A stretch of 64,000 nt of DNA from Spinacia oleracea (Eukaryota > Streptophyta > Magnoliopsida > Caryophyllales > Amaranthaceae), in assembly GCF_020520425.1 (NCBI RefSeq), contig NC_079492.1:145173861-145237860 (forward strand), in the 5' to 3' direction. Each line of letters opens with the position of its first letter. The stretch's first letter is position 1. Below, in pieces: positions 1 to 64,000 of the stretch. Both the position numbers and the translations under genes were made by a program. The notes beneath the pieces were generated by a model. That model was given only the letters and a program-made list of their open reading frames with translations. It searched no databases and had not been told where the DNA came from.

Positions 1-637
1 TGGTTTTTACTAGTTTTGTGGAATGAATTTGTGAAATAACCCTTTTGATATCACCCAAGCCCCAAGGTGGAGTTTAATATGGGATTAAATTTGATTGCAT
101 GCATTTTATGATAGTGCAAAATTGAAGTGAGCTTTCTTTGTCATGTTTGCCATATGCAACTACAAGAGGGAGACGTTTTTGGCACTTGGCATAATCTGTA
201 GGTAGGATTGTAGTGATTTGGAAAGAGTTTGTTTTCTTTAGCTATCAAGATGACACACTTTGTTGTACAAAAATGTGAGATATGACAAAACTTGCTAACC
301 TCTTTTAACCAAACTTCCATTTAACAATTGGCTACATAACATAATCAATTAATCATACTCCTCAATCTCATTTTACTCAAGTCTCATTTGACTCAAAGAA
401 CACTAAAACAAAACAGTCAAATGGGGAAAAGAAATAAGGCGGATGAGTATATCAAATTTTCAAAATCCATCAAGATGAAGATACAAACTAGACATTTTGA
501 ATGAGCATACAAAGCACTTTACAGAACATGAAACTCTTCTTTATAGGCAAACCATCCAATCTCAAGTATTTGGCATTACAATGAGTAATACTCCGTACTC
601 CGTAAGTAATAACCCCAACTCAGAGACGGACATACCA

Positions 638-720
638 ATAAGGCCTTGACGTAGTGGTTAAGTACAGGTTCAAATCCTTTTCTCCCGTTTGTAACTTGTG
701 TTGCCCTATTGACTCGTTAA
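638..720 (+). repeat. possible SINE remnant (tRNA-like boxes)
   Basis: An A-box-like GTAGTGGTTAAG (651-662) is followed by a canonical B-box GGTTCAAATCC (667-677), the pol III promoter pair of tRNA-derived SINEs. The boxes are closer than in a real tRNA, so this would be an internally deleted SINE head. The rest of 1-913 is AT-rich 3' flank of the aldolase gene, with nothing else I can support. Confidence 0.35.
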
Positions 721-913
721 AAACAGGCCATCACTAACTAGTTGTCTACATTTAAGCTAGAATGCTCAAGTCAAGTGTAATTGCAATTAATTAGTCAAAC
801 TACCACATTCACAAACTTTAAGTACAAGATTATTGCTACAAATCCACTAATCTAAACCAAAGTAAATGAGAAGTAACAAAGAAACAAGACAATAATGATT
901 ATCAAGACTAAAA

Positions 914-2023
914 TCACTCACTCCAATACTTTTCATCAGCATCTTTACTCTCAGCCGTTTGATCAACATCACCATCACCATCATCGGATGATCCCACCCC
1001 GATCTCTAAGCTCATCTTAAACTTCTTCACATCTTCAACCGCAGCATTCCTAAACAACACTATATCCACCGCACCAGACACCATGTGATACCCACGTGAC
1101 TTCAGCTCCTGTGGGCTGTCATGCGGCATAGCAAAACCCGACAAATACGCTCCACCGCCACCACCACCATTTTTCATGTTGCCCTTTTTACCCTCCAACA
1201 CCTCTTTCTCCGCCTTCCTCATCTTCTCTATCACCTTCTTATTCCCTGGGTCCCACAAATACCCCATACTCGCACTCAAATCCAACGGCCCCATCTGAAT
1301 GCAATCCACCCCTTCAACGGCTGCAATCTTCTCGATTTTTCCAATTGCCTCCTCGCATTCCACTTGGCACATGATGAGCAGATCCTCTTCGTAATGACCT
1401 AAATACCCCGCGTCAGTCCCGTACCCAGAAGCCCGTACAATTGGGTGAGCTGCCCCACGGACTCCGTTGGGCGGGTAACGGCAGTAGGATACAGCCTTTT
1501 GGGCCTCCTTTGCGGATTCAATCATGGGGAACATTATACCCTGTGGGCCTAAATCAAGGGCCTTCTTGGCCCAAGCTGCGGTGCTTTCCGGTAACCGGAG
1601 AATCGCTGGTGTTCCGGTAGCGGCGAGAGAGCGAAGACACGCGAGCGCCTCCGGGATACCTCCGTATCCGTGTTCCATGTCGACAACTACGAAATCGTAG
1701 CCGGCGAGGCCGGCGATTTCGGCGAGTGTGGGAGAGAAGGAGCAGAGGAAGAGACCATAGAGAGTGTCCCCATTTTTGAGGCGTGATTTTAGAGTTTCGG
1801 GTTTTGCTGCGTCGCTGGCGGTGGCGGATGTGGCGGAGGGTCGGGTTGTTAGGGTTAGGGATTTTGGATTAGGGGTGAACTGGGAATTTTTGAAGGACGT
1901 GATTGAGGAGGAGAAATTGGAGAGGGTGGAGGAGGTGGCGGAGAAAGAATGGATTCGGGGTTGTTTGGAATAGGAATGGTGAAGGATTAGGAGAGAGGAA
2001 TTGGGGAAAATGGTGGTTGCCAT
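914..2023 (-). CDS. plastid-targeted HpcH/HpaI-type aldolase
   Basis: Uninterrupted 369-codon single-exon gene. Residues 1 to about 70 are Ser/Thr-rich and poor in acidic residues, like a chloroplast transit peptide. From about residue 75 it matches the HpcH/HpaI aldolase family (2-keto-3-deoxy acid or 4-hydroxy-2-oxo acid aldolases, metal-dependent TIM barrel; plant members are often mislabelled phosphoenolpyruvate carboxylase family). Visible motifs: VVDMEHGYGG with the catalytic His118, LRLPES with Arg143, MFPMIES, QVECEEA with the metal-ligand Glu222, and MGPLDLSASMG with the metal-ligand Asp248. The C-terminal GYHMVSGAVDIVLFR matches the usual end of the fold. A Gly run interrupts the region before it, and the tail is acidic. 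The start is the first Met before the transit-like region. The physiological substrate in plants is not settled; family assignment is firm. Confidence 0.93.
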   Translation of the reverse strand: MATTIFPNSSLLILHHSYSKQPRIHSFSATSSTLSNFSSSITSFKNSQFTPNPKSLTLTTRPSATSATASDAAKPETLKSRLKNGDTLYGLFLCSFSPTLAEIAGLAGYDFVVVDMEHGYGGIPEALACLRSLAATGTPAILRLPESTAAWAKKALDLGPQGIMFPMIESAKEAQKAVSYCRYPPNGVRGAAHPIVRASGYGTDAGYLGHYEEDLLIMCQVECEEAIGKIEKIAAVEGVDCIQMGPLDLSASMGYLWDPGNKKVIEKMRKAEKEVLEGKKGNMKNGGGGGGAYLSGFAMPHDSPQELKSRGYHMVSGAVDIVLFRNAAVEDVKKFKMSLEIGVGSSDDGDGDVDQTAESKDADEKYWSE

Positions 2024-2101
2024 TTTTGAGAGTGTGGAGTGGTTATGTGGGAGTGTAGACTGTAGAGTATAGTAGATTAAAGATTAGCAGCCCGTCTTCT
2101 C

Positions 2102-2947
2102 TGAGACCAGTCACACCATCAATTTGATGGTGTGACGAGCACGAAACCAATAACGTACCTCCCCTAAAACTATATAAAAAAAAGTAACAGATCTAAACTA
2201 TAAAAGTAAAATACCTAAACTAAAAAAGTACCTCCCCTAAAACTTTTTTTTTAAAAAAAAGTAACACGTCTAAACTATATAAAGTAACATACCTAAACTA
2301 AAAATGTACCTCCCCTAAAACTATTCCGTATAAAAAAAAGTAACATGTCTAAAATATAGAAGTAACATACCTAAACTAAAAAAGTACCTCATCTAAAATT
2401 GTAAAAAAAAAAAAAGTAACATGTCTAAACTATAGAAGTAACACCTAAACTAAAAAAATACCTCTAAAATTATTAAAAAAAAAAGTAACATGTTTAAACT
2501 ATAGAAGTAACATACCTAAACTAAGAGGGTATCTCTCCTAAAACTACTCCGTATAAAAAAAGTAACATGTATAAACTATATAGAAGTAACATACCTAAAC
2601 TAAAAAAGTACTTCCTCTAAAATTATATAAAAAAAAGTAACATGTCTAAACTATAGAAGTAACATACCTAAACTTAGAAGGTATCTCCCCTAAAACTACT
2701 CCGTATAAAAAAAGTAACATGTATAAACTATATAGAAGTAACATACCTAAACTAAAAAAAGTACTTCCTCTAAAATTATATAAAAAAAAGTAACATGTCT
2801 AAACTATAGAAGTAACATACTTAAACTAAAAAAAGTACATCCTCTAAAATTATAAAAAAAAGTAACATGTCTAAACTATAGAAGTAACATACCTAAATTC
2901 GCAAGTGTGAACTGGTCTCACCATCAGTTGATGGTGAGGACAGTCTC
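2102..2947. mobile_element. non-autonomous element with palindromic ends and internal tandem repeats
   Basis: Both ends carry a TGAGAC-type start followed by a short palindrome (CACCATCAA..TTGATGGTG at 2113-2133; CACCATCA..TGATGGTG at 2919-2936), in inverted orientation to each other. Between them lie about ten imperfect copies of a roughly 75-bp unit (AAGTAACATGTCTAAACTAT, then AGAAGTAACATACCTAAAC, then a variable A-run), starting near 2180, 2261, 2339, 2416, 2485, 2562, 2637, 2715, 2789 and 2860. No coding capacity. It sits just upstream of the aldolase gene, so it may affect its promoter. Confidence 0.6.
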
Positions 2948-3165
2948 ATATAAGAATTTGGGAAAGATTAGTGACCGTGAAATTGAAAAAGAAAAGTGTG
3001 TAAACAGATTAGAGAAAGTGTTCTAGATCGTTGCCAAAATTATCCAGATTTTTTTTCATTTTTTCGGGGAAAGTTTATAATATTAATTCTACTTTTGATC
3101 GATTTTTTTTTAATTTAGCCATCTACTCCGTATGACATATTGTTGGTAGTAAAGGTAGGAATTTA

Positions 3166-3991
3166 GGGGTGGACACGAAGAGAGCCGTTCGTGAATCGTT
3201 GGAATCGGTTCGATAAGAGTTCGGCTCGAGCACGATTCGTTTGTAAATGAACCAAGCTTGAGATTATATTTATGGTTCGATAAATAAACGAACCAAACTC
3301 AAACTCAATGGTGTTCGGCTCACAAGCTCGTTAATTTAAGAATAATAATGCATATATATGAGATTTTTATATATCGTTTAACTCCATTATCCAAACTATC
3401 AATTAAATGATAATTAAAGGATAATATTTTACATAACTTGTCCAAGTAAAATACTAATATAATGTTAGATTCAGAAAATTACTCTCTCCGTCCCAGATTA
3501 GTTGTTACACTTTCCTTTTTCGTCCGTCCCAGATCAGTTGTACACTTCTAAATTAGGAATGATCCCACAATTATTATATTGTCTCTCTCTTCCCACTAAT
3601 TTTTTTGTCTCCATCCCTCTCTCATTCAATTAAAAAAATACCCCACTAACTTCTATCTCATCTACTTTTTCAATACAATAACAATTGATATACAAACAAC
3701 TACTTATCACCTAAAACTTTGTGCAAAGGTAAGTATAACGATTAAATTGGGATGGAGGGAGTATTAGTAATGTTATAGTACTGTTGGTAAAATATGGTTT
3801 ATTAGTTTATCGAAGCAAGGCTCGAACAAGCTCGAAACTCGGCTCGAACTCGGAGAATTCTTATCAAGTCTGGCTCGATAAGGATTTTAAAGCCGAGGTC
3901 AGTTCGAGCTCGAGTTCGAACTCGGGAAAAAAAAAATCAAACCAAGCCAAGTCTATTAGAGTTCGGCTCGGTTCGGCTCGTGTCCACCCGT
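3166..3991. mobile_element. hAT-like non-autonomous element (GGGTGGACACGA ends)
   Basis: Left end GGGGTGGACACGAAG, right end reading CGGGTGGACACGAGCC on the other strand, with repetitive subterminal GGCTCG/CGAGC motifs typical of plant hAT-type MITEs. Its interior is split by a Stowaway MITE at 3482-3761. Confidence 0.6.
3482..3761. mobile_element. Stowaway-like MITE nested in the hAT-like element
   Basis: Ends CTCTCTCCGTCCCAG and the inverted TTGGGATGGAGGGAG, flanked by TA on both sides (3480-3481 and 3762-3763). Confidence 0.75.
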
Positions 3992-4011
3992 AGGTAGGAT
4001 AACTAAAGGTA

Positions 4012-4228
4012 CTTCCTCTGATTCTTTATTGTTGCAACATATTCCCCTATAGGGTATTTAAGAAAGTGGTACTTAAGTGGAGCCACAACCACTTTAGTCA
4101 CATTATTTACTTCATTTTATGTGTAAAATTGTAGTTTTGTGTAAAAAATATTTCCATGTTTGGTGTGTTGCAACTATTGTGACATTTCCATTTTAAGAAG
4201 TGTTGCAACTATATAGAAATGGAGGAAG
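4012..4228. mobile_element. Stowaway-like MITE
   Basis: Inverted ends CTTCCTCTGATTCTTTAT and ATAGAAATGGAGGAAG with TTGCAAC subterminal motifs, flanked by TA (4010-4011, 4229-4230). Confidence 0.7.
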
Positions 4229-4344
4229 TACTTCTTTCCTATTTAAACCGCTGATACACATGGCCGGGTACGAGAATTAGAGAAAAATAATTGAATGAAA
4301 TATAAAGTAAGTGAGATTGGGGTAAATATTTTGATTAACTAAAA

Positions 4345-5064
4345 TAATGGATAAATTAATTTTTACCACCTAAAAAAATTGATAAATTGTTTCTTACCAC
4401 CTAAACAAATAAAATTGATTTTTTACTCCCTCCGTCCCTTAATACTCACACCGGTTTGACCGGTGCGGAGTTTAAGACAATTGAATAGACTTATTAATTT
4501 AATAGATGTTAGTTGATAGTGAGATTTTTTTTTTAATATAGTTAGTTGGAAATGTGTAAGGGGTGGGGAGTGGTGGGTGGGGGGTGTGAATTTTTAAATG
4601 ATTTTTTGTAGGGAGTAGATCTCTAGGTGGGTTAATAGGTAAGTGTGAGAAATAATATAATATTGGTAAAAAATTTCATTTATAGAAACGGTGCAAGTAT
4701 TAAAGGACGGCCCGAAAAGGAAAGTGGTGCGAGTATTAAGAGATGAAGGGTATACCATCTAAAAATAAAATAAAAATTGTTTTGTACCACCTCTTAACCA
4801 GAAATATGGACGAAAACGTTGTGATCTCATATATAAGAATATATTTTTAATTTCCTTCTCTTCTCCCACGATTTTCATGTATTTAAGCTATAATATTCCC
4901 TTATTTTTCATTAATTCACATAATGTTTTCATCCATTTTGTAGTTAGGTGCTAAAAGACAATTTTTTATTTTATTTTTTAGGTGGTAAAAAACAATTTTT
5001 ATTTTTTTAGGCGGTAAAAAACAATTTGTCAATTTTTTTAGGTAGTAAAAAACAATTTAACCTA
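4345..5064. mobile_element. long-inverted-repeat MITE with ACCACCTAAA motifs
   Basis: Roughly 90-bp imperfect inverted ends, each with two copies of a TTTTACCACCTAAA motif (4361-4410; inverted at 4976-5060). A Stowaway MITE at 4426-4750 interrupts the left part. Confidence 0.6.
4426..4750. mobile_element. Stowaway-like MITE nested in the preceding element
   Basis: Left end CTCCCTCCGTCCCTTAATAC, right end GAGTATTAAGAGATGAAGGG, flanked by TA (4424-4425, 4751-4752). Confidence 0.75.
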
Positions 5065-5098
5065 AAATAAGAGGGACCATTAAATTTTAGAGGGGTGT

Positions 5099-5169
5099 GC
5101 GTGGGATGGGGGTTTATGAAATTGATTATTTAAGGCGTGGGATGGGGTTTATGAAATTGATTATTTAAG
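5099..5169. repeat. two tandem copies of a 35-36-bp unit
   Basis: The unit starting GCGTGGGATGGGG and ending GATTATTTAAG is present at 5099-5134 and 5135-5169, identical apart from one G in the G-run: a recent local duplication. Confidence 0.85.
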
Positions 5170-5276
5170 GGGTTAGTCCTCATAGAATAAATTAGATATA
5201 TTATTTAATTAGATGGTGAAGTTGAGAAATTACTAAAAAAGACGTGTATCTCTTATTTAAATACGACCGGAAATGT

Positions 5277-5935
5277 AGGGGTGTAAACGAGCAGAGAGTA
5301 CTACCATGTTCATTTAACTTATACGAGCCCGAGCCCGAGCTTTCAACTGAGCTCAAAAATTTGTTAAAGCTCCGTTCATTTAAGAGATATTGTGCTCGCA
5401 AACTGTTCGTAAACGGCTCATTTATTAATCGAGTCGAGTTTATAAACAAGCTTTTTTCATGAACGAGCTTTCTTAAACAAGCTTTAGAGTTTAACCAACT
5501 TGAAAATCTCACAAGTTACAGTCATATCTAATAATAAAGATTAAAGAACATTATTTTACAATCATGAATAACATTATTAAAAAGTAAATTATGTCCTATA
5601 GAATAACTCAACTATTTAAGCGACATCATAGTTCCTAGATAACTTTATTGTTACGTCCCTGACTGCTTATAATCTAAAGAGATATGATACATAACATAAC
5701 TAAACGAGCTTGTTCACGAACATAAATGAACGAGTTGTTCATCAATATAAATGAACGAGTTGTTCATAAAAATTAATAAACGAATTGTTCATGAATTTAA
5801 ATTAACGAGCATACCTATGTTCATGTTCAAGCTCTTTTATTAAGCAAACTCGTTTAATAAATGAACGAACATGAACGTACTTTAAACAAGCCCGAGTAGT
5901 TTATTAAACGGATCGACTCATTTGCACCACTACAA
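5277..5935. mobile_element. hAT-like non-autonomous element (GGTGTAAACGAG ends)
   Basis: Starts AGGGGTGTAAACGAG and ends with a degenerate inverse (CGACTCATTTGCACCACT), with many GAACGAG and GAGCTTG subterminal motifs. The region 5936-6620 that follows is AT-rich and holds no gene I can support. Confidence 0.5.
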
Positions 5936-6621
5936 AAATGATAAGTGCACGTTTTTCATATTTAAATACGGAAAGAATATGTCATACGTGGACATAAAAG
6001 AAAATCGGCAAAAAATTAAATTAGTGTTTCCAAATTTTCCTATTATTTATTTGTAAATAATAATAATAGTAAATGAATTATTTATTCTTTTTTATTTTAT
6101 TTTTGAGGAAAAGTAAATGAATTATTTATTGTAATATACCTAAAAAGTTATTACAATAAAAAAAAATGTAAATAAGTGAAAACACAGTAGGAGAAGAAAT
6201 ATTAAAACGAAATAACTAAAAGTGATCCAACGACATGCCAAAATATATCTTTTAATTAAGTACATCCAATTATACAAAGTGTTGTTTTTAGTCAAAACTC
6301 GAACATAGTACCATTGTTTTATGCACAAATATATGAATGTACGAAAATTAGTTAAAACATTAAAAACATCCATACATAAAAACGTCTTAGAAAGTACGAA
6401 GATACAACTTTCAAACTCCCTACGCACAACAAACACATGCATAGACGCATGAAATACAAAATGACACAAGATACAGGAAACATCATAACCTTCATATGTT
6501 CAAAAGGGATATGAAAAAACCCTAAGAGTCTGAAAATTATCATAAAGTTATAAGTGCATATTTTTCTACTCCCATCTATGGATAGATACTACAAGGGATA
6601 GCTATTACATAGGTTATTATT

Positions 6622-9318
6622 TCAAACCCTAGTTGTGGTTCCCTTTGGATCCACTGTGGTGCCCGAAACTCCCATGCCGTAATCATGTTCTCGATAACCG
6701 GGGCCATACCGGCTACTAAATAGACCGGCGTGAATGGCTAAGACGTAGAACAACTCGAAGAATGTAAGGATAATGATAAATGCTTCTAGTACTCTTAGCC
6801 TCCATCCTCTCCACCCTCCAATATTGATTTCTTTGCAAGCCAATCTGCAACCAGATTAGTGTATTGTTAACAAGGGTACACATTGCACAATGTCTACTGT
6901 CTAAAGTTTTATCGAAAAAAACTTATTTTGTCGGAAATAAATTTATTTTTGTGAAAAATGACTAAAAGAACTTATTTTTGCTGCACTTATATTATGTGAA
7001 CTTATTTTGTTTAAAATAAATTAAAATAAGTCGAACAAAATAAAACCGTATACTAGAGTATATTGGGAGAATCTTAAATTGTTTTTGTATTGTGATAATT
7101 CTATTACTTTCATGTTTCTTAAATATTACATCATGGTTGACTCTACACTTTTGAGTTTAGACTTTTTAACACGTACTTAACACTAGTTCTAATTTGTGCC
7201 AAAAAGTTATTAAGAGTGGACATCTATAAAATATATATCGTTTACAAATCTAAAAATATCTCATCAAATGTCTTAAAATCTAACAATATCTCATCAAATG
7301 CATGTCTAGTGCACGTACATAGTATAAAATGTAAAATGTAAAATAGTGTGATACTCATGGAAGGGAAGAGGTAGAAAAACTTATATTAGATGATATACTT
7401 CCCTTATTTGAGTCATATTATATAAAGTGATCAACTTTATTTTTTGACGTGTCACGACCCTTTCAATTATATTAATTTTTTTCTTAATTTTAATTTTTCT
7501 CTTAATTTTAATTTTTCTCTTAATTTTAATTTTTCTCTCTATGTGTTGATCCCTAGATGTAACTCATATACTCTTTTAAGTTATAAGTCATTACCAAATT
7601 ACTCCGTATTAATTTTTTAGTTATAACTCATTACCCCACCCCTATCGTATTCTAAGAAAATGAACTATCTTCTTATAATAAGATAGACTCACGCACATTC
7701 ATATTCGCTAATTTAATTCAGTAATATACATATGTACTCCCTCCGTCCCTTAATACTCGACCTATTTTGACTTTTTGCACTATTTAAATAATTCATTTTG
7801 ACCATATTTTATTTCTAGTACATGAAAATAAATGTTAATATATAATAATATGTATTATTGACTTAATCTTAATATATATTTTCAAAATATTAATATTTTT
7901 AATTTTTTTTATAATATTTAGGTAAAAAAATTGATGGTCAAAATTGTACATTGATAAGTATGTCCGGTCAAAACAAGTCGAGTATTAAGGAACGGGAGGA
8001 GTATAAGTCTAACATAAGAGATTCGTGAATAAGAAAAAAAAAAAAAAAAGTGTAAACCGATTAGATAATTACCCCATGGCAAGTGCGGTGAGGGCCCACG
8101 CAACGAGCGCCGACGATCCAGCAGCAGCAAGACTATCATTCCTCCATGCCCTAATGTGGTTAGCTCCTGCTAACTTGGAGACAACCCCAATTACTCCAGC
8201 CAAGATTGAAACGATTAGGAAAAATGATGTTGCCCCGTTGCCTCCCAATCCTTCATTTCACCCAATAATTCAATTAAAAAAATGGAATCCCAAAACAAAC
8301 CAAATGAGAGTGGAAAACAATAGTCAAACGCCACATAGAAAATCTAATGATTTTTCAACCTTTCAAATGAAATGATATTCAAGAAAGAAGATCGTCTATA
8401 TACCATTAAATCAAATCCATACTTACCTCTCAGATTGCAAAATTTTATCCAATACTCCTCCAATAATATAACTTATGAAAATGATAAAGGTCGCAACATA
8501 TGACCTTTAAGCCGTGTCACCATGATGACATGACATGCTTATGTGTCATTATTTTAATTGAAAAATAAAATATTTAATTTATATAGTAAAAATATTATTA
8601 TGACTCATAGCCTACGTGTCGCCTATATGTACCAATTAAACTGCGACACGTAAGATTGCGACAACTAAATGTTGTCGCAACTTGCGACCTTTATCATCAC
8701 CCTATAACTTATGACTTGAAACATATTTTATCTATTACTCATTTACTCCAACTACATACCTTATGAGTTAAACAACTTTAAGGCCCAAACTTATATATTT
8801 ACGATTTTCTTCTTCAATTTTATTCATTTAAGAATTATATTATGTATCTTTTCTATAAATTTAGTTAGATAAAACGCATAACCATGAAGTTAACCGGAAA
8901 AAAAAAATAGAAAAATATAACGCCTCCTTTTACCTAAACAAGTGTTTTTTTTTTCTTCCTATAACGTGTATTTCGTTTTTGTAACATAAAATATTTCTAA
9001 CAGGTTATAAGGTTATAAGTCAAGTAGTACTATAAATAAAATAAAATTTTACATAAATAATATAAATTACTCAAAAATTATTAATGTAACTACCGATTAT
9101 TGATTTAACTAATTTTATTTCTAAAAAATATTGTGACAAGTAATTATGGAGAAAAATAAAATGGTTAAGAGTACAGAAAAAGAAAACAAACCAGGATGAT
9201 GAGTAGAGAAGTTGATGTAGTTATTGAGACACCAACTAGCAAAGCCAATAACAATAAGATACATAATCAAGTTCAAAAACAGCAATGGTCCCGCGATATT
9301 CCTTCCCACTGTTCCCAT
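6622..9318 (-). CDS. AWPM-19 family plasma-membrane protein
   Basis: Three exons give 175 residues: 9318-9192, 8250-8073 and 6844-6622, all with GT-AG junctions and consistent phases. Exon 1 encodes MGTVGRNIAGPLLFLNLIMY, the family's hallmark N-terminus. Exon 2 encodes GGNGATSFF, then GANHIRAWRNDS, and ends TALAMG. Exon 3 continues LACKEINIGGWRGWRLRVLE and ends near SSRYGPGYRE. Four hydrophobic segments (about 11-30, 50-71, 86-106, 120-142) fit a small four-helix membrane protein. Family knowledge: wheat AWPM-19 is an abscisic-acid-induced 19-kDa plasma-membrane polypeptide, and the rice member OsPM1 has been reported as an ABA importer; expression usually follows dehydration or seed maturation. 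The length is normal. Both introns are swollen by repeats: a MULE-like MITE in intron 1 and a Stowaway in intron 2. Confidence 0.93.
7476..7545. repeat. short tandem repeat, about 18-bp unit
   Basis: About four copies of a CTTAATTTTAATTTTT-type unit lie in intron 2 of the AWPM-19 gene. Confidence 0.7.
7737..8001. mobile_element. Stowaway-like MITE in AWPM-19 intron 2
   Basis: CTCCCTCCGTCCCTTAATAC at the left and GAGTATTAAGGAACGGGAGG at the right, flanked by TA (7735-7736, 8002-8003). Its right end lies about 70 bp from the end of exon 2 (8073). Confidence 0.8.
8477..8702. mobile_element. MULE-like MITE in AWPM-19 intron 1
   Basis: Inverted ends ATGATAAAGGTCGCAA (8481-8496) and TTGCGACCTTTATCAT (8682-8697), bounded by the direct repeat TATAACTTAT (8467-8476 and 8703-8712). 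A 9-12-bp duplication fits Mutator-like transposition. Confidence 0.7.
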
Positions 9319-9487
9319 CTTTCTTCACTTAATTCACTTCCAACAATTATTATTACTACTCGATCTGATCTGATCTGATCTTCAAACACCCAACACTTTA
9401 TCTTCTATTCTTTTATTTGATGGCAATATTCTAGCAATAACTTCAATCTTCCTGTTTTTTTTTCAAAGCACTGCTAATTACTAATGG

Positions 9488-9512
9488 ATATATATATATA
9501 TATATATATATA
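9488..9512. repeat. (TA)n microsatellite
   Basis: 25 bp of uninterrupted alternating T and A between the AWPM-19 gene and the HIPP pseudogene. Confidence 0.95.
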
Positions 9513-9529
9513 GAAGAAAAGCAGTTTAT

Positions 9530-10355
9530 CTAAGCTGCTTGACGCTCTGTCCTTCGTTTAGGAAGGGCTCGAATATCGAAGTCATATTGTGCTGACACGA
9601 TGTCTTCTGCTTTTTACACGTGTCCTTTCTGCTTCTCTTGCTTACATCTGGTTTGTGTGACTCACTACTTCCCATTACCTCCCCCCTTTTTACCCCATTT
9701 GCCTGAACAATGGCATTCATCAACTGAGGATTCATCATCCCACCGTCAGGACCACCACCACTATTCATCATATTTACCGTCACCGTCACCGTCACCGCCA
9801 CCACCACCCAAACTCATGGGCTTCAACTTCCCCGCATCCTCAAATTCATCGTCATCTGTAAAGTGACTCATCATCGTCAAACTCGTCATCATCCAAGTCA
9901 TCTTCAAGAGGCGGCACAAACTTCAAAGCCTTCCCGCCACCAGGAGGAAGCGGTGGCTGTTGCTGGTGGTTATCTTTCATCGGCGGCATCTTCATCCCCT
10001 GAAATTGAGGCGCCATTTTCAGATCTCCCATCCCCAGCCCTTTCATTTGTTGTTCCTGCATTTGCTGCAACTGTTGCGGACTTGGTTGCGGCGGCCCACC
10101 TCCTCCGCTTCCACCACCACCACCACCGCCACCGCTACCCTTTTGGTTCTGATTCATGTATTGATTGGGATTATTACCGCCTTTGCCGGCATTATCAGCG
10201 TTTTTCAACTGATTTTGCTGGTTGTTATTGTTTCCCCAAAGTTGTGCATGTTTACCCGACTTGTTAAGCTTCTTGATGAGAGTGGTCGGGTCAACATTTC
10301 CAGAAACCGTCGCTTTCTTTCCCTTGCTCTGCATCTACGCTTAACTTATACACCC
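9530..10355 (-). pseudogene. heavy-metal-associated isoprenylated plant protein (HIPP), frameshifted and 5'-truncated
   Basis: Starts at an intron acceptor (AG at 10357-10356) followed by VYKLSVDAEQGK and, one frame over, ATVSGNVDPTTLIKKLNKSG: the C-terminal half of an HMA (metal-binding) domain as in the HIPP family. Glycine-rich, proline/methionine-rich and acidic segments follow, as in large HIPPs. At least three frame changes are visible: about 4 extra bases near 10310, one near 9870 (after DDDEFDDDES the homology continues as DDDEFEDAGKLKPMS in another frame), and one near 9785. The exon that should carry the HMA CxxC metal motif is not found: the sequence to the right turns into a LINE and a MULE. 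No CaaX box is visible at the current end. HIPPs normally bind metal ions through Cys-x-x-Cys; this copy cannot. Confidence 0.8.
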
Positions 10356-10534
10356 CTGTTTCAAATAAAACCAATTAAACATGGGTAATAAAATTAATTA
10401 ATAACTTCGTTCAGAATTAATAGTCGAGTTGATAGTGTAAATTGAAATTGGACTAATAACGTGACATCTACATACAGCCTGCGACACCGAGTGAGTAATA
10501 ACTAGAGAAAAAAGAAAAAAACTTCAAGAACACA

Positions 10535-12850
10535 TGAAATTCTTTGGAACGGTGAAAGTTTGTGATAAAATTTACGGATATTTCGTGAAATACCCTCGAG
10601 TTTTGGCGTAATTCATCAAACGCCCATTAAGTTTCGATAATACATAAAATACCCCTATTCCAAAACATAATGCACGAAATACCCCTATTTCAATACTAAA
10701 TACACCAAATGTCTTTAATGACGTCATCAACCACATAATAAACCATTTAACATCTAATTAAACCACATAATCCCTAATTAACATTCCTAATCAACCCACC
10801 CATTTAAAAACCTAGTTAACCCATTCATTAACCCAATAACCCACCCATTTCTTTTCTTCTCTCTCTCCCCTTTCTTCTTCCATTAACTGACTAGAAAGAA
10901 CCCATCAACCAGCCAACCATCACAACCATTTTTTCGACCCCTTATTTTCTCTCTCTTTGCTGAACTAATCACCACCAACCATCACCACCATCCCATTAAC
11001 CATAGCTCAGCTCCCAATGCCGCCTTCCTCCCCCTCCCCCTTCCCTCATTGTGAACCCCATTGAAAGACAAAAAAACTCAATTAAATCGACGAATCAAGG
11101 AAGAGAAATAATTCGATTTGGAGATGAGGATGCATATTGATATCAACAACAATAGGTGTGAGATTACTGTAGCACCAATTTAAGAATTCGTAGATTAGAA
11201 ATGGTGTTTTGTTTTTCAGATTTTTAATTTTAGTTTTTCTCTTCTTATTTTTCGTTCTTTGGCATACCATATTTGTTGGGTTCAATTAACGAGCAGTAGC
11301 AGTAGCAATTGAGCAGCAACAGTAGCTATTAAATGGAGAACATCAGCAACGACGAATAGGGAGATTAGAGCAACGTAACTAGAATTCGAATTTGTAGATT
11401 AACTATTAAATTTTAGGAATTAAATCACAAATTTCATATTCTTTTTCTCTTGTTCTTGAGTTTGTTCTTCAATTTTCAGAAATTGTGTTCTTCAATTTGG
11501 GAATTCAAATTCAATTTTCAAAGAAGAGAGGTAAATGTTGGGTGTTGCCATGGAAGCTCGAAGACAGAGAATATGAAAAGTGTTCATTTAATTTGTTGCC
11601 AGAAAACGTAAAAGAGGGAGAAAAAAATTGTAATCGTTTTTTCTCTCTCCTCTTGTTCTCTTCATTTTCAATCTTCTCAAACACAAAAATGGAGTTTCAG
11701 AGAAGTTGAGGGGTTGAGGAAATTGGCAGCCATGGAATAACTGGTAGAAGAAAGGGGGGAGAGAAGGAAAAAAACAGAAAAGTGGGTCAATTAGGAGTTT
11801 AGTAGATTAATTGGGGAGAATGGGTTAATGGGTGGATTAAGTTGGTTAATTAGGGTTGATGACGTCATAAGGGTACTTGGTGCATTAAGTTTTGGAATAG
11901 GGGTATTTTATGTATTATCGAAACTTGATGGGCGTTTGGTGAATTACGCCAAAACTCGAGGGTATTTCATGAAATATCCGTAAAATTTATCCCTCAAGAT
12001 ATTTTCGCCAAGGTGATCCTTTATCTCCGTATATTTTTATCTTATACTCTGATAGATTATCTACTATGATTGAAAATCAGGTTGAGAATGGTGATTGGAA
12101 GCCCATTTCGATTACTAAAAACATTAAAATTTCGATTTCTAAAATTTTTCATGTTTTTTTTATGCAGATGATGTGTTATTGTTTAGTGTTGGTTCTGTTA
12201 ATAATACGAGTAGAATTATGAACACTCTTGAGAAGTTTGGTGAATTTTCAAGACTTAAAGTTAGTATGAACAAGTCTATTAGGAAGGAAATTGCAATATC
12301 TTGTAGTTTTAAAACTTCTACGTCTTTTTGGGCAGTACTTGGGAGTTGATATAAGATCTAATAAATTAAAAATCAATAATTATTTGGATCTTCTTAATAA
12401 GACTATGGACAAGGTAAGGGGATGGCAAGCCAAAATATGGCTGGAAGGTGTACTTTAATTAAATTGATTTTGAATTTCTATCCCCTTTACGTCATGCAAA
12501 TTAATATTCTTCCTTCTACGATTACTTTTGCTTTAGAGAAATGTTGTAGAAAATTTCTATGGAATAAGGTGGATAGAAGGCGTTGCATTTCTAGAATTTC
12601 TTGAGATAAGGTAACCAAATCTGTGGAAATGGAAGGTTTGGGTATTCGTAGACTGAAAGAATGGAACATTGGCTTTATGGCTAAGATGAGATGGACTATC
12701 CTTATTAGATCGGATAAGTTGTGGGTTAGAATACTAATGAAAATTATCTAAAAAACTCTGTTTTTCTAGATTGTATCCCTAATAATAATCAATCTCCTTT
12801 ATGGAGGAGGGTATTCTTAAAGGTCGTGAGGCTCTTCATAGAAAAATCTA
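10535..12850 (+). mobile_element. degenerate LINE fragment (reverse transcriptase and downstream region), split by a MULE
   Basis: Left of the MULE, ILWNGE (RT region before the catalytic core) is readable. To the right, RQGDPLSPYIFILYSD (about 12010-12060), then YADDVLLF (about 12160-12185) as the RT catalytic box, then GRCTLIKLILNFYPLYVMQI and FLWNK (12440-12570), and GLGIRRLKEWNIGFMAKMRW (12635-12695). This is the order of plant L1-type ORF2. The frame changes several times, so the copy is dead. The 5' part and the 3' tail are not seen. 12851-13056 holds nothing recognisable. Confidence 0.8.
10575..11980. mobile_element. non-autonomous Mutator-like element (MULE), 1406 bp
   Basis: Long inverted ends: CGGATATTTCGTGAAATACC at the left and its near-exact inverse at 11961-11980, with similarity continuing inward for well over 100 bp. 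It is flanked by a perfect 9-bp direct repeat TAAAATTTA (10566-10574 and 11981-11989), the size expected of Mutator-like transposition. The interior (about 10850-11760) has a pyrimidine-rich stretch on the left and a purine-rich one on the right, with only short ORFs and no transposase. Confidence 0.9.
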
Positions 12851-13056
12851 TAGGTTCACAGTTGCAATGAAAACCCAAATCTCAATTTTGATGATATTTG
12901 GATTAATTTTATAGATTGAATTTTGGTTGATTTTTTAATTTTTGATAATTAGCTTAATTGCAATTTTCTATTAGTAGCACTCCAAAAAACTTAAAATATT
13001 TGATAGAAAAGAAATTCTCATAATTGTGATAAGGTAGAACATCGAAACTTAAGCAT

Positions 13057-14067
13057 CTATGGCAGATTGGCAGGGTATTCAAAAACTACATCCTTTCCAC
13101 AAAGCTTCCTGTAGACACCAGAGAATGTCCCCAGCTTGTATTCAGTTTCATTCTTGGCTTTGGGATCCAAGTACACCTATCCATCACAAAGAAAAGAAGA
13201 AGAGATGTGAGCCACTACACACAACGAAAAATATTGATGAACTGAGCCAATCAAATTGAAAGGATTATACTACCTTCATGATCTTAAATATTTTTAAAAT
13301 ATTAATATTTTTATAAGTTTTTATAATATGTAGTTAAAGAAATTGGTGGTCAAAGTTGTGCATTGGGAAGCGTGTCTGGTCAAAACAGGTCGAGTATTAA
13401 GGGGCGGATGGAGTATTGATAAACTTAGTCAATCAAATTGAAAGGATTACACTACCTTCATGATCTTAGAGCCATCGAGACGATATCTGCAACGTTTGCC
13501 AACGATCTCAGCAGGCTGCACAAGATCCTCAAGAATGTTCTCGTGTACTGAGGTGAGGGTACGGGATCTGGGACGCTTGGCTGCGGAACCCTTCTTTGGG
13601 GGCCTCACAATTCTTCTGGTGGCAATGAAGACAACATCCTATAGACATTGCAGGATAGTAATTACTCCGTAACAAACTTTTTAAAAATACTCTCATCATT
13701 CTATTCAGTTTATGTAAAACTAAGAGTCTAACTTTGATAAAGGAAACCGATTGAGGAAAGCGCACTACAAAACAACAAAGAACCTTGAAAATTGCAAGCA
13801 AAAAGTAAAACAACTAAGAATTACTCACATTTGCAACCATATATAACGCCACCCAGTTGTAAAAGCAACAATCTCAATGGCAATGCTAAGAATTTCCACA
13901 AACTATGAAAGTGAACTAAGAATTACGACATTTGCCACCATATATAACGCCACCATTGAGGAAAGCGCACTACAAAGCAACAAAGAACCTTGAAAATTGC
14001 AAGCTAGGATAGCGACCAACAAAGGTTGTGAATGCACAACAATCACAATGGCAAATCAACAAATGAT

Positions 14068-14098
<31 letters not shown>

Positions 14099-14992
14099 AG
14101 CCTTAGTCCCAAAATGATTTGGGGTCGGCTAACCAAATCAACAAATGATAAGTCCCAAAAAGTTCCACAAACCCTAAAAGTAAAACAACTAAGAATTATC
14201 ACATTTGCCACCATATATAACGCCACCAAGTTGTAAAAGCAACAATCTCAATGGCAATTCTAAGGAGTTCCACAAACTATGAAAGTGAACTAAGAATTAA
14301 GGCATTTGCCAATTGCCACCATATATAACACCACCATTACATAAAAAATAAAATCTAAAAAAAACAGTAAAAAATTAACTAGCACCCGAGTGCACCCGAG
14401 CCAGATGTGTTGTTCACAACACGTAATACATCATGATATTAACTAGCATAGAGATAGGGAAGGGTTGTGTTCTTCAGAGTGGGTGAAGTTATACTAATTC
14501 TAAACTTCCACAGAAACAATGATAAAACTAAGGCAAGTTGGGTTTACCTTGCCACTAAACTTCTTCTCTAGCTCCCTGACCAACCGGATGTGAATTTTGC
14601 GGAAAGCTTTTCTCAATCTGTATGGAACATGGACAACAATAGCCTTCTTGTTGTTCGAAATGTCAACTTGACTGCATAAAAGGTAAAAGACAACCTTATC
14701 AAACCTCAAGGCAAACAGAATTCGCATTGCATCAATCTAAAAAACTATGTATCACTTACGCAGCAGAGTTAATAAACAGATCCTTCAATTCATTTCCCAT
14801 ATCCTTGTTGTTGGTCTCAAGGTCAAATATTGCCTACACAAGGGGAAAAAAAGGCGCATTTATAGGTTTTCTGCAAATTAATTCTCAGTTGATGACATTA
14901 CAATTTTCAGAATTTACCTGAGCAAGATTCTCCTCAAGGTCAGTTGGGTCAACACCCCTTTCTTTTTGAATCTTCCTCGAAGCAGTAAACAT
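13057..14992 (-). CDS. RPS7: 40S ribosomal protein eS7 (RPS7)
   Basis: Five coding exons join to exactly 191 codons, the usual eS7 length: 14992-14918, 14833-14760, 14671-14548, 13638-13456 and 13176-13057. The product begins [20 protein letters not shown], continues [49 protein letters not shown] and [20 protein letters not shown], and ends [13 protein letters not shown]. It is a core protein of the cytosolic small ribosomal subunit, needed for 18S rRNA processing. A non-coding first exon ends at 15958 (donor GT 15957-15956); the second exon starts at 15002, ten bases before the ATG. Intron 3, between the third and fourth coding exons (13639-14547), is full of internal repeats, and the last intron contains a half-Stowaway and a duplicated splice-donor segment. 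No coding lesion is visible; it looks functional. Confidence 0.97.
13234..13468. repeat. roughly 53-bp direct repeat around a half-Stowaway, covering the eS7 splice donor
   Basis: 13234-13286 and 13415-13468 are near-identical (about four differences) and include the last bases of eS7 exon 13638-13456 with its donor. Between them (13287-13414) lies only the right half of a Stowaway MITE, ending GTCGAGTATTAAGGGGCGGA then TGGAGTA. Confidence 0.85.
13740..14335. repeat. imperfect repeats in eS7 intron 3
   Basis: The segment with CATTTGCCACCATATATAAC, then GCCACC, recurs near 13830, 13930, 14205 and 14310, each with neighbouring TTGTAAAAGCAACAATCTCA or CACAAACTATGAAAGTGAAC blocks. GAGGAAAGCGCACTACAAA also occurs twice (about 13753 and 13957). 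This is an old, scrambled local duplication. Confidence 0.75.
14069..14132 (+). repeat. (CAA)n tract followed by a conserved plant repeat tail
   Basis: Ten CAA triplets (14069-14098) run into CCTTAGTCCCAAAATGATTT and GGGGTCGGCTAA. I recognise this combination as a widespread dispersed plant repeat, possibly a SINE end; the family name is not certain. Confidence 0.5.
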
Positions 14993-15181
14993 CTTGACAG
15001 TGCTGATGTACACACAAAATGGACAATAATCAGATACAACAATTTAACAGCAATGCTATCTTATTCGCCAGCATTCAGCTGTTTATAACACTTGAATCCA
15101 AATGGCACCAATTCACTACTGAACTAAACCTAAAAATCCCACCAATGCTCTAACCAACCCCATTCCCCGAACTTGTGCCCA

Positions 15182-15335
15182 TTGGCGGAGCCAATATATA
15201 ACAAGCCGGATCACTTGGCCGAAAAAATTGCATAATTTTTCATTAATTCGTATTAAAAAGTACTTAATTTAGTTAATTTTCATCAATTTTTTTAAAATGT
15301 GACCCGACTTTGTACAATTTCTGATCCGCCACTGT
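15182..15335. mobile_element. small MITE in the eS7 5' intron
   Basis: TTGGCGGAGCCAA at the left and the inverted TGATCCGCCACTGTG at the right. It has the same GTGGCGGA-type ends as the larger element at 33149-33666. Confidence 0.5.
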
Positions 15336-15957
15336 GTTGTGCCCTGCCAGAATCATACAAGGCTGCTATTAATCAAATGGCTTGACATTGGTGAATCTTT
15401 TCACATTTTCATTCATATCTACAAATCCAACTATTTCTAATTTCATAAAGATAATTCTTTTAACACCCAATATATTTATCATCGAGGCGCAAACAATTGT
15501 CTTTCTATGGCTGGATGCCTGGATTTCTATTCTAACAGAGGATCAAATTGGATTTACGAATGATTCCAGAATAGGTTTCTAACTTAAAATCCTAATAGAA
15601 TGCAATATAATTAACAAAAACAAGGGCACGCAATTCTTTTCATTGGATATGAAAACAACATACGAACGACAATCTTAATGAATCTGAAATCAATCAATTG
15701 GAACCCAGACAAAATTGTTTCAGAAACATGGAAAAGGCCCAAAACTATCCGTCACTCAAAAGGTGCGAAATTTCCCACCAGTGAAACCAAATACACAAAT
15801 CAAAGACGACATTCATGAACCCTAAAACACTAAACCTCAAAATCAGTCACCAAAATCTACAAATTAACAGGTTTCAATGAAGAACAAAATGCAGAGAACA
15901 AATCTAGAAATTAAAGGAAACACAATTGAAAGGAGAGAGTCAAGTGAGATTATGTAC

Positions 15958-16090
15958 CAGAGTTCGATCGAGGAGAGGATAGAGAAAAACCCCGCGAACA
16001 AGAGATATGCTGCAACCGAGTAAACGGAGAAAGGTTGAAGGCTGAGAAGGGTTTAAGAGAGGAGGCCTGTTTTCTCTCATGGGCTTATCT
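15958..16090 (-). promoter_or_regulatory. eS7 5'UTR exon and proximal promoter
   Basis: Minus-strand transcript start region: a pyrimidine-rich leader ends in CTCGATCGAACTCTG before the donor. Reading on the plus strand, GGGTTT (about 16049-16054, the telo-box core AAACCC on the coding strand) and TGGGCT (16080-16085, a site II-type element) lie just upstream, a pair common in plant ribosomal-protein promoters. 16091-16940 beyond it holds GC-rich, MITE-like debris and no gene I can support. Confidence 0.6.
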
Positions 16091-16942
16091 GGTCAACGCC
16101 TCAACGGGCTGGAGACCCGTTTAAACCCCAATTCCAACCCGTTTCAAAAAAGTTTATCCCCAATTCTCCGCCCCCCCCCCCACCAGCCTGGGCCCTGGTT
16201 AACCATGTCTGTCTCTTCCGCACCTATATTTGTGTTAATATCCGTCTACTTTTTTTATTTAACAAACACCTAATAATATTTACAATTGAAAAATCAACTT
16301 TAAAAACATCTTACAATTAAAAATAACATATATAATAGAAAATATTCGAAACATATTAAAGAAATTGTTCAATTTTGGATCTTCTTTAAACGTTTTAACT
16401 CACGTAGGAATAGATATTTGGGTCGGGTTGCAGGTATAAAGCGGTGTGGGCAGGTCCAACACAAAATCCACACTCGCCCTATTACCCATCGTGGGTACAA
16501 TTTATAACCCATCCTCGCATCATCACCCGCCAAACCTACCCCATCCACGTCTACCTGGGGATGCGGGGCTGATCTTCCATAAAACCTATGCACGAACATT
16601 CCTAATCCAAACTGTGTGAAGTACGACATTTACTCTGTAGTACACTTAGTTGAATACTATTGAGAATAAGCTCAAATGAAGTTGCAGTATCATAGACGGA
16701 TAGACCAAATCAAGAACCATTTTCGCGTGAAGCAATGAAACAGTGTACTAGTTTGTTTAAGCGAGGCAACAAGGCTATATACACCTACATGCACTACCAT
16801 TAATTTGTTAACACATCATTAAATCCACTAAAAAATGAGAACGAAAGATAGTAAATATGTCATTCAACCAATAGAAAAACATGGTATATAAGATGCTTTG
16901 TATACTAGGTGTATATCTAGTAGGATCCCAGTACGGAAAACG

Positions 16943-17265
16943 TAATATTTGTCCAATTGTATATTCCTGAAATAGTTTGGGTTAAGTATTTTGAAAAGTG
17001 TACTACCTTCTATCTATTCTAGTTCCCTCACGAATTTCTGGAGTTGGATACTTAGAGAATATTCTAGAAACGTGGATAGAGTTTATAAATACAAGTTCAC
17101 GGGGAAGGTTTGGTGGCGTGAAGGTTTATGTGCAAGAGAGCTAACCTTGTGCTTTGCGATCACTATTAAATTATTAATTGACGTTCTAATTTTGCCTTCA
17201 TGTTTATTAGTACTACTTTGTTTTCCGAAGTTTTCCCATTTACTATTTATATAGTTAAAATTGAA
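16943..17265. repeat. duplicated segment, copy A (first part)
   Basis: TAATATTTGTCCAATTGTAT through the TATAAATACAAG box (about 17085) to TTTATATAGTTAAAATTG matches 20138-20470 in the same orientation. Copy A is then split by about 1.9 kb of other repeats and resumes at 19158-19340. It contains TTCTAGAA and TATAAATA motifs, so it resembles a promoter region. Confidence 0.8.
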
Positions 17266-17301
17266 AAATGTTTTTCACTATTCTGTTTTTCCTAAGTGTA
17301 G

Positions 17302-17327
17302 TTTTTTTTTTTTTTTTTTTTTTTTTT
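17302..17327. repeat. poly(T) tract
   Basis: 26 consecutive T, just inside the material that splits duplicated segment A. Confidence 0.9.
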
Positions 17328-17418
17328 GTCGACATAGTGTTAAAACAATATTGAGGGGGAAATATAATATTGTGTTGTATTTTGTCATTATGCGTGGCAT
17401 ACGCCTCTATTTATGATA

Positions 17419-17695
17419 ATTCTTCTGTTCATAAATATTTTCAATGTTTGATATTTTTACACTATTTAAATATTTTACTTTGACTATTGTTGGTGATTTA
17501 TATGTAAAATAAAACATAGTCATGTGAGATCTTGTTAGATTCGTCTCAATATGTATTTTCAAAATATCAATTTTTTTTTTATAATTTTTGCTTGTATAGA
17601 ATTTAAGATATTGACGATTTAAATTGTGCATTGGCATGCGTGAAAGTGACAAACGTTGCGAGTATATATAAATTAACGGAGGAAGTACAAACTAG
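17419..17695. mobile_element. Stowaway-like MITE, inverted relative to the one at 18209
   Basis: Right end TTAACGGAGGAAG then TA; left end is a degenerate CTTCTGTTCATAAAT. Internally it matches the Stowaway at 18209-19094 on the opposite strand. Confidence 0.65.
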
Positions 17696-18208
17696 ATATC
17701 ATACGCTTCGTAGGTTTCCCAAGCCATATAAACTTTTATCTTATATCATATAGCTAAGATATAATACACTTCTACCATATACGATGCCTACTAGAATAGT
17801 TTTGAAGAGGAAGAAGACTTTGGCGGTGGTTGGCCCCACCACGCTGCTGCAAATATCGGGATTTTTATGGAGAAATCAGTTTTTTCACATCATAAGAGTT
17901 TAAAGATAAGTATTCTAGATGTTAGTTGGTGATATCATTATCAATCAAAAAAATTCATCATTTCCTCTTGAGAATAATTTCCGGATGTCGTATTTGGATG
18001 ATATCTCTGTAGGGCTCGTTACAGACATGTTGTTTCATCATTGCAGCGCAGATAGCCAGATAGGAGAAGATGCACACGTTGACAGAGTTTTCTTCAACCG
18101 ATATTGAGATTGATTGTACTGAATAATCTATGAACGTATATATTTCTGCTATGTTACCATGTTAAAATAATATTGTTGAATTCTTAAGTCATATAGACTT
18201 CTATTTTA

Positions 18209-19094
18209 CTTCCTCCGTTCATTTTTACTCGCAACGTTTGTCATTTTCACGCATACCAATGCACAATTTTGATTTGATTTTTAATATTTTTTTTGACGGA
18301 ATAAGAACAATATCATTAATAATCAGTCATACGTCAGCTACAATGATAAAATAGATCTGCATACCACAGATTCAAAGAAAAAACTTAACCATTACAATCA
18401 AAACAATTAATATTCTGCATCCTAAAGCACATTTCGTACTCCACCGCTTCTAGCTTGACGCGGACAGTGATTTTCGATGATTTCACATCTTTCCAAGTAG
18501 AGCCCTTCGCAATTTGTGCACGAATTGTTCTGAACGACGAGTTGATGATAAATCTTAAACCTGTATGAATCCAAATCTCCTTCCCAATTATTGAAACCCT
18601 ACAAAAATTCTCATCCATGGATGAGAACCAATAACCTAGAAAACTCTAGGAAAAACCCAAATAAATTGGGAACAACCCAAGAATAAATTGGAACAAATCA
18701 ACGAAAAAGAAACCAAACCAAGACAAAATATGAAGAGAAAACAATGAAAAGCAAGAAGGGTCGGAAATAGTCTAATTTCCGAAGAAATTAGACTACTTCC
18801 GGCCTAAACGGGCAAGAAAACTGAAACCCTAAAAGATGAGAGAGAAGAGAGAAAAAAAAGGAGAGAGAGAGGAGCGGCCCTTAATTAAGTTGTGTATTGA
18901 TTATTAATATCTTTAAATCTCTTTAATTAAAAATTATGAAAAATTGATATTTTGAAAATACACATTGAGACGAATCTAACAAGATCCTACAACACTATAT
19001 TTTATATTACATATAAATCACTAACAATAGTCAAAGTAGAATATGTGAATATTGATAAAGGTCCAAACGCTGCGAGTAATAAAAATCGGGGGAA
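18209..19094. mobile_element. Stowaway-like MITE interrupted by a retroposon
   Basis: CTTCCTCCGTTCATTTTTAC at the left and AATCGGGGGAAG at the right, with TA on both sides (18207-18208, 19095-19096). Without the 18288-18896 insert it would be about 280 bp, like its relative at 17419. Confidence 0.75.
18288..18896 (-). mobile_element. 609-bp retroposon (non-LTR type) with A-tail and 14-bp target duplication
   Basis: On the plus strand it begins with a T-run followed by GACGGAATAAGAACAATATC, which read in reverse is an element 3' end plus poly(A). It is bounded by TTGATTTTTAATAT (18274-18287) and TTGATTATTAATAT (18897-18910), a 14-bp target duplication with one mismatch. The minus strand has a pyrimidine-rich start, AGGGTTTCAG, a strong hairpin (18769-18794) and a 77-codon ORF (18618-18385) I do not recognise. 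It could be an internally deleted LINE or a retroposed host RNA. Confidence 0.65.
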
Positions 19095-19157
19095 GTATAT
19101 CATATAGCTAAGATATAATACAACTCTACCGCATACGATATCTATCCTTAATATATA

Positions 19158-19340
19158 GTACCATTTATATAGTTAAAATTGAAAAGGTGGATTATCTAGC
19201 TTGATGGTATATGTACGAGAATATACATTTAGCTGTCAAGAAAAAAAGGTAAATAGTTTAATCAAAGGAAAATGAGAGTAAACTCATAGACAATTGTTTA
19301 TGATATCAGTAGGATCCCTGAGAAAGATAGAAATAACAAG
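19158..19340. repeat. duplicated segment, copy A (continuation)
   Basis: TTTATATAGTTAAAATTGAA repeats the end of the 16943-17265 block, and the following GAATATACATTTAGCTGT and AGTAAACTCATAG match copy B at about 20505-20580. Confidence 0.7.
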
Positions 19341-19384
19341 CACCTGCAGTGCACGGTTGAGTGTAATCCTTTGATGTAGAAGTT

Positions 19385-20090
19385 GTTAGAAATTCTCGTT
19401 AAAAGTGCAAAAGAAAAGAGTGAAAATGGGAAAAGTCTCACATTGATAACATGTCAATTTTATTCCTTGTTTATATTTTGGACATTGAGTGTATACTTGT
19501 TTAAAAAAGTATGAGAGCGGCATGGGTGGACACATAGCGCGCCGGCCGGCCGGGTCGGGCTCGGGTCGTGGGTCTTGGTTTACATGGAATGCGGTTCGCG
19601 GTAACACTCAATATATATTTCTCAAGTCCATTTTCATAAACACATACACATAAATTGCTCTAAAATTCTCTCTTCTGTTATGGCAAATATTCTAGTTTCC
19701 AATAAAGCTTGTGACACTACAAGAAATTATATCATTAATGACGGGAAATTCCGTCGCTAAAGGCCAATAATCGTTGTTTAATGACGGGATTTTTGGTCGC
19801 GAACCCGTCGTAAAAGGGGTCGTCTTTAATTGAAAATTCCGTCGTTAACTCATCGTAAAAGACATTTGCGACGGTTGTTCCCGTCTTTGTTTGGTTGTTA
19901 GCCCCGTCTCAAAAGCCTTTTGCTACGAGATTTTTGACCCGTCGTAATTAGGTTGTCGTTAAAAATACAAATTCTTGTAGTGTGAGTGCACACAATCCTT
20001 GGTGTCGTGTTAACCGTGGAAGACAACCGCAAGCGTTCTACTGCACTCGGGTAGCGCGAAATTCTTTTAACAGTGGTTCAGCCACTAATA
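19385..20090. mobile_element. LTR-type retrotransposon fossil (probable LTR plus short internal start)
   Basis: Begins TGTTAGAAATTCTCG with a nearby AAAAGTCTCACATTGATAAC block of the kind found at the start of plant Copia-type LTRs. A TTTTAACA-like end followed by a primer-site-like stretch is near 20070. No coding domains; broken and old. A small CACTA element has inserted into it. The right limit is approximate. Confidence 0.4.
19715..19982. mobile_element. miniature CACTA element, 268 bp
   Basis: Starts CACTACAAGAAAT and ends ATTCTTGTAGTG, perfect CACTA-type termini, with a 3-bp target duplication TGA (19712-19714 and 19983-19985). The interior is a patchwork of CGTCG/CGACG motifs in both orientations, typical of CACTA subterminal repeats. 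No transposase. Confidence 0.9.
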
Positions 20091-20137
20091 CTCTAATTTT
20101 TTTCAATATGTATTTCAAAATAGATTCATGTGAGATC

Positions 20138-20680
20138 TAATATTTGTCCAATTATATATTGTTGAAATAGTTTGTTTTAAGTATCTTGGAAAGTGTAGTA
20201 CCTTCCATCTATTCTACTTCCCTCACGAATGTCTGGAGTTAGATAGTTAGAGAATATTCTAGAAATGTGGTTAGAGCTTATAAATACAAGTCACAGGCTA
20301 GGGAAGGTTTTAAACATGGTGGTGTGAAGGTTTATGAGTGTTGGTGTGCAAAGAGAGCTAACCTCGTGCTTTGCGATCACTATTATGACGTTCTAATTTC
20401 TTGCGTGCGTTCATGTTTATTCTCTCGTTTACTATTTATATAGTTTTTTTTTTTTTGACATTGTATTATTTACATAGTTAAAATTGAAAAAGTTCACATT
20501 ATATGAAGAATATACATTCAGCTGTAAAAACAAAATTGTAAATAATTTAATCAGAGAAAAAACAGGAGTAGACTCATGGATCCTTGGGGAAATGAGAAAT
20601 AATATACGCGCCATTGAATGTGGCAATATTTTAATGTAGATGTTGTCAAAAATAGAAATGTAACTCCTAAAAGAATAAGG
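20138..20680. repeat. duplicated segment, copy B
   Basis: Same-orientation, uninterrupted counterpart of 16943-17265 plus 19158-19340, including the TATAAATACAAG box near 20277 and the GTGCTTTGCGATCACTATTA block. Confidence 0.8.
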
Positions 20681-20778
20681 TAGAAAACGGTTTAAGTATT
20701 CCAAAATAAATACAGAGATGAGTATCATGTGAAATCTTGTTGAATTTGTATCCTTACGCATGAAATGGGATGACATAT

Positions 20779-20880
20779 CAGAGTTCGATCGACGAGTGTA
20801 AGGAGAAAAACCCTAACAAGGAAGAGAGGAAGTTGTTGCAACGGGTTGAAGGATGAAATGTATGGTTTAAAAGAGGAAGC
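20779..20880 (-). pseudogene. duplicated fragment of the eS7 5'UTR exon
   Basis: CAGAGTTCGATCGA, then GAGAAAAACCC, TGTTGCAAC, GGGTTGAAGG and GGTTTAAAAGAGGA follow the order of 15959-16065 (the eS7 first exon), with scattered differences. No eS7 coding sequence accompanies it. 20881-21740 holds AT-rich sequence with nothing I can name. Confidence 0.7.
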
Positions 20881-22037
20881 AGACAGAGATGAGAAGATTG
20901 TGATAAATATGTTTTATCTCCGATGCTTTTTGTTTGCTCTCATATATATGCTTATATTGCACTATAATTTTATACTAGTACTTAAATTGAGGATTTGACC
21001 CAAATTAATAGTTAGACAGGGGACCAAACTAAATAAGGCTTTAAGCTCAGGTTAATAGTTTAGATAGGAAGCTCAAACTAAATAACATGCACAAATTACT
21101 TATTGAGATGGAAAACGGGTTTTGCTGTTTGGGTAGAAATCGGGCGAGATCATTTGGGTCGGTCAGATAACTTTCGGGTATATAGTCAATAACTTATTAT
21201 GGAAAATTGAATATTTTAGACATCAAGTCATCTTTCTCTTCAAGTGCGATTATTTTTTATTCGAGTCAACTAGATTCAATTGTAGTTTGTTATAGACTTT
21301 TATTAGTCTTATAGTGAGTGCGAGTATATACAAATTAAATAAATTACTCAAAAGATTAGTTACTTATTGTTGATTAACCAGTTTTAGTTTTTAAACTAGT
21401 TATATAATCTGCACTAATAAAATGAAATTTACATGTCATTTTAAACATAATTTCAAGATACATCATACATGTAACAACCCGGGTACTTTCCCTATAAACT
21501 TTAAGTCTCAAGTGGTTTGTGTCCATATGAACATATATGACTCATATTGACACCCATTAATTTGGATTGGTACTGAGAGTCTGAGACTGGTAGACTATTG
21601 GTATACTAATAAATTGCTAAGAAAAACCAATATAAATTATTTGTGTTTTTAGTACTGACATATTCTATGTTGGTATTATAAATGGTTGTATTTGGGTCAC
21701 TTGAAGTTTAATATTCCTTCGTATTGCCCTGCCTAATAACTACTCCGTCCTTTAACCCCTCGCACCGTTTTCCTTTTCGGGTCGTCCCTTAATACTTGCA
21801 CCGTTTCTATAAATGGAATTTTTTACTAATATTAAATTATTTCTCACACTTACCCGCTAACCCACTCCATACAAAAAAAACATTTAAAAATTCACACCTC
21901 CACTGAGCGATTTCCTTCAATATTGCTTAAAGATCCAATAATTCCCTAAATACGTTACTTTTTAAGTTATTTCCCACCATACCGTCCACGTAAGCAAGGG
22001 AGAAAAAGAAATATTTTTTTTTTCCGGTTCAGCATTG

Positions 22038-22165
22038 AACCGCCATATGAGATAGCGGTTTCGTTTAAAAGCAAACCGCCATCTCAGATGGCGGTTCAAT
22101 GTTATAAACCGCTATCTCAGATAGCGGTTTGCATTAAAACATAACCGCTATCTCAGATGGCGGTT
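22038..22165. repeat. four tandem 23-bp palindromes
   Basis: Positions 22038-22060, 22074-22096, 22107-22129 and 22143-22165. The consensus is two 11-base arms, AACCGCTATCT and AGATAGCGGTT, around a single C. Copies differ mainly at the sixth to eighth arm bases; copy 2 has CC..GG where copy 3 has CT..AG, so pairing is kept. Start-to-start spacing is 33-36 bp. Confidence 0.95.
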
Positions 22166-22247
22166 TACTTACTTGTAAATTATTTTTAACATGAATTACA
22201 GTTTAAATAGAAATATAATATAGAAGTAACCTCTTGTGACATCAATT

Positions 22248-22320
22248 GTGTCTGTAGCTCAGTGGTTAGAGTGGGTTATTTCCATGTAGGAGGTCGTGGG
22301 TTCAAATCCTAACTAATGTG
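22248..22320 (+). pseudogene. tRNA-like sequence 1 (degenerate)
   Basis: GTCTGTAGCTCAGTGGTTAG gives an A-box and D-arm, and GGTTCAAATCC a B-box, 73 nt long. The anticodon loop would read TTTCCAT (position 34-36 TCC), and the acceptor and anticodon stems are poorly paired. Clearly a sister of the next sequence. Confidence 0.65.
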
Positions 22321-22388
22321 TTTATTTCTTTTTAACCATTTATTAATATTAATTATAAACATTTCCAATTTTACCTTATCAAACATTA

Positions 22389-22461
22389 GTGTCTGTAGCT
22401 CAGTGGATAGAGCATTTGTTTCCTAAGAAGAAGGTCGTGGGTTCGACCCCTAGCTAATGCG
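22389..22461 (+). tRNA. tRNA-Arg(CCT)-like sequence 2, probably degenerate
   Basis: Close to plant tRNA-Arg(CCT): TAGCTCAGTGGATAGAGC gives a perfect D stem, the anticodon loop is TTCCTAA (anticodon CCT) and GGTTCGACCCC is a canonical B-box/T-loop. However, the acceptor stem has two mismatches and two wobble pairs, the anticodon stem has one mismatch and the T stem one. A T-run right after it (from 22463) would be a strong pol III terminator. It may be transcribed even if it is not a working tRNA. Confidence 0.5.
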
Positions 22462-22505
22462 GTTTTTTTTTTTTTTTTACCATTTATAAATAGTACGTGA
22501 TTATA

Positions 22506-22561
22506 AACCGCTATCTCAGATAGCGGTTTACTTAAGTCAACCGCTACCTGAGATAGCGGTT
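22506..22561. repeat. two more 23-bp palindromes
   Basis: 22506-22528 is identical to the perfect copy at 22107. 22539-22561 differs near its centre. Start-to-start spacing is 33 bp, as in the left group. Confidence 0.95.
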
Positions 22562-23234
22562 TAGTGTCGCTTAGTTAAAAAAAAAAAAGACCGGTTTTAA
22601 TGCTGACGTGGACGGTATGGTGGGAATTAAGTTAAAAAGTGGCGCATTTTGGGAATTTGACGTTCTTTAAACAATATTGAAGGAAATCGCTCCACCTCCA
22701 CTACCCTTACATATTTCACACTAACTATATTAAAAAAAAATACTCCACTATCAACTATCACCCATTAAATTATTAAGTCATTTCAAGTGTCTTAAACTCC
22801 GCACCAGTCAATCCGGTGCGAGTATTAAGGGGAGGAGAGAGTAATTGAATACTCCATCTGTCCTTAAAGATTGTACTTATTTCCATTTCGATCCGTCCCT
22901 TTGAGTTTGCCCCATACCATTTATAATATGTGGTCCTTGCATGTTTCCTGTCACATTTAATATTTAAATTAGCTTAAAGACAAAAGTACCAACCCAAGTG
23001 ATTTCATTTTGCATTATATCCTAGGGTGAGTTATCCCTCAAACTCATCTCCAATCTTCAGACCCTGCCCCATCAAGTTTTCACTAATTGTTTCATTATTC
23101 GATTCACGCAAGATTCTCCCTATTTTACACATTATCACAAGACTTGCCTCATACTCAACTAAACTCCTAAAAAAGGATAATTAAATAGGATAAAGTATGA
23201 TGAACTGACATATTTTTATCAGAAATTTTGTGTA

Positions 23235-23920
23235 AGACCGCCTAACGGTTAGACCACTTTTTTTTTTTTTTGACGGGGAAGCTTTGGTAGCCATTTCATT
23301 CAATCAAAGCTTTGTCCATGAGGACAATCGGGAGGACATCTGGTGGGCATTCCTCCATCCAAACTAACTCCTACTCAAAGGAGAGGGAGAGGTTAGCTAT
23401 AGAATGAGCTGCCTTATTACACGAGCGCCTATTAAAACCAAAGTTACATGAAATAAAAGTTCTAGCTAGAGCACAAATATCATTAACAACTACTTGAACA
23501 TCTGAGAGCTCCCTTTTCTTCTCTGTGCTACGAGGCATTGAGAGTCTACTTCTGCTACAATTTTCGGGAAGCCTGCATCAAAGGCCAGCTGTATACCAAA
23601 GTAATAAAATCATAACTAATTGGATAATAAAATAGTTAAGGTATAAAGACAAATAGTTAAATTTATAAGCCGAATAGTTATTATTTTTTACAAACCTATT
23701 ATTAACTAATACTCATAAAATCTTAACTAATTGATCTCATTGCTTAACTAATCAGTTTCATTGTTTAACTAATTAGTTCAATGCTTAACTAATTGGTTTC
23801 GTTGCTTAAATAATTGAATTTCAGACTTAACTAATTGGTTTCAGTGGTTAACTAATTAGTTAAAGTGCATAACTAATTGATTTTAGAATGCATAAAATTG
23901 GTCTAACCGTTAGGCTGTCT
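23235..23920. mobile_element. element with palindromic CCTAACGGTTAG ends and internal tandem repeats
   Basis: AGACCGCCTAACGGTTAGAC (23235-23254) is inverted at about 23901-23920. The interior at about 23640-23885 holds at least eight copies of a TTAACTAATTGGTTTC-like unit of about 22-25 bp. A LINE 3' fragment (23262-23590) has inserted near the left end. Confidence 0.65.
23262..23590 (-). mobile_element. LINE 3' end (RNase H region), 5'-truncated
   Basis: Minus-strand translation gives VVVNDICALARTFISCNFGF and NRRSCNKAAHSIANLSLSF, the C-terminal end of the RNase H domain of plant LINEs, followed by WMEECPPDVLP and an A-tail (T-run at 23262-23272 on the plus strand). Confidence 0.75.
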
Positions 23921-24177
23921 TTCCTAAAAGCTTGTATATTTTTATTTGGTTGGAAAAAAAGTGGAGTCTTAAGCGAGTCTCGGATTTTCAAACTCACTTC
24001 AAGGCTTGTTATTTTTACCACTTTATCCCAAGGCTTAAACTCGAAACTCACCTCAAGACTAACCTTGAGACTTGGGAGAAACTCACCCTTAACATTTGTC
24101 CTCGCTCTGGCAGCAATTCAACGGAATTGACATGAATTTACTAAAATGCCCTAATACACATGTGCTCATCTATAAGG

Positions 24178-24528
24178 ATGGTTGCAGGTCGGCCCGACCC
24201 GAAGCCCGACCCGAAGCCCAACCAGACACGAAATAAGCCCGGCACGGGCACTAACTCGTGGGGCGGGCCTGAGCCTTAATTTTTGGAAAAAGCACGACAA
24301 GACACGACACGACTCGACCCGGCACGACAAAACACGCTAAATTTTGTAAAATTGGCCTTAGACACGACGGGCCGACACGAAAGCCCGTGGGCTCATGCCG
24401 TGCTTGTGTCTTGTTTTGAACTTTTCAGCCCGACACAATACAGGTCTAGATTGGGCCTGGCCCAGTTAAGCCCATGGATTATGGGCTCGAAGCCCAACCC
24501 GGTCCGACCCAACCCACGACCATCTTCA
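24178..24528. mobile_element. GC-rich hAT-like MITE
   Basis: GATGGTTGCAGGTCGGCCCG at the left and, inverted, ATGGTCGTGGGTTGGGTCGG at the right. The interior is made of GGCCCG and GACACGAC motifs. It lies about 250 bp upstream of the next gene. Confidence 0.55.
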
Positions 24529-24776
24529 CTCATCTATCCCTACCTTTAAATATACTCCGTTATTTATGTTTTTTTTAAGTAAAAATATACTCCGTAAATG
24601 GGAACAACTTGATCAGATATTCTGGATAAGAGAGTAGACCACACAGCCTGATCTCAAAGTCCCAAACTCGTCGCCGGAAACAAATCGGAGATAACTATTA
24701 ATGAATCAATCATCCACACAAAAGAGAGGATAGGCCACCCCCACCCATTTCGCCTCAAATTTTAAAGAGTAGTGGG

Positions 24777-26182
24777 ATGTCTTTACCAGGCGCTCTAGAC
24801 CCAAATCTCACTCTCTCTCTTCTACCCAAAACTTCATTCCATTATTCCCGACGAATTATAACCACAACCCAAAGCTCAATAAGACTGAAATATGGTGGTG
24901 GTTCACAATCCAAGCCAAAGATTACGGTGGTTAAATGCAGCACCACCTCGGAGAACCAACAGACAGGCGGCGGCGACAGCGGCAATGGAAGCAACGGTAG
25001 TTTAAAGAATGTCTTGTCTAATATTGTGGACGAAAGAGTGGAACAATTGCTGGGTAAAGAAGAGAACAAGGAAATGTTAGATAAGCTTAATAAGGCTTCT
25101 GAAAGAGTACTACTTGCTAGGAAAGAACTTGCTGATATTGAAAGACAAGAGCTTGAAGCTCAGCAAATGAGGAAATACATCGATGAACTCGAAACCAGGG
25201 CATCTGAGGTCTCTTTCTTTTACCTGTTTACTGCTCTGTTTTTGCATGATCATTAGTACAATTCCAAAATTAAAATTTCAAAATTAGTTTTCCGCCGTTT
25301 GGCTCCATGTAAGAAAAATGATAAACGAAAGGAAAATGAAAGGGAAAGTAAGCAGGTAGTGAGAGAAGTGTACAAGAGAGATGGAAAAAAAAGGTTTGAA
25401 GGGGAAAAGGTTTCCCATCAATTTTAATCATGGAAAAATGGTTTTACACCCCCTTCCAAACCTAACAATGTAAAATTGAAAATATAGAAAAATTGTTTTC
25501 CAGCAAATTGTTTTACGCCCTACCAAACGAAGTCTATAAGTTGGTGACACTGTGATTGTTTTAAGATTGCAGAGTGTCAGAAGGAAGTATCAGAAGCAAG
25601 AGCTATGGTTGAAGAAGCAGAAAGATCTTTATCCATGAGTGGAGGGGATAATAAAGGTGAGATTACTCGAGATGCAGAGAGGTGGGAATCAGTGAAAGCT
25701 GGATCAGTATGTGCCTTAGTAGGAACGTTGGCTTCTGTCCCCATTTACCTGTCTAAGGTGACAACTAGTCCAGAGTTGTTGCTTCAATTAGGAGTTACCT
25801 TTGCTAGTTGTGCATTGTTCGGAGTCACTTTCCGGTATGCAGTGCGCAGAGATGTGGATGATACTCACCTTAAATCCGGTGCATCTGCAGCTTTCGCCGT
25901 TGTTAAAGGTACATAACACAATACTGACAGATTGACAAAATGTTAACAATTGAAGCATTCTCAGAATCTTGTTTTGTTGTTCCTCTTTTGTCAGGTCTTG
26001 CTACGTTGAGTGGAGGAGCTCCTTTAGAGTTCAGCTCTGCAAGTTTCCTATCGCATGCTGTGGATGGGGGGTTGTTTGTGATCCAGGATCTGTTTATTTT
26101 CACTTTTGCTGCTGTTAGTTTGGATTTCTGCTTTAAAACGAGGTTTGTAAGTCCATTTCCTCTCAAGAAAGATGAAATTTGA
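24777..26182 (+). CDS. predicted plastid coiled-coil membrane protein, function unknown
   Basis: Three exons (24777-25208, 25566-25908, 25995-26182) give 320 residues. Residues 1 to about 55 look like a transit peptide. About 85-170 is highly charged and heptad-like (for example LLGKEENKEMLDKLNKASER and ELADIERQELEAQQM), a predicted coiled coil. Then come hydrophobic segments near 191-207 (SVCALVGTLASVPIYL), 215-237 (LLLQLGVTFASCALFGVTF) and 284-305 (GLFVIQDLFIFTFAAVSLDF). The C-terminus reads SPFPLKKDEI. The second exon starts at 25566 rather than at the nearby second AG because only that keeps the frame (IAECQKEVSEARAM). The sequence feels like a conserved plant plastid family, but I cannot name it or assign a role. 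It is convergent with the 27000-29360 gene. Confidence 0.88.
25293..25530. mobile_element. MITE in intron 1 of the preceding gene (GTTTGG-type ends)
   Basis: Left GCCGTTTGGCTCCATG and right TTTTACGCCCTACCAAACGA. It is the same general family as the element at 59751-60075. Confidence 0.5.
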
Positions 26183-26999
26183 GGAACAAATCAAGTGAAT
26201 TGACAATGTTTAATACTTCTATGTTACCTGCAAGTCTGCAACAGTATATTAAAGTTCAGAGGCTGCTAAATCTGCAGAATTTGAGACTATTTGAATGCTG
26301 ATGTACAAATCATCAATAATTATAGCAAAGAATTTTGAATGACAAAACAGATTTTCAAATTCACAATCATGTACTTGTACATTATTTTGTTGCACAAGCA
26401 GATGAATGCTATCAAAATTGTGGACTTTAAACCAACCAGTTTCCAGATTCCAACAACCACAGCAAAAGGCAATGAAGGTGTTTGCACCTAGAAACGTCTT
26501 TAGGCGCTGCTGTAACAAAGATCTTGGTTTTTGATACAGAAATCTTACTGCTATATGAAATTGCCATTTATTTACCATAAAAACAAAGCCAAAACAAAAG
26601 GGCATGTCATGGACGAAAATGCAAGGACCCAGCTAATCTTCCATGTTCTAGGAACATAGTAAACGTTCTTATAGATTATAAAGATGACAGCAGAAAATTA
26701 TCACAAGAAAAACTATGAGCCATATTCTTATTGATGTAAATGCTCATTTTCCTACAGAAATGTGACTAAAAATATACAAGAAAATAGCATCCACAATTTT
26801 CAGAGGCAATTTTCCTTCAAAATTGACAGTCAACTTTCAGGAAACGCCTGAACAAAGAAGCAAATGCCTGTAATCTCTTCTCATATCGGTAACCTACTCT
26901 CTTCGATGTACTATAGTAAAAGGCCTGACAAATGTCTTGATGTACATGAGCTAACCCTTACCCTTCCTTAGTGTATCATCCCTTATCATTTATTTTTCC

Positions 27000-29360
27000 T
27001 TAGTGTTGCATTCTATCATCAAAATCACCGTCATCTTCATCCACGTGTTCAACATCTTGGGAAGGCCTTGTGGGGACTCTCCATTTTCTAATCTCATCCC
27101 TTGACTGTTCCCCCAAAGGTAATTTCATGTTTCCTTGTTTTCTTGCCTAACATAAATGTCAGAAGTCAGAACACCTATCAAGCTCTAAAAGAAATCTCTT
27201 TGGAAATACCCGATTAAGGTAATCTTTATAAAAGGTTTGAGGTTAGAGAGTGAGAAGATCTGTAGTTACCTCCTTGTGCGTTTCTTCTGAATGTTTCACA
27301 TGACTATGTTTCTTACCCAAACCAAGACGCTTTGCTGCCTCGTTAAAGAAGTTGAAATTATCAAGATCACCACTTCTAATACTCGCTTCTAGCTGCCAAA
27401 GGGAAGATATTTGCACTTAATGTACAGGGTGATGAATTCAGAAATAAATTTACAAAAAATAATCATGCACAGAGGGCAAAACGGGAAGGGCTGTAGAAGG
27501 GTGATGCTATCGTGTTTTTTAAGCATAAAGAAAGCTGAGCAAGGGTTGTTGACTAAGGTCAATGGGAAAAGGCAACTAAAACTAACTAAACTCACACCTG
27601 TATATGGATAACACAGAGAACAATGCTTGCAATTGGCAGCCAACTCTCCTCTGGAGATAGTGAGAGATTGGTCCTGTTAAGTTGGCAATAGAAAAAAATT
27701 GTACATCAGGATGCATGCATATTTAGGTTGTACGAACAGATCAAGTACAAGAAAGCTAACAGTTCCAGTATACTAGAATCAAGGCCTAGAGTAAAGGGAA
27801 ATGCATAAACAATCATCCGTCATCATGGCCTTAGTATTTTCTATTTTCGATACTTGGTCCTCAGAAGAATTAGAATCAGTTAACAAGAGAATTAGCAATC
27901 TTTTTTTTTTCCAATTAGGCCATGATTCCTCGATAGTTACCAGAAATATAATAGCCAATGATAGTATGATACTATGATAGTCCACCAACAGGCGAGAGCA
28001 TAAACTCACCAAGTTCCAGTACCACAATTCCAGATAGTGTCGTGAGTCCAGACCTAAGTTTTAAATCAATGCAGGACAACAGGAGTAAATTTTATAAGAT
28101 GTATGGATCCTAGTTGTATTTAGAGTTCCATTGGCTACAAAATGTTAAGTTATAATCATGACCAGTAATTCATAGTTTGCATCACTAACCCCTGATGAAA
28201 ATATTTCAACACAACCTGAACTGACTGACGGAACAAGAGGACAGTTTAAGAAAATTCCTTTGGACCTAATGTTTTCAGATAAATACTTAGGAAATGCTAG
28301 AGTTATCTTGGAGACAAGGGTATAAGGTGTTCTATAACTCGTAATGAAAATCTAAGCTAATTGATTATACTATTGACACCATTGCTAGTATTAGTACTAG
28401 AACTATTACTAACACTAGTATAATAATACACTACTCATCGATTGCTCTCATTATGTACCATGGAGTGTGCTAAAGCATGATAAAATAACCACGTCTTACA
28501 AGTTTAACGAAATAATTACCTAATTTGCTAGTTTAGGATTCGATAAGGGTTTGCAATTCGCTAACTAAATCGTTAAATTGGGAAAAAAGTGTCACACTAT
28601 TAAATCCCTGCTTCCGAGAACAATAGTTCATTTATAATGTAGTACGAAGTATGAACTAGTAATGTGACAACTAAATGCGGATGAAGAGCTGGTCCAAAGG
28701 AGAAAAGGTTGCACCAAAGAGCTAACAAGAAACAAACCTGAGGTAAGGGGCTAAATATACAAGTGCATAGACAGCATAACGTCGTTTACCCGTATCCATC
28801 AAAGCAAAAACCCAGCTCTATCAACATTCAATTTCAATATAATCAGCCAAAAGATGAACAATAAAGCTCTCAAAATTGGTCCAAAATAGAATAATTAAGG
28901 AGGAGTAGTTATATTATCACTTTATCAGTAACAGCTTACCAACCAATTGAAGTAAGGGATGAAACCAATGATAGTCATAACCGCAAACCTTGCATCGGTG
29001 GAGCTTACGGCGGCGTCTTCATCCTCCGGAAAAGAAGCGGCGGTGTCAGAAAACAAAAGGGAATTCAACACACACGCGCCGATAGCAATCGCCAAAGGCG
29101 CATCCTGCTGTAGTTCAACCCTACATATTCCTCTTCTTCTCAGTTGCAATATTTGCTTATTCTTCTTTTTCTGTAATAAACAATTTCCATTAAAAAAGTT
29201 GATGATTTAAGATAAAGAAGGAAGTGTTGATGGAAATTGAAATGATAATTACCTGATTGAGCAAGTTCTGGGCATAGTTGAGTTTGAAAGGAAGAAAGGG
29301 AGATGAGAGAGAAAGTGAAGAAGAAGGAGGAGGAGAGAGAGTGAGGTTGAGGGGGATCAT
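27000..29360 (-). CDS. predicted plastid membrane protein, function unknown
   Basis: Six exons in consistent phase give 254 residues: 29360-29253, 29170-28940, 28817-28738, 27673-27598, 27392-27270 and 27146-27000. The Ser/Pro-rich start (MIPLNLTLSPPPSSSLSLSS) resembles a plastid transit peptide. The conserved-looking core is FAVMTIIGFIPYFNWLSWVF (97-116), MDTGKRRYAVYALVYLAPYL (120-139), then RTNLSLSPEESWLPIASIVL (140-159), with about three hydrophobic stretches. The C-terminus is charged and acidic. I have seen this core in uncharacterised chloroplast membrane proteins of plants; a link to a thylakoid assembly factor is possible but not something I can support here. The 26183-26999 spacer to the convergent neighbour holds only the two 3' flanks. 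Confidence 0.88.
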
Positions 29361-29978
29361 TTGTTTAGAGTTTGGAGCTGCCTAGGATGGCGGACTCAGG
29401 GTTTTACTTTCATATTTCATTTTCGACGGTGGCCGGAAAATACAATATTTTGGAACTTTTAATTTAGAATCCCAAAATTTAAAATAAAAGATCAATGACA
29501 GAAAATAAGGTGGGCACTAGTGGTGGGGGAGCATGATTGATAACTAATACTCCGTAATTCTAAAATCGATATTCACGAACTGAATCGTTAAGTTCGGATA
29601 TTCAAACTATCATATTAGATACTAGATATTCGTTTTGACATCCAATTGGGAAAAATAAACTTTATAACTAAATTAGTGGTATATCATTCAACACTAAATA
29701 CCAACATTAGCACACGATTTTAATACCTGACTAATGAAATTACAATTTACTCAAATTATACATTGATTAGTAACATTTAAGAATTTGAGCTTTTGGGAAA
29801 AACATTTAAATTTGGAAAAGCTTTAAAAAACGGCTTACTGAATCGTTATTTGATACCCGTTATTTGTAAAACGCTAACGGTAACCATATCCATTACCCTA
29901 ATTTATGGTCGGGTACTCGAACCAATATCACTTTCGGATCGGATACCGGATCGAGTTTTGGGTAACCTTGTATCAGTA

Positions 29979-30255
29979 TGGATGTGCCTGTCAAAACCAT
30001 ATTGTGCCACTCAAAACCTCCTGAAACCTTGTGTGTATGAGCCTTTCAAAACCTCTTAAAACCTTGTGTGTATGTGCCTGTCAAAGCGATAGTTTCGGCT
30101 TAAACCTCCTAAAACCTTGTGTGTATGTGCCTGTCAAAGCGATGTTTCGGCTTAAACCTCCTAAAACCTTGTGTGTATGTGCCTGTCAAAGCGATGTTTC
30201 GGCTTAAACTTCCTAAAACCTTGTGTGGATGTCTCATGTGTCTGTCAAAGCGATG
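29979..30255. repeat. minisatellite, about 52-bp unit
   Basis: About five copies of a unit containing CCTAAAACCTTGTGTGTATG, TGCCTGTCAAAGCGATG and TTTCGGCTTAAAC; the central two copies are almost identical. It lies in the 29361-31397 spacer, which otherwise has only AT-rich sequence and the repeat at 30621. Confidence 0.9.
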
Positions 30256-30620
30256 AACTTTTAAAATTTAAACGAAGTAACAAAATTTACGAAGTACGTA
30301 GTAATATTCTACTTCAATATACATCACACAAATAATACTCTACTTCAAGAAATCCTGTCAACTTTTCAATTCAGTGCAATGCCAAAATACTCCTCACCAA
30401 AAACACCAAGGGAAAAAGGTAAAAAATCAACTATGAAAGAGGCCCAAAAGTCGCATGTAATTAATGGAGTATGACATTGAATATGAGAAATCGAGTATGA
30501 ACTAGTAGGGAAGGTGAAAGGTGAATTTAGAGGGAGGAGAAGAATGGGGTTTAGGTAGAGAGAATTGAAGTATGAAGGTGGAAGAAAACGGGATTTGAAA
30601 AGCTTTAGGAGAAGAGAGGA

Positions 30621-30699
30621 AACAGGTGATCCGCCTGGTGGTAACAGGTGATCCGCCTGGTGGTAACAGGTGATCCGCCTGGTGGTAACAGGTGATCTG
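30621..30699. repeat. 22-bp tandem repeat
   Basis: Three perfect copies of a unit starting AACAGGTGATCCGCC and ending TGGTGGT (30621-30686), then a partial fourth. Confidence 0.95.
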
Positions 30700-31115
30700 T
30701 TATCTTTCAGGTGAACTGGTGAAGGTACTGTAATTGCAACTTTGCACTTAATTGATTACTGGAATGTCAGTGTAAACAGGTCAAAATTGGAAGGGTACCA
30801 TTACCATATGAATATCATACTTTTTGGAGCCAAATAGAATTGTCAAAACTACAAGAATGTTCGTAGAATATAGCCCTAAAAATAAAGATTACATCAAGCT
30901 TATTCTAATCCCTAGGCATTCAATATGATGCTCTCTCTACTCAAACCATTGAAGAAAATAATAAATATTTTTTAATAAAAATACAAACCAATCCCACCCC
31001 CCACAAAGTATTTTGAAACAGCCTATACACACTCCTCTCGGACGGAGACTCGACAGAATCTGCTTCCTGTAGATCCCTTGAACATATAATAAAATCAAGA
31101 ATATACTTTCAGTTA

Positions 31116-31117
31116 TC

Positions 31118-31148
<31 letters not shown>
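31116..31148. repeat. (TCA)n microsatellite
   Basis: About ten TCA triplets, about 250 bp beyond the stop codon of the kinase gene. Confidence 0.9.
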
Positions 31149-31397
31149 GCGTTCTTTTTCCAAGAAACCAAGGGATCTGCCAGAAGCATCTGGGATATAA
31201 TATTTAGTAAAAACTTAAGGATGGAAACCGGACCTAGAAGGAGGACCGGCAGCTATTTCCTCTTTTATATTCACCAAAACAAGGCATCAGCTTGAGTTAC
31301 TCTTGTAGCATACCCAAAGGATAGGTTTGTGAGCTCAAGACCTATTACCTGAATATACACTATACTCGCACTGTACAAGAAACTAAAGTTGCTTCCT

Positions 31398-34300
31398 TTA
31401 ATTAACCACTTCGTCGTCTTCTTCCTGACTGGAGACTGAATTCAACTGTTGTTGCAACTGGAATGCAAACAAGCATACATCAATTTTAGTACATAAGATT
31501 TGGGTGTTTCATTGATCAACCAATTGCATTCAGTATAAGTAGTAATTGGACTTATAGTAATCTCTCAATATCAATACAACTTTCACTAGAACAATGAGCT
31601 GAAAGATACTAACTAAGACTCAAATCAATGGCTACAGCAGTACAACTATATTCGATATTAGGAGAATGCAAGTACAACTAGCAGCGGTTTCGCCAAACAG
31701 GATCAGAATAATAAGACCAACAAGAATACAACTCCATGATTCGGATAAGAAACCTCTTTTTGGGAAGGGGGGGGGGGGGACTGTCATGATTCAGATAATC
31801 AACCTCAAGGACTTCCACCCAACCACAAGCCAGGCCAGAGGAAATAGACAAGGCCAGGAATAAGAAATGTACGAACGCAAAACCCTTAAAGATGGTTGTT
31901 ACTTTTTCAAAAATTTATAGACTCTCCAAGAACTTCATTTTTACAATAAGCCCAACCAACACTTGTCCCCAAAATCATCACTAAAAAAGCAGCACAATAA
32001 GGTAAAAGCAAAACTAGCTCTAGCTTGGGATAGAATAAGCAAGAACATCATAGCAAACCAGGTCATGAAATGACTGGTTTGAAAGCACCCAATATGCACG
32101 AGGCATACAGGCTAATTTTACAGAGGGAACAAAAGTGCAAGTTTTATGGAAAGTAAAAGCTCAAACTGATGATACCAAATGCAACTCAAAAGGCTACTGG
32201 ACTACCAGTAAAATTAGAAGGCCATTTCCGTGGAAATGGTGTCAGCACACAGAAGTCAAATTCAATGATCTTTTACAGCTGTGGCCAATGAACAGGGAGA
32301 GGAGGAATTTATTTAAAAGTTTTTCAGTAGGTTCTCTATTAAAAAAATTGAATAACAAAAATGCTATTAAAAGCGTTGCTGTAAATGTCCACTAAAGCCT
32401 GTTACTTAATGATCTAGACAGACAATCATATTACAGTGGACGGTGTACTTCCTTTTCCGCACATTCTTGATCTAACAGAGTCTGCCCCAAAATTACCCAA
32501 AAGCACTACACGCTCACAAACCCGAAAGTGAGGAAACGTAGGAGGGACAGTTTACTAGTCAACAGTAGATGGACAAGTGATTGATATTTATTTGAATTTT
32601 CACATAAACTTGTAGTGGGGAAAGGAATAGGTGGTGGTAATAGTGTGATGGCAACCTCTCTGGATCCTAACAAGCAGAGACTTTGAAGCTGCAGCAAAAA
32701 TTTAGCAGACAGAAATATCTAGCGCAATCTGTAACATATTTTTTTTAAAAGAACACGTCATAGTTGAAAAATCAAACAGTCAGTACTCTGTTCTCACAGC
32801 CAAACGGTATTTCCAAGTCTCAAAATTAGATAAAATACATAAGGAATGTGAATCACATGGCCTCATGCATACAACCTGTTCCTTCTTTTAGTATTACTCT
32901 CTCTGCTCCTTAAATATTTGTCTTTTTCGTTCCATGAAGTTCCTCCTACTTTAATTTCATCCCTTTTTTGTATTCCCTTCTTTTCGGAATAGATGCATCA
33001 CTTGAACTTTTACACTACTCATATGTATATATTCATAATATAAACTTTTTATAACTTGCTAATAGAGAATTAAAAATATTAGTGGTTAAAATTATGCATT
33101 GACAAGGGTGTCAGTTAAACTGATGCTTCTGTTCAAAAACAGAGGGAGCAGTGGCGGAACCGAACTTTTTTTATTTGGCGTGCCGTAATTATAGTCCAAT
33201 TCTTGTTTTAAGTCACAATATTGTTGAAAATGTTTATTTGTCTTTTATTAACATTTCAAAAAAAGAAAAAAGTATCCATAAAAGAAGTACATGCTTCTCA
33301 AAACAACATAAATATTCGTGGAAAAAATATTACCAAAGTCAAAAAACTAATTATGCATAAAAGTAAACATAACTTTCCGATGACACTAGTGCTAGTCTGT
33401 TGACTAAGTTACAATTTTTGACTAAATGGCCCGAAATTACTCTATTGTTGACTAAGATGTTAATTTTAAAAACAAAAGTTAAGAGGCCTCCGAAAAGTTT
33501 TGAACCTAGCACCTCCTAAAATGCATACGGAGTTCAGATTCTAAGCAAAACCAACTAAGCCAATTTTATTTACAGTCTTATTGTACTGCAAATAAAATTA
33601 TAAATCATATTTCAGATCATACGGGGTGTCATGGCCTCCCCTAGCCACCTTCCAGTTCCGTCACTGAGAGTGAGTAATTTTTAATGCTCCTTGTACTCAA
33701 CCTTGGCCTACTGCAGGGGACCTCCTTCGGTCCACTGACTTTAACTCACTTTCTCTCTCCAATCATAAAACATCAAAAAAATAAGTAAAAGAATCCCACC
33801 ATACTCCTCCCATTCCTTGGTCATTTGATCTACAGTAAGTCAGTAACTACTAAACTAGAAATATCTTTCAGAAAAGGAGAGTAAACTGAAAAGAACCCCC
33901 CCCCCCCCCCCCCCCCCCAAACACAGAGTCACATATCTTGCATAGAAATATTCAAATGGTAACATATTTGTAACTTACCAGCAAATGTTTGTGTTTCTCG
34001 GCACTTAATTCTTCAGACAAACTAGCCATCCTGCACCACATTTAAAATAAGAGGTAAATACAAGATAGTCGTCCAAAAGTAGGATATAAGAGAAGGAAAA
34101 CCATATTTTCCCTTTCACTTAATTAACAATGAATTCAGACAGAGATCACTCAACCTCGCTTGAAGGTCTGATATCTTATTAAGAAGTAATCGTTCCCTTT
34201 CTGAAGCTACTGTCTCTACCTGTAAACAAGCTGATATTAGAAACTATCAATAACAAGACAAGGCAAAGAAAAAATATTGTCCGGACATCTAAGACCATTA

Positions 34301-37300
34301 TAAGGCATGCTGCACATAGAGAATTTAATTAGAACATAACAGGTTCATGAATCCTCGATACATGCCGTACCGAGGCGAGTGGGGGGAGCCAACATCTCAT
34401 TCTAATCATCACAGCAACTTCTTTTTTTGTTCCAAACAAGTCTATTTCAGAGCAACAATTTAATCCCGAGGCATACCATAACATGACTGAAAAAGTAGCA
34501 TAACATTGTTCTAAGAGAGATGTGCTATTTCTCAGCGTGTAACAGCACTACTGGACATTAAGACAAAATAAAACAAAACATACGAGGGTAATATCAGTAA
34601 CAGCATTAAAACAAACAATAAAGTATTCAGAATTTCAGTTACATAATTTAGACGTTTAAACATAATATATGTTCAACATAATTGAAGAAAGCTGCTCTAC
34701 GAGAAGTAAGAAGTTCGGGTAAACATAGAATACCCTCAAAACTTACAATTCCATTTTCTGGACTGCCAGATGTTGGCACTGCTGGAGGCTTCCCATTTTG
34801 AGAACCTATAATAAAACTAGGAGATTAAGAAGACCTCACTCAGTAGCCAATATGTAACTATACAAGAAGCATTCGCCATAATATGTACTCACCATCACCT
34901 TCTGTTGATTGCAAGCTATTTAACAAGCTTGTTATTAGATCCTGATCATTAGTCAGAAAAATAAGTGAGTTTCAGTCCCTTTTCAACTTCGAAATTAAAA
35001 AATAAAATAAAACAAAAATGAATGTATATACACACAAGCACACAAAAGTAACATATAAATAGAAAAACTAAGGTACTCCCTCCATTCTTGTTTATTAGTC
35101 CTCTTTCCGTATTAGGATATTTTTTTTATTAGTCCCTTTTAGAATCTTCCTTATTTGTTCAACAATTATTGCTCTTTTACCCTTATATTACAATTATAAT
35201 TCCCTTTTCGTCCAAAATAATTATGCAAGTGGTCCCTTTATTTTCTAATGTAACAACACTAAACACTCCACTCCACCTACCCATTTTTTCTCTCCTACCC
35301 ACATGGCCTCATGAGTGAAATTCTTTAGAGATTCACATGGAAGGTGTCCTTTTAGTGGATTGTTCAATATTCCATAAGGGACTAATAAACAAGAACGGAG
35401 GGTGTATAATTTTGGTACATATTTTCCATATGAACATTAACAAAATATACTAAGAGGAAAACAAAATGGTTTCTTTTGGCACTTCTCATATAAAGAGGAA
35501 AAAAAGTATGACTAAAATTAGATTTTTTTTATCTATTAAGGGTGCTTAGATATACAAAGATCAGTGTTACAAAAAATTAACTACTAATGTAAAATAAGTA
35601 TGAGAAAACAAAATTTCAGTTCAGGTTGTATTCACTTTTGGTTATTAATAAAATTTCTTATTATTTGCCAAAAAAAAAGTTTGAGAATAAACCAGCAATC
35701 CTGCACACCGACCTGAATTTAGTGGTACCCATCAAATGCATCAAAATTTTAACACAACTAAAGATAGAACAAAGACAGTGCACTTCATCCTCTACCTGCT
35801 GGATTGCAGTCTGTTGAAAGAGATTTTGCAGGTGCGGCAAGAGAAGTGACGCAGACACATTACCACTGTTTATGTCTCCAGATGGCTGACTGGTTATCTG
35901 ACAAAATTCCAGCCACAAAGAAAAATCATGATTAATATTGGAAAAGAAAACAGAAAATATATATAGGGCAAATTTTATAGGGCAGTGAACACCACGGCAG
36001 ATGCAGCTTTTACTGAGATTGACAGTCAACATTAAAGGTCCATCACATAAAGCTTAAGTGTTTAGTAAGCCGTATTATTGTATAATTATTCTATGGCCAA
36101 TCTCAGTAAAAAAAAAAAATATCATAGAACTTCACATCCATATTGTTGGTTCCACTTAATGCGTAAATTTAACAAGGATGATTAGTAGTATAATAGTCCA
36201 TACAAGAATGCTTAAATCGGTTATCTACTTAATTCTTTTATTAATAACTTCAAAGCAGCAGAGAAGATAATAGAAGAATGCTTGGGGGAATCATAAGAGA
36301 TCAGGAAACAGAGAAATAGTGCATACAGTTTTCTTTGATTCAGAAATCCAATCGCCGACACTAGCTGACTTTCTCAAAGGTGAACCCTGGAAGTCACGGC
36401 CATAAAAATCAGGCAGGAACACAAACCACATAAGTGACATAAGCTTTGTCATACAATGGATCTAGTTTACCTGTGAAGATCTCCGAGATGTAGATGTTGA
36501 TGTCATCATATCCTAACAAATGCTATGTGTCAGAGGCAAACACATAAAATATAACACAAAACATCATTGTGGACCCTTACCTTAACAACATCTAGACTCT
36601 CTGATGTCACAGAGAAGCGGCCCTTTATTTGAACCAAATTAGCCTTCGATTTATCATCTAAAGAATCTCTGTATCCTAAAGCCACAGAAATTTCAAACAA
36701 CTTACAGGGCAATGTACGCAGTAACAAAGATACAATTACAACAGAAAAACGCCAGCAGAACATTTCTTCTAAAAAAATTAAAAAGCTAAAAAGATCATTA
36801 ACCTCCTGAAGATTTAATCGGTGCTGACAAGCTATTTGCTGAAGCTCGTGTTGGTAACATCAGTGGGCCACTGAAGCTAGGAACCCTACGTGAACCACGG
36901 TTACTTTTCTCTGCTGCTGATTGATTTTCATTCTCAGGCCTGTTGATCAAAACCAATATGCCATAGTTTCTAAGCTCGGAAACTTAAATAAAATATGGAG
37001 CACCATTACATTACCGAAACAAACTTGTGCACCATGACATTACCGAAACAAACTTTGAAATTAGACATAGGTTGTAAAATTATAAGGGAATTTCATCATA
37101 ATACCCTTGAGTTAAAGAAATAGCTAAAATGCCCCCGTGCTGTTGAAGATACCTCTGGTATCCTTGAGGTTGTTGTTTCATAGCCAAAATACATGCAATA
37201 CTAACATAAGGTTTACCCCGTGAAAAACCAATCCCCTCCTTACTTCTTTACCTCTCATGTCCATCATAAAAAAGAGTCCCCTTTTCCCTCCTTTCCCTCC

Positions 37301-40300
37301 ATCACAAGGAAGTGACGGTTATAACTTGCACTACTTGATAGCAATGGCGGAATACAGAACTGATATTAAAGGGAGGTAGGTTGGAGAATATAGAGAGGAT
37401 CAGCGATGGCTTAGACAAGCAGAAGAAGGGGTTTACGGAGTTCTGTTTGAGGGGCCGTTTGGTTCGCATATTGGTATGGGTTCCCGTACCACGTTCCGGA
37501 ACGTCCCGAGTTCCATGTAACATTGAGTTGAACCTACTTGGCAAGGTAAAAGTTGCAAAAGAGTTGCTAGGGCATCAATGAAATATCCATTTCATAGCAT
37601 GAGCTCACAAACAAAATTCAAATTTCAGAAGGATAGAAGGATTTATACAAAAATTGTTCGACAAATAAAAAATGAGAGTTTTAGGATCTATAGTCTGATA
37701 CCACATGAGATAATTATCATTGATGAAGCAAGCCTACTTAAATAGGCAAGGCAAGGCAAACCTAAACATCAGAATTACAAAGCAGGCGTAATTGATAAAA
37801 ACAACTAGCTAAGAGCATCTTTAATGGTTAGCTAATACCATTGTATCTTGGTATGCCACATGCTAACGGTTAGCAAGTTGCTTGAGATTATTTCTAACTC
37901 CTTTGTTTATTTTGTTTTTGCTATTCATACGTTACATTATAATTAAATAGAAACAAAATTGTTCTTTTTTTACCAAGCTAAACAGCTTGGTAGAGCTAAT
38001 TTTCTTTGGCTAGCTAATTCAACAAAAATGCTCCACTAGTTTAGCTACTTGATTGAAATTTTTGGAAACTGCAAACGAGTCTCTAAATGCAACCATTGGA
38101 GTTTCTCTAAACTACTTGCTAAGATATAAGCAACAAACTAACAATATTTGACTTATAGAAATAAGCAAATATCTAGAGAAATCCTGGGAAGATAAAATAA
38201 CAACTTGAATAATTAGGATATTTTAGAGTATCTAAGTATTCCTCCATATCTGTCTCCTCAAAATAGTTTTTCTAGAATTTATTTCTAGACAAAATTTGAC
38301 ACGTTTGGCCACACAATTTGAGAAAGAAATTTTGAGAAATAAAAGCAATTTCGTTATTTAGCCCATTAAAATTGTTAGATTGATATGCTTTTTATATTTA
38401 TAATATGATTATATACACCCACATACTTTTTGTTTTCCTCAAATAGCTAATATAAATAAAGGGGCGTTTTCTCATGCAAAAATTCCATCTTTTTTCAGAG
38501 AAAAAATTTCTGGCCATCATCACAAACGTCTCTAACAGTGAGGCAACCTAAGAGAATTATGCTTCCCTTTATTTATTTTTTAGTTGTGATTAGAATGCTT
38601 TTAATGATATCAGACTGAATCGTGGAAAAATGAAGAGAATAATTTTACATTGTGTTTGGAAACCAAGTTAATGTGGAAATGTAAGGAAAAGTGAAACTAT
38701 GAAAATCAATAGAAAAGCAAATATAAGGAAATATGTAGAAATCTCTAAATGTTAATTTGTTCGGCTAATTATTGTGGAATAATTACACACATTTTTCACA
38801 TGTGTAATTTTATTTCCACAATTTTTCCATCACGTTTGAGAGGAAATGTGTGGACAATGAAATAGGCAAAATATAACTATTTGATTTCCACATACTTCAT
38901 TTTTCACACTTTTCAATTTAAATTACCAAACGAGCTAAAACTAAGGAATTCTCCTATTTTCCCAATGTTACACACTTCTCCTCATTAAACTAGAGTTTCC
39001 AAACACACTGTTAAGGTCCATCTTAATTGATATCCCACTCTCTAACATCTCCAGGCCTCCTTCCCACTCAACAACCACGCACCACTGCCTCACAGCCATC
39101 CACTGCTAGTCTGCCACCCAGCACCTAACACTCCCTCGCTCTCCACCTTGACTTTGGTCTATCTTGAAGTTCATGATGTATGCAGACAAGTGTTTATATT
39201 TGTTATTTGTTTGTGCTATTTTATTTAATTTTGGGTTCTTTGGAATTTACGAAGAGATTCTCACTTAATTTGGTTTCTCGGTTTACTATTGCGGAGGGTA
39301 TATTCGACCCCGAAAAATCAGCGAGCAAATAGTTACCAGGGAAATAAATTTCAGAAGCTCCAATTTGGAGCTTCTACTTTTAGCCTATGTTACTCGGACT
39401 CGGGTACCCATGTCGGACACGGATACATGTCCAAGTGTCCTACTCGACTATTGTGAGGGGGGGGGGGGGGATCCATTGGTCCACAATGAAGGGTCCAGTA
39501 TCCATACCCATGTCCAAGTATCGAGGATCCAACACGTGTACCAAGTAACATAGCTTTTACCCTCTTCAAAAGCTATTTTTAGCTTCCAAGAAGTAGAAAC
39601 TACTCCCAAGAAATTAGTGTCTGGCCAAGTTTCAGCTTTTGAGTCATAGACCACTTCGAAGCTTGGCCAACCACCCTCTTAATACATATAACACTTTGGC
39701 AGTCCACAGAATCTTAGTTTCCATTGTTGCAATGAACTACTTATATTAATTGACTATTCAATGTGCAAGGCTGAAGAAAAACATGATAACGCAAAAAACT
39801 TGAAAATAAACCCTGTGAAGATGCTTGACATGCATTACACATCAAGACAAGTGTTTATGTTTCATGTTAAAATTGAACTCCAAATAGCAATGAGTCTTTT
39901 CTTTCCTTTCCCCTTACCCTTTCTTTTTGAAATGCATTATCAACAATAATAACATAAAAGAATTGAGAATCAACCTTTCACTGACACGGCTTCTTTCTGT
40001 GGATGTCTGACCCAGCACAATTCCAGGCATAAGCGGCCCACTCTGACTCTGACGACCTTTCACTACTTGAGGGTTAACCTTCACTTGCGCTGCGTCCATC
40101 TCACAAGCAGGTGCTCCCGACCCAAGATCAACTCCATCTTTCTCAACAATATTTTTACCATGACTGCAAAAATCAAACTCATTTCCAGTTCTGATTTTAC
40201 AGCTGGCACCTTCAGTTGGTGTTACGGCGACCTCGTCAACATTACCTTGTTTTCTGCAAGAACGGGGTGTCAAGCACATAAAAAGTATCCACCTCAAAAC

Positions 40301-43300
40301 CAACTTTATTAGCTCCAAGATCGGACCACTATTCCATCCTACAGAATTCCATTACCACATGACCTGTCCCGTGGTGCCTTTACAGTATCTGACTACAGAG
40401 GGAAATTCTTTCAGCACTGAAAGCTAATATTAATATGCCCTCTATTCAACGGTACAAAAGACAGCTCTGCCTACACGCGAATTCTGAACTATATTACTAA
40501 TAAGGGTATGTATTCAGGTATCTGTCTCATCGTAGCCCAATTTTGGACATGGCACATGGGGACTCTGATAAACTTGGAGTCTTGGACATGTAGGTTGGGC
40601 TGTTCGGGCATAGTATTTACAAAGTATTATTCTATATTTATAAAAGCATAATTCATACAAGTATCTAAAATTTACATTATAACACTTAGGCATGCATAGT
40701 AAGAATGCATCTGAAGGTTAATGATAGTGATTCCTCACATACAAAGCAAATTAAGTAAACGACACAAATAATTAACTAGAAGTTCATAGCCCAATTTTAA
40801 GTATGACAGCCGCAATTATTTTTGGGGTTACCAAATTGTGATTAATGTATATTCAGCATTCCCTGCTCCCTTCTTTCTCTCACACTCTCCTTTCTTTGAT
40901 TATCTTCCTTTCTTCTTTCATCCCCAAGAGGCCAAGATCCCAAATCTGATTACCTCAGCAGATCCCACCATTACAAATAATGATCACCATCAGCAATTTT
41001 ATTGTCTCCATCTCCTTAATCACCAGATCTTCTAATAGTTGGGATCCTAAGGTATCGCCAGTCATATAATATTCTGCATTATCGTCCTCAACACCATGGT
41101 TGTTGATAACGTTGTAATAACTTCCTCTCACTTTCAGTGTCTGTGCCGACTGTTCCTCTCAGTAATTACAACCCAAATCATCCCACTGTCAATACCTAAA
41201 TGATTGGTGCAAGGTCTGCAAGTGTTTCCTAATGCGAAATGGAGGCTAAAGCATCCTTTCTTAGTTTCACCATATGCCGGTTACACAGATTCAGAATAAG
41301 CATCACAATATGACATTCCAATTTAGGATTCCCCCAGTAAATATTATCAGTTGCAGGAATTCCTTCTCTCGATGAATATTTTCCCCATGTCTCATGTTCA
41401 GTTGCCTGAATACCAATATGACACCACAATTTGATCTCTTGGTAGTTGCTAGTTTTCTCCCATTAGTCCAATCATTCTCACGAATCAGCCAAACCCCTAC
41501 CTCCCAGGAAAAAAAAAATACATTGATATAGTTTTCTAGACACCTACAACTCTACAAGGCTACAAGTCTACAACCACTAAAATTCAAATGCTCACTCTGC
41601 AAACCCAATCCAAATCTTTCCAATAGTATAATATGTTTACTTAAGGTTGTTTAAAGCATAGTATAGCTTCACTTTTCAAAAAATATTAATTTCTTTCCAA
41701 CCCTGAATTACTTACTTGCAGACAAATTCAATCCTCAGAATATACTACCTGTTAATGAAATTGTTCGGGGGATTAGAGTTTCCTGAAACAGATCCGTAGT
41801 ATGGTGCGTCCTGACAAGTAGTACAAACAAATCACAAAGATAAGGATCGCAATCTGATAAAAACAATTAAACATCGGAGTGACAACTACCTTACTGCTAG
41901 TAGCAGATTTTACACTTTCATCAGCTTCCTTAATTTCTGCCAAATCCTCTTCCTCTTGCACCTAAGAGACAAACAAGACGACTCAGGTTAACGGGAAAAG
42001 CGTCCTAAGTTAAAAGTCACAAGAAAAATGTACAGGAGTACAGCCGGTGATGTGCAGAAAAACATACTTCCACTTTTTTAGAATCAAAAATTTAATCTAA
42101 CAATCCAACCTTTCTCCGCACTTCTAAAAACAGTCCCCCCATTGAGTAATTCAAGAATAATCCACCTTTTTGGGGGTTATTTTTCCAAAATGGTCCTCTT
42201 TACCTACAAGGCTACACAACCTTAGTAACCAGTCAAAACCTTTTTTAAAAGGTTAAACATGCCACATGTCTCTATTTGATTGGCCTGGATTTTTTTTATT
42301 TTTACATTTATCTTAATTTTTTTTTTCCCCCTCCAATTAGATTGTACCATTTTCACTCCCCAGATTTCTCTAGCTTCCTGCTTCTCTCCAATTGGATTAT
42401 CTTTTTCCCAATGGTATAAACTTATACCCCTTTCCACTCCCCAAACCACCACAACGACCACCGCTGGCGCCTACCTACTGTTCTGACCAGCGGGCAACCT
42501 GCAACTCAGACCCACCACTCTCATTCTCGCCTCTCTTCCTCTCCAGTCTTCCTTGAACCCACGCAACCACCAGCCCGCTGCTACCACATAGAAAACCCCT
42601 CCCAACAACATCTTTTGCCGACTGACGTAGCCCCTCCACGAGATGAGAATTCAGTGCGACGACAAAGGAAGAGGTCGGAGACCTTAACGAAGACGAAGCA
42701 AGAGTTGGAGTCGGAACAAAACCCGGTTTGAACCGGTGTAATGTGGTTGAACTGGGAGGGTGTTTTTGTGAGCTTGGGCGCCATTATTACAAAGGAGATA
42801 GAAACAGGGCGGGGAAGGGGCAAGCCATGGAAGGTAGGGATGAGAGAAAGGAGGACAAAGAAATGAGTCTTCCATGGAATGAGAGAAATATGAAAAGGGC
42901 AGCCGGCTACGGAAGAGAGAGGAGAGCTAAAATATGTGTCTTAAAAATTAAAATTAAAATTAAATGAAACTAAACCAACTGGAAAGTGAAACGTGCCATA
43001 TTAACTTATCAATCCGGTTACCAACAGGTGAAAGACCATTTGGGAAGAAACCCCTTAAAGTTGAGATTATTCCCGAATTACTCAAATGTGGGACTGTTGT
43101 TAGAAGATAGCCCAAAAGTTGGATTATTAGGTTTAAATTTTCCTTTTAAATTTGCACCATTTTTTTTACACAAAGATTAAGAAAGAGAGTAAAAATAAAA
43201 AACAATGCCCATGTGATTGCAAACAAATGAGAGAAAGAAATAGTGAGGTACAATGAATGATATCATACCAAAACTAGAAACAAAGCAACTAATATGCAAC

Positions 43301-45346
43301 TTCCAAAAAAGGGAAACGAGGCAATTTATAAAAACGGATGAAGTATTTCCTAGGACTAAGACGCCAAAGCTGGATTCAAAAAGTCAGCCTCCTTTTCTTT
43401 TGCTTGGTATAGTTGGTTATTCTGGAAAATCAACGACGCAAAGATACTCACCAGTGCAGCCTGTGCTTTCAAGTCCTCAATATCAAAATTCCACGCGCTA
43501 ACACCTCTCTTGTATTCATTCTGGTGCAAAAGAATACAAAAACAGTTCAAAGATACTATTGACAACATGATATACCATTTGATAGTTTAAAAAAAAGATT
43601 AAAAGAAATTTAGAACTCTTGCCCAAACAAATGTCATACCTGTGATATAGCCTCTTGCTCTGCCGAAGGCATTCTCTTTAGAGCAAGTTGAGCGGCATCT
43701 CTAAGCTGCAAAATTAACAAACCAAGATAAACTTTCACACCATTAAAAACAACACCTAAAACAACAGAACAGGGATCTAACAGGAGGACCTGCAGGGCTT
43801 TCACACGGTCCCAAAGTGGTGGCAAGTCTGCTAACAGTTTCTTCACAGAAAACTCAGGCGGCTTGGCATGTTTAAAGAAAGAATGCTTGAGTAGCTTCTC
43901 AGCAGTAGGCCGTTTTGCTTGATCTTTCACAAGACACATTGCAACCATTTCTTTAAAAGACTGGTAAACAGCTACAAATACTCCAGTTAGATGATTGTTA
44001 TAGCAGTGAATAGAAGAATAGAAGTATTCGCTAACTAGGATATAAGGACCCAGAAACACTGTGTCGGTTGATTAAGGAAAAATGAAATTGTGCCTGTACA
44101 AAGTACAACCCACAGGCTAATGTTTGCACAAATAAGGGTGAAAAGAGGCCACATTTCATATTTCAGGTCAAGAAATCCAATAAAATTTAAGAAGGCCATT
44201 ACAATTTACAAGGAAAGAGCCAAGAGGAGAAACTATAATAAGACACAAGTCGCGATGGTGTGACAAATATTTAACCACATTCCAGCGAGAAACATATAAC
44301 ATAAAGTTACTGACATGAAAAAACAATTAACCTTTGAGAACTTTTTATCACGGTCGTAATCAAGCCCTGGTGGAGCATTTTGTATAGTCATAAGCAGAAC
44401 CTAAAAATGAAATCACACAAGAGAAAGAAGTCATAATGAAGCATCATGTTTAGTTTGTATATAAGATTCCTGGGAAGTAAAAAAGAATAAAAAGTCGATA
44501 CCTTCATTGGTGGATATTTTGAGAAGGGTGCATGACCATGAGCTAATTCGAGTGCAGTGATTCCAAATGACCATATGTCAGCCCTGGACAATAAAAATGC
44601 ACTCAGCAACATGTTTAAGTACATTATAATTTAATAATACTCACCATAAATACAAGTACAAGACAACTAACAGAGCGGAAACTTTGGTTCCCTCGGGAGA
44701 AAATTCATCATTTCCAGTTCTTCACTCTGTTAATAGAATAATGTCTCAAGCTGATTGCACTTATTGCAGAGCTCAATGAAAGAAAAGGCAATGCCCTCCC
44801 CATCCACAGAACATATCTGGAAGCATTCCATTTTAACAGATTGAGTTAACTTTTGTCATTATTAAGGGGGCCCGAGATTTTACTTTTACAATAGTCCTGT
44901 TTTTTAGAATGTCTATTTCAACTATTAGATTTAATATAGTAATCTCAGTTTAAATTTGAAACAAATGCTTTAGTGCCTCTTCCGTATCTCTGGTAGTTTT
45001 CAGTTGTTGGTCTTGAAATTTCAACGTGTATGATATTAGTTGCATAAAGAGTTTAGATTAGTTTTACTAAAGCAGTATATTAATTTTGAAAATGGTCAAT
45101 AGAAAATCTAATTTTCTATTTCCAGAATCAAAAATCCTATCGTGTTAAAACAGCTTTGCTTTACAGAGAATTTTAGCACTTCTATATTCTGGTGGCCACA
45201 CCAACATTAGTACTGCTTACATATCTAGGATACTGTACAGCAACGGCCCAAGCTACAGATGTGTTGTGGGTATTTCAGTTAATTCAGTTTGGAGTTTCTT
45301 AATGGAGAAGGCAGAGACACAAAGGGGATATTGTTAAGAGTTAATG

Positions 45347-45400
<54 letters not shown>

Positions 45401-48400
45401 TAGGAAAGAAAAGCCAGGCCGTGAATTGAATTGTTATGTTTTAGCTTATTTAGCTAACTTTGGGGGGTTTAAGGCTTCAGGCCTCTCGGAAACATGAAAG
45501 ATTGAATCAGATATTTCTTATCAACAATATCATAAACTAAAGAGCAAAATCTGAGGTAACTGCAGTGAAATACACCAAACTTTAGGCTGCCATACTGAAT
45601 TATTTTGGGGTATAAACTATAATAGTTAAATACAAAATCATCCAAGCACCAGAATAACCCATTAGAATCCTCTAGAGTGACCCCTTATCGTAACCTCTCC
45701 CATCATATTCCTGTATTCATGTGTAAATGGTCTACACTTGAGTATAAAAAAGCTCTACTTCTCCTATATATGCTTGAAAGATGAATATGCTCACTACATA
45801 CCAAAGGTGCACAAACTTGAAAGAAACATCCCAACCATAGAGGATACTAATCTGTTAGGTGCAATTAAATGTTCAGTACTGGCAAAGAATATTTGTAATA
45901 TAATCCAAACAATAAACGTACTTGAAATTATATCCACTTCCTGGTTGCAACACTTCAGGGGCCATCCTGAATATAGAATACAAAGCATAGCACCAAAAGA
46001 GAATCAGTAAAAGGGAAACTAGCACGAACTACAACAAACAATACACATGAAAAAAATTGTGCCAACTGATCCCACCAGCATGGAGTTCCAACAAATGTAT
46101 TTCTCGACCGCTGCCTATCACCACTATCAAACATGCAAGCAGAAACACCAAAATCAGCAAGCTTCACGAGCCCATTAGTATCAAGGAGGATGTTCCCAGC
46201 CTGCAAAAAGTTGTATTGAAGTATTTCCAATCATTAGTCAGTACCTTGATAATTAATACATGCACTGTATACGCATTAGTAAAACATAAGTAAACAACCT
46301 TAACATCCCGATGAATATGTCCATGCTGATGGAGATACTCCAAAGCTTTCAGTGATTCTTTCAAGATGGAACAAATTACAGGTTCCTCAAACCCATCAGG
46401 GTACGCTGTCTTCATCAGGTGTAAGCAAGAACCTTCAGCCATAAATGGCATAACAACCCAGAGGTTTCGATCCACGACAAATGAACAAAATGCTCTGACT
46501 ACATTTGGATGATCAATCAAACTCATCATTTGTGCCTCCCTCCTAATGTCATCCTGTATAAGAACGACATTTTTGATAAACAAAGAGATAATAGCATATG
46601 CAAACTGCTAAATTAAAGTGTTGTCAACAATACCATTGTTCCAAAGCATTTATAGATGTTCAGTAACCAACAAATGCAAAGCTCTCTATACTGAGAAAAG
46701 GATGGACCAGCTTTTTTAAAAGAAGATAAATTTGTCACTAAACAGGCTACAATATTTTACATGGGACTTCTTTTTTGAAACAAAGAATAGTTCTAACTCC
46801 GGTTTACAATGGACCAATCGGATGTCTTGCCAAATTAACCTTAACTTCTTTTCCTCTGAAGTTGTAGGACAGTTGATATTTCAATCTGACTTTTTTCTTT
46901 GATTAACATTGTCTCCTCATCCCAACCCCTAAATCAAAGCTCTCTCTCTCTCTCATTAATTGATCTTCAATCTATTTTGGGCTCCAAGTTCAAATTCTAT
47001 CCTCAAAGGCTATGTCCTCATGTGGCTTGTGGCATGCATGTTGGATTCTCACCACAAACATTCGGCTCCTTCACCATCTCCCTCATCTCTTCCTTTCCCT
47101 TCTCCCTTACTCCTACTCCACATGGAGCCACTATGATTATGGAAGTTCAAAAGCATGGAAATTTTTCATAAAGAGCTAGGTCTAAGTGTCTAACAACTAG
47201 ATGGTTAGACAATGACACATTTAATACTTGCAGCTTACTTTAAGTGGAACAGGTTGAGAATGAAGTCACTAATATATTCTTTTAGCAACACTGACTCATT
47301 GAGAAGAAAACTAGTTACAAGGCTAAACGACATAACATCTTCTTGTGTTAATCTTCATGTATGCAAATCCTTTAAAGGCAACAGTCAAAGTGGTATAGTG
47401 GTATTTCTATTTTATATGACACCAAAATTAATTTTTTGCACCATGATGATGGCTAAATTTACAACATAAGTCCAGGATACTAGGCTATAACATCATGCAC
47501 TTACCCTGGAAAATCTTGCAATTTGTTATCAACTTATCATACTCATGCTCCACATAATAGTAATCACTCATATTGCACAAAGGATAATATAGTTCAAAGC
47601 AGCTGAAATGGTCTGTTATAAATAGGGAAGTACCATCGTATGATACATCCCCATAGGACGTTACACAATCATTCTGACGTTTCAATTTCCTATTAAGCTG
47701 CTAAGCAAACAATGGCCCTTTTCTCTAAATGAAAAAATAACCTTAATAGCCATGAAATTTGGAAGAGAGCTACGAAACACAGTCAAACCTCAAATGTAAA
47801 ACACCACTTCTTGCTTAATACAACAGAAAACCCAGCCCTAAGTTCTGTCAAATAAAATCAACTTCAGCACCTCGAGCAACAATTGGCCCACTTTCTTACT
47901 CCGGCTCTTGAACTACATTGCCGCTATCCATGTCCATCACATACCGGACACCTTAGATTGATATGCATACTCAGGTATGATCCTTGAAAAACCACTCCCT
48001 TCGACCTTCGTCCATAGGTAACAGCTGCATATACTATTTTGCAATGCTCGTGGAAAATTTGTCACATTTCCTTAGTATTGCTTCGATGGTGGATTTTTCA
48101 AAATATCTTACTTAGCTTGAATGATAAAGAGTGTGCAACAGTGGTTCAACAATTATTAAAATGGTAGTTCCGTAAAACCACCGCACCTCATAATTACAAG
48201 GGATTAGGTAACAAATTAGCATAGAAATAAACTTTTGATATGTTCAACAACTCCAAATAGTCCTTTGAAATAGCTAAAACCGTTAATTCACACTGGAAAA
48301 CAAAAGGAATTGTCATGCATGCAACCAAATTTCGTTCCAAACTGTGAACATTCATAATTACAGTACATCAGGCTATAATGAAATCAACAAAACAATGCAG

Positions 48401-48746
48401 AAAAAGCAAAATAGATCATTGCAATACACCAAAATAAACAGCTCAATTCAAAATTTGAAGTAATTGAACTACATAGACTTGAAATTCCCCAAATAATTCC
48501 TAAGAAATCACAAATTGAAGATCAAATTGGTCAACAAACAAATTAAAACACAGAAATGAACAAAAATCATACCAAATTACTATTGCATCGATCAAGATCC
48601 AAACACTTGATAGCAACGACCTCATTATAAGGAATATAGATCGCTCGGAAAACCGTCGCACTTGCTCCAAATCCAATTTCCTCCAGAAGCTTATAGTCAT
48701 TCGAATTCACGGTATAGCTCCGTATAGCATGTCCAGACCTCCCCAT
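31398..48746 (-). CDS. Ste20/GCK-type Ser/Thr protein kinase (SPAK/OSR1/FRAY-like)
   Basis: 22 exons in perfect phase give 729 residues: 48746-48573, 46553-46299, 46200-46076, 45966-45922, 44583-44502, 44400-44332, 43960-43790, 43705-43640, 43520-43452, 41961-41890, 41810-41749, 40253-39975, 36939-36803, 36675-36581, 36512-36471, 36386-36327, 35897-35796, 34941-34893, 34805-34747, 34219-34155, 34030-33979, 31457-31398. Kinase domain about 18-282: Gly loop [14 protein letters not shown] with Lys47, HIHRDVKAGN with Asp141, ADFGVS with Asp159, GTPCWMAPEV, then HSFFKHA at its end. The linker has [16 protein letters not shown] (about 337-352), typical of plant FRAY/OSR1-like kinases such as the BLUS1 clade. 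The rest is Ser/Asn-rich and low in order, with a coiled coil at about 672-715 and an acidic end. All catalytic residues are present. The 17-kb span is due to repeat-filled introns (intron 1 about 2.0 kb, intron 12 about 3.0 kb). Confidence 0.95.
32897..33148. mobile_element. Stowaway-like MITE in the last kinase intron
   Basis: CTCTCTCTGCTCCTTAAATA at the left, AAAACAGAGGGAG at the right; TA is kept only at the left. It abuts the next element directly. Confidence 0.6.
33149..33666. mobile_element. MITE with CAGTGGCGGAAC ends in the last kinase intron
   Basis: CAGTGGCGGAACCGAAC at the left and, inverted, CAGTGACGGAACTGG at the right (33652-33666); hAT-like ends. Only short ORFs. Confidence 0.6.
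33896..33918. repeat. poly(C) tract
   Basis: 23 consecutive C. Shorter G or C runs also occur near 16170, 31768 and 39458. Confidence 0.9.
35076..35404. mobile_element. Stowaway-like MITE in kinase intron 17
   Basis: CTCCCTCCATTCTTGTTTAT, then TAGTCC; the inverted GGACTAATAAACAAGAACGG is followed by AGGGTG; TA at 35074-35075 and 35405-35406. A truncated relative is at 55690-55905. Confidence 0.8.
38649..39010. mobile_element. MITE with GTGTTTGGAAAC ends in kinase intron 12
   Basis: TTGTGTTTGGAAACCAAG at the left, AGAGTTTCCAAACACACTG at the right; AT-rich interior without ORFs. Confidence 0.6.
39382..39555. mobile_element. small MITE with CTATGTTACT ends in kinase intron 12
   Basis: AGCCTATGTTACTCGG at the left and the inverted CCAAGTAACATAGCT at the right, with mirrored CGGGTACCC-like and GACACG motifs. 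The middle has a G-run. Confidence 0.6.
42090..43143. mobile_element. MULE-like element in kinase intron 9, about 1.05 kb
   Basis: Inverted ends of about 110 bp: AATTTAATCTAACAATCCAA (42090-42109) against AATTTAAACCTAATAATCCA on the other strand (right end about 43143). The shared inner blocks GAGTAATTC and AATAATC are in the same order. The interior is GC-richer and has pyrimidine/purine-biased blocks like the 10575-11980 element. I could not define a clean target duplication. Confidence 0.7.
45351..45398. repeat. (GA)n microsatellite in kinase intron 4
   Basis: 24 GA repeats. The equivalent site is where the paralogue's exon-block duplication joins (about 61840-61857). Confidence 0.95.
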
Positions 48747-49607
48747 ACCCTAAAACAGCTCGGAAAACCACTGAATTTCCAGCTCCAAAACCACCACTGG
48801 ATTTCAAAATCAAAAACCCAAAAAAAGGTTTTCACGGGATATATTATTATATATATACTCCCTACTCCTGCTGATGAATACGGAGTACTACTCCTCTCTC
48901 AAAGACACAGTAGATTCTAGGATTTGTTAATTACGAGCAGCACCACCACCTACTTTTCTTTTTCTTTTTCCTTTTTCTTTCTTCCTCAAAATTGCGATAT
49001 TTGGCTTTTTTTCATTTTATTTTTAATTTATTTTGTTGTCCGTAAGTAAAGAAGCTAGGGAAGGGAACGGACCCCGTTGACTGCTAATTAACTAAATCTA
49101 AGGGCTAGGGATGAGTTACTTTTGACGTGGCAACGGTAAAGCCGTTGATTTCTTCCTTTACACGTGAATGCCGATTTTTTTGGCGTGGCATAATTTGGGG
49201 ATTTTCGGGATTTCATTTTATTTTTATTTAAAAGCCTATAATCTTGATAATTTAGGTAACAGTTAATTTAGGTAACAGTTAATTTAGGGTGATTTGGGGA
49301 ATTAATGATGATTATGCTGTAAATTAGGGCTTGTGATTTAAGTTGCTTAGAAAGTTAAAGCTAATGATGCTGTCAACGATGTGTGTGTTATGGGTGTGTG
49401 TGTTTCACGCCACTATTATGCTTTGATTATGGCAAGGTTTGATATCTTCAAATAATGATACAATAGGAATATACAGATACTATCATACTAGTGTGGTGGA
49501 CTTTAAGGGGGTGTTTTTTTTTTCTTTCGAATGACGAAGATTGCCTTCCAAAGAAATTGAAAATTACAAAAAAATGAAATTCAATAAAATCTATCTTCTC
49601 TATTATA

Positions 49608-49911
49608 CTCCCTCCGTCCCGGAATACTTGAAACCGTTTGACCGGCATGAAGTTTAATTCATTATAATTGACTTCTTATTTAATTGAAAGGTAGTTAGTA
49701 GTGGAGTATTTTTTTAATATAGATAGTGGGATGTGGTGGGGGGTCATGAAGTTTCTAATGTTTATTTGGGGTAATAGGGTTGTTGGTGGACCCTTAGGTA
49801 AGGTGAGAAAATAATAAAATTTAATGTAAAGTTTCCATTTTTAGAAGCGTTTCAAGTAATCCGGGACGGCCCGGTAAGGAAAGCGTTTCAAGTTTTCCGG
49901 GACGAAGGGAG
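49608..49911. mobile_element. Stowaway-like MITE upstream of the kinase gene
   Basis: CTCCCTCCGTCCCGGAATAC at the left, TTTTCCGGGACGAAGGGAG at the right, TA both sides (49606-49607, 49912-49913). 48747-49607 is the kinase promoter region without other features; 49914-51790 is AT-rich with no gene. Confidence 0.85.
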
Positions 49912-51792
49912 TATTATATAAGAGAAAATGTGAGGTTATTTTATTAAATTAACTTTTGATGTTCTCTTTGGATTACTAAAATACCCTCCACACTTATATA
50001 ATAGAGATTATAATAAAGAAACCTTTTAATCAATCTAGGCCCTTAACTAAATTCTTACCATTTTAATTAATTTGTTACTCTGTATATGCGTTCGGTTGTA
50101 TCTAACTTATATGTTTCTTATATTCGCATGCATCGCATGTATATTATATTTTTTACACGTTATTTCAGGTTTAAATGAATAACACAAATCTGTTTCTTAT
50201 ATTCGCACGCATCGCGTGCATATACATGAACAGTATTATTAAAGTAAAGTGATGGTAGATGTGAGGCCTCTAAAACTTCAATACTCATCTTTCAGTTACT
50301 CTCCCATTTTGGAAATAATAGAAAAAGTCAAGAAAAAATAATTGGCTAAACAAATAAAGAAAATTTAAATAAAAAGGAAGCAATATCAATCGAAAATATT
50401 GAGTTTACTCCAAATCATATATTTTGACGAATATTTTACTCCAATTCATATATTTTGACCAATATTTTACTCCAAATAATATATCTTACTCCATGTATAA
50501 TCCAAATCATATATTTTACTTCATGTGGATTAATAATACTCCGTAATACATAATGACAAATAAATTTCTACCAAAAGAAAAACTCAACATAACTTGTGGT
50601 AATTTTGACCAATATTTTATACAACATAGGAGTACTCAAGAACTTATATGGGTCATAGGCGCTCACACTCAAAAATTTATAATGAGAAAATTTACCTAAA
50701 CTAAAAAATATATTGATTTTTTTTAATAAAATAGTAATATACTCCATCCGTTTCAGAATGATGTTCTAGTTTTTACTTTTCAGTTTTCAATGCACATTGT
50801 GTGTTATTTATATCTCTAATTATACATTAGTAAAAAAAAAATTGATATTATTAAAATACTCCTTGAAACAAATAAGTTTTTTCTTATGTTTTGGAAATCA
50901 TTTACGGAGTATAAGATTCTCTTTAATTTAAATAGTGTCAGAATTCTAAATTGGAACATTATTATGGAATGGATGAGTAATGATTGGGAATGACACAAAA
51001 GATTTATAACAAAAAAGACTATAAATTCTATAATGCTAGGGTAATTTCACATATAATTTCTAAAGCTACATCAAGTACATATTTAATTCAGACTCAAAAT
51101 TTAAGTGTCTTAAAAATATGAATCAAAGTTTTTTTTTTTTTAAATGCAGCTCTTATCTTAAACATAATTTGTCTTCAATGTTTCCCCGAAAAAAGTGAAA
51201 ATAACAAGATCGATATGTGTTTTGTACACACATAGTACAACATGTATCATGTTTAATTAATATTGACCAATTTAAACTAATTATATTTTACACAAATTTA
51301 AAATTTTGCTATGTCGTTATTATTAATTTGTATATTATATTTTGTCAACCACACATAACAAATATAATTAAATGTTATTTCAATAAAAATATTTCTCAAT
51401 TATAAATTATTGTTTACGGATAATTAATAATACTCCGTAAATAAATTTAGTAACATTTGTGTGTTGTACGGGTTCTAACATAGTACTACTTCTATAATTT
51501 GTCAACCAGGATAATATTTCGTGAGTATTCATAATTGGATAATTGCATACCTTTTTCCGGAAAACCATGTTTGGGATCCTCATTCCCATTCAAAAAGTTT
51601 AGAAGATTAGATTTTAGGTTAATGCTCATTGCCTATTAATATCATCCATTTAGAGAATTAAAGAACAGAGAAATAAAATAAACCATTACAAATCGAATTT
51701 GAATACAGAGACTCGATCAAACAAGGATTTCAAGCGACTCGATATAAACAAATATACCTTGACGGACGAGAACTGAAAGGGAGTGACGAGCG

Positions 51793-51891
51793 TAATAAAA
51801 CCAGTATGACAAAATTCTAATCAGAATAGCGGGAAAATGAGAGGAAAATTTGGGGCTTGTATAATAAAACCAGTATGACAAAATTCTAATC
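51793..51891. repeat. 30-bp direct repeat, 69 bp apart
   Basis: TAATAAAACCAGTATGACAA and the following AAATTCTAATC occur exactly at 51793-51822 and 51862-51891. Confidence 0.9.
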
Positions 51892-52149
51892 TTTAGGGCC
51901 TCTGGTAAGGGGAGGAAGTATTTTCGGATGTCTGATATGTGCTTGCAAATGTATATCATAGCAAAAGACAAAATAGGAAAAAAGACAAAAAATAAATTAA
52001 ATGGTACTTTTTTAAACAAAAATAATACTTTTTTTTGGGTAATAATTACGGGGTAATTTTGGTAAATAATTACGGGGTAATTTTTTGAAATTAGGGATTT
52101 TTAAAAATTAGGAATTTTAAAAAACTTTGTAACTTATTTAGTTTAAGGT

Positions 52150-53590
52150 AATAAAAAAGTTAAAGTCTACTAAAAGATGCCCTAAACCCTCACTCTTATC
52201 AAAACTTCTTCGTATAATTGTAATCATTCTTCTTCAAGTTAAAAAAAATTCACTATTTTTTTCAAACATGAACAACCACACTCTCTCTCCTCCCCATGTT
52301 GTTGTTTCATCTTTCTCTCACTACTACGTTCTTCACTTGTCGTCGAACCAACGATGATTAGAACCAGTAACCAAGCACAGATGTCTTTTTCCACGAAAAT
52401 TAACTTATCTACGGTGTTGGAGGTCGTGTAGGGTTAAAATTTCCAGATCTAGAATTCGATTTAGGAAAGTTTTGATCTTCAAATCAGAAAGAATCAAAAG
52501 ACTACTCTTTGATCTCTAGCCATTTAAGTACGACATGCAAAACCAGGTACTCTTTAATTTGGTTACTTCTTGATGTGTTTTAGGTTGAAGTTGAAAATGA
52601 GTTTGTTTGATATTTTTTAGGGTTTTCGAATTTATTTCTTTGTCAAATTGTGTCTCTTTAATTTCATGCGGGTCATTTGATGGATTTCTGCGAATTTTGC
52701 AGCTCTTGATGTTTTTTGGCTTAAAATTGAAAGTGGGTTTGTTTGATTATTATTTGGGTTGTTGTGGATTCAAGAGCATTTGCTATTGATCCAACAACTG
52801 TCTTCCTTGTAATGTTGATCTACAAATTTGCATTTTTCTATAGTGATGATATATTCCCTTGTGTGCGCGCGCACACACACTGACACACCCAAAAAGAAAG
52901 AGAGGGAAGAAGAGAAATCAAGAGAGTCAACTTTAGCCATTTGGTTGGAAATGGAAATTTACTTCAGTTTATTGTTCAATGTAGCTGGCAATAATTCTCA
53001 CAGGTCAGGCAAACCAAAATACAAAATTGAGTTCCACTCAGAAGACTCGTCATATCTTCCTATAAACAAGCTGATAAAAGTGTAGATATTGGGGCTATTT
53101 TGAGCCTTTTATCATTATTTGGTTTGCCTATAATTCTTGTTGTACTTCTAGATTATCTATTGGTGATATTTTGGTTAGTATATCATTTTGGATGGCAGGC
53201 ATAGACGATGGTTGGTCGACATCGATTAGTCTTATATATATGATCCGATCAATTCCTATTTCATGAGCGCTATTCAAGTTTTGGCTCAAAATACTCTCGA
53301 GCCAAGGTACAATTTAGCCTTTGTTCTCCTTGTCTCGTCTCATACGACGTGCTTTAAATTTTCTATTTTCTGGTATGGTCTAAATTTTTTGTCTTTTTGG
53401 GTATGATTTGATCGAATGTTTTATGTGAATACTTCATATTTTTTCTAGTCCGGTATGTCTGGTTTTTTTTTGTTTGTTTAGGTCGTCCATATTTTTGTTA
53501 TATGTATGGTGTGATATGATTTTAGTAAATAAGAATACGTGAATTCTTGACAAAAAGAAGAAATCCGATAAGAATACGTGAATGCCATAT
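52150..53590. other. gene-poor stretch resembling an old 5' leader
   Basis: CCCTAAACCCTCACTCTTAT, then a C/T-rich leader-like segment with a short upstream ATG (52190-52330), and T-rich intron-like sequence follow, but no ORF I can assign. An alternating purine-pyrimidine block TGTGTGCGCGCGCACACACA sits at 52860-52881. Confidence 0.3.
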
Positions 53591-53599
53591 CCAATACAA

Positions 53600-55690
53600 A
53601 AAAAGCTCATATAGCGACGGACCAAATCCGTCTCTAAATTGGTCAAATCTGTCGCTAAATTGGTCGAAATCAAACGTCGCCAAACAGTACCCACAACAAT
53701 AGGACGAATACCACCACCGGGCTTGGCAAAAGGGGTGAGGGGAGCACTAGCAACATACTCTCCCAAACCCATAGGGCATTTTCCGGCTAAAAAGAGATTA
53801 ACCACCCCAGAAATGGAGTCAACTAACTCATCAGAAACAGCCACATCAACCCCACTCAAGCAATCCATAAGGTGCTGAGCTCGTAAACCGTCCCTCCCAC
53901 AAGATGTGCCACGTGGAAAACTCCTAGTCCGGTCCAAAACAACAGCAGAAGTAGCCATGAGATGATGGTCATCAACATGAATATCAGGCAAGGACGGAGC
54001 TGGGAGAGAAGGGTGTTTTGACTGTAAATCCGCAAGAGTGACCTCATTATAAGGCGCAACGCCAGAAGAAGAAAGAACACGGACTGCAGCAGTGTAATGG
54101 CCATCACCAATCTTCCTATGAGACTGCTTGATATTACGCTATGACAAATCAAGATCCTCATCAGCATCCATCAAAGTAGGGGATCCAGCTGCCAAAGCTT
54201 CCCGCAAAAGAAGCATATCACCACCCGGCTCACTCCAAGTACGAATAGCATTAGCAATGCTCTCTTCCTGTCGTTGCCGCCTTACGGCAGATGTGCACTA
54301 ACGATGACTTCTCGGACTAAAGGTCTTAAGGATACATAGAGGAAACACGAGAAGTTTAACCCAATAAGAGACATCCTCAGGCCTGCAAATAACCTTATCA
54401 AGTGCGCCTCTCAAAACCTGTGAAAAAACTAAACGACATTTAGGAGGGATGGATTTCACTGTGCAAAGCCGTTTAGAAAACAATCTGTCAAGAAGAGTCA
54501 CGGTAAAACCACAATCCTTTTCTTGCACCGTAGTATCCATGCGAACATCAGAAGCAAGTGACGGTTTAGAAAAACCATAGAGCACAAACCGAACAACACC
54601 ATCCTCAACAACAGGTGGGGCCACAAAATCAGAACCATGACGACATTTAGCACGAAGAGCATGCGTCTTAAAACAATCCCCACAAAGCCAAATCCCCATA
54701 AGGCGGAAGGTCAACTCAGCCTCAGAAAAAATAGCCAAGTCAGTGGTTAGAGAGTGTCGTGTGACCACTTGAGCATCACCCTTACAGTGACGATCACGAA
54801 GATGAGTGATCAAAGAGCTCTTAGTAAGCCAATTTCCACCGCCGTCTTGACATCCACTAAGACCCACAAATGGACAATGAAAACGCACCACACCAGTAGG
54901 CATTATAAATAGCAAGCCAACACAACAACACCAATAAACGTGAGACTCCCAAAAAGCAAAATCCAATCACCCACAACAACTCCCAATCACAGCAACACCA
55001 ACAAAAAACAAAAGCCATTGACAAAGAACTCGAGATTTCCACAAAGAACAAAAACCACTAACAAACCAACTTACTTTGTGCTTGATATTTCCACGGTTAT
55101 GCCGTGGTGATGGTTGGAGACAATAAACACCAAACACAACACTGCAACAATGCAATACCGATGAACCAACAATGCTGATACACCGATGAACCAACAATGC
55201 AATACCGCGCAACTACGAACGAACCAACACTAAATAACAAGTGATACACCGACAAACAACCGCTACCACTGCTGAAACTCCGACGAACCACTGCAGACAC
55301 ACCGGAAAAATTCCGACGGGCGCAGAACCACCGCGACCGACAAACAACTTCTAACACCAGGAGCACCGAACTGAAATTAAAATGTCGCCAGAAAACGATC
55401 AGAAACTGCTCACAAACCCGCTTAATTCCTTCCAACACTGCCGTTCAATTCCGCCGCCTGAACCTTAAATTAACTCGCCTGAAAACTTAACCAAGATTGC
55501 CGTGAAAAATGAACCAATATTGCCGTCGAAATCCGCACAAGAACCCACCAAGAAACGCAATGAAAACCGCCTGAAAAGACGTCTGAAACACACTACAAAC
55601 CTCCGCTCCCGCCGCCCCTTCGCCGGCCCTTTTCCGCCCCTTCGCCGGACCCTTCGTCGTAGCCTCCGCCGGAATACGTCGAATTGAGAT
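53600..55690 (-). mobile_element. non-LTR retrotransposon 5' part: zinc-finger region and start of reverse transcriptase
   Basis: The minus-strand ORF at 54966-54298 encodes a cysteine/histidine-rich protein: FHCPFVG followed by LITHLRDRHC looks like a C2H2 finger, and WLCGDCFKTHALRAKCRHG a second metal cluster. About 300 bp downstream, in another frame, come FPRGTSCGRDGLRAQHL and APLTPFAKPGGGIRPIVV followed by WRRLIS (53991-53650), the N-terminal reverse-transcriptase motifs of a non-L1-like non-LTR family. The catalytic core and 3' end are missing. 55000-55690 would be its GC-rich leader. Confidence 0.6.
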
Positions 55691-55905
55691 GTTTTTTTAG
55701 TAGTCCTTTTTGTAATCTTTCCTTGTTTGTCCAACATTTTCCTCTATTACACCCTCGTATACAACTAGCTCACTATTTGCCCCCAATAAACCCCTTTATT
55801 ATTTCTCTCGCTTACCCATATGGGTTAGATTCATGTAACAAGATTACTTATATTGGATTGTCTTAGATATCAGAAGGGACTAACATTCAAGAACGAATGG
55901 AGCAT
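55690..55905. mobile_element. truncated Stowaway-like MITE
   Basis: AGTAGTCCTTTTTGTAATCT through AGGGACTAACATTCAAGAAC, then GAATGGAGCA, follows the 35076-35404 family but lacks its left end, cut where the zinc-finger element abuts it. Confidence 0.6.
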
Positions 55906-56599
55906 TGGATTGACTATAATTATTAAACATGACTACTTGATCACAATGTGTACCTATTTGATTTGAAAAAATAACTGTTTGGTAATAAGTTGGTCTTATA
56001 GACTTATACATAAGATTGTCATGTATAAGTTTTTGTATTTACATACCATGTCACTTTGCAAAATTATTGACTACACTTTAATTTATCCGAACACAGGATG
56101 AAAACCATGCTACCAAGTACCAACTTTATGGGATAGATTTTTCACTGATCAAGGTCGTTTATGGTTCCATAAGACAATGAGGATCATGTTTTAGGTGCAT
56201 CTATGTTACTTGTCAAAGACTATAAGTCTTAATAAAATCACAACTGACATGTTATTTTTAAAATTAGTCGCCCTTCTCCATTATAGATCTCATCTCGCCA
56301 CAGTTAGACGGGGTAGTAGAAATGATTTATGATCTACATGGTTGGTATGCATATGTACTTAAATTAGCATCGCACCTTATATTCCAATTATTTACGCCTT
56401 TTAAAAAGTATATAGGTCGTAGATAATGATTATGTCCAAAAACATCTCATTTTGACACAATACATGGCTAATGGAATCATATCTTATAAACATAAATGTT
56501 GTCCAGTTCCAAAAAAATTAAATTAAACCAACATTCAATGATGCCTAATGTAAGGACATTTATTTTAATGTACAATTTGATGTATAGTATAGGTTACAT

Positions 56600-57150
56600 A
56601 TTGTTGGGTTCGCGCTAGGAATGTGGTTCAAAAAAAAAAGGATAGGATGTGGATCAAATAGATCCACACCTATGACGTGAAGCCTAGAGATGTTCAATCC
56701 TAGATGGTAAGAAAGATTTTAGATGTCAGAAGGTAATTAGGACCCAACCCTCAAGACTTTGTGATTCTTAACAGTAGCTACTTCTCCATTAGGAGTGTCT
56801 ACACTGTTATTAGAGGGAGTTGGTCTCATGTGCCATGGAGAAGATTGATATGCAACAACTTTGTCACTTTAAAGTGTATTTTCACAGTTTGGCTTGCCTT
56901 GCATGGTCGCTTAGCCACTTGTGACAGATTAGTAAATTTGGTGTTATTCTTGATCATAATAATCTCATATATGTGTCTTTTGCAAACAGGAGAATAAGTG
57001 TTGGATCACTTATTCTTTGAATGACAATTCCTACTGCTTGTTTGGTTGGAATTCCCTAGGAAGGCTTAAAAATGGCGGACGTATGGTTTATAGATTGACT
57101 CTAATACCAGAAAACATCTAATTTATAATTGACTCTAGTAACATTTGTTT
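56600..57150 (+). mobile_element. LINE fragment (zf-RVT region)
   Basis: Plus-strand translation YFSIRSVYTVIRGSWSHVPW, then RLICNNFVTLKCIFTVWLAL and HGRLATCDRL (56780-56935), is the conserved zinc-binding region downstream of plant LINE RT, followed in another frame by a cysteine-containing CVFCKQE. Short and broken. 57151-57705 has nothing else recognisable. Confidence 0.7.
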
Positions 57151-57705
57151 TTGTGATATGGTAACAGAAGACGATTTCATAATGCTTCCCAGATGGCTAG
57201 CAAATAGCAATACAAAGACGAATCCATCTTATTGTTTTCTTGAGATGTTGTAAGTGTAAAAATCTCTGGACTATGGAGTTTAAGCTTTTCTTGTTTGGGT
57301 GGCTACATCAGGAAACCCTTCCAGAGGGGTTGTTACACCAAAAAATTGGTTTGGTACACCAGTATGACACAAAATTCCGCGCTCTACTCACAAAGTGTAC
57401 GCCAATATCAATTTAGTCGTAGCTTATTTTCCAATTGAGTTTTTTTAGGCGGCTTGGCTGTTTAGCTTTTGTAGACATTTGACTAATACACTATAAACCT
57501 TTACCAAAAAAGAAATTCATAGATCATAATTCTAGAACTAAACTATGGTTATTTAATGTTTTATACAAGTGGCATACAATATTCAAGTACATTTTAGTAT
57601 AACCAAACAATAAACATTGTAGTTATCATAATCGTTTAGAAAAATTATTTACTCTTATATTCACCTCGTTACTCCCGTGCATAGAGTGAACATGAACTAC
57701 TTTCT

Positions 57706-57801
57706 CATTCTGTCCCTTAATACTCGCAGCGTTTTGACTTTTTGCACTATTTACATAATTCACTTTGTCCATATTTTATTTCTAGTATATGAAAATAAAT
57801 A
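57706..57801. mobile_element. left part of a Stowaway-like MITE
   Basis: CATTCTGTCCCTTAATACTC through TTTCTAGTATATGAAAATAA matches the first 100 bp of the 7737-8001 element; the match resumes after the Helitron at 58259 (TTAATATATAAT) and is then lost. Confidence 0.6.
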
Positions 57802-58258
57802 TCTATACCTAGTCTATAAAAAGGATAACCATACATGATTAGCTGACACGTGGCACCTCCTTTTTTTATCCATGGATTGTTTTTTGTTAGATGACACGTA
57901 TCACCTCCTTATTTCATCCATGGATTTTTTATTTTTAATTTTATTTTTCCAATTTTTCATGTTGTTTGTTATATGAAGAATTTCACAACTTCAACACATC
58001 TTTCACTTCATCTTCCTCATCCAATATCAATTCACCATTGAATTCATATTCAACATCTACTACTTCATCTCCCTCTTTAACACTTAATATTAACTCACCA
58101 TATAATTTATATATTTTTTGAACTTAGAGATTTGATCACCTCTATATAAATCATATTCTCTAACTAAAATCACAAGCCCTCAATAAAATTAACACTTTAA
58201 AAAACGGCTTACCAAACACCATATAATTGCCCGTTCTTTGAACGGGCTCCAAAGCTAG
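57802..58258 (+). mobile_element. miniature Helitron, 457 bp
   Basis: Begins TCTATACCTAG and ends with a GC hairpin GCCCGTTCTTTGAACGGGC (58229-58247), then 11 bases ending in CTAG, inserted between A and T without target duplication. All are Helitron hallmarks. Internal direct repeats read ATGACACG..CACCTCCTT. No Rep/helicase gene. Confidence 0.8.
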
Positions 58259-58269
58259 TTAATATATAA

Positions 58270-58560
58270 TTTACTAATAATTCAGATTTTGCAGCAACAT
58301 GTTACATGTCCGTGGAAAATTCAGTTACTTATGGACGACGTTAAAAATTTGCTTAAACATTTTGACAGTTTTACTTCGCATCATATTTATAGAGAAGCTA
58401 ACCGTGCAACAGACTACGTTGCATCCATCGGTCACCACATTCAGACCTACCAAAATATAGATCCTCTTATTGATCTTAAATTCTCTTATTTTATTTCCTT
58501 AGATAAGTTAGGATATAGTATCCTAACTTCCGTTTACTTTTCATTTTTTTTTTTTTTTTA
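58270..58560 (+). mobile_element. LINE 3' fragment (RNase H end)
   Basis: PWKIQLLMDDVKNLLKHFDS and HHIYREANRATDYVASIGHH are the end of the LINE RNase H domain. A T-rich tail follows at about 58543-58560. Confidence 0.7.
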
Positions 58561-59458
58561 ATTTTATTACCAAGGCCCAAGGGTAGGATTTTACTTCACC
58601 TTATCTAGACGGTAAAAAGCCTTGTAAAACTATAGTTTGGTTTCTAGTTTCAACGGAATATATATAGAATTTCTAATTTCAACGGAAACCATTTTCTAAT
58701 TTCCTAATCTCACCATGTTCCGGTTACACATAATCAGACTAAGCATCACAATGACATTCCAACTTAGAATGCTCCCAACAAAAAGTATAATCAGTTGCAT
58801 ATGAACCTCTAGATGAATACCAACCAATTTGACACCACAATATGATCTTTTTTCTCCCGATCACTCGTACATTGATATAGTTTGCTTGAACAGGGTGTTT
58901 AAAGCGTAATATAGCTTCACTTTTCAACAAATATTAACACAAATACAAATATTTCTTAATCCAGGTACTTTCTTTCCAACCCTGAATTATTTTACTTGCA
59001 CACAAATTCAATCCACAAAATATACTACCTGTGAACGAAATTGTTTCGAGGAATACATTGTCCTGAAACAGATCCATAGTATTGTGCGTCCTGACATGTA
59101 ATACAAACCAATCACAAAAACAAGGATCACAATCTGATAAAATGATTAAACATCTGATTGACAATACAAACAAATCACATAAACAAGGATCACAATCTGA
59201 TAAAATGATTAAACATCTGATTGACTACTACGTACCTTACTGCTAGCAGAAGATTTTACGCTTTCATCAGCTGTCTTAATTTCTGCCAAATCCTCATCCT
59301 CTTGCACCTAAGAGACAAACTCGATGATTCAGAAAAATGGAACTCAAGAGGCAACGAGTTAAGACTCACAGGCAAAAGGTACAACATACTTCCACTTTCT
59401 GGCGCAAAAGAGTACAAACACAGTTAAAAACATACTATTGACAACATACACCATTTGA

Positions 59459-59683
59459 GAAAAATTCTTAAGACTATACTAGGTATAGTCCTTAATACCT
59501 ATACTAACAACACAGTTTGTTAAAAGCAGGGTGATTGCATTTTGTCATTTGGTACCAAATGACATAGTTTGGTACTCACAACTCACAACGAATCAAAGGT
59601 AAATGTTTTTTTGGTGGGACAAACTCAATTTATTACCTGAAATTGCCATTTAGCTCTTAGTATAGGATTTAAAGACTATACAA
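59459..59683. mobile_element. 225-bp hAT-like MITE in the kinase paralogue
   Basis: Flanked by a perfect 8-bp target duplication CCATTTGA (59451-59458 and 59684-59691), which occurs once at the equivalent site of the intact gene (CCATTTGATAG near 43580). AAGACTATAC-type motifs lie near both ends. Confidence 0.75.
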
Positions 59684-59750
59684 CCATTTGATAGTTAAAA
59701 ATAGAGAGAGTAACAGAAATTTGTAGAAATTTGTAACTCGTGTTAAGCTA

Positions 59751-60075
59751 AGGCTCTGTTTGGTAGGGCGTAAAAACATTTTCATTGTAAAATGATTTTC
59801 CATGGAAAACATTTTTCAAGGGAAAACACAATTTCAAACTAATTTTCCTTTGTTTGGTAACTTAAAGGAAAATGGGAGAAGATGGTGAAGATTGAGGGGA
59901 AGAAAGGAGAGGGAGGTAAGGAGGAAAGAAGGAAAAGTGGTTTACCTCCATTTCAAATGGAAAATGGTCATGGAAAATTGTTTTCCATCCCTTATCCAAC
60001 CAAACAACGTAAAATGATTGAAAAGGGGAAAATCGTTTTTCATGAAAACGTTTTACGCCCTACCAAACGGAACCT
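59751..60075. mobile_element. MITE with GTTTGGTAGGGCGTAAAA ends
   Basis: AGGCTCTGTTTGGTAGGGCG at the left and, inverted, AGGTTCCGTTTGGTAGGGCG at the right. The interior is purine-rich. Confidence 0.7.
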
Positions 60076-61856
60076 AAATGAAAGTAAAACTCGCGGGGTA
60101 CTAGTATAAGAGATAAGTTACCCAAACAAATGCCATACCTGTGATATAGCCTCTTGCTGTGCTGACGGCATTCTCTTCAGAGCAAGTTGAGCGGCATCTT
60201 TAAGCTGCAAAGTTAACAAACCAAGATTAACTCTCATACCATCAACAAGAACACCTAAACAACAGATTAGGGATATAACAGGAGGACCTGCAGGGCTTTC
60301 ACACGATCCCACAGTGGTGGCAAGTATGCTGACAGTTTCTTCACTGAGAGCTCAGGCGGCTTGGCATGTTTAAAGAAAGAATGCTTTTCTTGACCTTACA
60401 CCAGACACATGGCAAACATTTCTGTAAAAAAACTGACAAACAGCTACAAATACACCAGTTAGATGATTATATTAGCAGTAAATAGAAAAATAGACGTATT
60501 AGCTAACTGGGATATAAGGACACAGAAACACTATATCGAATGATTAAGGAAAAACAGAAGAATAGAAGTATTAGCTAACTGGTAAGGACAAACACTCCAG
60601 TTTGATGATTATTTTAGCAGTGAACAGAAGAATAGAAGTATCACCTAACTAAGATACAAGTACACCCAGAAACACTGTGTCGAATGATTTAGGAAAAATA
60701 AATGTACAAAGTACAACCCACAGGCTACAATTTGCACAAATAATCTGGTACGATAAACCAGGCATCAGATGTGAGAGCTAATAAGTGTGAAAAATCCAAT
60801 AAAATTTGAGAAGGCCATTACAATTTGTGAGGAAAGAGCCAAGAGGGGAACTACAGATAAGTTCCCACAAAAGACATCAAGTCGCGTTGGTGTGACAAAT
60901 TTTAACCACTTTACAGCTAGAAACATAAAGATAAAGTTACTGACATGAAAAAATAATTAATCTTTGAGAACTTCTTATCACGGTCGCAGTAAAGCCCTGG
61001 TGGAGCATTCTGTATAGTCATAAGCAGAACCTAAAATGTAAACACACAAGGGAAAGAAGTCAGGGGCGAACGATGAAGCATCATGTTTAGTATGAATAAG
61101 ATTGTTGGAAGTATTTTTTTTAAAAAGGTCGATACCTTCATTGGAGGATATTTCGAGAAGCGTGCATGACCATGAGCTAATTCGAGTTCAGCTCCTCCAA
61201 GGCTCCAAATGACCTTACGTCAGTCCTGATCCTCCTGAACAAGAAAAATGCACTCAGCAACATGTTTCAGTGTATTATATTTTAATAATCTCACCATAAA
61301 TACAAGTGCAAGCCAACTACCAGAGTGGTAACTTTGGTTCCCTTAGAAGAAAAATCATCATTTTCAGTTTTAACTTTGTTAAGAGCAATATATCACGCTG
61401 ACTGCACTCATTGTAAAACTCAATGAAAGAAAGGGTCAAAGGGAAATGTCCACAGAAGTTCAGAAGATTATTTGGAGGTATTCCATTTGAACAGATTGAG
61501 GAACTTAGATTAGTTTTACTATAGTTGTCATGTTAACTTTGAAAATTGTCAATAGAAAATCTAGTTAATCTAGTTTTCTAGTTTCCAGAATAGAAAATGC
61601 TATTTTTAGTGTCAAAACAGCAATGCTCTAAAGATAATTTTAGCACTTCTATATTCTGGTAGTCGACCAAAAATAGTAATATGGAGTACTTAAGTATCTA
61701 GGATACTGTTCAGCAACAGCCCAAGCTAAAGAGGAATTGAGGGTATTGCAGTTAGATACAGCTAGGAGTTTCTTAATAGAGAAGGCAGAGACACAAAGGG
61801 GTTCTTGTTAAGAGTTAAATGTAGAGAGAAGAAAGAAAAGCAAAGGTACTACTAAC

Positions 61857-64000
61857 CAGTGCAGCCTGTGCTTTCAAGTCCTCAATATCAAAGTTCCATG
61901 CACTAACACCTCTCTTGTATTCATTCTGGTGCAGAAGAGTACAAAAACAGTTCAAAAATACTATTGACAACATGATATACCATTTGATAGTTAAAAAAAA
62001 GAGAGATTAGCAGAAAATTCAGAACTCGTGTTAAGCTAAATGAAAGTCGAGCTCACAGGTTACAAATATAAGAGAAAAGTTGCCCAAACAAATGTCATAC
62101 CTGTGATATAGCCTCTTGCTGTGCTGAAGGCAATAACTTCAGGGCAAGTTGAGCGTCATCTCTAAGCTGCAAAATTAACAAACGAAGATAAACTCTCACA
62201 CCATTAAATACAACACCTAAAATAACAGATTAGGGATCTAAAAGGAGGACCTGCAGGGTTTTCACACGGTTCCATAGTGGTGGCAAGTCTGCTAACAGTT
62301 TCTTCACAGAAAGCTCAGGCGGTTTGGCATGTTTAAAGAAAGAATGCTTGAGTAGCTTCTCGGCAGTAGGCCGCTTTGCTGGATCTTTCACCAGACACAT
62401 TGCAATCATTTCTTTAAAAGACTGATAAACAGCTACCAAATACTCCAGTTAGATGATTATATTTGCAGAATTGCAGTGAATAGAACAGTATAAGTATTAG
62501 CTAATTAGGATATGAGGACCCAGAAACAATGTCGATTGATTAAGGGGGAAAAAAATTGTGCTTGTACAAAGTAAAACCCACAGGCTAAAGTTTGCACAAA
62601 TAAGTGTGAAAAGAGGCCACATTTCATATTTCAAGTTAAGAAATCCAATACTTCCTCCATTTCTTAATAGATGCATCATACGGAAATGACACATGAACCA
62701 AGGAGAAGGAGATAGAGTGTGGTATTTACATATTTGCCATATTACTGTCCCCTTTTTTAGAAACAAAGTTCAGGACAAGAAAGTAATTTTGCACACAATA
62801 AGTTACTAAATGGAGAAATAATGCATTTATTGAGAAACATAATTAAAAGAAAAGGAATATGATGCATCTATTAAGAAACGGAGGAAGAAAATTTTAAGAA
62901 GGTCAAGAAGACGCAAGTCGCGATGGTGTGACAAGTATTTAACCACATTACAGAGAGAAACATAAAACATAAAGTTCCTGACATGCGAAACGATTAACCT
63001 TTGAGAACTTTTTATCCCGGTCATGGTCAAGTCCTGGTGGAGCATTTTGTAAAGTCATAAGCAAAACCTAAAAATGAAATCACACAAGCGAAAGAAGTCA
63101 TAGTGAGCATCATGTTTTTTATACGAAGTATATAAGACCGCTGTGAACTGAACAAATAAAAAGTCAATACCTTCATATAAGGATATTTCGAGAAGGGTGC
63201 ATGACCATGAGCTAATTCAAGTGCAGTTATTCCAAATGACCATATGTCAGCCCTGAACAAGAAAAATGCACTCAGCAACATGTTCCAGTACATTAAGTTT
63301 TAATAATCTCACCATAAATACAAGTACAAGCCAACTAATAGAGCGGAAACTTTGGTTCCCTTAGAAGAAAATTCATCATTTTCAGTTCTTTACTCTGTTA
63401 ATAGAGTAATGTCTCATGCTGTTTGCACTCACTGCAGAGCTCAATGAAAGAAAAGGCAATGCCCTCCAGGTCCACAGAACATATATTGGAGGCATTTCAT
63501 TTGAAGACATTGAGGTAACTTTTGTCATTAATAAGGGGGCAGAAGATTTTACTTTTACAAATAATTCTGTTTTTAGATAAGTCTGCAATGGCCTTCAATT
63601 CAACTATTGGATTTGATATAGTAATTTCAGTTTAAATTTGAAACACATGCTTTAGCACCTCTTCCATATCTCTGGTAGTTTTCATGTGTTGGTCTTGAAA
63701 TTTCAACGTGTATGATATTAGTTGCATAAAGATCTTAGATTAATTTTACTATAGCAGTAATGTTAATTTTGAGAATTGTCAATAGAAAATCTAGTTTTCT
63801 AGTTTCCAGAAATCTCATTTTTAGTGTCAAAACAGCTTTGCTTTAAAGATAATTTTAGCACTTATATATTCTGGTGGCCGACACCAACAGTTCTACTTAA
63901 GTACTTCCTCAGTTCTTATTTAGTTGACACAGTTTGACAGAGAAACAAAGGGGATATTCTTAAGAGTTAAATGTAGAAAGAGAAAGAGATAAAGGAAAGA
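61857..64000 (-). CDS. kinase paralogue, copy 2 (exons 5-9 intact; runs off the window)
   Basis: Exons equivalent to 5-9 of the kinase gene, all with the same lengths, phases and splice sites: 63252-63171 ([20 protein letters not shown]), 63067-62999 ([20 protein letters not shown]), 62421-62251 ([20 protein letters not shown]), 62166-62101 ([20 protein letters not shown]) and 61925-61857 ([20 protein letters not shown]). No lesion is seen in these. Exons 1-4 would lie beyond 64000. Downstream comes copy 1, starting again in intron 4, so a transcript would meet exon 5 after exon 9, which is out of phase (exon 9 ends phase 0, exon 5 needs phase 2). Probably not a working kinase gene, though a truncated protein is possible. 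Confidence 0.75.
62651..62887. mobile_element. Stowaway-like MITE in kinase paralogue copy 2
   Basis: CTTCCTCCATTTCTTAATAG at the left and ATTAAGAAACGGAGGAAG at the right. It interrupts an intron 6 stretch that is continuous in the main gene (about 44170-44190). Confidence 0.7.

Follow-up and report, generated by a model that had tools for sequence, protein, structure and literature searches.

A palindrome-rich Mutator-type MITE of spinach that probably captured a tandem pair of tRNA-Arg(CCT) genes

The locus analyzed here raises the question of how a small DNA transposon came to carry a tandem pair of tRNA-like sequences between palindromes, and whether these sequences may make it a mobile RNA polymerase III (pol III) unit. 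It lies in the window, i.e. the whole stretch of 64,000 nucleotides of Spinacia oleracea DNA that was analyzed (C6:145173861-145237860), and its relatives were searched for in the genome (894,210,420 bases on 242 contigs, six of them large). The features of the locus, in window positions, are the following:

21743..22843 (21743-21904 and 22703-22843), no strand: Stowaway-like repeat interrupted by the element, from the joined-flank search
21895..21904, no strand: left target-site duplication CACCTCCACT, perfect over 10 bp
21905..22692, + strand: complete non-autonomous MULE-type element of 788 bp, from its ends, its duplication, the genome copies and the ORF list
21905..21996, + strand: left terminal inverted repeat, 92 bp long and with 86% complementarity to the right arm (self-alignment of the arms)
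22038..22165, no strand: four 23-bp palindromes at 22038, 22074, 22107 and 22143, giving two long hairpins when folded
22240..22504, + strand: putative captured block, approximate and with an uncertain left limit, made of two tRNA-Arg-derived segments with spacers, homologous to the host array L114
22248..22320, + strand: tRNA-like segment 1, degenerate, with box A intact and 1 mismatch in box B
22389..22461, + strand: tRNA-like segment 2, from tRNA-Arg(CCT), with boxes A and B intact and the fold lost in the window copy
22463..22478, + strand: run of 16 T directly 3' of segment 2, with the sequence of a pol III terminator
22506..22561, no strand: two 23-bp palindromes at 22506 and 22539, giving one long hairpin when folded
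22601..22692, - strand: right terminal inverted repeat of 92 nt, 86% complementary to the left arm
22693..22702, no strand: right target-site duplication CACCTCCACT, perfect over 10 bp

MULEs are characterized by long terminal inverted repeats and by target-site duplications of 8-11 bp, mostly 9 bp. The preliminary description of a complete, non-autonomous MULE-type element with inverted ends and a perfect 10-bp duplication was confirmed by the long arms, by the presence of the same ten bases on both sides and by the mostly 9-bp duplications of the other copies. Its statement that no transposase is carried also held, as no ORF of at least 50 aa overlapped the 788-bp element. Short, non-coding, present in many copies and with defined ends, the element has the attributes of a MITE. 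Once joined without the element, its flanks matched all 40 scored places (from 3157 candidates) at 82-89% and through the junction, so that the element was indeed inserted, as had been claimed, into an abundant Stowaway-like repeat. Folded as RNA, the palindromes, six copies of a 23-bp unit AACCGC...GCGGTT arranged 4+2, formed long hairpins (z = -16.7 for the group of four and -11.0 for the group of two). Matches to Rfam miRNA families within the window element were below the cut-offs of these families and reflect the hairpins.

At the genome level, the search with the whole element returned 749 first-look candidates, and the 40 places scored, including the window copy, were all near full-length (93-100% identity) and spread over the six large contigs. 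The copies have ends, order and cargo in common and differ in their target duplications, which is what the preliminary description had set as establishing a family. Perfect target duplications of 8-12 bp, mostly 9 bp, flanked 36 of these copies and were absent in four (with strict boundaries, 9 bp in 29 copies, 10 bp in 5, 8 bp in 1 and 11 bp in 1). The terminal 21-mer occurred 888 times genome-wide (≤2 mismatches), the tRNA 5' pattern 258 times (≤3 mismatches) and the spacer marker of the tRNA-bearing form at 153 places (≤3 mismatches), while each of the reversed-pattern controls gave 0 matches. When the left flank of one copy was paired with the right flank of another, a repeat of at least 8 bp was found in 4 of 1951 combinations. 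Given these zero-match controls and the flank-swap control, the pattern of the window element is not due to chance.

The window copy differed by only 0.26% from L009, with unrelated flanks, and L037 differed from L041 by 0.13%, with different duplications. Such near-identical copies at unrelated sites indicate that the tRNA-bearing form moved recently. L009 was counted among the four copies without a duplication because its own 9-bp repeat, GAGGAAAGA, is found four bases outside the aligned left end. Two copies, L018 (C1:112647554-112647738) and L044 (C5:99365746-99366003), showed an extra partial family end beside the complete element; neighboring insertions have been proposed as a capture route of Pack-TYPE elements (PMC8903248). 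Three others (L061, L086 and L106) were long elements of 2.4-3.4 kb, with tRNA cargo and extra inserted DNA.

The cargo had been described as a tandem tRNA-Arg(CCT)-like pair. Both segments are present, with starts 141 bp apart and 76% identity over 91 nt, but segment 1 is no longer recognized as a tRNA. In the window, segment 2 scored 30.2 bits against Rfam RF00005 (cut-off 29) and segment 1 scored 21.0 bits, under the cut-off. ARAGORN reported segment 2 alone in the window element, as "tRNA-Pyl (cta)"; the alignment with intact relatives identified its loop as that of tRNA-Arg(CCT). Over the 40 sampled copies, an Arg(CCT) tRNA was called in 26, corresponding to segment 2, and any tRNA in 34, the other eight calls being Asn, Pyl, Arg(TCT) or undetermined. 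Transposon cargo is therefore the likely identity of many tRNA-Arg genes predicted in this genome. Compared with shuffled sequences, folding gave z = 0.52 for segment 2 and z = -0.73 for segment 1 of the window, against z = -2.79 for an intact sequence, and window segment 2 lacked the cloverleaf and intact acceptor stem of a functional nuclear tRNA gene. Judged from their sequences, the captured genes would now do little as tRNAs.

Copies with the same ends and no tRNA had been named beforehand as the finding that would make the tRNAs an accident of one copy. Such copies do exist, but the 153 places with the spacer marker show that the tRNA pair is no one-copy accident. Their frequency was determined in 60 stretches, namely L049-L104, which are the loci on chromosome 1 that match the terminal 21-mer exactly and do not belong to the first set, and four stretches from chromosome 2. 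The partner end (≤4 errors) was present in 45 of them, including 41 on chromosome 1, and the 15 stretches without it, at least three of which contain a tRNA segment (L054, L078 and L097), were left out of the classification. Among the 41 complete chromosome-1 elements, tRNA segments with boxes A and B were present in 14 and absent in 27 (two of which, L103 and L104, duplicate each other). Good target duplications accompanied all 14 tRNA-bearing and 23 of the 27 tRNA-less elements of this chromosome-1 sample, and five more chromosome-1 copies, from the first set, bear tRNA segments. ARAGORN detected no tRNA at the loci of the 27 tRNA-less elements. Three elements (L058, L066 and L075) possessed a short, unrelated middle at the position of the tRNA block. 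In addition, two near-identical tRNA-less pairs were located about 10-13 kb apart (L107 and L108, C2:25162927 and C2:25173225; L103 and L104, C1:135237022 and C1:135249723); as the members of each pair share their target duplication, they probably arose by local segmental duplication and not by two insertions each.

All 27 tRNA-less elements contained the six-base palindrome motif (AACCGC or GCGGTT), from 1 to 14 times. The palindromes are thus an older component of the MITE, outside the tRNA cargo. The earlier picture of a tRNA pair framed by palindromes stands for the arrangement, with four on one side and two on the other, but not for the palindromes as part of the cargo: their position around the tRNAs follows from that of the captured block, in the interior of a palindromic MITE.

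Concerning the source of the cargo, the plant tRNA-Arg(CCT) pattern was near-intact at 17 places in the genome. Seven were within whole or broken elements (L097, L115, L118, L119, L120, L144 and L145), and ten had no surrounding element sequence in the DNA read around them (201 bp for L109-L113 and 1101-1181 bp for the others). The host tRNA-Arg(CCT) occurred in two versions differing by a compensatory acceptor-stem pair, with C4:G69 in five of the element-free sequences (L109-L113) and T4:A69 in the other five (two in L114, plus L116, L117 and L143); the element segments have T4:A69. L114 is a tandem array in which two intact tRNA-Arg(CCT) genes, repeated with a period of 138 bp, are accompanied by a 3' fragment of a third. 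Within the 1181 bp read, it showed no inverted ends, no palindromes and no element sequence beyond cons 336-588. Its spacers aligned to the middle spacer of the element and to the sequence 3' of segment 2 better than in 1000 of 1000 simple shuffles. The tRNA pair and its spacers thus match a host array, as captured host gene sequence does in Pack-MULEs. For the upstream flank, an equally good score was obtained in 127 of 1000 shuffles, although its last bases CATCAATT agree with the element. As this match is no better than chance, L114 is considered a donor-type locus and not a proven donor; it does not account for some 70 bp on the left side of the tRNAs, and the left limit of the captured block is approximate.

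These alignments bear on the alternative that the tRNA part is a tRNA-derived SINE inserted into the MITE, a proposal to which the two pol III boxes and the A/T-rich context would be suited. The block, however, consists of two tandem tRNA bodies, both full-length, and its spacers are homologous to the host tRNA array, and no SINE body, tail or target duplication of its own was seen at its edges in the alignment inspected by eye, so that a SINE origin is extremely improbable.

The state of the cargo differed between elements. Segment 2 scored 67.0 bits in L097 and 63.6 bits in L118, comparable to the host genes (65.9-67.1 bits), and 34.7-43.5 bits in members of the amplified lineage (L044, L010 and L021). 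L118 is a complete element, with a 10-bp duplication containing one mismatch as judged by eye. In L118, L097 and L115, segment 1 was disturbed where segment 2 was near-intact, suggesting that segment 1 is the first to fail. The host-like scores of segment 2 in L097, L115 and L118 (63.6-67.0 bits) would also be compatible with an element that disperses working tRNA-Arg(CCT) genes for its host. This reading is nevertheless very improbable, as the acceptor stem and the fold are decayed in the amplified lineage, the rate of change of both segments is 2-3 times that of the remaining element, and other such genes are available to the host outside elements (L109-L114, L116, L117 and L143).

The history that we consider highly likely is that a palindrome-rich Mutator-type MITE captured a tRNA-Arg(CCT) pair and was amplified with transposase provided in trans, its cargo being mainly a passenger. 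A palindromic MITE with the same ends exists without tRNAs. Its middle would have been replaced by a piece of a host tandem tRNA-Arg(CCT) array, an event to which the array, its spacers and the near-intact elements point, and the captured tRNA genes would have been intact on arrival. The ends and the 9-bp duplications suggest a MULE transposase, acting in trans, as the agent that spread the 0.79-kb form. From the comparison between copies, segment 1 would have decayed first, and segment 2 would have remained near-intact in a part of the elements while decaying in the most-amplified lineage, which includes the window copy. The cargo would be mainly a passenger that retained most of its pol III promoter and terminator, and pol III may still read it.

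A search for MULE domains genome-wide (150 scored of 1960 candidates) listed 31 matches on C1. No autonomous partner was found near the family ends, the nearest of these 31 C1 matches being 59.6 kb from the closest of the 78 C1 ends listed. Among the elements that have inserts or lack a partner end, some of the long ORFs gave the impression, by eye, of retroelement parts.

The pol III signals of the cargo were inspected in 81 copies, of which 40 were chosen by overall similarity, 20 by the spacer marker, and 21 partly for their boxes or near-intact tRNA. As at most one mismatch was allowed per box, the resulting unit counts are conditioned on near-intact boxes. Two units were found in 62 copies, one in 18 and none in 1. 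Among the 142 units, box A was perfect in 132 and box B in 108, an upstream CAA was present in 137, and a downstream run of at least 4 T likewise in 137. Moreover, segment 2 was followed by a run of at least 8 T in all 40 copies of the first set. The sequence components of a pol III unit, namely box A, box B and a T-run terminator, are therefore all present, and the promoter and terminator signals of the cargo mostly persist. Five copies (L095, L050, L092, L093 and L138) had a single tRNA segment or two segments nearer together; L095 lacks cons 413-509 and the segment starts of L138 are 93 bp apart. Such shortened blocks are as expected from recombination between tandem segments.

In the aligned copies, the tRNA bodies (22248-22320 and 22389-22461) changed more than the rest of the element. 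With pairs of copies selected from one half of the non-tRNA columns and compared over the other half (median of 27 pairs, 60 splits), the change ratio was 2.7 (2.1-3.3 over the 60 splits), and 2.1 (1.6-2.7) when stratified by sequence context. A first pairwise ratio of about 3.3 was biased, as the same columns had served to choose the pairs, and was replaced by this held-out estimate. The excess was concentrated at CG (0.086 in the tRNA bodies vs 0.014 in the rest) and CHG (0.070 vs 0.025), with a difference also at A/T (0.013 vs 0.005) and none at CHH (0.021 vs 0.022). No CG/CHG excess was seen among strict singletons, which may result from saturation. Ratios in the 20-bp flanks of the tRNA bodies were 1.15, 0.80 and 1.80, so that the edges of the excess are not perfectly sharp. 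As the excess is found at CG and CHG and not at CHH, it was rejected as proof of transcription, methylation being an equally good candidate. Candidate sources include a methylation centered on the tRNA bodies, inefficient repair where TFIIIC is bound, and transcription-associated mutagenesis, which Thornlow and others reportedly described at tRNA genes in 2018. Gene conversion from host genes or from the sister segment was not retained as an explanation, since 42 of 306 reconstructed changes were towards those states and 264 were not (in an alignment with some misaligned rows).

Selection on the captured promoter was inspected on a tree of 73 copies built without the tRNA columns. A mobile pol III unit, as suggested in the preliminary description, would use the captured promoter to its own benefit, through transcription, open chromatin or TFIIIC binding, possibly as an aid to transposition or to escape from silencing; it would need the boxes and could dispense with the tRNA fold, and may be likened to the internal promoters that serve SINEs or Cassandra. 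The boxes, the CAA and the T-runs kept in most of the 142 units are consistent with it, 60 of the 81 copies having been chosen independently of the boxes, as is the raised mutation over the tRNA bodies, which transcription or bound factors could cause. So are the few box A changes on the internal branches of this tree (2 internal and 24 terminal, compared to 66 and 123 in the rest of the tRNA; p = 0.003; within-context permutation p = 0.002). Box B showed 10 internal and 24 terminal changes (p = 0.69), and both boxes together 12 and 48 (p = 0.037).

The signal for box A, however, weakened on a simpler-model tree of the same columns (4 internal and 22 terminal; p = 0.048). Over 40 bootstrap trees, the median odds ratio was 0.42 for box A (0.13-1.01), with p < 0.05 in only 16, and the odds ratio for box B was 0.38, with p < 0.05 in 25. 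Without a tree, the comparison of common and rare variants was not significant (odds ratios of 0.5-0.6; p = 0.25-0.59), and between close pairs the boxes changed at a rate close to that of the rest (ratio of 0.91). With selection on boxes A and B favored on one tree, weaker on others and not seen in tree-free tests, it is not claimed here, and the conditioning of the unit counts on near-intact boxes also weighs against a mobile pol III unit, which is in our view unlikely. A DNA transposon family keeping its own pol III promoter, with the boxes selected in source copies and the tRNA fold discarded, is likewise a doubtful reading; if true, this family would be a class II counterpart of SINEs, Cassandra and Helenus. 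The persistence of boxes A and B in many copies would not be required by pure decay and may count against a passenger cargo, with unsettled statistics. As elements with and without tRNAs share their ends and coexist in one genome, the family offers a natural test of the benefit of an internal pol III promoter to a DNA transposon.

Among known systems, MULE-type MITEs with a palindromic or foldback interior resemble the window family in being short, non-coding and present in many copies, with long inverted ends and 9-bp duplications; the tRNA-bearing subfamily differs from them in that its middle is replaced by tRNA genes. In tRNA-derived SINEs, a tRNA head is followed by an unrelated body and a simple 3' tail without inverted ends, and boxes A and B come from a tRNA whose fold is lost. 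The tRNA origin of the boxes and the lost fold are shared by the spinach elements, in contrast to their inverted ends, 9-bp duplications and tandem tRNA bodies with array spacers, and no SINE body or tail was seen in them.

Pack-TYPE elements are described as containing fragments captured from coding genes (PMC8903248), and the word "tRNA" does not occur in the main text of that article. Like Pack-MULE and Pack-TYPE elements, the window family consists of non-autonomous elements with terminal inverted repeats (TIRs) and captured host gene sequence, multiplied by transposition. Unlike the coding-gene fragments described for them, its cargo is a tandem tRNA pair with internal promoters and terminators. 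As the recognized cargo consists of tRNA genes, and not of the protein-coding sequence of a strict Pack-MULE, the family is termed Pack-MULE-like. Among the titles and abstract openings listed from the open literature, no case of tRNA cargo in a DNA transposon was found. Dada DNA transposons, which are also linked to multicopy tRNA genes, insert into tRNA or snRNA genes according to PMC8869645, the reverse of the relation in the window element, where the tRNA genes are inside. Helenus TRIMs are reported as LTR elements with a tRNA-like sequence (PMC10886601) and Cassandra as an LTR element with a 5S rRNA-like sequence (PMC10853983). The spinach family resembles both as a non-SINE mobile element in which a pol III promoter accompanies the sequence of a small-RNA gene; in contrast to these LTR retrotransposons, described with that sequence in their LTRs, it has TIRs and bears a tandem tRNA pair in its interior. 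The family suggests that a DNA transposon of the TIR type is able to take up complete tRNA genes and to multiply them, which in plants would be a way of relocating tRNA genes and of inflating the number of pseudogenes.
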